Assembly: GCA_027492635.1 (NCBI GenBank)
Contig: JAPUEH010000015.1
Coordinates: 9,254 to 59,020, forward strand
Length of the DNA: 49,767 nucleotides
Direction: 5' to 3'
Origin: Candidatus Saccharimonadota bacterium
GTDB taxonomy: Bacteria > Patescibacteriota > Saccharimonadia > Saccharimonadales > Saccharimonadaceae
Of this stretch, positions 1 to 49,767 are shown piece after piece. Position numbers and translations under genes: made by a program. Position 1 is the first letter of the stretch. Every line of letters starts with the position of its first letter. The notes below the pieces were generated by a model, which was not told the DNA's origin, did no database searches, and saw only the letters and a list, made by a program, of their open reading frames with translations.

Positions 1-151
1 AACTTGTGCATAATAGATACCAAGAAGTAGTGTAACTCGGGTTAGGTATGCCTCTACAGCTTTGGCAGGCTGCTCAGCGCATAACCCGCGGTAGAATCTT
101 CGGCGCCAGATTCAAAATCACTAAATTATAATTTACTGCGAGGAGTAATTG
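1..151 (+). promoter_or_regulatory. rpoB 5' leader with inverted repeat
   Basis: This untranslated stretch precedes rpoB. It contains a perfect 7-bp inverted repeat (CGGGTTA at 38-44, TAACCCG at 82-88) enclosing a smaller one (TGCC at 49-52, GGCA at 64-67), so the RNA could form a stem with internal hairpins. A possible -10 (CATAAT, 9-14) lies upstream, but the -35 would fall outside the window. An AGGAG Shine-Dalgarno site lies at 141-145. Autoregulatory control of rpoB through this leader is an inference. Confidence 0.45.
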
Positions 152-3100
152 ATGGCTAAAACGTCACCAAGTGCGAGTACGCGTGTGTTTTTTACCGCGG
201 ACGATACAGCACTACCAATCCCGGATCTCATTGCACACCAGAAACAATCTTGGAACGAGTTTGTTGAAACTGGTTTGGGCGAGATTTTTGCGGAACTAAA
301 CCCAATCGAAGACTATACAGGGCAAAAACTTGAGCTTCGATTTAAAGAATACGCGTTTCAGGATCCAAAAAACACCGAACGCTATGCAAAAGAAAACAAC
401 ATCACCTTTGACGCGCCGCTTCATGCAAATGTTGAGCTCACAAACAAGGTGACAGGCGAAGTCAAAGAGCAAGAAATCTACCTCGGTGACTACCCATGGA
501 TGACTGACCGTGGTACGTTTGTTATCAACGGTACAGAGCGTGTGGTCGTGAGCCAGCTCATCCGTAGCTCGGGTGTATTCTTTACGGCTGATACTGTCGC
601 TGGCCACAACAACTACGGCGCCAAGCTGATCCCCGGCCGTGGTGCGTGGCTTGAGTTTGAGACGGCATCAAACGGTGCGATGTATGTCAAAATCGACCGT
701 CGCCGCAAGCTTCCTGTGACAACATTGCTACGCGCACTTGGCCACAGCAAGACAAGCGAGATTAAGAGTTTGTTTGCCGATGTGGATACTGGTGATGTGA
801 AATATATCGATGTGACGCTCGAAAAAGATACAACTCGCGGCAACAACGAAGCACTCATCGAAGTCTATCGCCGTCTGCGCCCAGGCGACCTCGCAACGGT
901 CGAGAACGCTCGTAATATGATTGAGCGTATGTTCTTTGATTTCAAGCGTTTCGACTATAGCCGAGTCGGACGCTACAAGCTCAACCAGCGCCTCGGTATT
1001 GACTTGCCAAACACTACCGAAAACCGCGTATTCCAGATGAGCGACTTGATTGCGATCATCAAAGAGATTATCCGTCTCAACAATACGCAGGATCCTGCTG
1101 ATGATATCGATGCTTTGAGCAATCGCCGCGTCAACCTCGTCGGTGAGCTCGTCGCGCGCCAATTCCGTGTCGGTATGCTTCGTATGCAGCGCAACGCTAT
1201 GGATCGCATGAGCATGAGCGACATCGAAAACGTGACTCCTGGCCAGCTGATTAACGCGCGTCCAGTCGTGGCTGCCGTGCGCGAATTCTTCGCAAGCTCA
1301 CAGCTTTCACAGTTGATGGATGAGACAAACCCACTCGCAGAGCTGAGCCACAAGCGACGCCTCAGCTCGATGGGTCCTGGCGGACTGAGCCGCGAACGTG
1401 CTGGATTTGACGTGCGTGACGCACACCCAACGCACTACGGCCGCCTCTGCTCTGTAGAGACACCAGAAGGCGCCAACATTGGTCTCGTGCTCAACCTTGC
1501 GGCGTATGCTCGTGTCAACGAGTACGGCTTTATTGAGACACCGTACCTCAAGGTAAAAGACGGTAAAGTTACCGATGAAGTGGTCTATCTCGACGCTGCC
1601 GAAGAGCGCGGCGAAGTGATCGCCGATGCTGGTGCGGAACTCAACGACGACGGTACGTTTACCGATGAGCGCGTGTCTGCGCGTATCGACATGAAGCCGG
1701 GACAGATTGACGCGCAGGAAGTAACGTATATGGACGCTGCTCACAAGCAGATTCTTGGTGCGCCTGCCGGGCTGATTCCGTTTATCGAGAAAAATCGTAT
1801 CGACCGCTCGCTCACTGGCTCAAACATGCAGAAGCAGGCTGTGCCACTTCTCAATCCAGAGGCGCCTATTGTGGGTACTGGTGTTGAAAGTGTTGTTGCG
1901 CGCAACTCTAGTCAGCTTGTTGTCGCAGAAGCGGACGGCGAAGTTGTCCGTGCGGATGGCGACGTGATTGAGGTGAAATACAAAGATGGTGTGAAGGCGT
2001 ATGAGCCGATTCACTTCCAGAAGAGCAATGATGATCGCTCAATCAACCAAAAAGTTCGTGTAACTCGCGGCGACAAAGTTAAAGCTGGTGATATCCTGAT
2101 CGAAGGTGCATCTGTAGCCGATGGTGAGATGGCACTTGGTCGCGACCTTCGCGTGGCGTTTATGCCATGGGGCGGCTACAATATGGACGACGCGATTATT
2201 TTGAGTAATCGCCTCGTGCAAGACGATGAACTTACGAGCATCAACATCAAAGATTACATGGTAGAAGTGCGTGAAACCAAGCTTGGCGACGAACAGACGA
2301 CGCGCGATATCCCAAATGTATCTGAATATACTCTTCGTCACCTTGATGAATACGGTATTGTGCAGGTTGGCTCAGAAGTGAAGGCTGGCGACGTGCTCGT
2401 GGGTAAGATTACTCCAAAAGGCGAGCAAGAGCTTAGCTCTGAAGAGCGTCTGCTTCGTGCTATCTTTGGTGAAAAAGCCAAAGACGTGCGCGACACCAGC
2501 CAACGTATGAATAACGCAGGCGGTGGCAAAGTCGTTGGCGTGAAGCTATTTACTCGCGAAGATGGTCACGAGCTCAAAGCTGGCGTACTCAAGCAGATTC
2601 AGATTTTTGTTGCTCAAACACGCAAGATTAGTGTTGGTGACAAGCTGGCAGGACGCCATGGTAACAAAGGTGTTGTAGCTCGAATTCTCCCTGTTGAAGA
2701 TATGCCGTTTATGGAAGATGGTACACCAGTCGACGTGATTTTGAATCCACTTGGTGTGCCAAGCCGTATGAATATTGGTCAGCTTTTTGAAACACACCTC
2801 GGTATGGCAGCACGTGCGCTCGGCTACAAAGTAGCGACACCGCCGTTTAATGGTGTAAGTGATGAAAAGATTTCTGATGAACTTGAAAAAGCTGGTTTTG
2901 CCCGTGATGGCAAGGTGCAGCTGTTTGATGGCCGCAACGGCGATGCCTTTGAAGAGCGCACCACTGTTGGTGTGATGCATATGATTAAGCTTCACCACAT
3001 GGTGAGCGACAAGATCCACGCACGAAGCACTGGTCCGTACACAATGGTGACACAGCAGCCACTTGGCGGTAAAGCGCAAAACGGTGGTCAGCGATTCGGT

Positions 3101-3511
3101 GAGATGGAGGTGTGGGCACTCGAAGCATATGGTGCGGCAACGACACTTCAGGAAATGCTCACAATCAAGTCCGACGATGTGTATGGACGTGCTAAAGCCT
3201 ACGAATCAATCATCAAAGACGAGGCGATTGTTGGTCCTAAGCTCCCAGAATCGTTTAACGTGCTTGTCAAAGAGCTGCAGGGCTTGGGTCTGCGCGTTGA
3301 CTTGATGGATGAAGGCGAGGAAGTTGATGCAGAAAACCTTATCGCGGCAGCAGCACCAGAAGGCGTGGCAGTAGATACACCAACAGCCGAAGTGATTGCG
3401 GCGGATCTTGAGGGCGACCTCGAAGACGGCGGCATCTCACTCGAAGAGATTGGCGAAGACGAAGAAGCAACAGAAACAGCTGAAGAAGCTGAATACAAGG
3501 AGGAGGCGTAA
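152..3511 (+). CDS. rpoB: DNA-directed RNA polymerase subunit beta
   Basis: This is the beta subunit of RNA polymerase, forming one half of the catalytic cleft. The 1119-residue protein carries the rifampicin-region block around residues 385-420 (NPLAELSHKRRLSS, then GPGGLSRERAGF), the VETPEGANIGL segment, GDKLAGRHGNKGVV near residue 830, and the C-terminal block MEVWALEAYGAA that contacts beta-prime. It ends in an acidic tail. The ATG at 152 is preferred over an in-frame TTG at 149 because AGGAG lies 6 bases upstream of it. rpoC starts one base after the stop, so the two are co-transcribed. The usual rplJ-rplL neighbours are not seen in the 151 bases upstream. Confidence 0.99.
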   Translation: MAKTSPSASTRVFFTADDTALPIPDLIAHQKQSWNEFVETGLGEIFAELNPIEDYTGQKLELRFKEYAFQDPKNTERYAKENNITFDAPLHANVELTNKVTGEVKEQEIYLGDYPWMTDRGTFVINGTERVVVSQLIRSSGVFFTADTVAGHNNYGAKLIPGRGAWLEFETASNGAMYVKIDRRRKLPVTTLLRALGHSKTSEIKSLFADVDTGDVKYIDVTLEKDTTRGNNEALIEVYRRLRPGDLATVENARNMIERMFFDFKRFDYSRVGRYKLNQRLGIDLPNTTENRVFQMSDLIAIIKEIIRLNNTQDPADDIDALSNRRVNLVGELVARQFRVGMLRMQRNAMDRMSMSDIENVTPGQLINARPVVAAVREFFASSQLSQLMDETNPLAELSHKRRLSSMGPGGLSRERAGFDVRDAHPTHYGRLCSVETPEGANIGLVLNLAAYARVNEYGFIETPYLKVKDGKVTDEVVYLDAAEERGEVIADAGAELNDDGTFTDERVSARIDMKPGQIDAQEVTYMDAAHKQILGAPAGLIPFIEKNRIDRSLTGSNMQKQAVPLLNPEAPIVGTGVESVVARNSSQLVVAEADGEVVRADGDVIEVKYKDGVKAYEPIHFQKSNDDRSINQKVRVTRGDKVKAGDILIEGASVADGEMALGRDLRVAFMPWGGYNMDDAIILSNRLVQDDELTSINIKDYMVEVRETKLGDEQTTRDIPNVSEYTLRHLDEYGIVQVGSEVKAGDVLVGKITPKGEQELSSEERLLRAIFGEKAKDVRDTSQRMNNAGGGKVVGVKLFTREDGHELKAGVLKQIQIFVAQTRKISVGDKLAGRHGNKGVVARILPVEDMPFMEDGTPVDVILNPLGVPSRMNIGQLFETHLGMAARALGYKVATPPFNGVSDEKISDELEKAGFARDGKVQLFDGRNGDAFEERTTVGVMHMIKLHHMVSDKIHARSTGPYTMVTQQPLGGKAQNGGQRFGEMEVWALEAYGAATTLQEMLTIKSDDVYGRAKAYESIIKDEAIVGPKLPESFNVLVKELQGLGLRVDLMDEGEEVDAENLIAAAAPEGVAVDTPTAEVIAADLEGDLEDGGISLEEIGEDEEATETAEEAEYKEEA

Positions 3512-3512
3512 T

Positions 3513-6500
3513 ATGTCACGAGTAGTTCCTGGTACGGGTATTGCAGACTTTGACGCTGTGCGTCTGGTTGTGGCGAGCCCAGAGGATGTCCGCAAGTGGA
3601 GTCACGGCGAAGTGACAAAACCAGAAACAATCAACTATCGTACTCAAAAACCTGAGCGTGATGGATTGTTCTGCGAGAGGATTTTTGGTCCAGTTAAAGA
3701 TATTAATCCGCATGATAGCAAGCTCAAAGGCGTGCGTAGCCGTGAAGCTGCTGTCGATAAAAACGGCGAGCTTGTTACCAAATCAATCGTCCGACGTGAG
3801 CGCATGGGACATATTGAGCTTGCGGCGCCGGTTGCACACATTTGGTTTATGCGTGGCACGCCAAGTGCAATGAGCTTGCTGCTCGGCATGACAGTGCGCA
3901 ATATCGAGCGTGTCGCCTACTTTGCTAATTACGTGATTTTGAACGTTGATGTTGAAAAACGTGATCAGTTCCTCGCGGATCTCGAAGCAGAGACAGAAGC
4001 GGGCCGTGCAGCCATCAAGATTCGCTACGAAAAAGAAGCTGAAGCAGACGGCGCAGACGTCAAAGCGCTTGCCGAGGCTCAGTCTCGCGAAGTTGAAGAG
4101 CTGAATGAAAACTATACTGTGCGCAAGAGTCAGCTTGACGGTCTCGTCAAGGGTGCGATCATCAATGAGACAGATTATCGTAATTTGCCTGAAGAGTACG
4201 AAGAAATCGTTGAAGTGGGTATGGGCGGTACAGCAATCAAGCAACTGCTTGATGAGATTGACCTGCCTGTACTGATTCGCGAACTCACAGAAGAAGTCGA
4301 GGGTGCAAAAGGACAGCGTGAGAAGAAGCTTCTCAAGCGCCTCAAGGTGCTCGAAAGTATGCATGCTGCGGGCATCAAGCCAAGTAGCTTGACACTCACT
4401 GTACTTCCTGTGATTCCTCCAGACCTTCGTCCGATGGTGCAGTTGACTGGTGGTCGTTTTGCGACCAGTGACCTTAACGATTTGTATCGTCGTGTCATCA
4501 ACCGTAACAACCGTCTCAAAAAGCTGCTCGATCTCAATGCGCCAGAAGTGATTCGTCGCAACGAAATGCGTATGCTGCAAGAAGCAGTCGATGCGCTTGT
4601 CGACAATAGTGCTGCTCGCGGTGGACGTGCGGTGAATGCCACTGGCGGTCGCCGACGCCTTAAGTCGCTCAGCGATATGCTCAAAGGTAAGCAGGGTCGT
4701 TTCCGCCAAAACCTTCTTGGTAAGCGCGTTGATTACTCTGGCCGCTCGGTGATTGTCGTGGGTCCAAAACTCAAGATTAATCAATGCGGCTTGCCAAAGC
4801 AAATGGCACTAGAACTCTTCAAACCATTTGTGATCAGCTGGTTGCTCCGCAATGAATACGCACATAATATTCGTAGCGCGACTCGTTTGATTGAAGCTGG
4901 TGACACCGCGGTATGGGACGCGCTCGACTCTGTGATTGAAGGCAAGTACGTGCTCCTTAACCGTGCGCCATCGCTCCACCGTCTATCTATTCAGGCATTC
5001 CAGCCAGTGTTGGTAGAAGGCAAGGCAATTCAACTGCACCCACTCGTGGCCAACGGATTTAACGCCGACTACGATGGCGACCAGATGGCCGTACACTTGC
5101 CGCTGTCTGAAGACGCGCAGCGCGAAGCTCGTGAGCTCATGAGCGCAACAAACAACTTGCTGAAGCCTGCCGATGGTAGCCCAGTGCTCAATATCGGCCA
5201 GGACGTCGTGCTCGGTAACTACTACCTGACCTACGAAAAACCTGCCGCGCAGACTGAAACTCGAAAAGCGTTTAGCTCTGTATATGAAGCGGAAATGGCG
5301 TATGACAATGGTGTTATCCAACTCCAAACGCCTATCCGTGTATTCTCCAAGGGCGAGATTCGCGATACGACACTTGGTCGCGTGTTCTTCAATGAGATTT
5401 TGCCGGAGGATTTCCCGTACGACGAGAATATTCAGACGAAGAAACAGCTCAAAAAAGTGCTTGCAAAAGTCTTCCAGCGCTATGGTGCCGAAGAAACAGC
5501 CAAGACAGCTGACCGCATGAAAGGCCTCGCCTTCCGCTTCGCGACCGTCGCGGCCGTATCGACTGGTAAGGGTGACTACATCAACTTTGAACAAATCAAT
5601 GAGTTCGTGGCCGAAGGTGATGCCAAAGCCGCGCTTGTGTCTGATCAATTCGATGAAGGATTGTTGACAGAAGACGAACGCTACAACCTTACCGTAAATA
5701 CATGGCGCGGTGTTGACAATCAAGTAACAGATTTCCTTCGTGCTCAATTGTCAAATATGGACACGAGTATTTCTGTGATGGTCAACTCTGGTGCTCGTGG
5801 TGATATCTCGAACGTCAAGCTTGCGAGCGCGATGATTGGTATTCAGGTGGACGCCACCAACCGCGAGATTGAGCTGCCTATCCGTTCGAACTTCAAAAAA
5901 GGTCTTTCGAGCCTCGAAGCCTTTGTGGCAACACGAGGTGCACGCAAGGGTCTCATCGATACAGCGCTCAAGACTGCCGACTCAGGTTATCTGACGCGTC
6001 GTCTTGTTGACGTGTCGCAAGACGTCTTTACTGTCGAAGACGAGGCGGGCGACGATGAGGGCTACACGATTCGCCGCTCTGAGACAGAAGACACGATGAT
6101 TGAATTTGGCAACCGTCTATTTGGCCGCTACACCGCGCAAGCCGTGCCGGGTCATATCGATGCAGACCAGCTCATCACGCGTGAAGTGGCTGATGCAATC
6201 GATGCCGATGCAAAGGTTACCGAGGTAAAGATCCAGAGCGTGCTCTCGACACGTAGCCTCAAGGGTATTCCTCGCAAGAGTTACGGTATTGATATGGCAA
6301 CCGGTAAGCTGGTCGATAATGCACAGCCTGTTGGTGTGATCGCCGCGCAGTCTGTCGGTGAGCCGGGTACACAGCTGACACTCCGAACCTTCCACAACTC
6401 CGGCGTGGCTGGTGGTGACATTACTCAGGGTCTGCCTCGTGTTGAAGAGTTGTTCGAAGCTCGCCAGCCAAAAGGCCAGGCATATATTACTGAAGTTGCT

Positions 6501-7331
6501 GGTACTGTCGATGTATGGGAAGACGGCAAGAAATATGTTGTCCAAGTAACGCCATCAACGGGTAAAGTCGAGAAAATCAAGCTCGATGGACGTAAATTGG
6601 CTGTCAAAGAAGGTAGCAACGTCAAAGTCGGTGATGTTATCGCGAGTGCTGATGAGGGCGCTGCGCCAATCGTCGCGCCCTTTGACGGTGTCGTAGAGGC
6701 AACTGACGAGATGGTTATCATCGCGGCAAATGCCAGTGCGCCAGTGCGCTACGAAGTGCCAGGAAGCACACAACTTGTTGTGGCAGCTGGCGATATCGTC
6801 GAAGCGGGTGACCGCCTGACGATCGGCTCGCTCAACCTACAAGATCTGATGCGCCTCAAGGGCACGGAAGCAACGCAGCGCTACATCATCAACCAAGTGC
6901 TTAATATCTACGCCGCACAGGGTCAAGACGTTGCCGACAAGCACCTTGAGATCATTGTGCGCCAGATGTTTAGCCGCGTACAGATCGAAGAGCCGGGCGA
7001 TAGCGACTTTGTCACGGGTGATATCGTGTCCAAGGCTGCTGTGGTGGATGAAAACGAGAAGCTTGCCGGAGAGGGTAAAGAGCTCGTCGGTTACACTCAG
7101 TTGCTGCTTGGTATCACCAAGGTGTCTATCTGGAGTGATAGCTGGCTATCTGCGGCATCGTTCCAAGACACGACTCGCGTGCTCATCAACGCAGCCACAA
7201 GCGGCCGCGCCGACCATCTGCATGGCCTCAAGGAAAATGTGATCATTGGTCGCAAGATTCCTGTGGGTACAGGTGTCGAGCAAGCTGAGGCGAGTACTGA
7301 GATCGTCGAAGCCGAAGATTTCGATATCTAA
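3513..7331 (+). CDS. rpoC: DNA-directed RNA polymerase subunit beta-prime, zinc sites lost
   Basis: This is the catalytic beta-prime subunit of 1272 residues. The Mg-binding loop NADYDGDQMAVHLPLS starts near residue 517, and the bridge-helix/trigger-loop region contains GVIAAQSVGEPGTQLT near residue 940. The start at 3513 has GGAGG about 6 bases upstream; longer in-frame starts would run into rpoB. Both canonical zinc motifs are gone. After GLFCERIFGP (residues 51-60), where CxC...CxxC is expected, the sequence is VKDINPHDSKLKGVRSREAA. In the second site EDDCG is EDEAG, VLTC is VLST and GVCxxCYG is GIPRKSYG. The substitutions are in frame and the flanking blocks are well conserved, so this is not a sequencing error. 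Confidence 0.99.
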   Translation: MSRVVPGTGIADFDAVRLVVASPEDVRKWSHGEVTKPETINYRTQKPERDGLFCERIFGPVKDINPHDSKLKGVRSREAAVDKNGELVTKSIVRRERMGHIELAAPVAHIWFMRGTPSAMSLLLGMTVRNIERVAYFANYVILNVDVEKRDQFLADLEAETEAGRAAIKIRYEKEAEADGADVKALAEAQSREVEELNENYTVRKSQLDGLVKGAIINETDYRNLPEEYEEIVEVGMGGTAIKQLLDEIDLPVLIRELTEEVEGAKGQREKKLLKRLKVLESMHAAGIKPSSLTLTVLPVIPPDLRPMVQLTGGRFATSDLNDLYRRVINRNNRLKKLLDLNAPEVIRRNEMRMLQEAVDALVDNSAARGGRAVNATGGRRRLKSLSDMLKGKQGRFRQNLLGKRVDYSGRSVIVVGPKLKINQCGLPKQMALELFKPFVISWLLRNEYAHNIRSATRLIEAGDTAVWDALDSVIEGKYVLLNRAPSLHRLSIQAFQPVLVEGKAIQLHPLVANGFNADYDGDQMAVHLPLSEDAQREARELMSATNNLLKPADGSPVLNIGQDVVLGNYYLTYEKPAAQTETRKAFSSVYEAEMAYDNGVIQLQTPIRVFSKGEIRDTTLGRVFFNEILPEDFPYDENIQTKKQLKKVLAKVFQRYGAEETAKTADRMKGLAFRFATVAAVSTGKGDYINFEQINEFVAEGDAKAALVSDQFDEGLLTEDERYNLTVNTWRGVDNQVTDFLRAQLSNMDTSISVMVNSGARGDISNVKLASAMIGIQVDATNREIELPIRSNFKKGLSSLEAFVATRGARKGLIDTALKTADSGYLTRRLVDVSQDVFTVEDEAGDDEGYTIRRSETEDTMIEFGNRLFGRYTAQAVPGHIDADQLITREVADAIDADAKVTEVKIQSVLSTRSLKGIPRKSYGIDMATGKLVDNAQPVGVIAAQSVGEPGTQLTLRTFHNSGVAGGDITQGLPRVEELFEARQPKGQAYITEVAGTVDVWEDGKKYVVQVTPSTGKVEKIKLDGRKLAVKEGSNVKVGDVIASADEGAAPIVAPFDGVVEATDEMVIIAANASAPVRYEVPGSTQLVVAAGDIVEAGDRLTIGSLNLQDLMRLKGTEATQRYIINQVLNIYAAQGQDVADKHLEIIVRQMFSRVQIEEPGDSDFVTGDIVSKAAVVDENEKLAGEGKELVGYTQLLLGITKVSIWSDSWLSAASFQDTTRVLINAATSGRADHLHGLKENVIIGRKIPVGTGVEQAEASTEIVEAEDFDI

Positions 7332-7356
7332 GTCGGACAAGATAGTAGCTAGCAAA

Positions 7357-7396
7357 CAACCGCGACATCGCTCTAGGTGTCGCGGTTGTGCTTTTG
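7357..7396 (+). terminator. rpoBC intrinsic terminator
   Basis: A perfect 11-bp stem (CAACCGCGACA at 7357-7367, TGTCGCGGTTG at 7378-7388) with a 10-base loop is followed by a T-rich tract (7389-7400), 25 bases after the rpoC stop. Confidence 0.85.
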
Positions 7397-7399
7397 TTC

Positions 7400-7408
7400 T
7401 GGTATACT
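7400..7408 (+). promoter_or_regulatory. Extended -10 promoter of the surface-protein gene
   Basis: TGG followed by TATACT (7403-7408) forms an extended -10 element, directly downstream of the rpoBC terminator and 28 bases before the start codon. No good -35 is visible. Confidence 0.55.
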
Positions 7409-7436
7409 GTATGTATCTAGAAGGCTAATTTTTGGG

Positions 7437-9149
7437 ATGATAGGGAAGAAGTTACTGACATTGCTCACGGGGACGACACTAGCGCTGGTAGCGGGCGTGT
7501 TGTTGCATGTGGAGACGTTTGCAGCAACGCAGACGGTGAATGTGTTTCCAAATTACGACATATCGCTTGGTAACTGGACAGACAAGTCTGGCGGTGCGGA
7601 TTTCTGGGGTAGAATACATCGCCAGACGAGTTCGAGAAATGACAGCTCATGGATATGTTCAAAAAACTCCACCGCAAATGCAATATTTGGTGCAGGGGCC
7701 ACAGAAAACCCTGGAGGTGCGCCAGCAGTAATACCAAACATCCAGCAGGGAGTAGTTTCTATGTCTGCAGAAACTAGTGGCAAGACATCATATAAATTTC
7801 TTGATTTCAGCTATCCTAATATTACACTGCAAGTCTTGCTGAATGGCTCGGTTATAGGCACCGCTACAGCGAATTGGCCAAATAATTCAGTGCTTGGTAC
7901 GGATAGCTGTACGGGTACGTTCGGCGCATGGCAAACAACGACAGTGGGTACGGTTACTGCATCGGTGGGTAGCGAGTGGACGCAAAGTCAAATTGATACA
8001 TTACAATTTGGCCTTTCACGATCTGGCAATGCTCGCTCGACACGTGTCATGTCGATGTATGCGCAGCTGAGCTACATTACCTACTCAACATTGACACAAA
8101 ACGGCTACCGCTTTTATCAAAACGCCAGCTCTACAACACCAGGTGCCGCGCTAGGTTCGACAGCCTCTACGCCGCTCGACTTTAATCGTGATATCTATGG
8201 CTCTACGTTTCGGCTTCGCGCGGCAGTGCAGTCGACGAGCGAGCGGTGGCTACGGCAATATGGCAGTTACAAGCTTCAATACGCCAACAAGGGCGCGGGT
8301 ACCTGTGCGTCGCCAACTGGCGGCTATTTGGATGTAGGTAGCAGCGGGGATATTCGTTGGTATACCAATGCCGGTGCGACAAATGGCGCGAGTATTGCCA
8401 ACGTGACAGGGCAGCCATCTGGCACTATGGTGCCGCAGCGCTATCAGTCGGCAAATCCATTTAGCAAACAGCAGCAAGTACCCGACGGGCAATCTGGTAT
8501 ATGGGATTTTTCTTTGCAATATGCAGGAGCTGATTATGGTGCGTCGTACTGCTTCCGAATCATCAATAGTGATGGTGATACGCAGCCACTTGCAGGCTAT
8601 ACGAACTATCCGGAAATCCGTATCACGGGCGATCTTGCGATGTCTTTTGTGAATGCGTCGGGCGTGCCAATAGGAACGCCATCGATCGCATTTTCTGGTC
8701 TTACCGCAGCGCCGTCGTGTCAGACGAGCACTGGTACGCTTGGGGCAACTGCGGCTCGTCTTCGTCTCTCGGACAATCGTGCCGCGGGCAACTGGACAAT
8801 TGCGATGGCGGCGACTGGCGGCGCAAGCGCAAAATGGACTGCCGGTACAAAACAATACTCGTTTAATGACGCGGCCGGTTCTCCGGCGGGCTGTACAAAT
8901 GGGCAGCTCAGTGTTGGTTTTGGATCGATTGCTATTGCGCCAAAGAGCGGTTGTACGACCACGGGAGTCGGTGGCGGTACAGGCGTTGCATTTAGTGGTG
9001 CGACGTCTGTCGCGATTGGTAGCGGGATTGGTGCAAACCGCTTCTGCTATTGGGATATTACGGGCATCTCATTGTCTCAAAAAGTGCCAGCATCAACCTC
9101 TCCAGGCGAATACTCTGTGGGTATGACACTGACTGTCACGGCCGTATAG
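7437..9149 (+). CDS. Secreted beta-rich surface protein
   Basis: This is a 570-residue exported protein of unknown function. Residues 1-29 form a signal peptide (two Lys, a hydrophobic core, then ETFA before ATQT). The mature part is rich in Ser, Thr, Gly, Tyr and Trp, has few charges and contains several Cys. It looks like two or three beta-sandwich modules. The middle module (NGYRFYQN..., FRLRAAV..., YKLQYA..., SYCFRI...) resembles a type I see repeatedly in CPR secreted proteins. The last 150 residues end in YSVGMTLTVTAV, somewhat like WxL-type cell-surface domains. There is no LPXTG motif or C-terminal membrane anchor. I chose the ATG at 7437 because the signal peptide begins there; AGAAGG lies 12 bases upstream. 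A role in host contact is inference. Confidence 0.8.
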   Translation: MIGKKLLTLLTGTTLALVAGVLLHVETFAATQTVNVFPNYDISLGNWTDKSGGADFWGRIHRQTSSRNDSSWICSKNSTANAIFGAGATENPGGAPAVIPNIQQGVVSMSAETSGKTSYKFLDFSYPNITLQVLLNGSVIGTATANWPNNSVLGTDSCTGTFGAWQTTTVGTVTASVGSEWTQSQIDTLQFGLSRSGNARSTRVMSMYAQLSYITYSTLTQNGYRFYQNASSTTPGAALGSTASTPLDFNRDIYGSTFRLRAAVQSTSERWLRQYGSYKLQYANKGAGTCASPTGGYLDVGSSGDIRWYTNAGATNGASIANVTGQPSGTMVPQRYQSANPFSKQQQVPDGQSGIWDFSLQYAGADYGASYCFRIINSDGDTQPLAGYTNYPEIRITGDLAMSFVNASGVPIGTPSIAFSGLTAAPSCQTSTGTLGATAARLRLSDNRAAGNWTIAMAATGGASAKWTAGTKQYSFNDAAGSPAGCTNGQLSVGFGSIAIAPKSGCTTTGVGGGTGVAFSGATSVAIGSGIGANRFCYWDITGISLSQKVPASTSPGEYSVGMTLTVTAV

Positions 9150-9158
9150 CTTCGCCCC

Positions 9159-9187
9159 TTGTCATGCGCGGGTATTTTTGCTATACT
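9159..9187 (+). promoter_or_regulatory. rpsL-rpsG promoter
   Basis: The -35 TTGTCA (9159-9164), a 17-bp spacer and the extended -10 TGC-TATACT (9182-9187) drive rpsL. The 5' leader is about 140 bases. It contains a CTAGA/TCTAG hairpin near its 5' end and two copies of ACGTGAG flanking GAGCTGGAAGCAA. Confidence 0.8.
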
Positions 9188-9334
9188 GGTCGCTAGAGTT
9201 TCCTCTTTTTGATCTAGTAAGCGATAAGAATGTGTACACGTGAGCTGGAAGCAAAAAGGCAATAGACGTGAGGCGGAGATGCTGAATCCAAATCATACAT
9301 AAATGTATCAAATAAGCCAAAAGGATTTTTATAG

Positions 9335-9751
9335 ATGCCTACTATTAATCAATTGGTGCGTAAACCTCGCAAGATTGCTGGCAAGAAGTCAAAATCACCA
9401 GCTCTCGGCAAGATTCACAATGCACTCAAGGTTCGCTACTACGACCAAAACGCGCCACTTAAGCGCGGTGTATGTATTCGTGTGACAACCAAGACACCAA
9501 AGAAACCAAACTCAGCGCTTCGTAAAGTTGCTCGTGTTCGCCTGACAAACAACCAAGAAGTATGGGCGTACATCGGTGGCGAAGGCCATAACCTCCAGGA
9601 GCACGCTGTTGTGCTCGTGCGTGGTGGTCGTGTGCCAGATCTTCCAGGTGTGCGCTACCATATTGTTCGTGGTGCACTCGACCTTCAGGGTGTCGCAAAA
9701 CGTCAGCAAGGCCGTTCTAAATACGGTGCTAAAAAGGAGGATAAAAAGTAA
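9335..9751 (+). CDS. rpsL: Ribosomal protein S12 (uS12) with Pro at the K87/K88 position
   Basis: S12 is a 30S protein at the decoding centre. The 138-residue protein contains [11 protein letters not shown], the conserved [17 protein letters not shown] block, [20 protein letters not shown] and [12 protein letters not shown]. It has the longer N-terminal insert found in Gram-positive-type S12. Residue 101 is Pro (codon CCA, 9635-9637) where E. coli has Lys in GRVKDLPG, a position where changes give streptomycin resistance. AAAGGA lies upstream of the start at 9335. The TAA overlaps the rpsG ATG, so the pair is coupled. Confidence 0.98.
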
Positions 9752-10230
9752 TGCCTCGTAAAGTTACCAAAAAGCTCCAGCGTGAGCTGAAGCCAGACCG
9801 CAAATACCAGAGTGTGCTTGTCCAGCGCCTCATCAATAAATCTATGCTTGACGGCAAAAAGCTGACTGCGGAGCGTGCTGTCTACGCAGCGCTTGAGCAG
9901 GCAGCCAAAGAGCTAAAGAGTGAAGATCCACTCGAAGTATTTGAAAAAGCCCTTCGCAACGTATCGCCAAACTTCGAGGTCAAAAGCCGCCGCGTTGGTG
10001 GTGCCAACTACCAGATTCCGTTCCCAGTAGCGGGTCACCGTCAGCATCACTATGCCTACAGCTGGCTCGTGCAAAGCGCACGCGCTCGCAAAGGTATGCC
10101 CTATAGCAAGCGTCTGGCGCTCGAAATCATCGATGCGCACAACGAAGCTGGTGCAGCTTTCAAAAAGAAAGAAGACACCCACAAGATGGCAGAAGCAAAC
10201 CGTGCATTCGCACACTTTGCTCGTGGCTAA
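9751..10230 (+). CDS. rpsG: Ribosomal protein S7 (uS7)
   Basis: S7 is the 30S head protein that nucleates assembly of the 3' domain of 16S rRNA. The 159-residue product has the standard features: the basic N-terminus [19 protein letters not shown], the conserved NVSPNFEVKSRRVGGANYQ and the C-terminal KEDTHKMAEANRAFAHFA. The start overlaps the rpsL stop (TAATG) with AAGGAGG about 10 bases upstream. It ends the str-type mini-operon: an intrinsic terminator follows, and fusA lies 2 kb away under its own promoter. Confidence 0.98.
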   Translation: MPRKVTKKLQRELKPDRKYQSVLVQRLINKSMLDGKKLTAERAVYAALEQAAKELKSEDPLEVFEKALRNVSPNFEVKSRRVGGANYQIPFPVAGHRQHHYAYSWLVQSARARKGMPYSKRLALEIIDAHNEAGAAFKKKEDTHKMAEANRAFAHFARG

Positions 10231-10252
10231 TGATACTCATCATAGCGTAAGT

Positions 10253-10279
10253 AAAATCCCCGGCTTGCCGGGGATTTTT
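10253..10279 (+). terminator. rpsL-rpsG intrinsic terminator
   Basis: The stem CCCCGG/CCGGGG (10258-10263, 10268-10273) is extended by A/T pairs on both sides and ends in five T. It could also serve the converging PAP2 gene on the minus strand. Confidence 0.9.
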
Positions 10280-10298
10280 GTGTAGTATACCAGCCAAC

Positions 10299-10826
10299 TT
10301 ATAGATGCAGGATCCATATAGCGCCTGCAAGTCCAAAAGCGCCAAGTATCCAGCCACCAATGACATCCGATGGAAAATGCGCGCCAAGATATATACGTGA
10401 GACACCTATGGCAAAAACGAATGGCAGAAGTGCTATGCCGGTGGCGAGAATAAAGGAGTTACCGGATGCGAGACAAAGATAGGCTACGAGCCCGTAGCAG
10501 GCAATTGAGGCGACTGCATGGCCACTTGGAAAGCTGTAGCTTTTTATGCGCATAGAACGCGCATAAATTGTAGCGGGACGTGGGCGCCTAAGAACAAACT
10601 TGAATGCACTACCAAGCAACGTCGCCGTTGCGGCGACAATTCCTGCGATAATCAATTGCCAGCTGCCGGCGTATTCTCCGTAATATGAAATTGCCGCCGC
10701 TGCGGCCAGTGCGAATATCGGCTGCCCGACGAGCGTCATTTGCCTAAAGAATTGCTCCCAGCTTGGTGGCAATGACTGAATGCGGCGTGTAATATATTCG
10801 TCGACATGTTGTACAGTTGTGCGCAT
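10299..10826 (-). CDS. PAP2-family membrane phosphatase
   Basis: This is a 175-residue integral membrane phosphatase of the PAP2 / phosphatidic acid phosphatase superfamily. The three signature blocks are present: KFVLRRPRPA (KxxxxxxRP), YSFPSGHAVASIA (PSGH) and SRIYLGAHFPSDVIGGWI (SRxxxxxHxxxD). Five or six hydrophobic segments surround them. Likely substrates are undecaprenyl pyrophosphate or other lipid phosphates, but the sequence does not decide. The ATG at 10826 is chosen because a TGC-TACAAT extended -10 (10840-10835 on the minus strand) ends 8 bases upstream and there is no Shine-Dalgarno site. Longer in-frame starts would overlap that -10. Confidence 0.88.
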   Translation of the reverse strand: MRTTVQHVDEYITRRIQSLPPSWEQFFRQMTLVGQPIFALAAAAAISYYGEYAGSWQLIIAGIVAATATLLGSAFKFVLRRPRPATIYARSMRIKSYSFPSGHAVASIACYGLVAYLCLASGNSFILATGIALLPFVFAIGVSRIYLGAHFPSDVIGGWILGAFGLAGAIWILHL

Positions 10827-10897
10827 ATATCTATATTGTAGCATCAATCACATCCATCAATGATTCCACGACCGAATAGGGTGCTATAATTGATACT

Positions 10898-11425
10898 ATG
10901 AAATCACGAACCCGTCGGTTTGACGAGCTGCCACTTGAAGTGCGCGAACAATTTGCTGAAAACACCAAGGAGCGTATTTACTCTACAATTACACTCTTGG
11001 CAGTGATTACTGCGCTGTGGCATGGTGTCGCGCATCATAGCCACATGGGTGCACTGGCAACTATTGTCGGCTCGGTAGTCGCACTGTGGCTTGCGACACT
11101 TATGTCTGCACGTATGTCATATCGCGCAGTACATGGCAAAAGTGTACCAACGAAGAAATATCGCGAGGCGATTTATGCTGCATCTGGGTTGCTGACACCT
11201 GCTGTCGCCCCTGTGTTCTTTGTGCTGCTAAGTGCTGCTGGCGTGATGACGCTCAAGACGGCACTGCTTGTGTCGATGATTGCGCTGCTACTCTCGATGT
11301 TTATCTTTTCTGTCATCGGCAGCCGACGTATCTACGATTCACCGCTACGAATCCTGACGATTAGTTTACTTGAACTAAGTATTGGGCTTGGCGTGGTATC
11401 ACTCAAGTTACTGGCGGGCGAGTAG
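10898..11425 (+). CDS. Membrane protein of unknown function
   Basis: This 175-residue protein has a charged cytoplasmic N-terminus (about 25 residues) followed by four or five hydrophobic segments, near residues 28-45, 50-68, 92-112, 120-140 and 152-172. I do not recognise the family. The extended -10 TGC-TATAAT (10885-10890) ends 7 bases before the ATG and there is no Shine-Dalgarno site, so the mRNA is probably leaderless. It is divergent from the PAP2 gene, and the two starts are 71 bases apart with both -10 elements in between. Confidence 0.75.
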   Translation: MKSRTRRFDELPLEVREQFAENTKERIYSTITLLAVITALWHGVAHHSHMGALATIVGSVVALWLATLMSARMSYRAVHGKSVPTKKYREAIYAASGLLTPAVAPVFFVLLSAAGVMTLKTALLVSMIALLLSMFIFSVIGSRRIYDSPLRILTISLLELSIGLGVVSLKLLAGE

Positions 11426-11458
11426 CTTTTTATTTCAAAGTATTATATAATAATACTT

Positions 11459-12190
11459 ATGGACAAGTTTGACAACTTTTTGCAAGAGGCGACCGTAGAG
11501 CAGGCGGAGCAGGCTGTATTTATGAGGGCTATGAATAGGCTGCAGGGTGAAGCCGATGAATTGTTGGATGTTTTTGATGTTGAGACACTGTTTCGATTTG
11601 ATGACGAAGCACGGACGATGATAGGCGGTGTATATATAGATGAAACGGGTAGCGACACAGAAATGTACGATATCGAGGAGCGTCTAATTCGCGATCAGGA
11701 GATGCTGATGCAAATGCTGCAAGCAAAACTAGAGTTTGAAGAACATGAAGACTTGGCACGTGCAGCATGTACAAAAAAGACCATTATAGCTCGCATGCAC
11801 ATTGTCGAAGAGATCGCTACTGACGACCAATGGATGCGATTTGCAGAGGAGTTTATCCCGGGCGAAGGGCTGAACTTTGAGTCGGTAGACGATGCTATGT
11901 ATATCATGGAAGCACAGGCTGTACGGGATATGCGTGAGCGGCAGTGGCGTGACTTTACGGCAATCATGCTTCGTTATACAGATCAACTTGTGCAACAAGG
12001 TGTCATCAGAGAAGATTACGAGTTGCTGTATGAATGGGCGGTTGATTGTATCAAGATACAGCTAGAGACAAATGACAATGAACCAGATCGTGAAGAGAAA
12101 ATAGAGGCTGTTTCTCGCCACTACGGCTTCAGTAGCGAGATTGCACGTGAGTTTGTGCATGATATCGATGCTCTGTATGCCACTGAGTAG
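11459..12190 (+). CDS. Acidic soluble protein of unknown function
   Basis: This 243-residue protein is strongly acidic and almost entirely helix-forming, with many Glu/Asp/Met/Gln and no signal peptide or membrane segment. It has no motif I recognise. TATAAT (11446-11451) ends 7 bases before the ATG and no Shine-Dalgarno site is present, so the transcript is probably leaderless. It lies 33 bases after the preceding membrane-protein gene, in the same direction, and fusA follows from its own promoter. It is a long frame with no competing ORF, which supports it being real. Confidence 0.7.
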   Translation: MDKFDNFLQEATVEQAEQAVFMRAMNRLQGEADELLDVFDVETLFRFDDEARTMIGGVYIDETGSDTEMYDIEERLIRDQEMLMQMLQAKLEFEEHEDLARAACTKKTIIARMHIVEEIATDDQWMRFAEEFIPGEGLNFESVDDAMYIMEAQAVRDMRERQWRDFTAIMLRYTDQLVQQGVIREDYELLYEWAVDCIKIQLETNDNEPDREEKIEAVSRHYGFSSEIAREFVHDIDALYATE

Positions 12191-12207
12191 CATTTGTCGC
12201 CTAAATC

Positions 12208-12264
12208 TGCTACAATATACATCAAGAGCTATTTTTTATGGCAAAAAATAACGAGAATAACTAA
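12208..12264 (+). promoter_or_regulatory. fusA promoter and leader with 8-codon mini-ORF
   Basis: The extended -10 TGC-TACAAT (12208-12216) starts a leader of about 65 bases. Inside it, ATG at 12238 opens an eight-codon frame (M-A-K-N-N-E-N-N) ending at TAA 12262-12264, just before the AGAAGG Shine-Dalgarno site of fusA. Whether the mini-ORF is translated is unknown. Confidence 0.5.
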
Positions 12265-12287
12265 CCAGAAGGAAAAGAAGCGCCATC

Positions 12288-14378
12288 ATGGCAGAGAAAA
12301 CAGTCCCCCTCCAAAACTATCGCAATATTGGTATTATCGCGCACATCGATGCAGGTAAGACAACTACTACAGAAGGTATCCTGTATCGCACAGGTCTGAC
12401 ACACAAGATTGGTGTTGTTCGTGGCGAAGGTGACGGCGCAACTACCGACTGGATGGCGCAGGAAAAAGAGCGTGGTATCACTATCACATCTGCTGCTGTG
12501 ACATGTTTCTGGAAAGATCACAAAATCAACATCATCGACACACCAGGTCACATCGACTTCACCGCCGAGGTGGAGCGTTCTATGCGTGTGCTCGACGGCG
12601 CGGTGACAATCTTTGATGGCAAGATGGGCGTCGAAGCACAATCCGAGACTGTATGGCGCCAGGCCAATAAGTATGGCGTGCCTCGTATCTGCTTTATCAA
12701 CAAGATCAACCAGACTGGTGGCGACTTCTACAAGAGCCTCGATACGATTCACAATCGTTTAAGTAAGCATGCATTGCCAGTACATCTACCTATCGGTTTC
12801 GAAAAAGAAATCAACGGCGTGGTCGACCTCGTAGACATGAAAGCCTACACCTATACGGATTATGCGGATCATGAGTTGGTACAGGGTGAGATTCCAGCCG
12901 ACATGTTAGAAAAAGCCAAGCACGCTCGTAGCTTGCTGGTAGAAGCGGCTGTAGAGGCTGACGATGAGCTTTTTGAGCGCTTCCTCGACAAGGGAGAAGA
13001 TTCAATCACCGAGCCGGAACTCAAGGCTGCGCTGCGCAAGCGCGTGTTGGCCGGCGACTTCTTCTTGGTGAGCGGTGGTGACGGTCGTGGTGTGATTGTA
13101 GAGAAATTGCTCGATATCATGGCTGACTACTTGCCAAGCCCCCTCGATATTGATGAAATCTGGGGAGTTGACCCTAAGACTGGCGACAAAATTAGCCGTA
13201 AACCAGACAACAAAGAGCCTATGGCGGGTCTCGCGTTCAAGATTGCAACTGACCCATTTGTCGGTAAGCTTATCTTTGTGCGTGTCTACTCTGGCGTACT
13301 CAAATCTGGTAGCTATGTACTCAACACGGCGACTGGCGAAAAAGAACGCGTGGGTCGTATCGTGCGTATGCACGCCGACAAGCGTGAAGAAATTGACCAG
13401 ATTGTGGCTGGCGATATCGCTGCTGTGGTCGGACTGAAAAGCACATTTACAGGTCATACACTGTCCGACATGGCGCATCCTATCGCACTCGAAAGCATTA
13501 CGTTCCCAGATCCACCAGTGGCAATCGCTGTAGAGCCAAAAACCAAAGCCGATCAAGAGAAAATGGGTATTGCATTGCAGCGTTTGGCAGAAGAAGATCC
13601 AACCTTCCGCGTGCATACTGATGACGAGACAGGTCAAACAATCATGTCTGGCATGGGTGAACTTCACCTAGATATCCTCATCGACCGCATGAAGCGTGAA
13701 TTCAATGTCGAAGCAAACATCGGTGCGCCTCAAGTAGCATTCCGTGAATCAATCAAGAGCACAGCCGAAGCACAAGGTAAGCACGCCAAGCAATCTGGTG
13801 GTCGTGGTCAGTATGGTGATGTATGGATTCGATTTGAACCAAACGAAGCTGGCAAGGGCTTTGAATTCTTCGATGAAATCAAGGGTGGTGTCGTGCCTCA
13901 GGAATACCGCAAACCTGTCGAGCAGGGTGTCAAAGAGACCCTCGAAGGCGGTGTGATCGCTGGCTATCCAGTTGTCGACGTCAAAGCGACACTCTATGAC
14001 GGTAGTTATCACGACGTCGACTCTTCTGAACTCGCCTTTAAACTGGCTGGTAGCCTATCGACGCGAGAAGGTATCAAAAAAGCGACCCCAATACTGCTCG
14101 AACCTGTCATGAAAGTAGAAGTCACGACTCCAGAAGATTTTATGGGTGACGTGATCGGCGACCTGAATAGCCGTCGTGGTCGCATCGACGCCATGGAAGA
14201 TCTGCAGGGTGGCGCCAAGCTAATCAAGGCATTTGTGCCACTGATGAGCATGTTTGGCTACACTGGAGACCTACGTTCAATGAGCCAAGGTCGCGCAGCC
14301 AGCACCATGGAACTTGCGCAGTATGAAGAAGTACCACCAAACGTGGCACAGGAAATAATAGAGAAGCGCAGCAAGTAA
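12288..14378 (+). CDS. fusA: Elongation factor G with altered G4 and G5 motifs
   Basis: EF-G is the translocase of translation and a ribosome-recycling factor. The 696-residue protein has the normal length and domains: G1 AHIDAGKTT (18-26), switch [11 protein letters not shown]3 DTPGH, domain II, domain III, domain IV with the tip block [11 protein letters not shown], and domain V. Two base-recognition motifs differ from the family. NKxD is N-K-I-N at residues 138-141, and SAxK is S-G-G-D at residues 262-265. EF-Tu in this window keeps both motifs. The start ATG follows AGAAGGA at about 13 bases. It has its own promoter and terminator, unlike the usual rpsL-rpsG-fusA-tuf operon. A second EF-G elsewhere in the genome cannot be excluded. 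Confidence 0.97.
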
Positions 14379-14395
14379 CCCTGTTGATCCAGAGC

Positions 14396-14430
14396 AAACG
14401 GCACCATTCGCATAGAGTGGTGTCGTTTTT
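14396..14430 (+). terminator. fusA intrinsic terminator
   Basis: An 11-bp stem with one G-U pair (AAACGGCACCA at 14396-14406, TGGTGTCGTTT at 14418-14428) and a short T run lie 17 bases after the fusA stop. Confidence 0.85.
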
Positions 14431-14461
14431 CATCGGTAAAGTGTACGTCGCACGAGGGGTA

Positions 14462-14490
14462 TTGACTTTATGATGTATCTGTGCTATACC
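14462..14490 (+). promoter_or_regulatory. Promoter of the exported hydrolase gene
   Basis: TTGACT (14462-14467), a 17-bp spacer and the extended -10 TGC-TATACC (14485-14490) lie about 75 bases upstream of the start, giving a leader of about 70 bases. Confidence 0.75.
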
Positions 14491-14566
14491 AGATGCATAT
14501 CAACCATAAAGGAAATATCCACCACTTTTACAACACGACACAAACAATCAAAAAAGGAGAAACGCT

Positions 14567-15526
14567 ATGAGTAGTTCTTTTGCTACACCCGAGCACGGCC
14601 ATTTTGATATCGCGAAGCCCGCACGGCTAGTAGCCGTAGGCGCTGCACTGTCCTTGCTGGCCATGGAAGCTGCGGCTGAATCGACGTTTGCGTGGCAGGG
14701 TCGCGGGTATACGACAAAGCCAGAAGTTATACGGCACGATGGCGACGAGACACATAGTATCTACGTGCTACATGGCTGTCGTCAGGATGGGCGTTTTATG
14801 GCGGAGCACTTGGGTGAAAGTTTTGCGGAAATAGGCACAACGAGTACAATCGTATATCCGCAGCGGGGATTTTCTGTCGACGATATTGGCCAGACGCTCC
14901 TTGAAGCAAGCCGTGGCGATACGAGACCGAAGTCTGTCGTGGCGATATCCATGGGAGGTATGGCTTTGACAGATTTGCTGCGCGATACGGAGTTTTGCGA
15001 TGAATTTGGAGAGATTGAACGTGTCGTATTTGATTCTTCGCCGAGCAGCGTGACGGACTTGAGCGCCAGTACCTCGCGTGCGGTGACGGCTGCGAAACTG
15101 GTGCCGTACACGCCGTCGATGGGACGGCTTTATAATCATGTGGTGCAACGCAGCGCGCGTAAGCATAGTGAAGTAGCGGCAAGTGATTTGCTGCGCGAAC
15201 ATCTTTATGCGACAGCAGGCACGCCGTTTTCCGCTGTATCGGCACAGACGAAATTTATTCGTACAACGCATTTTGGCCCAGATGAGCTGGGTCATGCACC
15301 AGTGGGGGAGCTGTTTTATGTATCTGCCGAGCAAGATGGCGTGGTTGATCCGTATCGCGCTCACGATGGCTATGAGAAGATATACGGACGTCACATTGCA
15401 CATATAATTGACCAGGCCCGCGCAACGCCAAGCCATGCGGCGACAGTGGAATCGCCACAGCAGGTTATTTCTATTCTTGAAAGTGGTGCTAGGGAAGTAA
15501 CGCCGCGCTATCTGGCGACCGCATAG
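14567..15526 (+). CDS. Alpha/beta hydrolase, probably membrane-anchored or exported
   Basis: This 319-residue protein has an N-terminal hydrophobic stretch (about residues 18-38, LVAVGAALSLLAMEAAAE) that may be a signal or anchor. The rest has an alpha/beta-hydrolase pattern: strand IYVLHGCRQDG, nucleophile elbow VVAISMGGMAL (Ser in AxSxG rather than GxSxG), an acid candidate in SAEQDGVVDP and a His candidate near TPSHAA. Substrate is unknown. It has a good AAGGAG site 9 bases before the ATG and a strong upstream promoter, unlike most solo genes here. Confidence 0.75.
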   Translation: MSSSFATPEHGHFDIAKPARLVAVGAALSLLAMEAAAESTFAWQGRGYTTKPEVIRHDGDETHSIYVLHGCRQDGRFMAEHLGESFAEIGTTSTIVYPQRGFSVDDIGQTLLEASRGDTRPKSVVAISMGGMALTDLLRDTEFCDEFGEIERVVFDSSPSSVTDLSASTSRAVTAAKLVPYTPSMGRLYNHVVQRSARKHSEVAASDLLREHLYATAGTPFSAVSAQTKFIRTTHFGPDELGHAPVGELFYVSAEQDGVVDPYRAHDGYEKIYGRHIAHIIDQARATPSHAATVESPQQVISILESGAREVTPRYLATA

Positions 15527-15556
15527 CTACGCACTGGGTAGTGGGGCAGTAGCTCA

Positions 15557-15565
15557 TGCTATAAT
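15557..15565 (+). promoter_or_regulatory. Extended -10 of the antiporter gene
   Basis: TGC-TATAAT (15560-15565) lies about 41 bases upstream of the antiporter ATG; no convincing -35 is seen. The short leader carries an AAGGTG ribosome-binding site. Confidence 0.6.
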
Positions 15566-15606
15566 GGAGAGTAATGCGAACTGTAAATACAAAAAAGGTG
15601 CAATAA

Positions 15607-17295
15607 ATGGGAGATGTCTTTACACAGCTATCGATTGTGCTCGTCGTGGCGACTATTATGGCGCTTATTATGCGAAAGCTCAAGCAGCCGCTCATCGTCG
15701 GACATATTCTGACAGGTATCATTGTTGGTCCGAGCGCGATGCATCTTATCCAAGATAAGCATTCTTTTGAGACGTTTAGCGAGCTTGGTATCGCATTATT
15801 GCTTTTTATTATCGGCCTTGAGCTGAGCGTGTCGGTGATTAAGCGGCTAGGCAAACCAGTATTCCTGACGGCGGCTGCGATTCTCGCGACTATTGGTACG
15901 ATAGGCTTCTTGGTGGGGACAGCGTTTCACTTTACTACTACAGAAGCGGTGCTGCTGGGTCTCGCGTTGTTCTTTAGTAGTACAATTATTATTGCAAAAG
16001 TTCTCAGTGACAAAAAGGAGATATCGCGACTTAACGGCCAAATCGCCATTGGTGTGATCTTGCTTGATGATATTGTGGCGACCTTTGCGCTGCTCTATGT
16101 GGCAGCATCGAGTACTGGTGAGGCATTGGGTCCTATGCAGATAGGTATACTGCTCCTCAAGGGTGCGCTTGCGGCAGGGGTGATGGCATTTCTTGCCACC
16201 AAGGTATTACCTCGGGCGCTCAAATCTATTGCAAAATCACAAGAGCTGCTATTTCTTTTTGCGCTTGCATGGGGATTTGGTGTGGCAACTGCATTCAACT
16301 TTGTTGGTTTTTCTATCGAAATAGGGGCACTGTTTGCAGGTGTCGCATTAGCGCATTTGCCGTATGCGCATCAAATCGGTGCGCGGCTTAAGCCACTTCG
16401 CGATTTCTTTGTCGTGCTCTTCTTCATTAGTCTTGGCGAGAATCTCAATTTTGACAGTCTCGCATCGGCAATGGTGCCTGCATTGATATTGTCGGCGATT
16501 GTACTACTACTTAAGCCTCTGGTCGTCATGACATCACTTGGGTTGCTCGGCTATACGCGACGTACAAGCTTTAAGACTGGTATCAACCTATCCCAGATTA
16601 GCGAGTTTTCAATTATTCTTATCATGCTTGCTGTGAGTGCAGGGATGGTAGGCGAGCGTATGGGCTCTGTAGTGACAATTGTCGCGCTTATCACTATCAC
16701 CGTCTCGACGTATCTGATGCAGTATGACAATATTATTTTCCGCAAAATTGATCATCGTCTGCGCATGTTTGAACGCAAGAGTGCTGTCGATGTCAAGCAA
16801 GAAGCGCATGTGTATCCTTTGGTGCTTTTTGGTTACAAAAACGGCGGCGCGCAGTATATCAAAACATTCCGCAGCCTCAAGAAGAAGTTCGTCGTTGTCG
16901 ACTACGACCCGGAGGTCATCGATGATTTGCAGCGACGTGATATCGATCATATGTATGGCGACATTACGGATCCGGAATTGCTTGCGGAAATTCACATGGA
17001 TGGTGTAGAGTTGGTCGTTAATACGATTTCCGAACAAAGTATCAACGAGCCGCTCGTGAAGTATATACGCAAGAAAAACAAAGATGCGGTAATCGTATGT
17101 TATGCCGACAACTACAACCAAGCTGCCGAACTGTATCGACTTGGCGCGACCTATGTGATGTTACCACACTTTATTGGCTCTGAGCGACTCAATACCTTTA
17201 TATCTACGCATGGTATTAGCAGAGAGAGCTTCGATAACTATCGTGAAAAGCATATGATGAAGATTGGTCGTGCCGCCTTGCGTAGTAATGAGTAG
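15607..17295 (+). CDS. KefB-type cation:proton antiporter with RCK/TrkA-N domain
   Basis: This 562-residue membrane transporter belongs to the CPA2 family. Residues 1 to about 380 carry about 12 hydrophobic segments with typical blocks PLIVGHILTGIIVGPSA, GLALFFSSTIIIAKVLSD and LLDDIVATFALLY, whose Asp pair is the usual ion-binding site. Residues about 400-520 form a cytoplasmic Rossmann-type regulatory domain (LFGYKNGG, VVVDYDPE, MYGDITDPELL), as in KefB/KefC. It probably exchanges K+ or Na+ for H+; the ion is not determined. The start is supported by AAGGTG 6 bases upstream. It is monocistronic and ends 137 bases before tuf. Confidence 0.92.
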   Translation: MGDVFTQLSIVLVVATIMALIMRKLKQPLIVGHILTGIIVGPSAMHLIQDKHSFETFSELGIALLLFIIGLELSVSVIKRLGKPVFLTAAAILATIGTIGFLVGTAFHFTTTEAVLLGLALFFSSTIIIAKVLSDKKEISRLNGQIAIGVILLDDIVATFALLYVAASSTGEALGPMQIGILLLKGALAAGVMAFLATKVLPRALKSIAKSQELLFLFALAWGFGVATAFNFVGFSIEIGALFAGVALAHLPYAHQIGARLKPLRDFFVVLFFISLGENLNFDSLASAMVPALILSAIVLLLKPLVVMTSLGLLGYTRRTSFKTGINLSQISEFSIILIMLAVSAGMVGERMGSVVTIVALITITVSTYLMQYDNIIFRKIDHRLRMFERKSAVDVKQEAHVYPLVLFGYKNGGAQYIKTFRSLKKKFVVVDYDPEVIDDLQRRDIDHMYGDITDPELLAEIHMDGVELVVNTISEQSINEPLVKYIRKKNKDAVIVCYADNYNQAAELYRLGATYVMLPHFIGSERLNTFISTHGISRESFDNYREKHMMKIGRAALRSNE

Positions 17296-17327
17296 CATGC
17301 CGTCTCAAAAACGACAGCTCCAGATAC

Positions 17328-17356
17328 TTTACGTTTTGGGCAATACACTGTATACT
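17328..17356 (+). promoter_or_regulatory. tuf promoter
   Basis: The -35 TTTACG (17328-17333), a 17-bp spacer and the -10 TATACT (17351-17356) lie upstream of tuf. The leader is about 70 bases and contains a small hairpin (AGTCTT/AAGACT) before the AGGAG ribosome-binding site. Confidence 0.8.
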
Positions 17357-17432
17357 AAATACATACGCCGTGGAGTCTTTTGCTTAAGACTGCTACGCGA
17401 AAAATATTAGTAATCAGGAGAAATAATCCCAA

Positions 17433-18614
17433 ATGGCAGATTTCGATCGAAGCAAGCCTCATGTCAACGTTGGTACAATGGGCCACGTCGACCACGGTAA
17501 AACAACTCTAACTGCTGCTATCACTCACGTGCTCAGCAAGCGTCTTCCTAGCGACGTCAACAAACCTCGTAACTACGACGAAATTGACAACGCGCCAGAA
17601 GAAAAAGCTCGCGGTATCACCATCGCTTCTTCTCACCAAGAGTATGAATCAGAAAACCGCCACTACGCACACGTTGACATGCCGGGACACGCCGACTATG
17701 TCAAGAACATGATTACTGGTGCTGCTCAGGTTGACGGTGCAATCCTTGTGGTTGCTGCAACAGACGGTCCATTGCCACAAACTCGCGAGCACGTACTGCT
17801 TGCCAAGCAAGTTGGTGTGCCAAAGATCGTGGTATTCCTCAACAAGATGGATATCGCTGACCCAGAACTCGTAGAACTCGTAGAAATGGACATCCAAGAA
17901 CTCCTCGAGAAAAACGGTTTTGACGCTGACGCGCCAATCATCAAGGGTTCTGCTGTCAAGGCTCTCGAAGGCGACGCTGCATACGAAGATGCTATCATGG
18001 AGCTTGTAAAGGCTCTTGACGAGTACGTTCCAGAGCCACCACGCGACAACGATAAGCCATTCCTTATGCCTATCGAAGACGTATTCTCGATCAAGGGTCG
18101 TGGTACTGTTGCAACTGGTCGTATCGAGCAGGGTGTTATCAAGCTCAACGATGAAGTTGAGATTGTAGGTATCAAAGATACACAGAAATCTGTCGTAACT
18201 GGTATCGAAGCGTTTAAGAAAAGCCTCGACCAAGGTCAGGCTGGTGACAACGCTGGTCTCTTGCTCCGTGGTATCGAGCGCGAGCAAATTGAGCGCGGCC
18301 AGGTGCTTGCAAAACCAGGTTCAATCACTCCACACACAGAGTTTGAAGCTGAAGTCTACATCCTGAAGAAGGAAGAGGGCGGACGCCACACACCATTCTC
18401 TAAGGGCTACAAGCCACAGTTCTACTTCCGTACGACTGACGTAACTGGTGAAGTTGAACTTCCAGCTGACAAAGAAATGGTTATGCCTGGTGACACGCTC
18501 ACATTCAAGGTAAAACTTCTTGCACCTATCGCTATGGAGCAGGGTCTTAACTTCGCTATCCGCGAAGGTGGTAAGACTGTTGGTGCTGGCGTGGTAACTA
18601 GCATCACTAAATAG
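17433..18614 (+). CDS. tuf: Elongation factor Tu
   Basis: EF-Tu delivers aminoacyl-tRNA to the ribosome. The 393-residue protein has GHVDHGKTT (G1), the ARGITI switch region, D-M-P-G-H as G3, NKMD as G4 and GSAVK as G5, followed by domains II and III. The G3 motif carries Met at residue 83 where most bacterial EF-Tu have Cys (DCPGH), and the whole protein has no cysteine. It is monocistronic, with its own promoter and a strong terminator, and sits 3 kb from fusA. An AGGAG site lies upstream of the ATG. Confidence 0.98.
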
Positions 18615-18630
18615 TATCGCTAGCTAGTAG

Positions 18631-18661
18631 AAAAACCTCCGAGTAAAATCGGAGGTTTTTT
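18631..18661 (+). terminator. tuf intrinsic terminator
   Basis: A perfect 12-bp stem (18631-18642 with 18649-18660) whose GC core is CCTCCGA/TCGGAGG closes a 6-base loop and ends in six T. Confidence 0.95.
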
Positions 18662-18689
18662 GATGGGATAAATTCTAGAGAAGTAGATA

Positions 18690-19274
18690 TCAAGGAGAAA
18701 AATGTTCGCCCCGATACCTACTTGCCCAAAAGGGCGGGTAACGGGTAGCCTACGCAGCCCGAACTTCGTGTGCGGACACGCGAATCACGACGAGGCGCTC
18801 CATGGGTTTGCCTTTGACGCCACGCTCCTCGGTGATGCTGTGTACCTCGTGGGTAGCCAGCTCATCGAACTCGTCGACAGTGTAGCGCGGATCGCCGCGG
18901 AACATTGAACGCATCGTGCGTTCGACATGCTCGGCAATGAAGCTCATGTTGAACCTGAAGGTGTCGTGGTAGCCGTGATCGCCGAAGTGAACATGAAGTT
19001 CGAAGTCGACGCCATCACGCAGCGCGCGGCGGATGTCGGTCGCAACATTGTGGCTCCAGAGGTGTGCCATGACGCCACGAATCTCGACGCCCTTACGGGT
19101 ACGAGGATTCTTGTGGTGGCGCACCTTCTCGTGCACGACGTGCAGACGAGGCTTCGGCTGGGGCTGCTCGCTCTGGAACACGGCGAGTGCTCGGCGGGTG
19201 ACATCAGCCGCTGCTCCGTAAATCGGCGGAACGACGGTGCTGATGATGTTGACCAGAATCATTTTTCTCCTTGA
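18690..19274. repeat. 585-bp segment bounded by a 15-bp perfect inverted repeat
   Basis: TCAAGGAGAAAAATG occurs at 18690-18704 on the plus strand and again, inverted, at 19260-19274. Each copy reads as a Shine-Dalgarno site plus ATG pointing inward. The segment between is clearly more GC-rich than its neighbours and holds one orphan gene. No transposase and no flanking target-site duplication were seen. It may be a captured cassette, an invertible segment, or a coincidence of two optimal translation starts. Confidence 0.5.
18750..19262 (-). CDS. GC-rich orphan gene, unknown function
   Basis: This 170-residue soluble protein matches no family I know. It has several His-rich stretches (HVVHEKVRHHKNPRT, HVHFGDHGYHDT), a basic middle and a beta-strand-like end (ERLVVIRVSAHEV). 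Base composition and codon third positions are much richer in G and C than the adjacent tuf and rpsJ, which suggests transfer or special selection. An AAGGAG site sits 5 bases before the ATG, and a near-consensus promoter (TTGACT at 19359-19354, TATTAT at 19336-19331, 17-bp spacer, minus strand) drives it, so strong expression is expected. The 5' UTR has two small hairpins. A plus-strand frame with its own perfect Shine-Dalgarno site (18702-18908) overlaps its 3' end. Confidence 0.7.
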   Translation of the reverse strand: MILVNIISTVVPPIYGAAADVTRRALAVFQSEQPQPKPRLHVVHEKVRHHKNPRTRKGVEIRGVMAHLWSHNVATDIRRALRDGVDFELHVHFGDHGYHDTFRFNMSFIAEHVERTMRSMFRGDPRYTVDEFDELATHEVHSITEERGVKGKPMERLVVIRVSAHEVRAA

Positions 19275-19330
19275 ATTGTGAGGTGTCGTGTAGACGACGC
19301 TTCAACCTGCTGTTGACAGGCACATATTTT

Positions 19331-19359
19331 ATAATATCACTTATGCTAACTAAAGTCAA
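19331..19359 (-). promoter_or_regulatory. Promoter of the GC-rich orphan gene
   Basis: On the minus strand TTGACT (19359-19354), a 17-bp spacer and TATTAT (19336-19331). It is back-to-back with the rpsJ promoter; the two -35 boxes are 5 bp apart. Confidence 0.75.
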
Positions 19360-19364
19360 TACTC

Positions 19365-19393
19365 TTGCATAAATTCACCGTCTCTTGTATGAT
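19365..19393 (+). promoter_or_regulatory. rpsJ promoter
   Basis: TTGCAT (19365-19370), a 17-bp spacer and TATGAT (19388-19393). The rpsJ leader is about 90 bases and begins with a possible GGAGT/ACTCC hairpin (19397-19401, 19420-19424). Confidence 0.7.
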
Positions 19394-19490
19394 ATAGGAG
19401 TATAGCAATCATCCAGAGAACTCCGCCAGACGACGACTCAATTCCGATTCGAGCGAGAGGTTACTGGACATAAACCAAGGAGTTTTAATC

Positions 19491-19808
19491 ATGGCCAAAG
19501 AAGAAGGCTTGAAAATCCGCATTCGCCTCAAGGCGTATGATCACAAAGTGATCGACCAATCAGCAAAACAAATCATCGACACGGCTGTGCGTACAGGTGC
19601 TGATGTAGCGGGTCCAATCCCACTTCCTACACGCCGTAGTACATTCACAGTGGTGAAGAGTCCACATGTATACAAAAAAGGTGGTGAAGCATTTGAAATG
19701 CGCGTACACAAACGTCTTATCGACATCACTAATGCGTCGCCAAAGACAATCGATAGTCTGCAAAATCTCAGCTTGCCAGCTGGTGTTGATGCAGAAATCC
19801 GCATGTAG
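19491..19808 (+). CDS. rpsJ: Ribosomal protein S10 (uS10)
   Basis: S10 is a 30S head protein that also acts as NusE in antitermination. The 105-residue product has the typical core: [56 protein letters not shown] and HKRLIDI. The ATG follows AAGGAG. In most bacteria rpsJ heads the S10 operon directly before rplC. Here it is a single-gene unit with its own promoter and a following hairpin, and rplC lies 5.9 kb downstream beyond a set of envelope genes. Confidence 0.98.
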
Positions 19809-19822
19809 CAAAGTGAGCTGCA

Positions 19823-19858
19823 ATCAAACACACCCTTCGCATGAGGGGTGTGTTTGAT
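19823..19858 (+). terminator. Hairpin after rpsJ, possible terminator
   Basis: A perfect 13-bp stem (19823-19835 with 19846-19858) follows the rpsJ stop by 14 bases. There is no T tract after it; a TATACT -10 box for the next gene starts 5 bases later. It may slow, terminate or simply stabilise the mRNA end. Confidence 0.55.
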
Positions 19859-19877
19859 ATGATATACTATAAGCAAT

Positions 19878-20207
19878 ATGGCAAAACAAAAAACAAACAA
19901 GTCGCGCACCTACGCAAGAAATCGTCCTGTCGTAAGTCGCAAAGGTCTCGAAAACGTGTTTGAGCCGGACGGAGTCTATCTTTTTAAACTGATTCTTGTC
20001 ACGCTCGCAGGGCTGATGTGGCTTCGGCTTGCGAGCCCTGCGATGCTTGGTCCTGTGCCTGTCGGCGCATTTCCTGCTGGCGCACTTGTGGCACTGCTAC
20101 TAATCTGGCGATTTGAGTCGACGCAGTTTAACCGCAAGATTCTCTATGCTGTTCTTGTGGTCGTAACGATTATTGGATTCTTTCTCAACGCAGGAATAGT
20201 GTTATGA
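19878..20207 (+). CDS. Small membrane protein of unknown function
   Basis: This 109-residue protein has a basic cytoplasmic N-terminus of about 30 residues and three hydrophobic segments (about 33-52, 58-75, 85-107). No family is recognised. TATACT (19863-19868) ends 9 bases before the ATG and no Shine-Dalgarno site is present, so the mRNA is probably leaderless. Its TGA overlaps the ATG of the CapA-like gene (ATGA), so the two genes are translationally coupled and may work together. Confidence 0.7.
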   Translation: MAKQKTNKSRTYARNRPVVSRKGLENVFEPDGVYLFKLILVTLAGLMWLRLASPAMLGPVPVGAFPAGALVALLLIWRFESTQFNRKILYAVLVVVTIIGFFLNAGIVL

Positions 20208-21409
20208 GGCGTATTACAGTGCATCAACATAATAAGCGAATCCTTATTGTAGTAGCTAGTATACTTGCGGTGATTGGTGTACTTGGAATTGGTCTTTTTG
20301 CACTGCTATCGTACAAGTCTCAAGAAACTTCAAGCAAAGACAAGGCACCTACAGCAAAGCAGGCGCAGCCTACTGACACATCGCACAGAGTGCAGATTTC
20401 AGCTATGGGCGACATGATTGCGCATGACACAATTACGAGTAATGCAAAAACAACCGATGGCTATGACTATACTAAATATTTCCAAAAAATCAGGCCGCTC
20501 TATAGCGCGTCGGATGTGGTGTTCTGCAACCAAGAGAGCTTGAGTTCGGGAGAATCATTTGGTATTAGCGGTTACCCTGCGTTTAACGCGCCGGTAAAAT
20601 ATGCTGCGGATTTACAAACTGCGGGTTGTAATGTTATCAATCTTGCCAACAATCATATGGGTGATAAGGGTGAGGCGGCGGTATCGGCTACGGTAGCCGA
20701 GTGGGAAAAGCTGAAGCCACTTGCGGCTGCGGGGGCAAACCGTACTGCCAATGAGCAGCAAGCCGTGCGTTATTTCGAGAAAAACGGTATTAAGTTCGCA
20801 TTCCTAGCGTTTATGGATTTTAGTAACAACAAGGCTATTTCGGCGGAGGCGGTGAATAATTATCATGACACTGCGCTGCTTGAGAAACTCACCAGAGAAG
20901 CGCGCGCCAATGCTGATGTCGTGTTGGTCTCTATGCACTGGGGTACTGAGGACGAGAGTGCGGTGAATGATGATCAGCGCGCTCAGGTGGCGAGACTTGC
21001 AGAATATGGCGCGGATATAGTGATTGGCACGGGGCCGCATGTACTGCAGGCATATGAACAAGTTGCGCGTCCAGATGGTGGCACTATGGCGGTATGGTAT
21101 TCAATCGGTAACATGTTGTCTTCTCAGCTCAAGCTTGAAGAGCTCACAGGTGGTGTTGCCCAGATGTCGGTCCGCAAAGATGGCAGTAAACTCATTGTAG
21201 AAAAGCCTGTCTTTCATCCTACGTTTATGTCGTACGAATGGACGGCGAGCGAGCAGACTGCCGGCGCGACAGATGCTCGCAAAAACCCAATGATCTATCC
21301 GCTGGAACATGCGGGTGACGCGCTCAAAAATATGCGCATGAATGCCACGCCAGAAAGTATTCGGCAGCAAGTCCAGCAAACGCTCGGTGACAGTGTCCTT
21401 GTGAAGTAA
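20204..21409 (+). CDS. CapA-family (PGA_cap) metallophosphatase-fold protein
   Basis: This 401-residue protein has an N-terminal membrane anchor (about residues 12-36) and an extracellular CapA/PgsA-type domain. Signature blocks are ISAMGDMIAHD, FCNQESLSSG, VINLANNHMGDKG, VLVSMHWGTED and ADIVIGTGPHVLQ. The family is linked to poly-gamma-glutamate capsule synthesis, though many members have other surface roles, and no capB/capC genes are here. The start overlaps the stop of the membrane-protein gene. It converges with the VanY gene; the two stop codons abut (21407-21412) with no spacer and no obvious terminator. Confidence 0.88.
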   Translation: MRRITVHQHNKRILIVVASILAVIGVLGIGLFALLSYKSQETSSKDKAPTAKQAQPTDTSHRVQISAMGDMIAHDTITSNAKTTDGYDYTKYFQKIRPLYSASDVVFCNQESLSSGESFGISGYPAFNAPVKYAADLQTAGCNVINLANNHMGDKGEAAVSATVAEWEKLKPLAAAGANRTANEQQAVRYFEKNGIKFAFLAFMDFSNNKAISAEAVNNYHDTALLEKLTREARANADVVLVSMHWGTEDESAVNDDQRAQVARLAEYGADIVIGTGPHVLQAYEQVARPDGGTMAVWYSIGNMLSSQLKLEELTGGVAQMSVRKDGSKLIVEKPVFHPTFMSYEWTASEQTAGATDARKNPMIYPLEHAGDALKNMRMNATPESIRQQVQQTLGDSVLVK

Positions 21410-22225
21410 CTATCGCCCTGCGTGTAATAGTAGCGGCCACGCATCTTCGAGCAGCATGTTTTCTTGGTAGAGCGCGCCAGCCAGGTCTTTACCGACATAG
21501 CGGTAATGCCACGGCTCAAACTGATACCCTGTGGTTGCCTCGCCTTCGCGCGTGTAGCGCAGGATGAAGCCATACTCGTGGGCATGAGAAGCGAGCCATT
21601 TGCCTTCTGGTGTGTCGGCAAAGCACTGCTCGAGATAGCAGGTCGTGTCGCCAGCGGCAAAATCGAGCGCCAAACCTGTTTGGTGCTCGCTCTGGCCTGG
21701 CAGTGCGCTATATTTATTGGCAGCTTCTACACCGTCTCGGGCGGCGTAGTTATCAAAAAAGAATTTTTGTAGTGCAGGTGAGCGATAGCCGCTGCCAAGA
21801 GTGAGGATAGTACCGTCGCGTGCTGCAGCTGCAACCATGGCCTGGAGCTCGGGTACAAGAACGGTACGGAGTGACTGCTCGTCTTCTCGAAGATTGGGGC
21901 GAACCGTAATGGGCGCCTTGGTAAGTTCACGTGGTTCGTAGTCTGGATTTGTGAGAGGGTTTGTTTTGTTGACAAGCCGCCAGAGACTATCGTCGTCGGT
22001 ATACTTCCCTGTGAGTGCGGGTACCTGTATGGTGCCGATTTGTACAGTGGTCTTTGCTGGTTGTTTCTTGGCTTCGGATTTGTTTTGAGTGTGTTGAGTT
22101 TGGGCTGTCTGGTGTGGTGTGCTGTAGTGTTTATAGAGAGCAATACCAACTGCAACCCCAGTAACTATACATACTATGGCAATATATAGCACTGTTTTTG
22201 ATTTTTTTGGCTGGATGTGTCTCAT
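21410..22225 (-). CDS. VanY/DacB-type peptidoglycan carboxypeptidase (copy 1)
   Basis: This is a predicted zinc peptidase of family M15B, trimming stem peptides of peptidoglycan. The 271-residue protein has an N-terminal anchor (about residues 12-30), a Lys/Gln/Thr-rich linker, and a catalytic domain with GSGYRSPALQ, SEHQTGLALDFA (zinc-ligand His and Asp) and EPWHYRYVGK (catalytic and ligand His). The ATG at 22225 overlaps the TGA of the upstream paralogue (ATGA) and has GAGGGG before it, so this start is preferred over a longer in-frame one. The two copies are tandem duplicates and form an operon. Confidence 0.9.
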   Translation of the reverse strand: MRHIQPKKSKTVLYIAIVCIVTGVAVGIALYKHYSTPHQTAQTQHTQNKSEAKKQPAKTTVQIGTIQVPALTGKYTDDDSLWRLVNKTNPLTNPDYEPRELTKAPITVRPNLREDEQSLRTVLVPELQAMVAAAARDGTILTLGSGYRSPALQKFFFDNYAARDGVEAANKYSALPGQSEHQTGLALDFAAGDTTCYLEQCFADTPEGKWLASHAHEYGFILRYTREGEATTGYQFEPWHYRYVGKDLAGALYQENMLLEDAWPLLLHAGR

Positions 22226-23061
22226 AATTCCCCTCGCTTTCGCAGTTCTTGTTCGGCGCGCTGCAGCTCTGGCCATGCCTCATCCAGCGTGAGCCCGCTG
22301 GTATAGAGCGCGCTTGCGAGCGATTTGCCAACGTAGCGGTAATGCCACGGCTCGTATTCATAGCCTGTGATGGTTTCTTTGTGCTCTGGGTAGCGCAAGA
22401 TGAAGCCATATTCGTGCGCATGCGTGGCTAGCCAGGTGGCGTCATTTGTTTGCAAGGCGCAATTTGCTGACGTCCGACATGCAGCTGTATCGCTACTAAA
22501 GTCGACAGCAAGCCCAAGCTGATGTTCACTCGCGCCAGCAGGTGCAGTGCGAGTGCCTGTATCATACAGAGAGGACGACGATTCTGTAATCAGCTGTTCT
22601 TGATGTGAGTATGAACGGTAGGCACTATTGATGATGAGCGGTACATTGGCTTGCTTTGCTGCGGTGTCTAGCCGATGAATCGCACGCGCCACTACTGCTC
22701 GCACATGCGTCTCTTCTCCTGTGAGCTGCGGCTGGGTCGGGAGTGGTACGGCGACGAGATCGTGCGGCGTGTAGTTTTTGGGGTGGATTGGGTGAGATTT
22801 ATTAGTCATATACCACACGTTCGAGGCAGCGCTTGATGCGAACACTGGTGCGTGGAGCCGCGTATCGCCAAGTGTAATGTAGACTGGTGGCTGGTTGAGC
22901 TTTTGTTCTAGAGTGGCGAGCTTCTGAGTCTCGTGCGTGTGCCAGTTGTAAAACCATACGCCGTAGATCGCGATACCAAGTGCAAATAGGCTATACAAAC
23001 CAATGCGCCAGCCTCGTCTCGCCGCCGCCGATTCTTTTTGTTTGCTCGCCCTCACCACCAT
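22222..23061 (-). CDS. VanY/DacB-type peptidoglycan carboxypeptidase (copy 2)
   Basis: This 279-residue paralogue is the first gene of the tandem pair. It has an anchor at about residues 19-38 and a catalytic domain with NSAYRSYSHQEQL, SEHQLGLAVDFS and EPWHYRYVGKSLA. It has a Cys pair in the catalytic domain (AACRTSANCAL) that may form a disulphide; copy 1 also has a Cys pair there (TCYLEQCF). The start ATG at 23061 is set by TGC-TATACT (-10 at 23076-23071), which ends 9 bases upstream, again without a Shine-Dalgarno site. Longer in-frame starts would overlap the divergent gene. The copies share a 20-bp identical DNA stretch near the EPWHYRY codons. Confidence 0.9.
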   Translation of the reverse strand: MVVRASKQKESAAARRGWRIGLYSLFALGIAIYGVWFYNWHTHETQKLATLEQKLNQPPVYITLGDTRLHAPVFASSAASNVWYMTNKSHPIHPKNYTPHDLVAVPLPTQPQLTGEETHVRAVVARAIHRLDTAAKQANVPLIINSAYRSYSHQEQLITESSSSLYDTGTRTAPAGASEHQLGLAVDFSSDTAACRTSANCALQTNDATWLATHAHEYGFILRYPEHKETITGYEYEPWHYRYVGKSLASALYTSGLTLDEAWPELQRAEQELRKRGEL

Positions 23062-23067
23062 GATGTT

Positions 23068-23102
23068 GCCAGTATAGCACGAGAAATGAGAAGTGGTATA
23101 AT
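23068..23102. promoter_or_regulatory. Divergent leaderless promoter pair
   Basis: On the minus strand TGC-TATACT (-10 at 23076-23071) serves the VanY pair. On the plus strand TGG-TATAAT (-10 at 23097-23102) serves the beta-lactamase-fold gene. The two -10 boxes are 20 bp apart, and the two start codons are only 49 bp apart, so the polymerases would compete for the same DNA. Confidence 0.7.
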
Positions 23103-23110
23103 GGGGGAAT

Positions 23111-24844
23111 ATGGAACGGAGGGTTAAAAAGCACACGCATTGGCAGCTGCGATGGAGTAAGCGGCGCATTGCGGCCGTGGGGATTGGTGGATTACTAGCG
23201 CTTCTTCTGCTCATACAGGTGTTGTATCCGAGTGGACACATGCTGCCGTGGCAAAAGGTTGACGGAAGGCATGCAAGTTGGCAGCAAAAATCAGAGCTCG
23301 CCAAAAAACTTGATGATGAATATAGCCGACGTACACTTGCGTTGTATTTTGGGGACGCAAAAAAGCCACAGTATTCACCTAAGCTTGCTGAATTTGGGCT
23401 AAAAGTAGAAAATTCAAACCGTCTCGACCAAACAGTATATCCGTGGTATTTGCGAATTGTACCAACGTCCATCTTATGGGCGCATAGGGTAGTGGCAGTG
23501 CCAGAGCCGCGCTATGAGCGCATCGATGCCAAGTTGACAGAATATCTTACCAAGCAGCTGGGCGGGAGTTGCCAGGTAGCGCCCGTCAATGCTACGGCGG
23601 AGATCAAAAAGGACAAAGTTATTGCTGTGGACGAAGAAAAAGGTGGCACCTGCAAAGAGGCGGATGTCAAAAAAGCGCTTCAGCATGTGACCCCGCGCTT
23701 AGACAAAGATACAACTGCTCGCGTCGCGATGAGCCCTATACCAGCAAAGCTTACAAAAAAAGACGTGCAGCCTGTTGTCGATACTCTCAACATGCAGCTT
23801 GCCCAACAAATTACCGTCACCTATGACGGTAAGTCTGAGCAACTCGATGTTCGTGAGGTAAAAAAGTGGCTGACATTTAGTACCGAGGGTGATGTATTTG
23901 ATATTCGGCTTGATGCTGGCAAAGCGGATAAGTACTTACAGGATACGTTTGCAAAGCCGCTGGAGCGAGCAGCGGGCGTGAGTAAGGTAGGCACGCATGA
24001 TTTTGTCGAGACATCGCGTGTCAATGGACAGACCGGGCGTAAATTTGACGCAGGCAAAACACTCGATAACCTCAAGAACTACCTTCTCGCAAAAGCCGAC
24101 ACTATTCCAGCTGGTGAACTGGCTGTGCAGCCGACGGTGCAGTACACGCGTAGTTATAGTAACACCGATGCGGGCCTCTCTGCGCTCATGAAAAACTATG
24201 CCGAAAGCCACCCGGGCACCTACGGTGTTTCGCTTATCGAGCTAGATGGCAAGCGTCGACGGGCGAGCTTCAACGATTCGCAGAAGTTTACGACGGCGAG
24301 TACCCATAAGCTGTATGTGGCGTTTAGTACATTGAAACGTATTGAATCGGGCGAATATAAATGGGGTGATCAGACTGCGGGCGGGCGCGACTTGGCCAAA
24401 TGTTTCGATGATATGATCGTGAAGTCTGATAATGCCTGCGCCGAAGCGCTCGTGGCACGCATAGGCTACGCGCCTATCACCAAAGATGCACAGACGATAG
24501 TGAGCCCCAACACGACGTTTCTCGACCGCGAAAGTTACAAGACGACAGCAGGGGATTTGAGCACATTTATGGCCTCGCTTGCTACCGGGCAGATTCCGCT
24601 CGGTGCTGATAGCCAGGCGCGATTTGTCGATGCACTGAAGCGCAATGTGTATCGCCAAGGTATCCCCGCTGGGGCAAATGGCCAGGTGGCAGACAAAGTT
24701 GGTTTTCTCGACGGTTTTCTCCACGATGCGGCAATCGTCTATAGCCCAAGCGGCACCTACGCGCTGAGTATCATGACCGACAAAAGCTCGTGGGCGAATA
24801 TTGCGGAGCTGACGCGGGAGATTGAAAAACTTCGTACTCAGTGA
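23111..24844 (+). CDS. Membrane-anchored class A beta-lactamase-fold serine hydrolase
   Basis: This 577-residue protein has an N-terminal anchor (about residues 20-42), a long extracellular region (about 45-330) resembling peptidoglycan-binding domains found in YoaR-like proteins, and a C-terminal beta-lactamase/D,D-peptidase domain. Active-site motifs are TTASTHKLYVAFS (SxxK), KSDNACAEAL (SDN) and ADKVGFLDG in the KTG position, which lacks the usual K-T/S-G. Together with the divergent carboxypeptidases it points to cell-wall remodelling rather than drug resistance; this is inference. TATAAT ends 8 bases before the ATG. Confidence 0.85.
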   Translation: MERRVKKHTHWQLRWSKRRIAAVGIGGLLALLLLIQVLYPSGHMLPWQKVDGRHASWQQKSELAKKLDDEYSRRTLALYFGDAKKPQYSPKLAEFGLKVENSNRLDQTVYPWYLRIVPTSILWAHRVVAVPEPRYERIDAKLTEYLTKQLGGSCQVAPVNATAEIKKDKVIAVDEEKGGTCKEADVKKALQHVTPRLDKDTTARVAMSPIPAKLTKKDVQPVVDTLNMQLAQQITVTYDGKSEQLDVREVKKWLTFSTEGDVFDIRLDAGKADKYLQDTFAKPLERAAGVSKVGTHDFVETSRVNGQTGRKFDAGKTLDNLKNYLLAKADTIPAGELAVQPTVQYTRSYSNTDAGLSALMKNYAESHPGTYGVSLIELDGKRRRASFNDSQKFTTASTHKLYVAFSTLKRIESGEYKWGDQTAGGRDLAKCFDDMIVKSDNACAEALVARIGYAPITKDAQTIVSPNTTFLDRESYKTTAGDLSTFMASLATGQIPLGADSQARFVDALKRNVYRQGIPAGANGQVADKVGFLDGFLHDAAIVYSPSGTYALSIMTDKSSWANIAELTREIEKLRTQ

Positions 24845-24853
24845 AGCTTTACT

Positions 24854-25393
24854 TTATAGAGATGAGAATAACGCCCACGCGGCGAGAAAGGCGTAGTTTT
24901 TAATTTCTCCTTTTTTAATCATCTGCTTGATATCGTTGATTTCTATCCATTCGCTCTCGATAATCTCGGACGTGTCCGGAGTGAGATTATGCTTACTGAA
25001 GTTTTCTGCGACGACGACATGCAGTCTGGCTGAAGTTCTACGGTTATCGGCATAAAATGCGCCAATTTCTGCAACCTGTCTTGCGCGTAAACCCGACTCT
25101 TCGGCTAGTTCACGGTTGGCTGCCGCAGCTGGCGATTCATTTGTTTCAATTTTACCTCCAGGAAATTGCCAGAGGACTTCATCGACAGGATAGGAGTATT
25201 CTTTTTGGAGAAGAATTTTTTCGTTGTCTCGACAGATGATAACAACGCCACCAGAGCCGTCGTAGGGTTGAACGAGATAGCGTATTGTTTTGCCATTTGG
25301 CAATTCGACTTCATCTTCACGTAGTTGCATACGGGGGTGGTCAAGTAGGCCGTGGCTAGACTTTGTTGTCCATCTCTTGAGATTGGTATTCAT
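24854..25393 (-). CDS. NUDIX hydrolase, ADP-ribose pyrophosphatase-like
   Basis: This 179-residue cytosolic hydrolase contains a complete NUDIX box, GGKIETNESPAAAANRELAE followed by ESGL, matching Gx5Ex7REUxEExGU. The upstream strands (VVIICRDNEKILLQKEYSYPV, LWQFPGG) resemble ADP-sugar pyrophosphatases, so ADP-ribose or a nucleotide sugar is the likely substrate. The ATG at 25393 has TGC-TACAAT ending 10 bases upstream and no Shine-Dalgarno site. It converges with the beta-lactamase-fold gene, with 9 bases between stop codons. Confidence 0.9.
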   Translation of the reverse strand: MNTNLKRWTTKSSHGLLDHPRMQLREDEVELPNGKTIRYLVQPYDGSGGVVIICRDNEKILLQKEYSYPVDEVLWQFPGGKIETNESPAAAANRELAEESGLRARQVAEIGAFYADNRRTSARLHVVVAENFSKHNLTPDTSEIIESEWIEINDIKQMIKKGEIKNYAFLAAWALFSSL

Positions 25394-25527
25394 GGTTGTT
25401 CTTATTGTAGCACCTCAATAGAGGGTAATCGGAAGGTAGTGTTGCCCGAGGTGGGGTGTTAATGGCTCAGAGCGAGCTATGAACCAAAGCCGCCAGTACA
25501 TAGTTGGCGCAAAATCCTATCAAACCC

Positions 25528-25557
25528 TTGACGTCTACCCCTAATCTGTGCTATAGT
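25528..25557 (+). promoter_or_regulatory. S10-spc operon promoter
   Basis: TTGACG (25528-25533), an 18-bp spacer and the extended -10 TGC-TATAGT (25552-25557) drive rplC and the fourteen genes behind it. Confidence 0.8.
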
Positions 25558-25594
25558 CAAAAGGTTACTTTTATGTACAAAAAATATCAAGCGA

Positions 25595-25663
25595 CCTTGG
25601 TGAGTTGATAGGTCCCGGAGCTGGAGGCAACAAAAGCAGCAGGGAAACCAGTGGCCACCAAGG
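25595..25663 (+). promoter_or_regulatory. Structured leader of the rplC operon
   Basis: Three nested pairings can be read. P1 is CCTTGGTG (25595-25602) with CACCAAGG (25656-25663). P2 is GGTCCC (25611-25616) with GGG-aa-ACC (25642-25649). P3 is GCTG (25620-25623) with CAGC (25637-25640). The structure lies between the promoter and rplC, where an autoregulatory r-protein site would be expected. L4 or L3 as ligand is a guess. Confidence 0.6.
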
Positions 25664-25687
25664 ATTTTAAGTGGGAGAATGAGGGCT

Positions 25688-26302
25688 ATGAAAGCACTTC
25701 TCGGTACCAAAATTGGTATGACCCAAATCATCGGCGAAGATGGTCGTGTGACTCCAATCACACTCATCCAAGCTGGCCCTGTGACTGTGACTCAGGTAAA
25801 AACCGTTGAAACAGACGGTTACAACGCAGTGCAGGTAGCATATGGTGAGGGTAAGAACCTGAGCAAGGCCGTGGCTGGACATGTGAAGTCCGCCAAAGTG
25901 ACTCCGAAACATATTCGGGAAATCCGCGTCGCAGAACTACCTGAAGGTCTCAAGGTAGGCGACGTAATCGATGTAAACACGTTTGAACTGGGAGAGTTGG
26001 TTCAGGCGACGGGCACATCAAAAGGTAAAGGTTTTGCCGGTACGGTAAAACGACACAACTTTAATACAAGCGCAAGCTCTCATGGTGGCAACGGTGACGT
26101 ACGTCGCGTCGGCTCGATCGGCTCGATGTATCCACAAAAAGTCTTCAAGGGCAAACGAATGCCTGGCCGCATGGGACACGATCAAGTGACCGTGAAGAAC
26201 TTGGCAGTCGCGTACATCGACGCCGAGACAAATCTCATCGGGCTACGTGGCGCTGTACCAGGACCTCGCAAGGGCCTGATAGTAATCGGAGGCAAGGCAT
26301 AA
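25688..26302 (+). CDS. rplC: Ribosomal protein L3 (uL3)
   Basis: L3 nucleates 50S assembly and reaches toward the peptidyl transferase centre. The 204-residue protein begins MKALLGTKIGMTQI and has the internal block TSKGKGFAGTVKRHNFN, then SHGGNGDVRRVGSIGS and GKRMPGRMGHDQVTVKN. I chose the ATG at 25688 over an in-frame one at 25679 because it gives the standard N-terminus and has GAGGG just upstream. It is the first gene of a 15-gene operon; rpsJ is absent from its usual place in front. The stop overlaps the rplD start (TAATG). Confidence 0.97.
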   Translation: MKALLGTKIGMTQIIGEDGRVTPITLIQAGPVTVTQVKTVETDGYNAVQVAYGEGKNLSKAVAGHVKSAKVTPKHIREIRVAELPEGLKVGDVIDVNTFELGELVQATGTSKGKGFAGTVKRHNFNTSASSHGGNGDVRRVGSIGSMYPQKVFKGKRMPGRMGHDQVTVKNLAVAYIDAETNLIGLRGAVPGPRKGLIVIGGKA

Positions 26303-26913
26303 TGGCTGACACTACGACAACCAAGAAGACGACCCTACCAAAGGAAGTTTTCGCAGTAGAAGTGCCAAACCACGAACTACTGAAGCTGGCGTATGATTCA
26401 TACCTGGCAAACAACCGTCTCGCAAGCGCAACTACGAAAACTCGCGGCGAAGTAAGCGGCGGCGGCAAAAAACCATGGAAGCAAAAAGGTACTGGCCGTG
26501 CACGTTTTGGTAGCACACGCAACCCAATCTGGCGCACAGGTGGTATCGTATTTGGTCCACGCGGCAACGAAAACTACACCAAGAAGCTCTCTAAGACTTC
26601 TAAGCGTGTAGCAGTGAAGCAGGCGCTGACGCTTGCAAACGAAGCCAAGAAAATCACCGTCGACGATATTAAAACAACTGGCAAAACTGCTGAAGTTGCA
26701 AAATATCTGACAGATAAAAAACTCGACCGCAAGGTACTTGTTGTTGCAGAGAAAACTCCAGAGTTGATTCGCGCAACTGGCAATATCCAAGCTGTTCGAC
26801 TTGTAAGTCCAAGCTTCATCAGTGTCTACGACGTGCTCAACGCCGATCACATTGTGATTAGTGCCAAAGCGCTCGACACTATCAAAGCATGGCTGGTAGG
26901 AGGAGAGGCATAA
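26302..26913 (+). CDS. rplD: Ribosomal protein L4 (uL4)
   Basis: L4 lines the peptide exit tunnel and in some bacteria represses its own operon. The 203-residue protein contains the tunnel-loop block TKTRGEVSGGGKKPWKQKGT then GRARFGSTRNPIWRTGGIVFGP, and the conserved C-terminal DVLNADHIVISAKALD. Both ends overlap neighbouring genes by TAATG. It is a candidate ligand for the leader structure upstream of rplC, by analogy with the E. coli S10 leader. Confidence 0.97.
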   Translation: MADTTTTKKTTLPKEVFAVEVPNHELLKLAYDSYLANNRLASATTKTRGEVSGGGKKPWKQKGTGRARFGSTRNPIWRTGGIVFGPRGNENYTKKLSKTSKRVAVKQALTLANEAKKITVDDIKTTGKTAEVAKYLTDKKLDRKVLVVAEKTPELIRATGNIQAVRLVSPSFISVYDVLNADHIVISAKALDTIKAWLVGGEA

Positions 26914-27233
26914 TGACACTCATTAGCGTTATCCCACGTGCGACTGAAAAGGCGTACACACAGATTACAGAAAAAAATACCTACATCTTCGACGTGCCTC
27001 TTACGGCCAACAAGCAGCAGATTGCTGAAGCTGTTGAAGCACAGTTTGAAGTCAAGGTTGCGGGTGTCAAAGTTGTTGTCCAACAAGGTAAAGCCGTTCG
27101 TTTTTCACGAGGCAAAAACCGCTATCCTGGTACAACGAAACGTAAAGACACCAAAAAAGCCTATGTAAAGCTTGCCGAGGGCAGCTCTATCCAGGTGTTT
27201 GAGCAACCAGCAGAAAGTGAGGAGAAGAAATAA
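26913..27233 (+). CDS. rplW: Ribosomal protein L23 (uL23)
   Basis: L23 sits at the tunnel exit and is the docking site for trigger factor and SRP. The 106-residue protein shows ISVIPRATEKAYTQ, NTYIFDVPLTANKQQIAEAVE and the basic loop GKNRYPGTTKRKDTKKAYVKL. The ATG at 26913 overlaps the rplD stop, with AGGAGG about 9 bases before; a longer in-frame start inside rplD is not needed. Confidence 0.96.
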   Translation: MTLISVIPRATEKAYTQITEKNTYIFDVPLTANKQQIAEAVEAQFEVKVAGVKVVVQQGKAVRFSRGKNRYPGTTKRKDTKKAYVKLAEGSSIQVFEQPAESEEKK

Positions 27234-28072
27234 TGCCGATTAAAGCATACAACCCAACTACTCCTGCACGTCGTGGTATGACAAGCCAAGATTTGAGCGA
27301 AATCACGACTAAGAAACCACTCAAAAGCTTGATTAAGACAAAAAAGCAAAATGCAGGCCGCAACAACCAAGGTCGCATTACTGTGCGTCACCGTGGTGGT
27401 GGTGTCAAGCGACACTATCGTTTGCTCAATCACAAATTGGCGGATGGTCTGGAGCTTACGATCGAAGAGATCGAATATGATCCAAACCGATCTGCGCGTA
27501 TTGCGCGTGTCAAAGATCAGCATGGTTTGTATCACTACATCTTGGCTGACACACAGATGCAAAAAGGCAAGAAAATCGCCAGCGGCGAAGAAGCACCTAT
27601 CGAAGCTTCAAACCGTATGCCACTTGCTCGTATCCCTGTCGGTACACAAATCTACGCTATCGAGCTCCAAAAGGGCAAGGGCGCACAGATGGTACGCAGC
27701 GCTGGTACAAAAGCACAGCTTATGGCTAAAGAAGGCGATTACGCGCAGATCAAATTGCCATCTGGCGAAGTTCGCCGCGTACGTCTAGAATGCGAAGCGA
27801 CTATCGGTGTGGTTGGCAACGTTCAGCACCAAAACGTCAAAATCGGTAGCGCAGGTCGCAAACGTCGCAAGGGTATTCGCCCAACTGTTCGTGGTGTCGT
27901 GATGAACGCCGCAGACCACCCACACGGTGGTGGTGACGGTGGACGTCATGGTAGTGGTAAACCACCACGCACACCATGGGGTCAGCTCACGCTCGGCTAT
28001 CGTACACGACGTCGCAAAGATACTGGCAAGCTTATTGTTAAAAGTCGCCATGATGCGAAGAGGAAGAGGTAA
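27233..28072 (+). CDS. rplB: Ribosomal protein L2 (uL2)
   Basis: L2 supports subunit joining and the peptidyl transferase centre. The 279-residue protein has IKAYNPTTPARRGMTSQDLS, GRNNQGRITVRHRGGGVKRH, RNPVD-type block VVMNAADHPHGGGDGGRHGS with the conserved His, and the basic C-terminal tail. The start overlaps the rplW stop (TAATG) with GAGGAG upstream. Confidence 0.98.
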   Translation: MPIKAYNPTTPARRGMTSQDLSEITTKKPLKSLIKTKKQNAGRNNQGRITVRHRGGGVKRHYRLLNHKLADGLELTIEEIEYDPNRSARIARVKDQHGLYHYILADTQMQKGKKIASGEEAPIEASNRMPLARIPVGTQIYAIELQKGKGAQMVRSAGTKAQLMAKEGDYAQIKLPSGEVRRVRLECEATIGVVGNVQHQNVKIGSAGRKRRKGIRPTVRGVVMNAADHPHGGGDGGRHGSGKPPRTPWGQLTLGYRTRRRKDTGKLIVKSRHDAKRKR

Positions 28073-28075
28073 GAT

Positions 28076-28342
28076 ATGAGTCGATCACTCAAGAAAGGTC
28101 CATTCGTCGACTTCAAGCTCGCGAAAAAAGTGGCGGCGCTTAGTTCAGACGATCGTACTGTTATCAAAACTTGGGCACGTGCAAGTACAATCACACCAGA
28201 TATGGTGGGTCGTACGATTGCCGTACACAACGGTCGTGTCCACGTACCTGTGTTTGTCACGGAAAATATGGTTGGCCACAAGCTCGGTGAGTTTAGCCCA
28301 ACTCGTAAGTTCCGCAAACACGGCGGAAAGGATAAAAAATAA
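28076..28342 (+). CDS. rpsS: Ribosomal protein S19 (uS19)
   Basis: S19 is in the 30S head next to S13. The 88-residue protein is standard: [55 protein letters not shown] and [14 protein letters not shown]. It starts 3 bases after rplB and overlaps rplV by TAATG. Confidence 0.97.
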
Positions 28343-28758
28343 TGGCTGAAGCAACGACAGTTCGTGCATACATCAAAGGCATCGACCTGACGCCACGAAA
28401 AGTGAGTGTTGTGGCAAGCCTCGTACGCGGCCGCAGCGTTGCCGATGCGTTGGTGATCTTGGATCACACGCCTCGCCGTGCTGCCAAGCCTGTACGCAAA
28501 GCGATTGCATCGGCTGCTGCCAATGCAACGAACAATCACGGCTTGGACGCCAAGACGCTTGAGATTACTACTCTCAGCGTGACAGCTGGTCCTCGCCTCA
28601 AGCGCTTTAAGCCGCACATGCGTGGCATGGCGCTACCTTTCCAGAAGAAAACGAGCCATATTTTGGTAGAAGTTACTGGTGCTGAGAAGCCAAAGAAAAA
28701 GCCAGCTGCCAAAAAAGCTGAGGCTGTAACACCAGCTAAGAAAGAAGAGGAGAAGTAG
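28342..28758 (+). CDS. rplV: Ribosomal protein L22 (uL22)
   Basis: L22 lines the exit tunnel with a long beta hairpin. The first 110 residues are the normal L22 domain (YIKGIDLTPRKVSVVASLVR, ASAAANATNNHGLDAKTLEI, GPRLKRFKPHMRGMALPFQK, TSHILVEV). The last 28 residues are a Lys/Ala/Glu-rich extension (KPKKKPAAKKAEAVTPAKK) that is not part of the core and is probably disordered. The start overlaps the rpsS stop. Confidence 0.96.
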   Translation: MAEATTVRAYIKGIDLTPRKVSVVASLVRGRSVADALVILDHTPRRAAKPVRKAIASAAANATNNHGLDAKTLEITTLSVTAGPRLKRFKPHMRGMALPFQKKTSHILVEVTGAEKPKKKPAAKKAEAVTPAKKEEEK

Positions 28759-28760
28759 AA

Positions 28761-29399
28761 ATGGGACAGAAAGTAAACCCAATTAGCTTCCGCCTGCAAG
28801 TTCACAAAAACTGGGATTCTCGCTGGTTTGCCAACAAGCGTGATTTTAGCAAGTGGCTCGCAGAAGATGTAAAAATTCGCGATACAATCGAAAAGAAATT
28901 TGCATCTCGCCCGACTATCGATCGCATCGAGATTGAACGCTCTGCCAATCAAGTGACTGTCACGATTCACACCGCAAAAGCAGGTGTGGTGATTGGTCGC
29001 GGCGGTGCAGGCGTGCAAGAGCTCAAATCGCAGCTCGAAAAAATCGCAAGCTTGCCTGTGCGTATCAACATCGAAGAAGTGAAGCGCCCAGAGCTTTCAG
29101 CGAAACTTGTTGCAGAAAACATCGCTCGCCAGCTTGAGCGCCGTATCAACTTCCGCCGCGCAGTCAAAATGTCTGCACAAAACACGATGAATGCTGGCGC
29201 TAAAGGTATTCGTATCGAGGTCGCAGGGCGACTCAACAACGCCGAAATGGCTCGCCGCGAAAAGGTAATCGAAGGCTCTGTGCCACTCCACACGCTCCGT
29301 GCGGATATCGATTTCCACTCAGCGCGTGCGATGTGCGCAGGTGTTGGTATCATCGGTGTAAAGGTATGGATTTACAAAGGTGAAAGGAGTGACGTCTAA
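28761..29399 (+). CDS. rpsC: Ribosomal protein S3 (uS3)
   Basis: S3 forms part of the mRNA entry channel. The 212-residue protein begins [13 protein letters not shown], has the KH-type block [20 protein letters not shown], and the C-terminal domain with [20 protein letters not shown] and [25 protein letters not shown] lies upstream of the start. The stop overlaps the rplP ATG. Confidence 0.97.
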
Positions 29400-29812
29400 T
29401 GCTACTCCCTAAGAAAACCAAATACCGCAAGACGTTTAAAGGCAAAAACGATGGTGTCGCAACTCGCGGTAACTACATCGCTTTTGGTGATTATGCATTG
29501 CAGTCACAATCAAACAACGATGTGACGAGCCGCCAGATTGAGTCAGCTCGTCAGGCGATGACCCGCTACATCAAGCGTGGTGGTAAAATCTGGATTCGTA
29601 TCTTCCCACACACACCTGTTACCCGCAAGCCAGTCGGCCTCAAGATGGGTATGGGCAAGGGTAACCCTGAGTTTTTCGCAGCCAAGGTAAAAGCTGGTAC
29701 TGTGATGTTTGAAATGAAGGGTGTTGAGGAAGAAGTGGCACGAGAAGCAATGCGTCTCGCGGCTCACAAGCTACCAGTAAAAACTAAATTTATCAAGCGA
29801 GAGGAGGCGTAA
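29399..29812 (+). CDS. rplP: Ribosomal protein L16 (uL16)
   Basis: L16 lies near the A-site tRNA elbow and the peptidyl transferase centre. The 137-residue protein has [16 protein letters not shown], the [20 protein letters not shown] block with [20 protein letters not shown], and [20 protein letters not shown]. The start overlaps the rpsC stop. Confidence 0.97.
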
Positions 29813-29814
29813 CC

Positions 29815-30048
29815 ATGGCAAAAGCAGCTACAAAAGCGACTAAAGCTAAAGACGCAGCCGAAGTGAAATCTCTTGAGGATTTGCAAAAAGATCTGGCTGC
29901 AAAGCAGCTTGAAATCGTAGAAGCTCGCCGCGGACTTGCGGCTGGTGAATTGCAAAACCCACGAGTAATCACAAAAACTCGCAAAGAAATTGCGCGCCTG
30001 CACACTGCAATCCGAGCAGCTGAGCTGGCCGAGAAGGGAGATAAGTAA
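29815..30048 (+). CDS. rpmC: Ribosomal protein L29 (uL29)
   Basis: L29 is a small helical protein near the tunnel exit beside L23. The 77-residue product has an Ala/Lys-rich N-terminal extension ([18 protein letters not shown]) followed by the core [20 protein letters not shown] and [27 protein letters not shown] precedes the ATG by about 6 bases. It lies between rplP and rpsQ, its usual position. Confidence 0.93.
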
Positions 30049-30049
30049 T

Positions 30050-30334
30050 ATGGCCAAGACATTGACTGGTATCGTGACTTCGGACAGCCGCGACAAGACT
30101 ATTACCGTCACTGTAACTAGTCGTGAAACGCACCCACTCTATGGCAAGCAGTATACTGTGAGTCGTAAATACACTGCACACGACGAAAACAACGAAGCCA
30201 AAAATGGCGACAAGGTTCGTATCATCGAGACTCGTCCTATTTCTAAGACAAAATCTTTCAAGCTTGACCTCATCGAAGAGAAATCTCGTGGTTCTGTAGA
30301 GCTCAAAGAAGATATCGAGGAGGTGAGTGCGTAA
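30050..30334 (+). CDS. rpsQ: Ribosomal protein S17 (uS17)
   Basis: S17 is an early-assembly 30S protein with an OB fold. The 94-residue protein begins [20 protein letters not shown] and carries [20 protein letters not shown] and [20 protein letters not shown]. The ATG at 30050 is one base after the rpmC stop; a longer in-frame start inside rpmC is rejected. It overlaps rplN by TAATG. Confidence 0.96.
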
Positions 30335-30702
30335 TGTTGCAACAAGAATCACGCATCAAGATCACCGATAACAGCGGTGCCAAAGAGGCATTGATTATCC
30401 GTGTGCTTGGTGGTACACGTCGTCGTTTTGCGGGTGTTGGCGATATTGTTGTCGTTACAATCAAGGATGCCAATCCTGGCGGTAACATCAAGAAGAAAAC
30501 GGTGCAAAAAGCCGTGATCGTGCGCACACGCAACCAAATCAAACGAAAAGACGGTTCGACCATCGCATTTGACGACAACGCAGCTGTGATTATCGGTGAA
30601 GATAAGAATCCAAAGGCGACACGTATTTTTGGACCTGTACCACGCGAACTGCGCGATATGGGTTACGCGAAAATCATTAGCTTGGCTCCGGAGGTACTCT
30701 AG
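30334..30702 (+). CDS. rplN: Ribosomal protein L14 (uL14)
   Basis: L14 is at the subunit interface. The 122-residue protein is highly conserved: [70 protein letters not shown] and [10 protein letters not shown]. The start overlaps the rpsQ stop. Confidence 0.97.
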
Positions 30703-30703
30703 T

Positions 30704-31024
30704 ATGGCACGTATTCGCAAAGACGATATCGTCAAACTCGTAAGTGGTACGCACAAAGGTAAGACCGGTAAGGTCGTGGCCGTGCTGCCTAAAAAAGACG
30801 CAGTCCTCATCGAAGGCGTGGGTGTTGGTAGCCGCAAGGTCAAGCCAAGCCAGCTCAACCCTCGTGGCGGCGTCAAAGATATTCATGTACCAACTCCGCT
30901 CTCAAAGGTTGCGCTCGTCGTTGACGAAAAAGCTGCTACGAGTAGCCGTGTTGGCTACAGGAAAAATGATGACGGCAAGACAGTCCGTGTCGCTCGTCAA
31001 CTAAAAAATAAGGAGATTAAATAA
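30704..31024 (+). CDS. rplX: Ribosomal protein L24 (uL24)
   Basis: L24 initiates 50S assembly. The 106-residue protein has the KOW segment IRKDDIVKLVSGTHKGKTGK, the block VNPRGG-like SQLNPRGGVKDIHVPTPLSK and a basic C-terminus. The ATG at 30704 has GGAGG about 10 bases upstream and is one base after the rplN stop. Confidence 0.95.
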   Translation: MARIRKDDIVKLVSGTHKGKTGKVVAVLPKKDAVLIEGVGVGSRKVKPSQLNPRGGVKDIHVPTPLSKVALVVDEKAATSSRVGYRKNDDGKTVRVARQLKNKEIK

Positions 31025-31611
31025 TGGCTACAGCTACCAAAAGTACTGCCTACACTCCTCGTCTGAAAGCTTTGTATGACACTCAGGTGCGCAAAGAACT
31101 CCAGACCGAACTCGGACTCGAGAATGTACACCAAGTACCAAAGCTCGAGAAAATTGTCGTGAGCGTAGGACTTGGCAAGAACAAAGATGACAAACGTCAT
31201 TACGAAGTGGTAAAAAACACTTTGACAAAAATCACTGGTCAAGCGCCTATTGACCGCATGGCAAAGAAATCTATCGCTGGTTTCAAGATTCGTGCAGGCA
31301 TGAACCGCATTGGTATCAGTGTGACGCTTCGCGGCGCCAACATGTATGAATTCCTCGACCGTTTTGTCAACGTGGCGATGCCTCGTATCCGTGACTTCCA
31401 CGGTGTCGGCGCAAAAGCATTTGACAAGGGCGGTAACTACAACGTCGGTATCAATGATCAGTCGATCTTCCCAGAACTCACGTTTGAAGAGACGCAAGTA
31501 ATCCACGGCCTGCAAGTGACATTTGTTATCGACAATGAAGACAAGGCTCATAGCCGTGCACTGCTCGAAAAATTCGGCGTACCGTTTGAAAAAGAAGGAG
31601 GACGACGCTAA
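31024..31611 (+). CDS. rplE: Ribosomal protein L5 (uL5)
   Basis: L5 binds 5S rRNA and contacts S13 in bridge B1b. The 195-residue protein shows [72 protein letters not shown] and the C-terminal [20 protein letters not shown]. Both ends overlap neighbours by TAATG. Confidence 0.97.
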
Positions 31612-31880
31612 TGGCTAAGAAATCAGCAATCGCACGCGATGAAAAGCGCAAGAAGATGATTCTCAAAAACGCTGCAAAGCGTGCTGAACTCAAAGAGATG
31701 GGCGATCAGGATGGTTTGCAGAAACTTCCTCGCAATTCGAGCCCAACTCGCTGGAAAAACCGTGATGTATTGAGCGGTCGTCCGCATGCCTACATGCGCC
31801 GATTTGGTCTCAATCGTATTAACTTCCGTCAACTGGCATCAGAAGGCAAGATTCCAGGCGTACGAAAGAGTAGTTGGTAA
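31611..31880 (+). CDS. rpsN: Ribosomal protein S14, zinc-independent form (uS14)
   Basis: S14 is in the 30S head. At 89 residues it belongs to the longer, cysteine-free class: [40 protein letters not shown] and the conserved [21 protein letters not shown]. The CxxC...CxxC zinc ribbon of the short form is absent. That agrees with the cysteine-free L36 and RpoC in the same window. The start overlaps the rplE stop. Confidence 0.96.
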
Positions 31881-31898
31881 AAGGAAGGAGCTAAAGAT

Positions 31899-32300
31899 AT
31901 GTCAATGCAAACTACAGATCCAATCGCCGACCTTTTGACTCGTATTCGTAACGCAAAAATGGTTGGTAAAACAGAAGTTCGCGTCCCAGCGAGCAAGATG
32001 AAAGAAGTGATTGCCAAGCAACTCGTCAAAAGCGGCTACCTTACAGCCGTCAAGCGCGAAGCTGGCAAGCCACGCGACACGCTGGTCGTGACCATCAACA
32101 AAGATGGCGAAAACAGCACCATCAACGAGATCACTCGTCTCAGTAAGCCTGGCCGACGTGTCTACGTCAAAGCCGACGAAATCCCCCGTGTCAAAAGCGG
32201 TCGTGGTATCGTGCTTGTCTCTACGTCGAAGGGTGTGGTGACTGGTCAAGAAGCTGTCAAGCAGCGACTTGGTGGAGAGCTGTTGCTTAAGGTGTACTAG
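31899..32300 (+). CDS. rpsH: Ribosomal protein S8 (uS8)
   Basis: S8 binds the central domain of 16S rRNA and represses the spc operon in E. coli. The 133-residue protein has TTDPIADLLTRIRNAKMVGK and the C-terminal block KSGRGIVLVSTSKGVVTGQE. AAGGAG lies about 10 bases before the ATG; a second in-frame ATG is two codons on. It is the last gene of this transcription unit: a terminator follows, and rplF, normally next, is 1.3 kb away under its own promoter. Confidence 0.96.
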   Translation: MSMQTTDPIADLLTRIRNAKMVGKTEVRVPASKMKEVIAKQLVKSGYLTAVKREAGKPRDTLVVTINKDGENSTINEITRLSKPGRRVYVKADEIPRVKSGRGIVLVSTSKGVVTGQEAVKQRLGGELLLKVY

Positions 32301-32318
32301 CACTAAAAACTAGGCATC

Positions 32319-32351
32319 AAAAACAACTCCGTACTTACGGGGTTGTTTTTT
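32319..32351 (+). terminator. Terminator of the rplC-rpsH operon
   Basis: A 14-bp stem with one G-U pair (32319-32332 with 32337-32350, core CAACTCCGT/ACGGGGTTG) closes a 4-base loop and ends in six T. Confidence 0.92.
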
Positions 32352-32400
32352 AGACTGGTAGTTACTCTGTTGTCTTGGTATCTTGTGATATGATGAAGCT

Positions 32401-32772
32401 ATGTCTAAAATGAGCTATGAAAAACATGAGGAGCCAGAGCGTCAAGGTATGATAGTGAAAAGTGAGCGAGCGTTGTTCGTGACATTCGCTGCAATGTCTG
32501 GTATTCTCTCTTTTTGTGCAGGAAGTGATGACGATAGCAGGGGTATTTACGATAGTTATTTTCCATGGTTCATTTGCCGAGTGTAATCCAACACTGCAAG
32601 AGTTACTCAGGGAATATGCATAGGCGCGATTAATGCAGTATATAGTATCTTGCCATTTGAGCTTGCTCTTGGCTATATTCTTGTGGCTAGTGCAATAGGT
32701 GCTATTGGCGAAGCTTTTGTAGGATATGCTGCAGCAAGACTCAATAGGACTTCGAATGATTTCTCTGGTTAA
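32401..32772 (+). pseudogene. Probable frameshifted small membrane-protein gene
   Basis: An intact-looking start (extended -10 TGA-TATGAT at 32386-32394, ATG at 32401) opens a frame that stops at 32586. Membrane-protein-like coding continues in the +1 frame (VQEVMTIAGVFTIVIFHGSF, about 32516-32578) and then returns to the first frame (GAINAVYSILPFELALGYIL then VASAIGAIGEAFVGYAAARL, to TAA 32770-32772). The first shift falls at a run of five T (32511-32515); the second lies somewhere in 32585-32620. Joined together they would give a protein of about 120 residues with three hydrophobic segments. This could be a decayed gene or an assembly error. The family is unknown. The rest of the 32301-32848 gap shows only the operon terminator. 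Confidence 0.45.
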
Positions 32773-32848
32773 TAGACTAATCTTTAAGCGCAATACAGTT
32801 AAAATGTGCATGAATAATGCGTACCTGAAAATTGAAGTGAATTAAGAT

Positions 32849-33334
32849 CTACTTATAGACATTTGTTGAGTGAACGCGTGCAACAATGCAGCGTTCTGGT
32901 TTAGTTTCGGGACGACAAGGCGATGCATATACTGGCTTGTATGCATAGTCACGAGCCTCTGATGTTTCAAATGATACGATAAAGCCCCTGTTATTTACAC
33001 TGTCCGTCTGTATCAATATTGCGCTAGTTTCGGAGGATACCTGGATGTAGTATTTAGTAGTTGCATTGAGATTCTTTGCCGTCTCTTCAATGATTTTAGT
33101 TTTGTCTCCCTCTGCGGCATAGACATATTCATTATTGCACGACGTTACTTGGATGAACTTACAGAAGGGACTGGGATGTTCAACGTTGATGAGCTGTAGT
33201 GGCGATAGCCTCATGGCTCCAGCCTGGACAGCTGTTCGAACTATGAAAGGAGTAAGGAGAATAAACAATATCATAGTTAAGGTGATAGTTACGAGGAGTG
33301 TAACTCCAGCGATAAGAACTTTTCGACTGGCCAT
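32849..33334 (-). CDS. Small single-pass membrane protein, unknown function
   Basis: This 161-residue protein has one strong membrane segment (about residues 6-28, VLIAGVTLLVTITLTMILF) and an extracytoplasmic domain with four Cys (FCKF, TSCNN, ASPCRP, RCIV) that could form disulphides. No family is recognised. The ATG at 33334 is set by TGC-TATACT, whose -10 (33346-33341, minus strand) ends 6 bases upstream; there is no Shine-Dalgarno site. The gene lies in an AT-rich island inside the spc cluster, opposite in direction to the ribosomal genes. Confidence 0.65.
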   Translation of the reverse strand: MASRKVLIAGVTLLVTITLTMILFILLTPFIVRTAVQAGAMRLSPLQLINVEHPSPFCKFIQVTSCNNEYVYAAEGDKTKIIEETAKNLNATTKYYIQVSSETSAILIQTDSVNNRGFIVSFETSEARDYAYKPVYASPCRPETKPERCIVARVHSTNVYK

Positions 33335-33408
33335 AGCAAGAGTATAGCACATATTGTCTAGAGGTGTTCTTGGTATAGCACATTGTTATCGCACTCGATG
33401 ACTATTTC

Positions 33409-33437
33409 TTGTATTTATTTACTTCACGTGGTACAAT
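33409..33437 (+). promoter_or_regulatory. rplF operon promoter
   Basis: TTGTAT (33409-33414), a 17-bp spacer and the extended -10 TGG-TACAAT (33432-33437) lie upstream of rplF. The leader is about 135 bases and holds two hairpins: AAATC-ggga-GATTT near 33461-33474 and a perfect 8-bp stem ATTCTGAA/TTCAGAAT (33497-33504, 33510-33517). Confidence 0.7.
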
Positions 33438-33579
33438 TACCTAGATATAAATTTGCGAGTGAAATCGGGAGATTTTGCGCTCATTATGCGGCGTGGATTC
33501 TGAAATAAATTCAGAATGACCGGTGTGTAATGTCAGCCGTAAAAACAAACATTTCGCTTGCCAGTAACGAAAGGTAAGT

Positions 33580-34113
33580 ATGAGTCGAATCGGAAAACTA
33601 CCAATTCAGGTTCCAAGTGGCGTGACAATCACGGTCGATTCAGATGTTATCAAGGTGACAGGCGCCAAAGGCGAGCTCACCGTACCGCATCTGAGTGACG
33701 TGACAGTCAGCCTCGAAGACGGCGTAGCAACAGTTACCCGCAACAACGAAGAGCGTATTGCTCGTGCGCAGCATGGTCTGCAGCGATCACTGCTCAACAA
33801 CGCCGTAGAAGGCGTGACAAAAGGCTTTGAGAAAAAACTCGAAGTCAACGGCGTAGGCTTCCGCGTGGCAATGAGCGGCCCGGATCTAGAGATGGCGCTT
33901 GGCTTTAGCCACCCAGTGAAGTACAAAGCTCCAGCTGGTATCACCATCACTACAGACAAAATGAACATCACCGTATCTGGTATCGACAAGCAACAAGTTG
34001 GTCAGGCTGCGGCAGAAATTCGTGCACTTAAGAAGCCTGAGCCGTACAAGGGCAAGGGTATTAAATATGCCGATGAGCAGATTCTGCGCAAGGCAGGAAA
34101 GGCTGGTAAGTAA
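33580..34113 (+). CDS. rplF: Ribosomal protein L6 (uL6)
   Basis: L6 lies near the factor-binding site of the 50S. The 177-residue protein begins MSRIGKLPIQVPSGVTITVD, has the repeated beta-module with VEGVTKGFEKKLEVNGVGFR and ends with KKPEPYKGKGIKYADEQILR. AAAGG lies upstream of the start. It heads a four-gene unit with rplR, rpsE and rplO. Confidence 0.97.
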   Translation: MSRIGKLPIQVPSGVTITVDSDVIKVTGAKGELTVPHLSDVTVSLEDGVATVTRNNEERIARAQHGLQRSLLNNAVEGVTKGFEKKLEVNGVGFRVAMSGPDLEMALGFSHPVKYKAPAGITITTDKMNITVSGIDKQQVGQAAAEIRALKKPEPYKGKGIKYADEQILRKAGKAGK

Positions 34114-34115
34114 TT

Positions 34116-34469
34116 ATGGCAGATCTCGCTAAAAAGCAGCTCAACAAAAGTCTTCGCAAAGGCCGTGTTCGCGCTAAAGTATCTGGTACTGCCGAGCGTC
34201 CACGCCTCACTGTTACGATCAGCAACACGCATGTGAGCGCGCAGCTGATCGACGACGCCAAAGGTCACACTGTGGCGGCTGCAACAACTGTCGGCGCAAA
34301 AGCAACTGGTAGCAAGTCTGAACTCGCTGCAAAAGTTGGTGCGGATATCGCCAAGAAGGCAAAGAAACTAAAGATTACAAGTGTAGTATTCGACCGCAAT
34401 GGTCGCCGTTATGCTGGCCGCCTGAGCGCGCTTGCCGACGCTGCACGCAAAGAAGGATTGGAGTTCTAG
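34116..34469 (+). CDS. rplR: Ribosomal protein L18 (uL18)
   Basis: L18 binds 5S rRNA with L5. The 117-residue protein has a basic N-terminus, then RVRAKVSGTAERPRLTVTIS, NTHVSAQLIDDAKGHTVAAA and the C-terminal VVFDRNGRRYAGRLSALADA-ARKEGLEF. It starts 2 bases after the rplF stop. Confidence 0.96.
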   Translation: MADLAKKQLNKSLRKGRVRAKVSGTAERPRLTVTISNTHVSAQLIDDAKGHTVAAATTVGAKATGSKSELAAKVGADIAKKAKKLKITSVVFDRNGRRYAGRLSALADAARKEGLEF

Positions 34470-34470
34470 T

Positions 34471-35073
34471 ATGGCTGAAGCACAAGCAGCAGCAACTACT
34501 ACCCCTCGCCAAGACAACCGCGGTCGCGGTGGTCAGCGTGGTGGTCGTCGCGATGACCGACGAAATGCCCCAGAGGCACCAAAAGAATTTGAAGAAGTGG
34601 TGATTAACATCGACCGTGTGGCTCGTGTGGTCAAGGGCGGTCGACGCTTCCGCTTCAAAGCTCTCGTTGTTGTGGGCAACCGCAAGGACAAAGTTGGTGT
34701 CGGCGTGAGCAAAGGCCAAGACGTCCAGACGGCGATTGCCAAAGCAACTGATGTTGCCAAGAAAAACCTCATCACTGTGCCACTTCAGGGCGATACAATC
34801 CCGCATGATGCAGAGGTAAAGGTGAGCGGCGCACAAGTGCTCATTAAACCAGCTGCGCCTGGTACCGGTGTAATCGCTGGCGGTGTTGTTCGCCAAATCA
34901 TCGGCGTGACAGGTATCCGCAACATGCTTTCAAAAAGCCTTGGCTCTACCAACAAAGTCAACATCGCGTATGCGACTATCGACGCACTCAAGACGCTCGT
35001 ACCACGCGACCAGTGGCTAAACGCGCCTAAAAAAGCAGCTCCTAAAAAGGCTGCCAAAGAGGAGACTAAATAA
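34471..35073 (+). CDS. rpsE: Ribosomal protein S5 (uS5)
   Basis: S5 is at the mRNA entry site and affects decoding accuracy. The 200-residue protein has an Arg/Gly-rich N-terminal extension (about 35 residues), then VVINIDRVARVVKGGRRFRF, KVGVGVSKGQDVQTAIAKAT, GTGVIAGGVVRQIIGVTGIR and a Lys/Ala-rich tail. The ATG at 34471 is one base after rplR. The next gene is rplO, directly abutting, so rpmD (L30), which normally lies between, is missing. Confidence 0.97.
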   Translation: MAEAQAAATTTPRQDNRGRGGQRGGRRDDRRNAPEAPKEFEEVVINIDRVARVVKGGRRFRFKALVVVGNRKDKVGVGVSKGQDVQTAIAKATDVAKKNLITVPLQGDTIPHDAEVKVSGAQVLIKPAAPGTGVIAGGVVRQIIGVTGIRNMLSKSLGSTNKVNIAYATIDALKTLVPRDQWLNAPKKAAPKKAAKEETK

Positions 35074-35556
35074 ATGACAAAGTACAACGAACTCCAAGTT
35101 TCTGCCAATAAAGACAAGAAGCGAGTTGGCCGAGGTATCTCAGCTGGCGGTGGTAAGACTGCTGGTCGTGGTACAAAGGGTCAAAAATCCCGTACTGGTA
35201 AAAAGCTCCGCGCAATGTTCCAGGGTGGTAGTGGACCGCTTGCACAGCGTGCACCAAAAAACCGTGGATTTAAAAGCCACAAAGCACCTGCACAGGTTGT
35301 CTATCTCGACCACCTCAATGCGTTTAAGGGCAAAACTGCCGACAACACAACATTGTTTGAACAGGGTTACATTGCGACACCTTTTCATACTGTCAAGGTT
35401 ATCGCTCGTGGCGAGCTGACAGAAAAAGTGACGCTCAAGGTGCAAGCTGCATCAAAGAGCGTACAAGAAGCGGTTACAAAAGCTGGTGGTACATTCGAAA
35501 AAGTACCAACACCACTCAAGCAGTCTGCCAAAGAGGCGGAAAAAGCTGAGAAATAG
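35074..35556 (+). CDS. rplO: Ribosomal protein L15 (uL15)
   Basis: L15 is a late-assembly 50S protein. The 160-residue product contains DKKRVGRGISAGGGKTAGRG, TKGQKSRTGKKLRAMFQGGS, PLAQRAPKNRGF and a C-terminal domain, then a Lys/Glu-rich tail. It starts right after the rpsE stop and ends the unit. secY, which normally follows in the same operon, has a separate promoter 550 bases on. Confidence 0.96.
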   Translation: MTKYNELQVSANKDKKRVGRGISAGGGKTAGRGTKGQKSRTGKKLRAMFQGGSGPLAQRAPKNRGFKSHKAPAQVVYLDHLNAFKGKTADNTTLFEQGYIATPFHTVKVIARGELTEKVTLKVQAASKSVQEAVTKAGGTFEKVPTPLKQSAKEAEKAEK

Positions 35557-35573
35557 CTAGTAGCGCTATAGAG

Positions 35574-35601
35574 AAAAAGCCCCCTCTTTAGGGGCTTTTT
35601 T
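35574..35601. terminator. Shared bidirectional terminator
   Basis: AAAAAGCCCC (35574-35583) and GGGGCTTTTTT (35591-35601) form a stem with A and T tracts on both sides, so it can stop both rplO transcription and the converging phosphatase gene. The phosphatase stop codon (35588-35590) lies in the loop. Confidence 0.9.
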
Positions 35602-36040
35602 GATTTTGAGCGAGTAACGTGTCAACTCTACTCGTGATTTCATCATAAATTGCCTGCAAGTATTCCTGCTTTTTGGTTCTATCTATGCGTGTCCCTTCGC
35701 CAATATCAGTGATTTCCCATACTTCATACTTAGTAGGCAGGTTGGGCAGTAGCTGTGCCGCCTCATCGACGACACGTTGATTCATAAATATGATGTAGTC
35801 ATTCTTCAAGATGCGCTCTGGGGTCAGCTGCTCTGGCTGCGATTTTGCATAATGTGCGATATTATTCGACCTGAGCAAGCCCAATGTTTCATAGAAGTAT
35901 TGCCGTTCTTGAGGATCATTCCAGCCTACCGATGTTCCACTTGATTTGGCGGTGACTGTTGAGTTTGAAAGGGATTTTGTATATGTTTCTGCGATCAAGC
36001 TTCGCAAAAGGTTTCCCCTGCAGATAAAGTGAATTTGCAT
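35588..36040 (-). CDS. Low-molecular-weight phosphatase/arsenate-reductase-fold protein
   Basis: This 150-residue cytosolic protein starts with the phosphatase P-loop: QIHFICRGNLLRSLIAE, in which Cys and Arg fit CX5R followed by Ser. The usual second Cys position (CxGNxCRS) is Leu. The Asp of the general-acid loop is not obvious, so catalytic activity is uncertain. Protein tyrosine phosphatase or arsenate reductase are the possible roles. A near-consensus promoter (TTGACA at 36077-36072, 17-bp spacer, TACACT at 36054-36049) ends 8 bases before the ATG without a Shine-Dalgarno site. Confidence 0.75.
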   Translation of the reverse strand: MQIHFICRGNLLRSLIAETYTKSLSNSTVTAKSSGTSVGWNDPQERQYFYETLGLLRSNNIAHYAKSQPEQLTPERILKNDYIIFMNQRVVDEAAQLLPNLPTKYEVWEITDIGEGTRIDRTKKQEYLQAIYDEITSRVDTLLAQNQKSP

Positions 36041-36083
36041 GTCTAGATAGTGTATGAAATAGGCAGATCCGTGTCAAGTAATG

Positions 36084-36112
36084 TTGGTGCTCTTACGAAT
36101 CTGTAGTACAAT
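36084..36112 (+). promoter_or_regulatory. secY promoter
   Basis: TTGGTG (36084-36089), a 17-bp spacer and TACAAT (36107-36112) lie on the plus strand. They sit back-to-back with the promoter of the minus-strand phosphatase; the two -35 boxes are 6 bp apart. Confidence 0.65.
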
Positions 36113-36167
36113 AGTAGGCGAATAAGTCCGAGAGACAATGAGACCGAACAAAGAGGGTAAAACATCT

Positions 36168-37580
36168 ATGAACTGGAAAACAATTTTCAAATCACTAAAA
36201 AATAAAGATATGCAGCAACGATTGCTTATCGTACTTGCGCTGGTTGCGGTTTATCGTATGCTGTCGCATATCCCTGTGCCGCTTGCAGAGCCGAGTAAGC
36301 TCAAAGACGTGATCACGAGCTTTTTGTCTGCCAGCGACTTTGGCGGCTTCCTGAATCTGCTGTCTGGCGGCGCATTGAGCCAGCTTTCTATTGTACTTGT
36401 GGGGTTGAGTCCGTTTATCACCGCAAGTATCATCACACAGCTGCTTACGAAAGCTATTCCAAAGCTTGAAGAGTTGCACAAAGATGGTGAGTCTGGTCGT
36501 CGTAAGATTAACCAGTGGACACGTATGTTGACACTGCCTCTTGCGATTGTTCAATCCATTGCTTTCATCTATATGCTTCGCCAGTCGGTACTCGCCGGCA
36601 ATACTACGACTTTGGGAGCGGCATCAATTACTGATTGGGTTGTTGCTGTTACCGCGATGACTGCCGGGTCAATGTTGCTGATGTGGATAGGTGAGCTGAT
36701 TACCGAGCGTGGTATTGGCAATGGTATTAGTATGTTGATTTTTGCTGGTATTATCAGTCAAATGCCACAAACTCTTTCGACTCTTTGGACATCGCTCTTT
36801 GATACATCGTCTGGTTCGTTGAGCGTATTTGGCTGGTTTAGCCTCCCTGTCAACCCTATGATCTTCTATGTGGTATTGGCGCTTGCTTCTGCTTCGATTA
36901 TTATGCTCTATTTGCTCGTAAAGATTAATGAGGCGCAGCGTGTCATTACTATCAACTATGCGAAGCGCGTGCAGGGTAATAGCAGTTACGGTGGTATCAA
37001 GAGTGTGTTGCCAGTCAAGATGATTGCGGCTGGTGTGATCCCCGTTATATTTGCCGTCGCGTTTTTGAGTCTACCTGCATTTGTTGGTCAGATTCTAAAG
37101 TCGACTGGCAATGAGGCCTATACACAAACTGCGGACAATCTTATCAAATGGTTCCAGGCTCCGAATCCAGGCGAGTTTACAGGGCAGTCAGCTGAGGCAT
37201 TTATCTACCCAGTGCTCTACTTCTTGTTGGTTATTTTGTTTACTTATTTCTATACGGGTATCGTGTTTAATAGTAATGAAATCGCCGAGAATCTTCAGAA
37301 ACAAGGTGCATTTATAGAAGGCGTTCGACCTGGCGAGCAGACAGAAAAATACCTCAATAAAGTCGTTAATCGGCTCATATTGTTTGGGTCGCTTGCGCTG
37401 GGGCTTGTGGCTGTGACGCCGTTCGCGGTAGAGTATTTGCTCTATAACTTCACAGGCATTAGTAATGCAAACCTTGCGATTGGCGGTACGGGACTTCTGA
37501 TTATCGTGACAGTTGCACTTGAAAGCTTGCGGCAGATCAATAGTCGTGCGCTTATGGTGACATACGACGACTACAAATAA
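36168..37580 (+). CDS. secY: Protein translocase subunit SecY
   Basis: SecY is the channel of the Sec translocase in the cytoplasmic membrane. The 470-residue protein has ten hydrophobic segments. Typical blocks are RLLIVLALVAVYRMLSHIPV, the plug region GGALSQLSIVLVGLSPFITA, GNGISMLIFAGI, the cytosolic loop INEAQRVITINYAKRV and the C-terminal NEIAENLQKQGAFIEGVRPG. I prefer the ATG at 36168 (MNWKTIFKSL) because it gives the normal N-terminus and GAGGG lies about 11 bases upstream; an in-frame ATG at 36138 would add ten residues. adk and map, the usual followers, are absent; a sortase follows instead. Confidence 0.97.
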   Translation: MNWKTIFKSLKNKDMQQRLLIVLALVAVYRMLSHIPVPLAEPSKLKDVITSFLSASDFGGFLNLLSGGALSQLSIVLVGLSPFITASIITQLLTKAIPKLEELHKDGESGRRKINQWTRMLTLPLAIVQSIAFIYMLRQSVLAGNTTTLGAASITDWVVAVTAMTAGSMLLMWIGELITERGIGNGISMLIFAGIISQMPQTLSTLWTSLFDTSSGSLSVFGWFSLPVNPMIFYVVLALASASIIMLYLLVKINEAQRVITINYAKRVQGNSSYGGIKSVLPVKMIAAGVIPVIFAVAFLSLPAFVGQILKSTGNEAYTQTADNLIKWFQAPNPGEFTGQSAEAFIYPVLYFLLVILFTYFYTGIVFNSNEIAENLQKQGAFIEGVRPGEQTEKYLNKVVNRLILFGSLALGLVAVTPFAVEYLLYNFTGISNANLAIGGTGLLIIVTVALESLRQINSRALMVTYDDYK

Positions 37581-37601
37581 ATAGTAAGCGGAGGGCGATG
37601 G

Positions 37602-38288
37602 GTGGCAACTGGATTACACATTGAACAGCAAAAAGATTTCCGACCAGGAAGGTGGGTTGCTAGTCTTGTGGTATTGGCGCTGCTCGCTGCTGTCGGATGG
37701 TTCGGCTATCGATACTATACAACTGGCGAACAGCCACCTATTCCCGTTGCATTTGCGACAGCAAATCCTGAAGTTGACGAAGCACAAGTGACCGTCGACC
37801 AAAAAGAAGATCATAAGGTAGAGCCTGCTGAGCCGCGCTATATTTCGATTCGCTCGCTAGGTATAGATAAAGCGCGTGTATTGGGTATCGGTGTCAAACC
37901 AAATGGAGAGCTCGATACTCCCCGCAACATTCATGACGTAGGCTGGTACAAAAAAAGCGCAACACCAGGTAGTGGTAGCAGCGCGCTGTTGCTTGACGGC
38001 CACAATGGAGGTCCTACAAAGGGCGGTGTGTTTGAAAAGCTCCCCGACATTAAGGCGGGCGACGAGATTATTGTGGAACGCGGTGACGGTCAGAAGTTTA
38101 CCTACGAAGTTAAGGAAAACGAAACTTTGCCACTTGATGAGCTGAACGATGGTGGCATGAAGCGTATGAGCGAGTCGGCCAGCGATACGGCCGAAGGCTT
38201 AAATTTGATATCATGCACTGGTAATTGGGTGCCAGCTCAGAACACGTACGATAAACGGGTGACAATCCGAGCGGTTGCAGTAGAGTAA
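37602..38288 (+). CDS. Sortase-family transpeptidase, GTG start
   Basis: This 228-residue membrane-anchored protein has a membrane segment at about residues 20-40, a linker, and a sortase domain. Catalytic residues are visible: His in LLLDGHNGG, Cys in LNLISCTGNW (replacing the usual TLTC), and Arg in YDKRVTIRAV. The GTG at 37602 is chosen because GGAGGG lies about 6 bases upstream. It is 21 bases after secY in the same direction, so co-transcription is likely. No LPXTG substrate was seen in this window. Class is uncertain; class E or F are possible. Confidence 0.88.
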   Translation: MATGLHIEQQKDFRPGRWVASLVVLALLAAVGWFGYRYYTTGEQPPIPVAFATANPEVDEAQVTVDQKEDHKVEPAEPRYISIRSLGIDKARVLGIGVKPNGELDTPRNIHDVGWYKKSATPGSGSSALLLDGHNGGPTKGGVFEKLPDIKAGDEIIVERGDGQKFTYEVKENETLPLDELNDGGMKRMSESASDTAEGLNLISCTGNWVPAQNTYDKRVTIRAVAVE

Positions 38289-38333
38289 AAAGACGCCTAC
38301 TCAGCGAGGTTTTCCCGGCTGGCTAGAGCCGCC

Positions 38334-39047
38334 TCAATACGATGACAGACTGCTAAAGTAGTGGCGTCTAGTAATCGTGGCGTGACCTTGAGCCCGGCTT
38401 CCCGGAGTTGCTATACCTGCGGCAGTTTTTGGGACATACCTCCATTGCGGTCGGCTATAGTTTGCCGCCATCGCGTCTATGCTAATAGTCTCGAATAGTA
38501 TTGCTTGTTCGATTGCATTTGTTATAGTGTCGCCATGTTCCATACCAAACAGCTCGGCCTCCATTTCTCTGTCGGGGATTGGCTGTGGTACGGTATGCTC
38601 GATATATCCACGGTTTGGCATGAGCAGGTGACCATGGTTTGTGCGCAGCAGGTGGGCAACCCACTGCGACCCTTGGCGGGGGTTAAGGACTTCGGTTTGT
38701 GTGAAGTCTGTTGTGGACTGATTTTTGTGAGTAGACGTATATCCATGAGTGACACTGACAATATCTCGGTCGTCTTGGAAATTGTAACAACTACCTTGGT
38801 CTATGACGGAAGTATTGTGACGTAGCACATACTTCGTCGCGTCGTCGTTTGTTGTACCGAATAGCTCAAGTGTATGATCAAAGTACGGCCACTTTGCATA
38901 GAATATAGGGGAGGATGTATCTGGAGAAGCTGGAGGTAGCTCTTCTCCAAATGTCACTAGGATATCGCGAGCATAGGCGCAAATAGTACGAGGTCCCGAC
39001 TCCAGCGTGCGACCCAAGAACTCTTCTCTGGGGATTTGTTCGCTCAT
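38334..39047 (-). CDS. Unknown soluble protein
   Basis: This 237-residue protein has no signal peptide, membrane segment or motif I recognise. It is rich in Thr, Ser, His and Tyr and looks globular. The extended -10 TGA-TATAAC on the minus strand (-10 at 39060-39055) ends 7 bases before the ATG, again without a Shine-Dalgarno site, which supports the start. It converges with the sortase gene across 45 bases that contain no clear terminator. A plus-strand frame of 106 codons inside it (38505-38825) is treated as a shadow. Confidence 0.6.
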   Translation of the reverse strand: MSEQIPREEFLGRTLESGPRTICAYARDILVTFGEELPPASPDTSSPIFYAKWPYFDHTLELFGTTNDDATKYVLRHNTSVIDQGSCYNFQDDRDIVSVTHGYTSTHKNQSTTDFTQTEVLNPRQGSQWVAHLLRTNHGHLLMPNRGYIEHTVPQPIPDREMEAELFGMEHGDTITNAIEQAILFETISIDAMAANYSRPQWRYVPKTAAGIATPGSRAQGHATITRRHYFSSLSSY

Positions 39048-39101
39048 GCCACTGGTTATATCATGGCTAATCCATTGTGTCTAGCTGCCGATCGGAGTGG
39101 C

Positions 39102-39213
39102 TTGACCTATCGAGAGGATTTGCTACAATTAAACATAAGATCAACGCGTGTATCGGTAGCTCACACTGGGTTGCTAAAAAGCGCTTTACTCTTCAATATT
39201 TTTGATGTATAAT
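39102..39213 (+). promoter_or_regulatory. Two tandem promoters of the infA operon
   Basis: P1 is TTGACC (39102-39107), a 16-bp spacer and extended -10 TGC-TACAAT (39124-39129). P2 is TTTACT (39185-39190), a 17-bp spacer and TATAAT (39208-39213). P2 would give a leader of only about 8 bases before infA; P1 would give about 93. Confidence 0.75.
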
Positions 39214-39228
39214 GAGAAACTGTAATTT

Positions 39229-39471
39229 ATGGCGAGTCAAAAGGAAGTAATTAAGATGACGGGAAAGGTAGTGGAAGCACTGCCTGGTACTAAATTCAAG
39301 GTAGAACTTGAGAATGGCCATACAATTATCGCCCATATCAGCGGTAAAATGCGTAAGCATTATATTCGCTTGGTTCCGGGCGATAGAGTTGAAGTAGAGA
39401 TGACCCCGTATGATCTCACACAGGGTCGTATCAGCTTTCGACTTCGGGATGAGCCTGCGCGCGCTGCGTAG
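39229..39471 (+). CDS. infA: Translation initiation factor IF-1
   Basis: IF-1 binds the 30S A site during initiation. The 80-residue OB-fold protein is typical: [40 protein letters not shown] and [20 protein letters not shown]. No good Shine-Dalgarno site precedes the ATG. An in-frame ATG at 39256 would remove conserved residues, so 39229 is kept. It heads the alpha-operon genes. Confidence 0.96.
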
Positions 39472-39521
39472 GATCACCTATACGCAATAAATTTTAAGGA
39501 AGGGAGTTTTTGTAGACGCTC

Positions 39522-39638
39522 ATGAAAGTTCGTGCGAGTGTGAAAAAAATCAGCCCAGATGACCAGCTAGTGCGCCGTAAAGGTCGCCTCCGCGTCATCA
39601 ACAAGAAAAAACCTAAGAATAAGCAAAGGCAGGGTTAA
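39522..39638 (+). CDS. rpmJ: Ribosomal protein L36, cysteine-free form (bL36)
   Basis: This 38-residue protein starts [10 protein letters not shown] and ends KNKQRQG, as in L36. The four zinc ligands of the common form (CPKC... C...H) are absent; the corresponding stretches are [16 protein letters not shown] and NKKKPK. It is therefore the zinc-independent type. It lies between infA and rpsM, its normal position. AAGGAAGGGAG lies upstream but 20 or more bases from the ATG. It is short enough to be missed by gene callers. Confidence 0.93.
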
Positions 39639-39640
39639 GC

Positions 39641-40027
39641 ATGGCTCGAATTGCTGGGGTAACTATCCCATCAGAGAAGCAGGTTCAGATCGCTCTTACC
39701 TACATATATGGTATCGGTCCGAAATTTGCTGGAGACATCCTTGCGGCGGCCAAGATAGAGCCGACCACTCGGGTGAAAGATCTCACCGAGGCTGAAGAAC
39801 AGCGTATTCGTGAAATAATCGATGGTGATTATACGACCGAAGGCGACCTACAGCGCTTGGTAACAAACAATATTAAACGCCTCAAAGACGTCAACGCGTA
39901 TCGCGGTTTGCGTCACAAGGCAGGATTGCCGGTACGTGGACAACGCACCCGAACGAATGCACGAACTCGCAAGGGTCGCGCGCAGTCTGTGGGCGGCACA
40001 CAACCTAAAGCAGCAAGCAAGACCTAA
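39641..40027 (+). CDS. rpsM: Ribosomal protein S13 (uS13)
   Basis: S13 is in the 30S head and contacts the P-site tRNA and the 50S. The 128-residue protein has [56 protein letters not shown] and [15 protein letters not shown]. It begins 2 bases after the rpmJ stop. Confidence 0.97.
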
Positions 40028-40047
40028 AGGAAAGGAACAAGAGTAAT

Positions 40048-40440
40048 ATGGCAGAAGCTAAAACATCCGCTCGGAAAAAGCAACGCCGATCAGTTCCTGC
40101 TGGTCAGCTGCATATCCAAGCAACATTTAACAACACGATCGTCACGTTTACCGACAAAAAAGGTAACGTCCTTGCAGCGGCAAGTGCTGGTGCGTGTGGA
40201 TTCCGTGGTAGCAAAAAAGGTACCGCTTACGCCGCGCAAGTTGCAGCTGAAAAAGCTGCCGAAGCTGTTAAAAGTCTTCATGGACTTGGTAGCGTCGATG
40301 TATTTGTCAAAGGCGTCGGCCTTGGCCGTGATGCGGCGATTCGTGCAATGAGCAATCTCGATATTGCTGTCGATAGTATCAAAGACGTGACTGGCGTACC
40401 TCATGGTGGCGTTCGTCCTAAAAAAGCGAGGAGGGCTTAG
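40048..40440 (+). CDS. rpsK: Ribosomal protein S11 (uS11)
   Basis: S11 is on the 30S platform near the E site. The 130-residue protein shows GQLHIQATFNNTIVTFTDKK, GACGFRGSKKGTAYAAQVAA, VFVKGVGLGRDAAIRAM and the C-terminal DVTGVPHGGVRPKKARRA. AAGGAA lies upstream of the ATG. Confidence 0.97.
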   Translation: MAEAKTSARKKQRRSVPAGQLHIQATFNNTIVTFTDKKGNVLAAASAGACGFRGSKKGTAYAAQVAAEKAAEAVKSLHGLGSVDVFVKGVGLGRDAAIRAMSNLDIAVDSIKDVTGVPHGGVRPKKARRA

Positions 40441-40443
40441 TAT

Positions 40444-41070
40444 ATGGCACGAGATACATCTCCTATTGTTAAGCAGTCTCGCCGTGAAGGCTACGCACTG
40501 CATCCAAAAGCACACAAGATTATGGCTCGCAAGAGCGGTATTCCAGGTGAGCACGCACATGGTCGCCAGGGCAAGCCAAGCTTGTACCTCACGCAACTTC
40601 GTGAAAAGCAAAAGGTTCGCCGTACTTACGGTTTGCTTGAAAAGCAATTTTCACGCCTCATGAAGGAAGCCGACCGCGCAAGTGGACAAGGTGTACTTCC
40701 TGGTGAGTTGCTCCTCCAGTTGCTTGAGCGACGTATTGATAACGCTGTCTATCGTGCAGGATTTGCGACAAGCCGCCGTGCTGCTCGTCAGCTGGTTGGC
40801 CACGGTCATTTCCTACTCAACGGTCGTCGTGTTGATATTCCATCTATCCGACTGAAGGCTGGTGACGTTATCGAAGTACGACCAAAAAGCCAGAAGAGCG
40901 GTTATTTCACACAAATCAACGATGTGATAAACAACTCTGTCCAGGGTCCACTTAGCTGGATGAAATCGGACGCAAAGAAGCTCACTATCACTGTAACGGG
41001 TAATCCAAAACGTGAAGAAGCGGAAGTAGATATTAACGAACAGCTCATCGTCGAGTACTACTCACGATAA
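40444..41070 (+). CDS. rpsD: Ribosomal protein S4 (uS4), cysteine-free
   Basis: S4 is a primary 16S rRNA binder. The 208-residue protein has LREKQKVRRTYGLLEKQFSR, the S4 RNA-binding domain with RRIDNAVYRAGFATSRRAAR and LVGHGHFLLNGRRVDIPSIR, and the C-terminal INEQLIVEYYSR. The N-terminal zinc or iron-sulphur cysteines found in some bacteria are absent, as in E. coli. GGAGG lies before the start. Confidence 0.97.
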   Translation: MARDTSPIVKQSRREGYALHPKAHKIMARKSGIPGEHAHGRQGKPSLYLTQLREKQKVRRTYGLLEKQFSRLMKEADRASGQGVLPGELLLQLLERRIDNAVYRAGFATSRRAARQLVGHGHFLLNGRRVDIPSIRLKAGDVIEVRPKSQKSGYFTQINDVINNSVQGPLSWMKSDAKKLTITVTGNPKREEAEVDINEQLIVEYYSR

Positions 41071-41088
41071 GGGTAAGGAGCCTAAACT

Positions 41089-42012
41089 ATGACAAAAGTT
41101 ATTCACAACCCTGCGCTCGCGAAGATTGATGAACATTCAGCAACAAGCGCGTCGTTTGTTATTGAGCCGCTTCATGCTGGCTATGGCAACACCCTTGGCA
41201 ACAGTTTGCGCCGCGTATTGCTTTCGAGCATCGCTGGTGGTGCGATTGTATCGTTCAAGATCGAAGGCGCGACGCACGAATTTACGACAGTAAAGGGTAT
41301 CAAGGAAGATGTTGTTGATATTAGCCTCAACCTCAAAAACGTACGCGTAAAAGTTCACACTGATGAGCCTGTTGAGCTTCGTCTTGAGAAGAAGGGTGCC
41401 GGTGTTGTTACTGCTGGCGATATCAAAACAACTGCCGATGTCGAGGTCATCAACCCGGAGCAGGTTGTATGTACTATTGATGATCCAAAAGCAAGTGTAT
41501 CTATCGACCTTGTTGTTGATTCTGGTCGCGGCTATCGCACAATCGAAGAAGCGAGCGATACTCGTCTCCATAGCGATCACATCGCACTCGACGCGGTATT
41601 TAGCCCAGTGCTGCGTGTACGCTACAAGGTTGACGGCACACGTGTCGGTCAAGAGACAAATCTCGACAAATTGACACTCACTGTTGAGACTGATGGCTCA
41701 CTGAGTCCGCGTGAAGCGTTTGAAGAAGCTGCAGCGATTCTCGTGAATCAATACACTGCACTTGCTGGCAGCACTACTGTTGAGGCGGCGCCTGCGCTTG
41801 GAGCGGCAACTGGCGACGAAGCCAACGAACTCAATACGCCAATCGAAGAGTTGAACTTGACTGCTCGTACAGCCAACGCGCTCGTTAACAACGAGATTCG
41901 TACTGTGCAAGACTTGGTGACACTCACTGAACAAGATTTGCGCGAGCTCAAAGGCTTTGGCTCAAAAGCACTTGATGAAGTAAAAGATAAACTAGCGGAG
42001 TTAGAACTGTAA
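41089..42012 (+). CDS. rpoA: DNA-directed RNA polymerase subunit alpha
   Basis: The alpha dimer scaffolds RNA polymerase. The 307-residue protein has the N-terminal assembly domain (EPLHAGYGNTLGNSLRRVLL, GVKEDVVDI-type block, RGYR) and a C-terminal domain after a linker at about residues 230-250 (ELNLTARTANALVNNEIRTV, LRELKGFGSKALDEVKDKL). The C-terminal domain retains the helix-hairpin-helix that contacts UP elements and activators. AAGGAG lies upstream of the ATG. Confidence 0.98.
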   Translation: MTKVIHNPALAKIDEHSATSASFVIEPLHAGYGNTLGNSLRRVLLSSIAGGAIVSFKIEGATHEFTTVKGIKEDVVDISLNLKNVRVKVHTDEPVELRLEKKGAGVVTAGDIKTTADVEVINPEQVVCTIDDPKASVSIDLVVDSGRGYRTIEEASDTRLHSDHIALDAVFSPVLRVRYKVDGTRVGQETNLDKLTLTVETDGSLSPREAFEEAAAILVNQYTALAGSTTVEAAPALGAATGDEANELNTPIEELNLTARTANALVNNEIRTVQDLVTLTEQDLRELKGFGSKALDEVKDKLAELEL

Positions 42013-42013
42013 T

Positions 42014-42400
42014 ATGCACCGACATGGATACAAAGGGCGTAAGTTCGGTCGTGAGCGCGACCAACGCCGCGCACTCATGAAGGGTCTGGCGACGAGCCTT
42101 GTCGAGTACGGCAAGATCGAGACGACGTTGCCAAAAGCCAAAGAATTGGTGCGTTATATAGAAAAGCTCATCACAAAAGCTAAAAAGGGTGATTTGGCGA
42201 GCCGCCGTGCAGTGATTGCCAAGCTATCTACCCAGGCAGCTGCCTACAAACTGGTAGACGAGATTGCACCACAGCTTACTGGTCGCACGAGTGGACACGT
42301 ACGCGTACAACGTACTCGTGTTCGTGTAGGTGACGGCGCACAGCTGGCGACAATCGAATTTGTCGACGAGCTCAAAGCCGTAGCAAAGGAGTCTAAGTAA
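42014..42400 (+). CDS. rplQ: Ribosomal protein L17 (bL17)
   Basis: L17 lies near the tunnel exit. The 128-residue protein has MHRHGYKGRKFGRERDQRRA, LMKGLATSLVEYGKIETTLP and GHVRVQRTRVRVGDGAQLAT. It starts one base after rpoA and overlaps rplM by TAATG. Confidence 0.97.
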   Translation: MHRHGYKGRKFGRERDQRRALMKGLATSLVEYGKIETTLPKAKELVRYIEKLITKAKKGDLASRRAVIAKLSTQAAAYKLVDEIAPQLTGRTSGHVRVQRTRVRVGDGAQLATIEFVDELKAVAKESK

Positions 42401-42840
42401 TGGTAAACGCAAAAACTTACTCTCAGAAACCGTCTGAAGTGAATCGCGAATGGCATCTGATTGATGCGACTGAGCTACCGCTTGGCCGTCTCAGCACTGT
42501 TATCGCTACGCTTTTGACAGGTAAAAGCAAGCCGACCTACACACCGCACATCGACGGCGGCGACTACGTTGTCGTCATCAACGCCAAAGATGTGCCGGTG
42601 ACAGGTGATAAAGAGCTGCAAAAGATTTACTACCGACACTCAGGATTCCCTGGCGGTATCAAAGACGCTCGTCTCGAAGAAGTTCGTGAGAAGTTCCCAG
42701 AGCGAATCATTGAAAATGCAGTCAAAGGTATGTTGCCAAAAAATAAACTTCAGGCTGGCCGCATGGCTCGACTGAAGGTATTTGCGGGCAGCGAACACGC
42801 TCACACTGCACAAACCCCAAAGAAAGTTGAGGTAAAGTAA
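42400..42840 (+). CDS. rplM: Ribosomal protein L13 (uL13)
   Basis: L13 is an early 50S assembly protein. The 146-residue product has REWHLIDATELPLGRLSTVI, HIDGGDYVVVINAKDVPVTG, YYRHSGFPGGIKD and GMLPKNKLQAGRMARLKVFA. The pair rplM-rpsI follows rplQ directly, an arrangement also known in Firmicutes. Confidence 0.97.
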   Translation: MVNAKTYSQKPSEVNREWHLIDATELPLGRLSTVIATLLTGKSKPTYTPHIDGGDYVVVINAKDVPVTGDKELQKIYYRHSGFPGGIKDARLEEVREKFPERIIENAVKGMLPKNKLQAGRMARLKVFAGSEHAHTAQTPKKVEVK

Positions 42841-42841
42841 T

Positions 42842-43240
42842 ATGGCAGATGCATCTTACTTCTACGGACTCGGCCGTCGCAAAGCCGCGACAGCACGTGC
42901 TCGCCTCTACAAAGGCAAGGGCAACGTGACGATCAACGACAAGCCTGCTGCGGAGTACCTCTCCGACAACAAGACGCTTCTCGCTGAAATCACCGACCCA
43001 CTTGCCCTCGTAGGCAAGCAAAAAGAGTTTGATATCACTGTCCGCGTAAGCGGTGGTGGTCTCGCTGGGCAAGTTGACGCGATCAAGCTAGCAATTGCAA
43101 AAGCAATCACTGTTGGTCATAGCGATCTACGCTCAACACTCAAAAAAGCCGAGTTCCTCAAACGCGACCCACGAGAAAAAGAGCGCAAGAAATATGGTCT
43201 TCGTTCTGCTCGCAAGCGCGAACAGTTCTCGAAGCGTTAG
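42842..43240 (+). CDS. rpsI: Ribosomal protein S9 (uS9)
   Basis: S9 reaches the P-site tRNA with its C-terminal tail. The 132-residue protein has YFYGLGRRKAATARARLYKG, ITVRVSGGGLAGQVDAIKLA and the tail REKERKKYGLRSARKREQFS-KR. It is the last gene of the infA-rpsI unit. Confidence 0.97.
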   Translation: MADASYFYGLGRRKAATARARLYKGKGNVTINDKPAAEYLSDNKTLLAEITDPLALVGKQKEFDITVRVSGGGLAGQVDAIKLAIAKAITVGHSDLRSTLKKAEFLKRDPREKERKKYGLRSARKREQFSKR

Positions 43241-43262
43241 TCCTACGGGTAATAAGCGCACA

Positions 43263-43297
43263 AATCAAGCACTCCTCGGGGTGCTTGATTGCTTTTT
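43263..43297 (+). terminator. Terminator of the infA-rpsI operon
   Basis: AATCAAGCAC (43263-43272) pairs with GTGCTTGATT (43281-43290), followed by GC and five T. Confidence 0.9.
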
Positions 43298-43308
43298 ATG
43301 AATAGCTG

Positions 43309-43317
43309 TGCTATAAT
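43309..43317 (+). promoter_or_regulatory. Promoter of the attenuator leader
   Basis: The extended -10 TGC-TATAAT (43309-43317) ends 6 bases before the leader ATG at 43324, with no Shine-Dalgarno site. Confidence 0.7.
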
Positions 43318-43323
43318 AGAATT

Positions 43324-43401
43324 ATGGTCACACGAACATCTCACGCCAACTATTGGTTTACCGGCAGCACCTCTTGCGGTTTGTTCCGTGTTTTGAAATA
43401 A
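43324..43401 (+). CDS. Putative aromatic leader peptide (attenuator)
   Basis: This 25-codon ORF has consecutive Tyr-Trp-Phe codons at positions 10-12 (43351-43359) and ends at TAA 43399-43401, 27 bases before an intrinsic terminator. Its RNA can pair in the classical attenuator order. Region 1 (43360-43366, ACCGGCA) pairs with region 2 (43375-43380, TGCGGT). Region 2 (43376-43382, GCGGTTT) can instead pair with region 3 (43428-43434, AAGCCGC). Region 3 pairs with region 4 in the terminator. A ribosome stalled on the Tyr-Trp-Phe codons would cover region 1 and favour read-through toward the 51-residue ORF and trpS. This is inference; the ORF is not a known leader peptide to me. Confidence 0.6.
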   Translation: MVTRTSHANYWFTGSTSCGLFRVLK

Positions 43402-43427
43402 TCATTACGCATTTAAAGATACTGAAG

Positions 43428-43452
43428 AAGCCGCCAAAAAGGCGGTTTTTTA
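43428..43452 (+). terminator. Attenuator terminator
   Basis: GCCGCC (43430-43435), a loop of five A and GGCGGT (43441-43446) form the stem, extended by AA/TT and followed by a T run. It stands between the leader ORF and the downstream gene rather than after a full gene. Confidence 0.85.
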
Positions 43453-43469
43453 ATGTAAAAGGAGACGAT

Positions 43470-43625
43470 ATGATAGAACAACCAAAGAGTAAAACACTCC
43501 CAGAAATAGAACTTGCGCAGGAGCGAGTCGCGGCATTGTACGAAAAGCTTGATCAGCGCAAAGACGAAACCAGGCCACTGCGGCATCTCATAGATGAGTG
43601 TGTCGAGCGTGCACAGAGTATGTAG
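43470..43625 (+). CDS. Small acidic protein of 51 residues, unknown function
   Basis: This small soluble protein is predicted to be mostly one or two helices (LPEIELAQERVAALYEKLDQ, LRHLIDECVERAQSM). The ATG at 43470 is supported by AAAAGGAG 5-6 bases upstream. A longer in-frame start would read through the terminator. It lies directly behind the attenuator and 40 bases before trpS, so it would be the first gene whose expression depends on read-through. No family is recognised. Confidence 0.6.
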   Translation: MIEQPKSKTLPEIELAQERVAALYEKLDQRKDETRPLRHLIDECVERAQSM

Positions 43626-43647
43626 GCGAGATAAACTGACTAACAAA

Positions 43648-43656
43648 TGGTATAAT
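43648..43656 (+). promoter_or_regulatory. trpS promoter, leaderless
   Basis: TGG-TATAAT (43648-43656) ends 9 bases before the trpS ATG. A second TATAAT (43660-43665) directly abuts the ATG and is too close to serve as a -10 for this start. Confidence 0.65.
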
Positions 43657-43665
43657 TGGTATAAT

Positions 43666-44700
43666 ATGACAAAATCTGTAATCCTCACTGGTATTCGCTC
43701 TAACGAAGAGCCGACACTTGGCAATTATCTTGGCGCGTTTGTGCCTATTGTCGAAATGCAGCAAAAGTTTGCAGGCGAGTATCAAATCAATATGTTTGTG
43801 CCAGACTTGCATAGTTTCACGACACCCGTCGATCATGACGAGCTCTATGCAAAGACGCTGACAAATCTCAAATATTTCGTAGCGGCTGGGCTGAATCTAG
43901 ATGATACTCACACATATATCTATCGCCAAAGCTATATCCCGGCGCACAGTGAGCTGACGTGGATTCTCGATTGCTTCACTTATGTAGGTGAGATGCAGCG
44001 CATGACACAGTTTAAAGATAAGTCGAGCGAACATGCAGCAAGTGTCACAATGGGGCTCATGAACTATCCGGTATTGATGGCTGCAGATATTTTGCTCTAT
44101 GGGGCCGAGTGGGTGCCTGTCGGCGAAGACCAATTTCAACATCTCGAAATTACTCGTGATATCGCAACGCGCTTTAACAACAAGTTTGGCGATACATTTG
44201 TTGTGCCGCACGAGACGGCCAAGCAGACGGCATTTATCCAGCGTGACAAAGGTTTGCGGATTCGTAGCCTCACGGATCCGAGTAAAAAGATGAGCAAAAG
44301 CTCGCTAGACGAAAAGTCCAAGATTTTGCTCAGTGATGACCCTGCCGTCGCGCGCAAAAAGATTATGAGCGCCACAACTGATAGTATCGGCCGAGTGGAT
44401 TTTGATTGGGAAAACCAACCTGGTATTACCAGTTTATTGCAAATAACAGCTCTTCTCAGCGAACGCACACAGGACGAGGTGAATGCTGAGTGGGTCGGAT
44501 ACGAACGCTACGGCGAGTTCAAAGCGGCTGTTGCGGATGAGGTCGAAAAGTTCCTTGTGTCGTTTCACGAAAAGCTCGCAGCGATATCTGACGATGAACT
44601 GATTGCCAAGCTTGAATCGAGCGAACGAGTTATGAATGAGCAAGCAAACACAACTCTCTTGAGAGTACAACAAGCCGTGGGCTTGAGGCCAAAGCGCTAG
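43666..44700 (+). CDS. trpS: Tryptophan--tRNA ligase
   Basis: TrpRS charges tRNA-Trp. The 344-residue class I synthetase has the HIGH-like block EPTLGNYLGAF near residues 15-25, tryptophan-site segments (LTWILDCFTYVGEMQRMTQF, GLMNYPVLMAADILLYGAEW, VPVGEDQFQHLEITRDIATR) and the KMSKS loop as PSKKMSKSSL. The ATG at 43666 gives the normal N-terminus; an upstream in-frame start would pass through the promoter. The RluA-type gene follows after one base and holB overlaps that, so the three form an operon. Confidence 0.97.
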   Translation: MTKSVILTGIRSNEEPTLGNYLGAFVPIVEMQQKFAGEYQINMFVPDLHSFTTPVDHDELYAKTLTNLKYFVAAGLNLDDTHTYIYRQSYIPAHSELTWILDCFTYVGEMQRMTQFKDKSSEHAASVTMGLMNYPVLMAADILLYGAEWVPVGEDQFQHLEITRDIATRFNNKFGDTFVVPHETAKQTAFIQRDKGLRIRSLTDPSKKMSKSSLDEKSKILLSDDPAVARKKIMSATTDSIGRVDFDWENQPGITSLLQITALLSERTQDEVNAEWVGYERYGEFKAAVADEVEKFLVSFHEKLAAISDDELIAKLESSERVMNEQANTTLLRVQQAVGLRPKR

Positions 44701-44701
44701 T

Positions 44702-45853
44702 ATGAAATTTGATTCCTCCGACCTAGTGGCGATCTTGCGGCTGTTTCACGAAGTAGCTGACGATGTGATGCCGCGCCATATCGAGCGCATCGCCAAGAGT
44801 AAACCGCATGACAAAAACGTTATCATACGTTTTGCGTGCGGCAAAAAGAATTATGCAGTGCTCATAGATAGTGCGGCTGAAGATGACGAAGATTATATCT
44901 ACGAGATGGCCGAAGAATCTGGCGTGCAGCATGCGTACCAGCTCGTGCCACTGCCAGACCAGCATGCACTCACAACGTATGCGCTGCCGTATCGCGGTAA
45001 AGAAGTGTATTTGCTGCGTGATGTGCCGCAGACGGCGCGGCTCGATATGGTGCTTGTGGAGCGGTTTGGCGGAGAGTCTCGTAGCACGTATCAGAAGCGA
45101 ATCGCGCGGGGCGAGATACTCGTGAACGGCGAAGTGCAGACATCGGCGAAATACGCTGTCAAGGATACGGATGAGATTGCACTACACACACCCGACAATG
45201 TCATCGACACACCCGACATCGACATCATCTATGAAGACGACAACGTACTTGTCATCAACAAGCCGCTCGGCCTCCTGACGCACGCCAAAGGTGCGCTTGT
45301 CGAAGAATATACAGCCGCTGATTTCATCAAAGACAAAACAAGTTATAAATCCGAGACGAACAGACCGGGGATTATTCACCGTCTTGATCGCGATACGAGC
45401 GGCGTGCTACTCATGGTCAAAAATGATGAGACCGCTAGTATGATTAGCAAGCAATTTACCAATCGTACGGTCAAAAAAGAATACGCTGCTGTGGTTTCTG
45501 GGGTGCCCGAACCTGCAAAGGCTAAGTTGGATTTGCCTATAGAGCGCAATCCGTCGAGCCCAAGCACGTTTCGTGTCGGCGCCGGTGGTAAATCTGCTCA
45601 GACGGTCTATGAAGTTGTAGACAGAAGTGATAGTCACGCATTGGTCGCGCTCAAGCCGCGCACGGGCCGTACGCATCAGCTGCGTGTCCATATGGCCTAT
45701 CTCGGCACACCAATCCTGGGCGACAAGGTCTATGGCAAAGAAACAGCCGAGCGTATGTACCTGCACGCACACAAGCTAGAGGTGACATTACCTGGTGGCG
45801 AACGCAGGGTATTTGAAGCGCCCATCCCGCTCGGCTTTGCCGGAGCATTGTAA
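44702..45853 (+). CDS. RluA-family pseudouridine synthase with extra N-terminal domain
   Basis: This 383-residue RNA-modifying enzyme has an S4 RNA-binding domain at about residues 116-165 (RLDMVLVERFGG, KRIARGEILVNGEV) and a RluA catalytic domain from about 175 (VLVINKPLGLLTHAKGA, GIIHRLDRDTSGVLLMVKND with the catalytic Asp, KPRTGRTHQLRVHMAYLGTP). Residues 1-110 are an additional acidic domain that I do not recognise (FHEVADDVMPRHIERIAKS, RFACGKKNYAVLIDS). It starts one base after trpS. The target uridine is not known. Confidence 0.92.
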   Translation: MKFDSSDLVAILRLFHEVADDVMPRHIERIAKSKPHDKNVIIRFACGKKNYAVLIDSAAEDDEDYIYEMAEESGVQHAYQLVPLPDQHALTTYALPYRGKEVYLLRDVPQTARLDMVLVERFGGESRSTYQKRIARGEILVNGEVQTSAKYAVKDTDEIALHTPDNVIDTPDIDIIYEDDNVLVINKPLGLLTHAKGALVEEYTAADFIKDKTSYKSETNRPGIIHRLDRDTSGVLLMVKNDETASMISKQFTNRTVKKEYAAVVSGVPEPAKAKLDLPIERNPSSPSTFRVGAGGKSAQTVYEVVDRSDSHALVALKPRTGRTHQLRVHMAYLGTPILGDKVYGKETAERMYLHAHKLEVTLPGGERRVFEAPIPLGFAGAL

Positions 45854-46605
45854 TGACGATGCCATTGCCGCATGCGGCAATCATAACCGCTGAAGTAGGT
45901 GTCGATCTCTCTGAGTATATCGACACGGTCGCACGCGCCACTGACGAAGTGATTCGTATCAACGACCACCTCAACACATCAAAAACAAGCACGGGTATAT
46001 ATATCGAAGATGTTCGCGACCTGCAAGTCACCGTACGAGCAGCAAAGTCGGGTATACGGACGCTGGTTGCGCTACAAGATGCTAGCAAGATGACCACGCA
46101 GGCGCAAAACGCGCTTCTCAAGTTGCTTGAAGAACCGCGAGACGGCCTTTATATCCTCCTGCTGACTCACGCTCCTATGCAGTTGCTTGAAACGATTCGC
46201 TCGCGCTGCCAGACTCTTCACTATACGCCAGCTCCTCACGTCCTTCGGCTTCCCGAGGAGAAAGCTGCGCGGATACGCTTTATGGCGGCTGGCAGTGAAT
46301 ATGAAGCGAAGCGTCTTGTCGACGACGCACGATATTTCGAGCAGCGCAGCAAGCTTTTTGAGGCGGCCAAAGAGTTCGCTGGAGCATCTCGTTACGATCG
46401 TCTTTCTGTTGTACGCAATTTTGGTGGCAAGCGAGATGACGCGGTAGCGTTTGTCGACGCATGTATTCAGCTCTATACTGCACTGCTCAAAAATAATTTC
46501 AGTGAGCGCCTTCATACTGAGTTGTCGCATATGCTTGCGGTCGATGAGGCGATTCGCATGAACGCCAATGTCAAATTGCAGCTGCTGAAGCTTGCGCTGG
46601 GATAG
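45853..46605 (+). CDS. holB: DNA polymerase III delta-prime-like subunit
   Basis: Delta-prime is part of the clamp loader. The 250-residue protein has the conserved block KMTTQAQNALLKLLEEPRDG and the arginine-finger motif TIRSRCQTLHY. It lacks the Walker A P-loop and is shorter than the usual 330 residues, with the N-terminal AAA+ strand order still recognisable (HAAIITAEVG, GIYIEDVRDLQ, TLVALQDASKM). Delta-prime does not need ATP binding, so it may still be functional. The ATG overlaps the stop of the pseudouridine synthase gene (TAATG). Confidence 0.85.
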   Translation: MTMPLPHAAIITAEVGVDLSEYIDTVARATDEVIRINDHLNTSKTSTGIYIEDVRDLQVTVRAAKSGIRTLVALQDASKMTTQAQNALLKLLEEPRDGLYILLLTHAPMQLLETIRSRCQTLHYTPAPHVLRLPEEKAARIRFMAAGSEYEAKRLVDDARYFEQRSKLFEAAKEFAGASRYDRLSVVRNFGGKRDDAVAFVDACIQLYTALLKNNFSERLHTELSHMLAVDEAIRMNANVKLQLLKLALG

Positions 46606-46646
46606 CTGAAAGCAGGCAAATATCTAGAGCAAGGACGAGTCGGTGA

Positions 46647-46675
46647 TTCACATTCGCTTCACTTCGTAGTACAAT
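46647..46675 (+). promoter_or_regulatory. Promoter of the TPR gene
   Basis: TTCACA (46647-46652), a 17-bp spacer and TACAAT (46670-46675). The -10 ends 5 bases before GTG 46681 and 8 bases before ATG 46684. Confidence 0.65.
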
Positions 46676-46683
46676 AGTACGTG

Positions 46684-47358
46684 ATGTTTGGACTACTTAT
46701 ACTTGTCGCTATCGGCCTAATGGTGATTTTTCACCGCCAGACTATCCACGAAGTGTCGAGCGAGGCAAAACTCAAGTTTGCCGACAAGCTAGATAAGCTC
46801 TGGAGTATTGCGCAGGAATCACTACGCGATAAAAAATATCTACGCGCAGAAAAGGCGCTTTTGACTATTTTGCGTGTCGATGAACGCAACGCGACAGCCT
46901 ACAATCGTCTCGGCATTCTTTATGCCAAGCAGCAAGCATATTCTGATGCGATTGAGTGCTTTGAGATTGCTCAGAGTCTGGAGCCTAGCGCGTCGAGCCT
47001 TCATAATGTTGGACTGATATATTTTGAGACTGAGAAATACGACAAAGCCGCGCTGGCATTTGAGCAGGCTATAGGTATGGAGGAAGATGTGCCATCGCGT
47101 CATATCGCCTACGCAAAGGTGCAAGAAAAACTTGGCCACAAAAAAAAGGTCATCATCTCGCTCGAACGTGCTGTTGAACTGGATGAGCGCAAGAATCCGC
47201 AGTCACTCCGCATTTTGGCAGACGCGTATGAACGCAACGATGATATGGTGAACGCTGAATCTGTGCGTACAGAGGTGCAAAAACTCCTCGCTCCTAAGAA
47301 AAAGCCCGTCGCTGGTATCAAGAAGACGGTGAAGCAGCCACGAAAAGTAGTGATGTAG
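46684..47358 (+). CDS. Membrane-anchored TPR protein
   Basis: This 224-residue protein begins with a membrane segment (about residues 3-16, LLILVAIGLMVIF) and then has four or five tetratricopeptide repeats at about residues 40-195 (KKYLRAEKALLTILRVDERN, AYNRLGILYAKQQAYSDAIE, SLHNVGLIYFETEKYDKAAL). The C-terminal tail is very basic (APKKKPVAGIKKTVKQPRK). It is likely a scaffold for a membrane-associated complex. The start could also be the GTG at 46681, one codon earlier; both are close enough to the -10 for a leaderless mRNA. Confidence 0.82.
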   Translation: MFGLLILVAIGLMVIFHRQTIHEVSSEAKLKFADKLDKLWSIAQESLRDKKYLRAEKALLTILRVDERNATAYNRLGILYAKQQAYSDAIECFEIAQSLEPSASSLHNVGLIYFETEKYDKAALAFEQAIGMEEDVPSRHIAYAKVQEKLGHKKKVIISLERAVELDERKNPQSLRILADAYERNDDMVNAESVRTEVQKLLAPKKKPVAGIKKTVKQPRKVVM

Positions 47359-47580
47359 TGCGCGAGAGGCAACTGCAAAAGGCTCTGAATAATCAACGCA
47401 ACTGCAATCACCAAGATAATAGCAGCGAAAAGACGTATGCGTGGCGTGGTCTTGCGAAAATCTTTCAGAAAAAAGAATAGCGCAATAAACCATATCTTGA
47501 GAACTCCAAGCTTTCTTTTATTTCATTCGCTTTGCCGAACCTCTTTTGCTTTGCAAAAGTACGGTTCGAGGCATACGACA
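47359..47580. other. Gene-free stretch with a long hairpin
   Basis: No convincing gene was found here. On the minus strand a hydrophobic frame is readable (GVLKIWFIALFFFLKDFRK, then LFAAIILVIAVALIIQSLL) but it has no good start and runs into the TPR gene, so it is at most a remnant. At 47534-47572 a long imperfect hairpin is present: GCCGAACC, then CTTTTGC-ttt-GCAAAAG, then GGTTCG-a-GGC. Confidence 0.5.
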
Positions 47581-47620
47581 GAAACAAATAAAACAGCGAC
47601 CAAATGGTCGCGATTTTATT
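47580..47620 (-). terminator. Terminator of the tRNA-Thr/tRNA-Tyr unit
   Basis: On the minus strand, GCGACC/GGTCGC (47596-47601, 47606-47611) extended by AAATAAAA/TTTTATTT follows the tRNA-Tyr 3' end directly and ends in a T-rich tract. Confidence 0.85.
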
Positions 47621-47706
47621 TGGTGCTGGAAGTAGGACTCGAACCTACGAAGCCGAAAGGCGGGAGATTTACAGTCTCCTGTGATTGCCACTACACGATT
47701 CCAGCA
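47621..47706 (-). tRNA. tRNA-Tyr (GTA)
   Basis: This is an 86-nt class II tRNA with encoded CCA (47623-47621). The acceptor stem is TGCTGGA/TCCAGCA, the anticodon stem is GGAGA/TCTCC with loop CTGTAAA, the anticodon GTA is at 47672-47670, and there is a long variable arm with a TTTCG-type loop. The T arm contains GGTTCGAGTCC. Confidence 0.95.
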
Positions 47707-47748
47707 TGATTTCCATACACGAAACGACAACTTTTTATCATCTCGTCT

Positions 47749-47825
47749 TGGAGCCGCTTCAGGGACTCGAACCCAGGACCTGCTGTTTACAAAACAGCTG
47801 CTCTAACCAACTGAGCTAAAGCGGC
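47749..47825 (-). tRNA. tRNA-Thr (TGT)
   Basis: This 77-nt tRNA has encoded CCA (47751-47749). The acceptor stem is GCCGCTT/AAGCGGC, the D arm GCTCAGTTGGTTAGAGC, the anticodon stem GCTGT/ACAGC with loop TTTGTAA, and the anticodon TGT at 47791-47789. The T stem has one T-T mismatch. It is the first of the two tRNAs in the minus-strand unit. Confidence 0.95.
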
Positions 47826-47870
47826 ATAAGCTGTAAGGTGCTTCACACAGGAATTTGCGTAACAAAGACT

Positions 47871-47899
47871 ATTTTATCGAAAATATACTAATTTGACAA
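47871..47899 (-). promoter_or_regulatory. tRNA operon promoter
   Basis: On the minus strand TTGTCA (47899-47894), a 17-bp spacer and TAAAAT (47876-47871) lie about 45 bases upstream of tRNA-Thr. Confidence 0.75.
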
Positions 47900-47916
47900 G
47901 AGTAAATCAATAAATA

Positions 47917-47945
47917 TTGACTAAAAGTATAAAAAATGCTAAAAT
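47917..47945 (+). promoter_or_regulatory. Promoter of the 94-residue membrane protein
   Basis: TTGACT (47917-47922), a 17-bp spacer and extended -10 TGC-TAAAAT (47940-47945), divergent from the tRNA promoter. Confidence 0.75.
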
Positions 47946-47971
47946 GATATAAAAGGAGTATAGATTTATCT

Positions 47972-48256
47972 ATGTTTACAACAATTATAGAGAGCCTAGC
48001 TGATTGGAATACCGCCACGGATGCGCGTCAGAAGCTTCAGCATACTTATCTCGTGGCGGCACTTGTGTGCGTACTCGGTGCAGGACTTACTGGTCTTGTA
48101 AACTATGAGCTTGGGCAAAAGATACTTTTGGCAGCGTTTTTGTGTGTTGCCGTGTTTTTGGTCAATGCCATTGCATGGGCGCTCCTGCAATCTTTTGTGC
48201 TACTACGATTGTCTGATCGTAAGCCTGCCGCATCGAAGCAAGCTCGCAAAAAGTAG
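47972..48256 (+). CDS. Small membrane protein of unknown function
   Basis: This 94-residue protein has a short amphipathic N-terminus (ESLADWNTATDARQKLQ), two membrane segments (about residues 27-46 and 50-75) and a basic tail (SDRKPAASKQARKK). No family is recognised. It has a near-consensus promoter and AAGGAG about 13 bases before the ATG. It is followed after 49 bases by the SPFH gene, which has its own promoter. Confidence 0.7.
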   Translation: MFTTIIESLADWNTATDARQKLQHTYLVAALVCVLGAGLTGLVNYELGQKILLAAFLCVAVFLVNAIAWALLQSFVLLRLSDRKPAASKQARKK

Positions 48257-48288
48257 TTGCGTGTAGTACATTCCTCGCCCAGCGGCTA

Positions 48289-48297
48289 TGGTATACT
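48289..48297 (+). promoter_or_regulatory. Promoter of the SPFH gene
   Basis: TGG-TATACT (48289-48297) ends 8 bases before ATG 48306, consistent with a leaderless mRNA. Confidence 0.65.
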
Positions 48298-48305
48298 CAT
48301 AACAT

Positions 48306-49079
48306 ATGAAGCAAGCGGAGATTGTAGGTGAGGGTATGAGCAGGGAAAATAAGATTTTAATTGGCGCCGCCATTTTAGTTGCGGTTATCGCCGTATTTTC
48401 TAGCGTAAAGGTAATTGGCACTGGGCAAGTGGGCGTCGTGACACAATACGGCAAAGTGACAGGGCGTGAGCTGGACGAGGGACTGTCTCTCATTGCACCT
48501 TTTGGCATCAATAAAGTAACAGTGTATGACGTGAAGCTCCAGAAGCAAACGGTAGATAGTAGGGCGGCCAGCAGTGACTTGCAGGATGTGTCGAGCCAGC
48601 TGGTGCTTAATTATAACCTCCGCCGGGATAATATTAGCCGTCTTCATCAGACTATAGGTAGTTCCTACGAAGACAAAGTAATTACCCCTGCGATTAATGA
48701 GGTTTTTAAATCTGCTGCAGCCAAGTACACGGCATCTGAGCTTATCTCGCAACGCGGTGACCTAAAAGCTTACACGCAAAAGATCATTAGTGAGCGACTT
48801 AAGAAATATGGCATTACTGTCGATGAGTTGAGTCTCACAAATTTTGAGTTTAGCCAGAATTTCTCCAAGGCAATCGAGGATAAGCAGGTAGCCCAGCAAA
48901 ACGCTGAGCGTGCCAAGTTTAATCTCGAAGCCGCCAAGACGGACGCAGAAGCTCAGAAGGCGCAAAGCGAGACACTATCTGCTGAGTATCTGCAAAAGCA
49001 AGCAATAGAAAAGTGGGATGGTAAAATGCCAGAGTATTTGGGCGGCGGTGCAGTGTTTAATATCCCGCTGCAGCGGTAA
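48306..49079 (+). CDS. SPFH/prohibitin-family membrane protein
   Basis: This 257-residue protein has a membrane segment at about residues 17-36 (LIGAAILVAVIAVFSSVKVI) followed by an SPFH (band 7) domain: GTGQVGVVTQYGKVTGRELD, EGLSLIAPFG, VSSQLVLNYNLRRDNI, ISERLKKYGITVDELSLTNF. A coiled coil follows (about 190-230, Gln/Ala/Glu-rich). The C-terminus WDGKMPEYLGGGAVFNIPL is typical of the prohibitin type. The start at 48306 is set by the -10; an in-frame ATG at 48336 preceded by a GGTGAGGG-like site is an alternative that would still keep the anchor. The next gene starts 2 bases after the stop. Confidence 0.88.
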   Translation: MKQAEIVGEGMSRENKILIGAAILVAVIAVFSSVKVIGTGQVGVVTQYGKVTGRELDEGLSLIAPFGINKVTVYDVKLQKQTVDSRAASSDLQDVSSQLVLNYNLRRDNISRLHQTIGSSYEDKVITPAINEVFKSAAAKYTASELISQRGDLKAYTQKIISERLKKYGITVDELSLTNFEFSQNFSKAIEDKQVAQQNAERAKFNLEAAKTDAEAQKAQSETLSAEYLQKQAIEKWDGKMPEYLGGGAVFNIPLQR

Positions 49080-49081
49080 CG

Positions 49082-49723
49082 ATGGCAAAAACGGTAATTT
49101 GCTCGCATGGGTTTGCAATGCGAGCGGATTCTGCGGGAATGTTTACCGATATTGAGCGCGCGTTCTCGTCGTATCACTTCCGCATGTTTGATTATTATGA
49201 TATCCAGCCAAGCGGCGATCAGTATGTGACGCCGCTTGATGAGCAGGCGAAGCGTTTGCAGCACGAGATAGACAGTGTCGCCGATGGAGATGTCGTATTG
49301 CTGTGCCACTCGCAGGGAAGTACGATTGCCGGGCTTGTTGATGTGGCGAGAGTGAGCAAGATCATCCTTCTGGCGCCCCCTGTTGATATTACGGCTGATT
49401 CTGTGCTCGCAAGACTTGCGCAGCGCCAGGGTAGTAAGCTGCGTCGTGACGCAATGTCTGTGGTTCCACGTAGTGATGGTACGCATATGTATATTCCCTC
49501 TGAGTATTTTGACAGCCTGGAGCGTGACGACCGGATGGAGTTGTACCAGAAGCTTGCGCGCCAGTGTCCTCTTGTGATTGTGCGTGCACTTGATGATGAG
49601 ACACTCGGTATGACACGCGTCGATGAGATAAAAGACGCCAGGCTCTATGATATTGCGGCTGATCATAACTTTCGTGGTGATGCTCGGAAGTTGCTTATTG
49701 CTACGCTGGCAAAAGAGCTATAG
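49082..49723 (+). CDS. Alpha/beta hydrolase
   Basis: This 213-residue cytosolic protein has an alpha/beta-hydrolase pattern: strand KTVICSHGFAMRAD (the HG oxyanion-type motif), nucleophile elbow VVLLCHSQGSTIAG with Ser in HxQG context, acid candidate in VRALDDETLG, and His in IAADHNFRGDARK. The last block resembles the DHxF ending of small carboxylesterase-like hydrolases. Substrate is unknown. It starts 2 bases after the SPFH stop, so the two are an operon. Confidence 0.82.
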   Translation: MAKTVICSHGFAMRADSAGMFTDIERAFSSYHFRMFDYYDIQPSGDQYVTPLDEQAKRLQHEIDSVADGDVVLLCHSQGSTIAGLVDVARVSKIILLAPPVDITADSVLARLAQRQGSKLRRDAMSVVPRSDGTHMYIPSEYFDSLERDDRMELYQKLARQCPLVIVRALDDETLGMTRVDEIKDARLYDIAADHNFRGDARKLLIATLAKEL

Positions 49724-49767
49724 GGAACTTTCTATGGAATGATTTTTGCGTTCGCTAGAACCTATTT

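Follow-up and report, generated by a model that had tools for sequence, protein, structure and literature searches.

A candidate S8 operator resembling 16S rRNA helix 21 at the head of the rplC–rpsH operon in Saccharibacteria

The rplC locus and its leader

What is the role of the structured RNA that precedes rplC in a bacterium whose rpsJ gene lies elsewhere, and which ribosomal protein might it serve? The question is raised by a stretch of 49,767 nucleotides (the window, here meaning the whole of the DNA analysed) from a genome of 1.0 Mb whose nearest named relatives are Saccharibacteria, a group of bacteria of ultra-small size, its L3 being 93% identical to that of Saccharibacteria MAG AER2_9. 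An earlier reading made from the letters alone (the sequence-only reading) had placed three nested stems between a promoter and rplC, in an operon from which rpsJ had moved away, and had suggested a new class of ribosomal protein leader. The setting is as described there: the leader does sit between a promoter (25528-25557), which many relatives share at the corresponding position, and rplC, while rpsJ (19491-19808) is found some 6 kb upstream of the leader, behind tuf and with neighbours of its own. Transcription is expected to start at about 25563-25566. The open reading frame called for rplC begins at ATG 25679, and relatives keep only ATG 25688 (MKALLGTK). The gene order of the operon (Table 1) was taken from Pfam matches and ORF calls, the match for rpmC being slightly below the cut-off, and co-transcription is presumed from that order. 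The ORFs that follow the end of rpsH at 32300 are convergent to the operon. Two such ORFs (32362-33352) intervene between rpsH and rplF (33580), so that the usual spc order is broken, and the first of them has no Pfam match.

Table 1. Features of the leader and of the operon that follows it, in window coordinates
Feature	Position	Strand	Remarks
Promoter	25528..25557	+	-35 TTGACG, 18-nt spacer, extended -10 TATAGT; also present in many relatives, equally far from the leader
P1, 5' strand	25595..25602	+	CCUUGGUG; 8 bp with CACCAAGG
P2, 5' strand	25605..25609	+	UUGAU; covariation
Putative S8 core, 5' strand	25610..25614	+	A25610=A595, G25611=596, G25612=G597, U25613=U598, C25614=C599
Bulged inner stem	25611-25616 with 25642-25644 and 25647-25649	+	GGUCCC with GGG and ACC; two-base bulge A25645-A25646
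Upper stem and variable apical hairpin (contains the 4-bp stem)	25615..25643	+	sequence and length vary freely in relatives
4-bp apical stem	25620-25623 with 25637-25640	+	GCUG/CAGC
Putative S8 core, 3' strand, first half	25644..25646	+	G25644=G639, A25645=A640, A25646=641
Putative S8 core, 3' strand, second half	25647..25649	+	A25647=A642, C25648=C643, C25649=644
P2, 3' strand	25650..25654	+	covariation
P1, 3' strand	25656..25663	+	CACCAAGG; pairs with CCUUGGUG
U-tract	25665..25668	+	directly 3' of P1; conserved
Shine-Dalgarno	25673..25677	+	GGGAG; 10 nt 5' of the conserved start codon
rplC (L3)	25688..26302	+	start codon as kept in relatives
rplD, rplW, rplB, rpsS, rplV, rpsC, rplP	within 26302..31880	+	presumed same transcription unit
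rpmC, rpsQ, rplN, rplX, rplE, rpsN	within 26302..31880	+	presumed same transcription unit
rpsH (S8)	31899..32300	+	last of 15 genes; proposed ligand

Two of the three stems, P1 and the bulged inner stem, were recovered where they had been placed and covary among relatives, whereas the 4-bp apical stem is kept only among near relatives. Relatives have a further helix, P2, of a variable 3-5 bp, interposed between P1 and the bulged stem; in the window's own genome it is weak, with G-U pairs and one mismatch. Folding of the 78-nt hairpin gave z = -2.08, with 4 of 200 shuffles equally good, and folding of the 120-nt leader gave z = -0.14; single-sequence folding is thus weak evidence for the structure, whereas the comparative evidence set out below is strong. 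That ACUU, close to the 5' end, might pair at long range with UUUUAAGU beyond P1 was considered and rejected, since many relatives have AAAU in place of AAGU and yet an unchanged ACUU.

Covariation and distribution

Among 61 close genomes, 33 yielded the region in a DNA search; in these the leader sequences differ and the helices are kept. When 19 leaders were aligned with MAFFT, an alignment not fitted to the structure, 91.3% of cells were paired against 79.4 +/- 1.1% after shuffling, two-sided changes were seen at 15 of the 20 pairs, and displacement of the partners by 1-3 columns lowered pairing to 33-52%. For 89 leaders of the family, aligned by covariance model, the corresponding figures were 91.7% paired against 74.1 ± 0.6% shuffled, with a covariation score of 0.546 against 0.211 ± 0.009; two-sided changes occurred at all pairs of P1 (94.7% of cells paired) and at all four pairs of P2 (82.5%). 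Since model-fitted alignments lean towards the structure, a structure-blind alignment of 135 leaders was added and all 3,741 column pairs were scored: helix pairs make up eight of the top ten, and a ninth joins positions 596 and 641 (16S numbering), which are tertiary neighbours in the S8 core discussed below. Two P1 pairs reached E<0.05 against a tree-aware null, and that these alone pass singly is attributable to the null, which was home-made and appears severe. The sequence-only reading had proposed covariation among related leaders as the check on its structure, and the helices covary in each of the three sets (19, 89 and 135 leaders): the leader structure is real and conserved.

Among 80 named Saccharibacteria loci picked solely by L3 similarity, 72 have the leader upstream of rplC. 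At E<=1, covariance model R1 matched 178 of 295 genomes of the family, the weakest matches being chance; for the order, model R2 at E<=0.05 matched 155 of 295 genomes. After a short calibration these E-values are rough. Low-scoring matches followed by no ribosomal gene (L071-L073, L079-L081, L205) were treated as false positives. For the other families of the order, the leader stands directly upstream of rplC at 39 of 40 loci, and a genome from another family of the same class (G837) also matches the model. Phylum-wide, matches outside the class are restricted to one family, f101, in whose leaders P1 has been rewritten to CGAG/CUCG, with the core and the U-rich tail kept. One genome (G115) has two different rplC leaders (L063, L064) at the ends of two contigs, which suggests that the assembly is a mixed bin.

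The conserved core and its likeness to helix 21

The bulged stem contains an invariant core, A-[A/G]-G-U-C / G-A-[A/U]-A-C-[U/C], numbered here after 16S rRNA. Across 92 leaders the core residues are A595 in 88, G597 in 92, U598 in 89, the pair C599-G639 in 90, A640 in 91, A642 in 90 and C643 in 92; position 641 is A in 63 and U in 28, and the pair 596-644 is G-C in 62 and A-U in 29. Positions that vary do so together, A at 641 accompanying G-C at 596-644 in 52 leaders and U accompanying A-U in 19, which reads as covariation between two S8 base triples. Recognition by S8 involves the base triples A595-(A596-U644) and (G597-C643)-U641 together with the invariant A642 (PMC4176348). Each of these recognition positions corresponds to an invariant or covarying position of the leader, in which all that an S8 core requires (A595, the 596-644 pair, G597-C643, U598, A640 and A642) is present.

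A pattern scan of related rRNA loci located the core, together with the helices on both sides of it, solely at helix 21 of 16S rRNA (6 of 12 16S loci) and in none of five 23S loci. An example of helix 21 from related genomes is GUUAAGU…AAACUGGC, and the partial 16S gene at a contig end of the window's own genome (G000:C9:1-800, L133) has GUAAAGU...AAACUCAC. The leader and helix 21 share the core residues 595-599/639-644, their strand order and the A bulge; they differ in their flanking helices, which are unrelated, in the G-C pair often found at 596-644 in the leader, and in the pair that closes the core, which is C-G in the leader and other pairs in the Saccharibacteria 16S sequences inspected. 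The S8 encoded by the operon retains the VSTSKG loop, which contacts A642.

The distance from the leader to rpsH is about 6-7 kb in 47 of 50 other genomes, with rpsH downstream on the same strand and contig, and the remaining three have no rpsH in cis, with apparent contig breaks. One genome, G006, has a split operon: here the motif precedes rpmC-rpsQ-rplN-rplX-rplE-rpsN-rpsH, and no match to it was found on the other contig, which carries rplC-rplD-rplW-rplB-rpsS-rplV. In this single genome, then, the motif follows rpsH and not rplC, and the unit it heads is without rplD, a gene that the leader's operon does hold in the window. Binding by L3, L4 or L22, as implied by the sequence-only reading, finds no support here, for it is the S8 site of helix 21 that the core reproduces, and in G006 the motif remains with the half that carries rpsH, apart from rplC, rplD and rplV. 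The evidence points instead to S8 as the ligand.

Proposed control by S8 and its alternatives

We consider it highly probable, on comparative grounds, that the leader, in its place before the first gene of the rplC...rpsH operon, is an autoregulatory operator for S8 (uS8) which mimics the core of helix 21 and through which all 15 genes are repressed; S8 very probably restrains, from its 5' end, the operon whose last gene encodes it. We infer S8 binding, repression and its route as follows. S8 made in excess of the available 16S rRNA would be left free, and free S8 would bind the core (25610-25614 / 25644-25649) and stabilise the P1-P2-P3 hairpin, which in turn would lower expression of the whole operon. 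In the window's family the likely route would be a hindered start of translation, the downstream genes following by coupling or by mRNA decay: P1 there ends about 10 nt before the Shine-Dalgarno sequence and a median of 24 nt before the start codon, and therefore the hairpin, once stabilised, could obstruct the 30S subunit. Elsewhere in the order, a median of 52 nt separates P1 from the start codon, with no Shine-Dalgarno sequence adjacent, and T at +1 to +4 after P1 is conserved at 95-100% (84-96% in the window's family), so a block of translation cannot be the sole route. A start codon within UUUUUAUGU after P1 was considered for these other families and discarded, as it lacks a Shine-Dalgarno sequence and its frame is inconsistent. 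Some folds pair the 5' strand of P1 with the Shine-Dalgarno sequence instead, an arrangement which, if true, would make S8 an activator.

The most serious alternative keeps S8 as the ligand and alters the route: S8 would stabilise the long hairpin, which runs straight into the U-tract, and RNA polymerase would terminate before rplC. Outside the family, 95-100% of leaders keep the U-tract directly after P1; there no Shine-Dalgarno sequence is adjacent and the start codon lies a median of 52 nt away. This fits attenuation, for which control of the E. coli S10 leader by L4 and of B. subtilis rplJL by L10(L12)4 offers precedents. However, the tract has only 4-5 U and is interrupted by AAGUGGGAG in the window's family, a terminator scan found none at the leader, and no competing anti-terminator was identified; attenuation is accordingly rated a real possibility, well short of an even chance. 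Given S8 as the ligand, hindrance of translation has roughly an even chance of being the route, attenuation again a distinctly smaller one, and mRNA decay takes the rest. It is tempting, if somewhat doubtful, to suppose an ancient S8-responsive attenuator, in which binding by S8 would make of the helix-21 mimic, with the conserved U-tract, an S8-dependent terminator; if so, one small-subunit protein would set the transcription of a 15-gene, mostly large-subunit operon from its 5' end.

Explanations that dispense with S8 fare much less well. The operon encodes other candidate ligands (L4, L3, L22, L2, S17, L14, L24, L5 and S14), and the S10 operon of E. coli is under L4 control, so that the likeness to the S8 site might be coincidental; yet the invariant positions are exactly those that S8 recognition requires, five 23S loci contained no copy of the core with its flanking helices, and the split operon of G006 has the motif ahead of rpmC…rpsH but not ahead of rplC-rplD-rplW-rplB-rpsS-rplV, all of which makes another ligand very improbable. 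Slighter still is the prospect that the hairpin, stable, close to the 5' end and provided with a U-tract, acts as an mRNA-stability or terminator-like element with no protein ligand, for such an element has no need of invariant A595, A640 and A642, nor of a 2-nt bulge that is kept while every flanking helix is rewritten. As for a chance fold in a sequence conserved for other reasons, the z of just -0.14 for the 120-nt leader would allow it, but compensatory changes in nearly every pair and recurrence throughout the order refute it, and we give it practically no credence. The preferred reading remains that of an operator for S8. It would provide a concrete, order-wide candidate S8 operator in a candidate-phylum lineage and, if true, would mean that S8, not L4, controls both S10-type and spc-type genes.

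Autoregulation by S8 through mimicry of 16S rRNA is a known principle; the new element is that the site heads a fused S10–spc operon. The S8 operator of E. coli lies in the spc operon at the start of rplE (Cerretti 1988; Merianos 2004; as cited in PMC4176348 and PMC10931766). The rplE region of E. coli contains GAAACUGC and GCAAGUCC, the same core strings as the leader, and the two sites are alike in the core GAAACU(GC) with (GC)AAGUC, in the base triple A-(A-U), although the commonest leader core has A-(G-C) there, in the bulged A and in lying on an mRNA that encodes S8. They differ in that the E. coli operator is internal to its operon, at the third gene, whereas the leader heads a fused S10-spc-like operon before rplC; its core strands are swapped (U+11 before A+80/A+81), whereas the leader has the 16S strand order; and only the leader sets the core within a three-helix hairpin followed by a U-tract. 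Because strand order and surroundings differ, an independent origin of the same mimicry is suggested, though not proven. The L4-binding S10 leader of E. coli likewise heads an operon holding rplC and rplD and serves autogenous control of the same genes, but it lies upstream of rpsJ, which here is outside the operon, and has another structure and ligand; the present leader is not an L4-type S10 leader. The L4 r-leader of Archaeoglobi, a prediction rated borderline and with L4 as a guessed ligand (Eckert & Weinberg 2020, PMC7247131), also lies directly upstream of rplC, but it is archaeal and is likened by position alone.

An Rfam search, proposed with the original observation, matched no family at the gathering score and gave nothing meaningful up to E 10; the E. 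coli S8 site is likewise without an Rfam match. The text of the Eckert & Weinberg survey (PMC7247131) names no S8 or Saccharibacteria leader, no earlier report of the leader was found in the open-licence papers searched, and a 2024 review describes S8 control outside E. coli and Vibrio as unknown and phylogenetic studies as not advanced (PMC10931766). Covariation, conservation across the order, the lack of an Rfam match and absence from the r-leader surveys read support the surmise that the structure before rplC is a distinct and previously undescribed ribosomal protein leader class, and a covariance model is ready for an RNA family missing from Rfam.

Two further elements were seen in relatives of the window. 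A perfect 14-bp palindrome, TTATTACGTAATAA, occurs in 26 of 89 family leaders (for example L033), just past the predicted transcription start and about 21 nt 5' of the start of the model, though not in the window itself; it may be a 5' hairpin or operator, and some other leaders have ATTACGCGTAAT at its position. Many leaders of the other families (L178-L212) carry a conserved UAACAGAGG(U) in the apical loop, without counterpart in the window's family, which may be a further contact.
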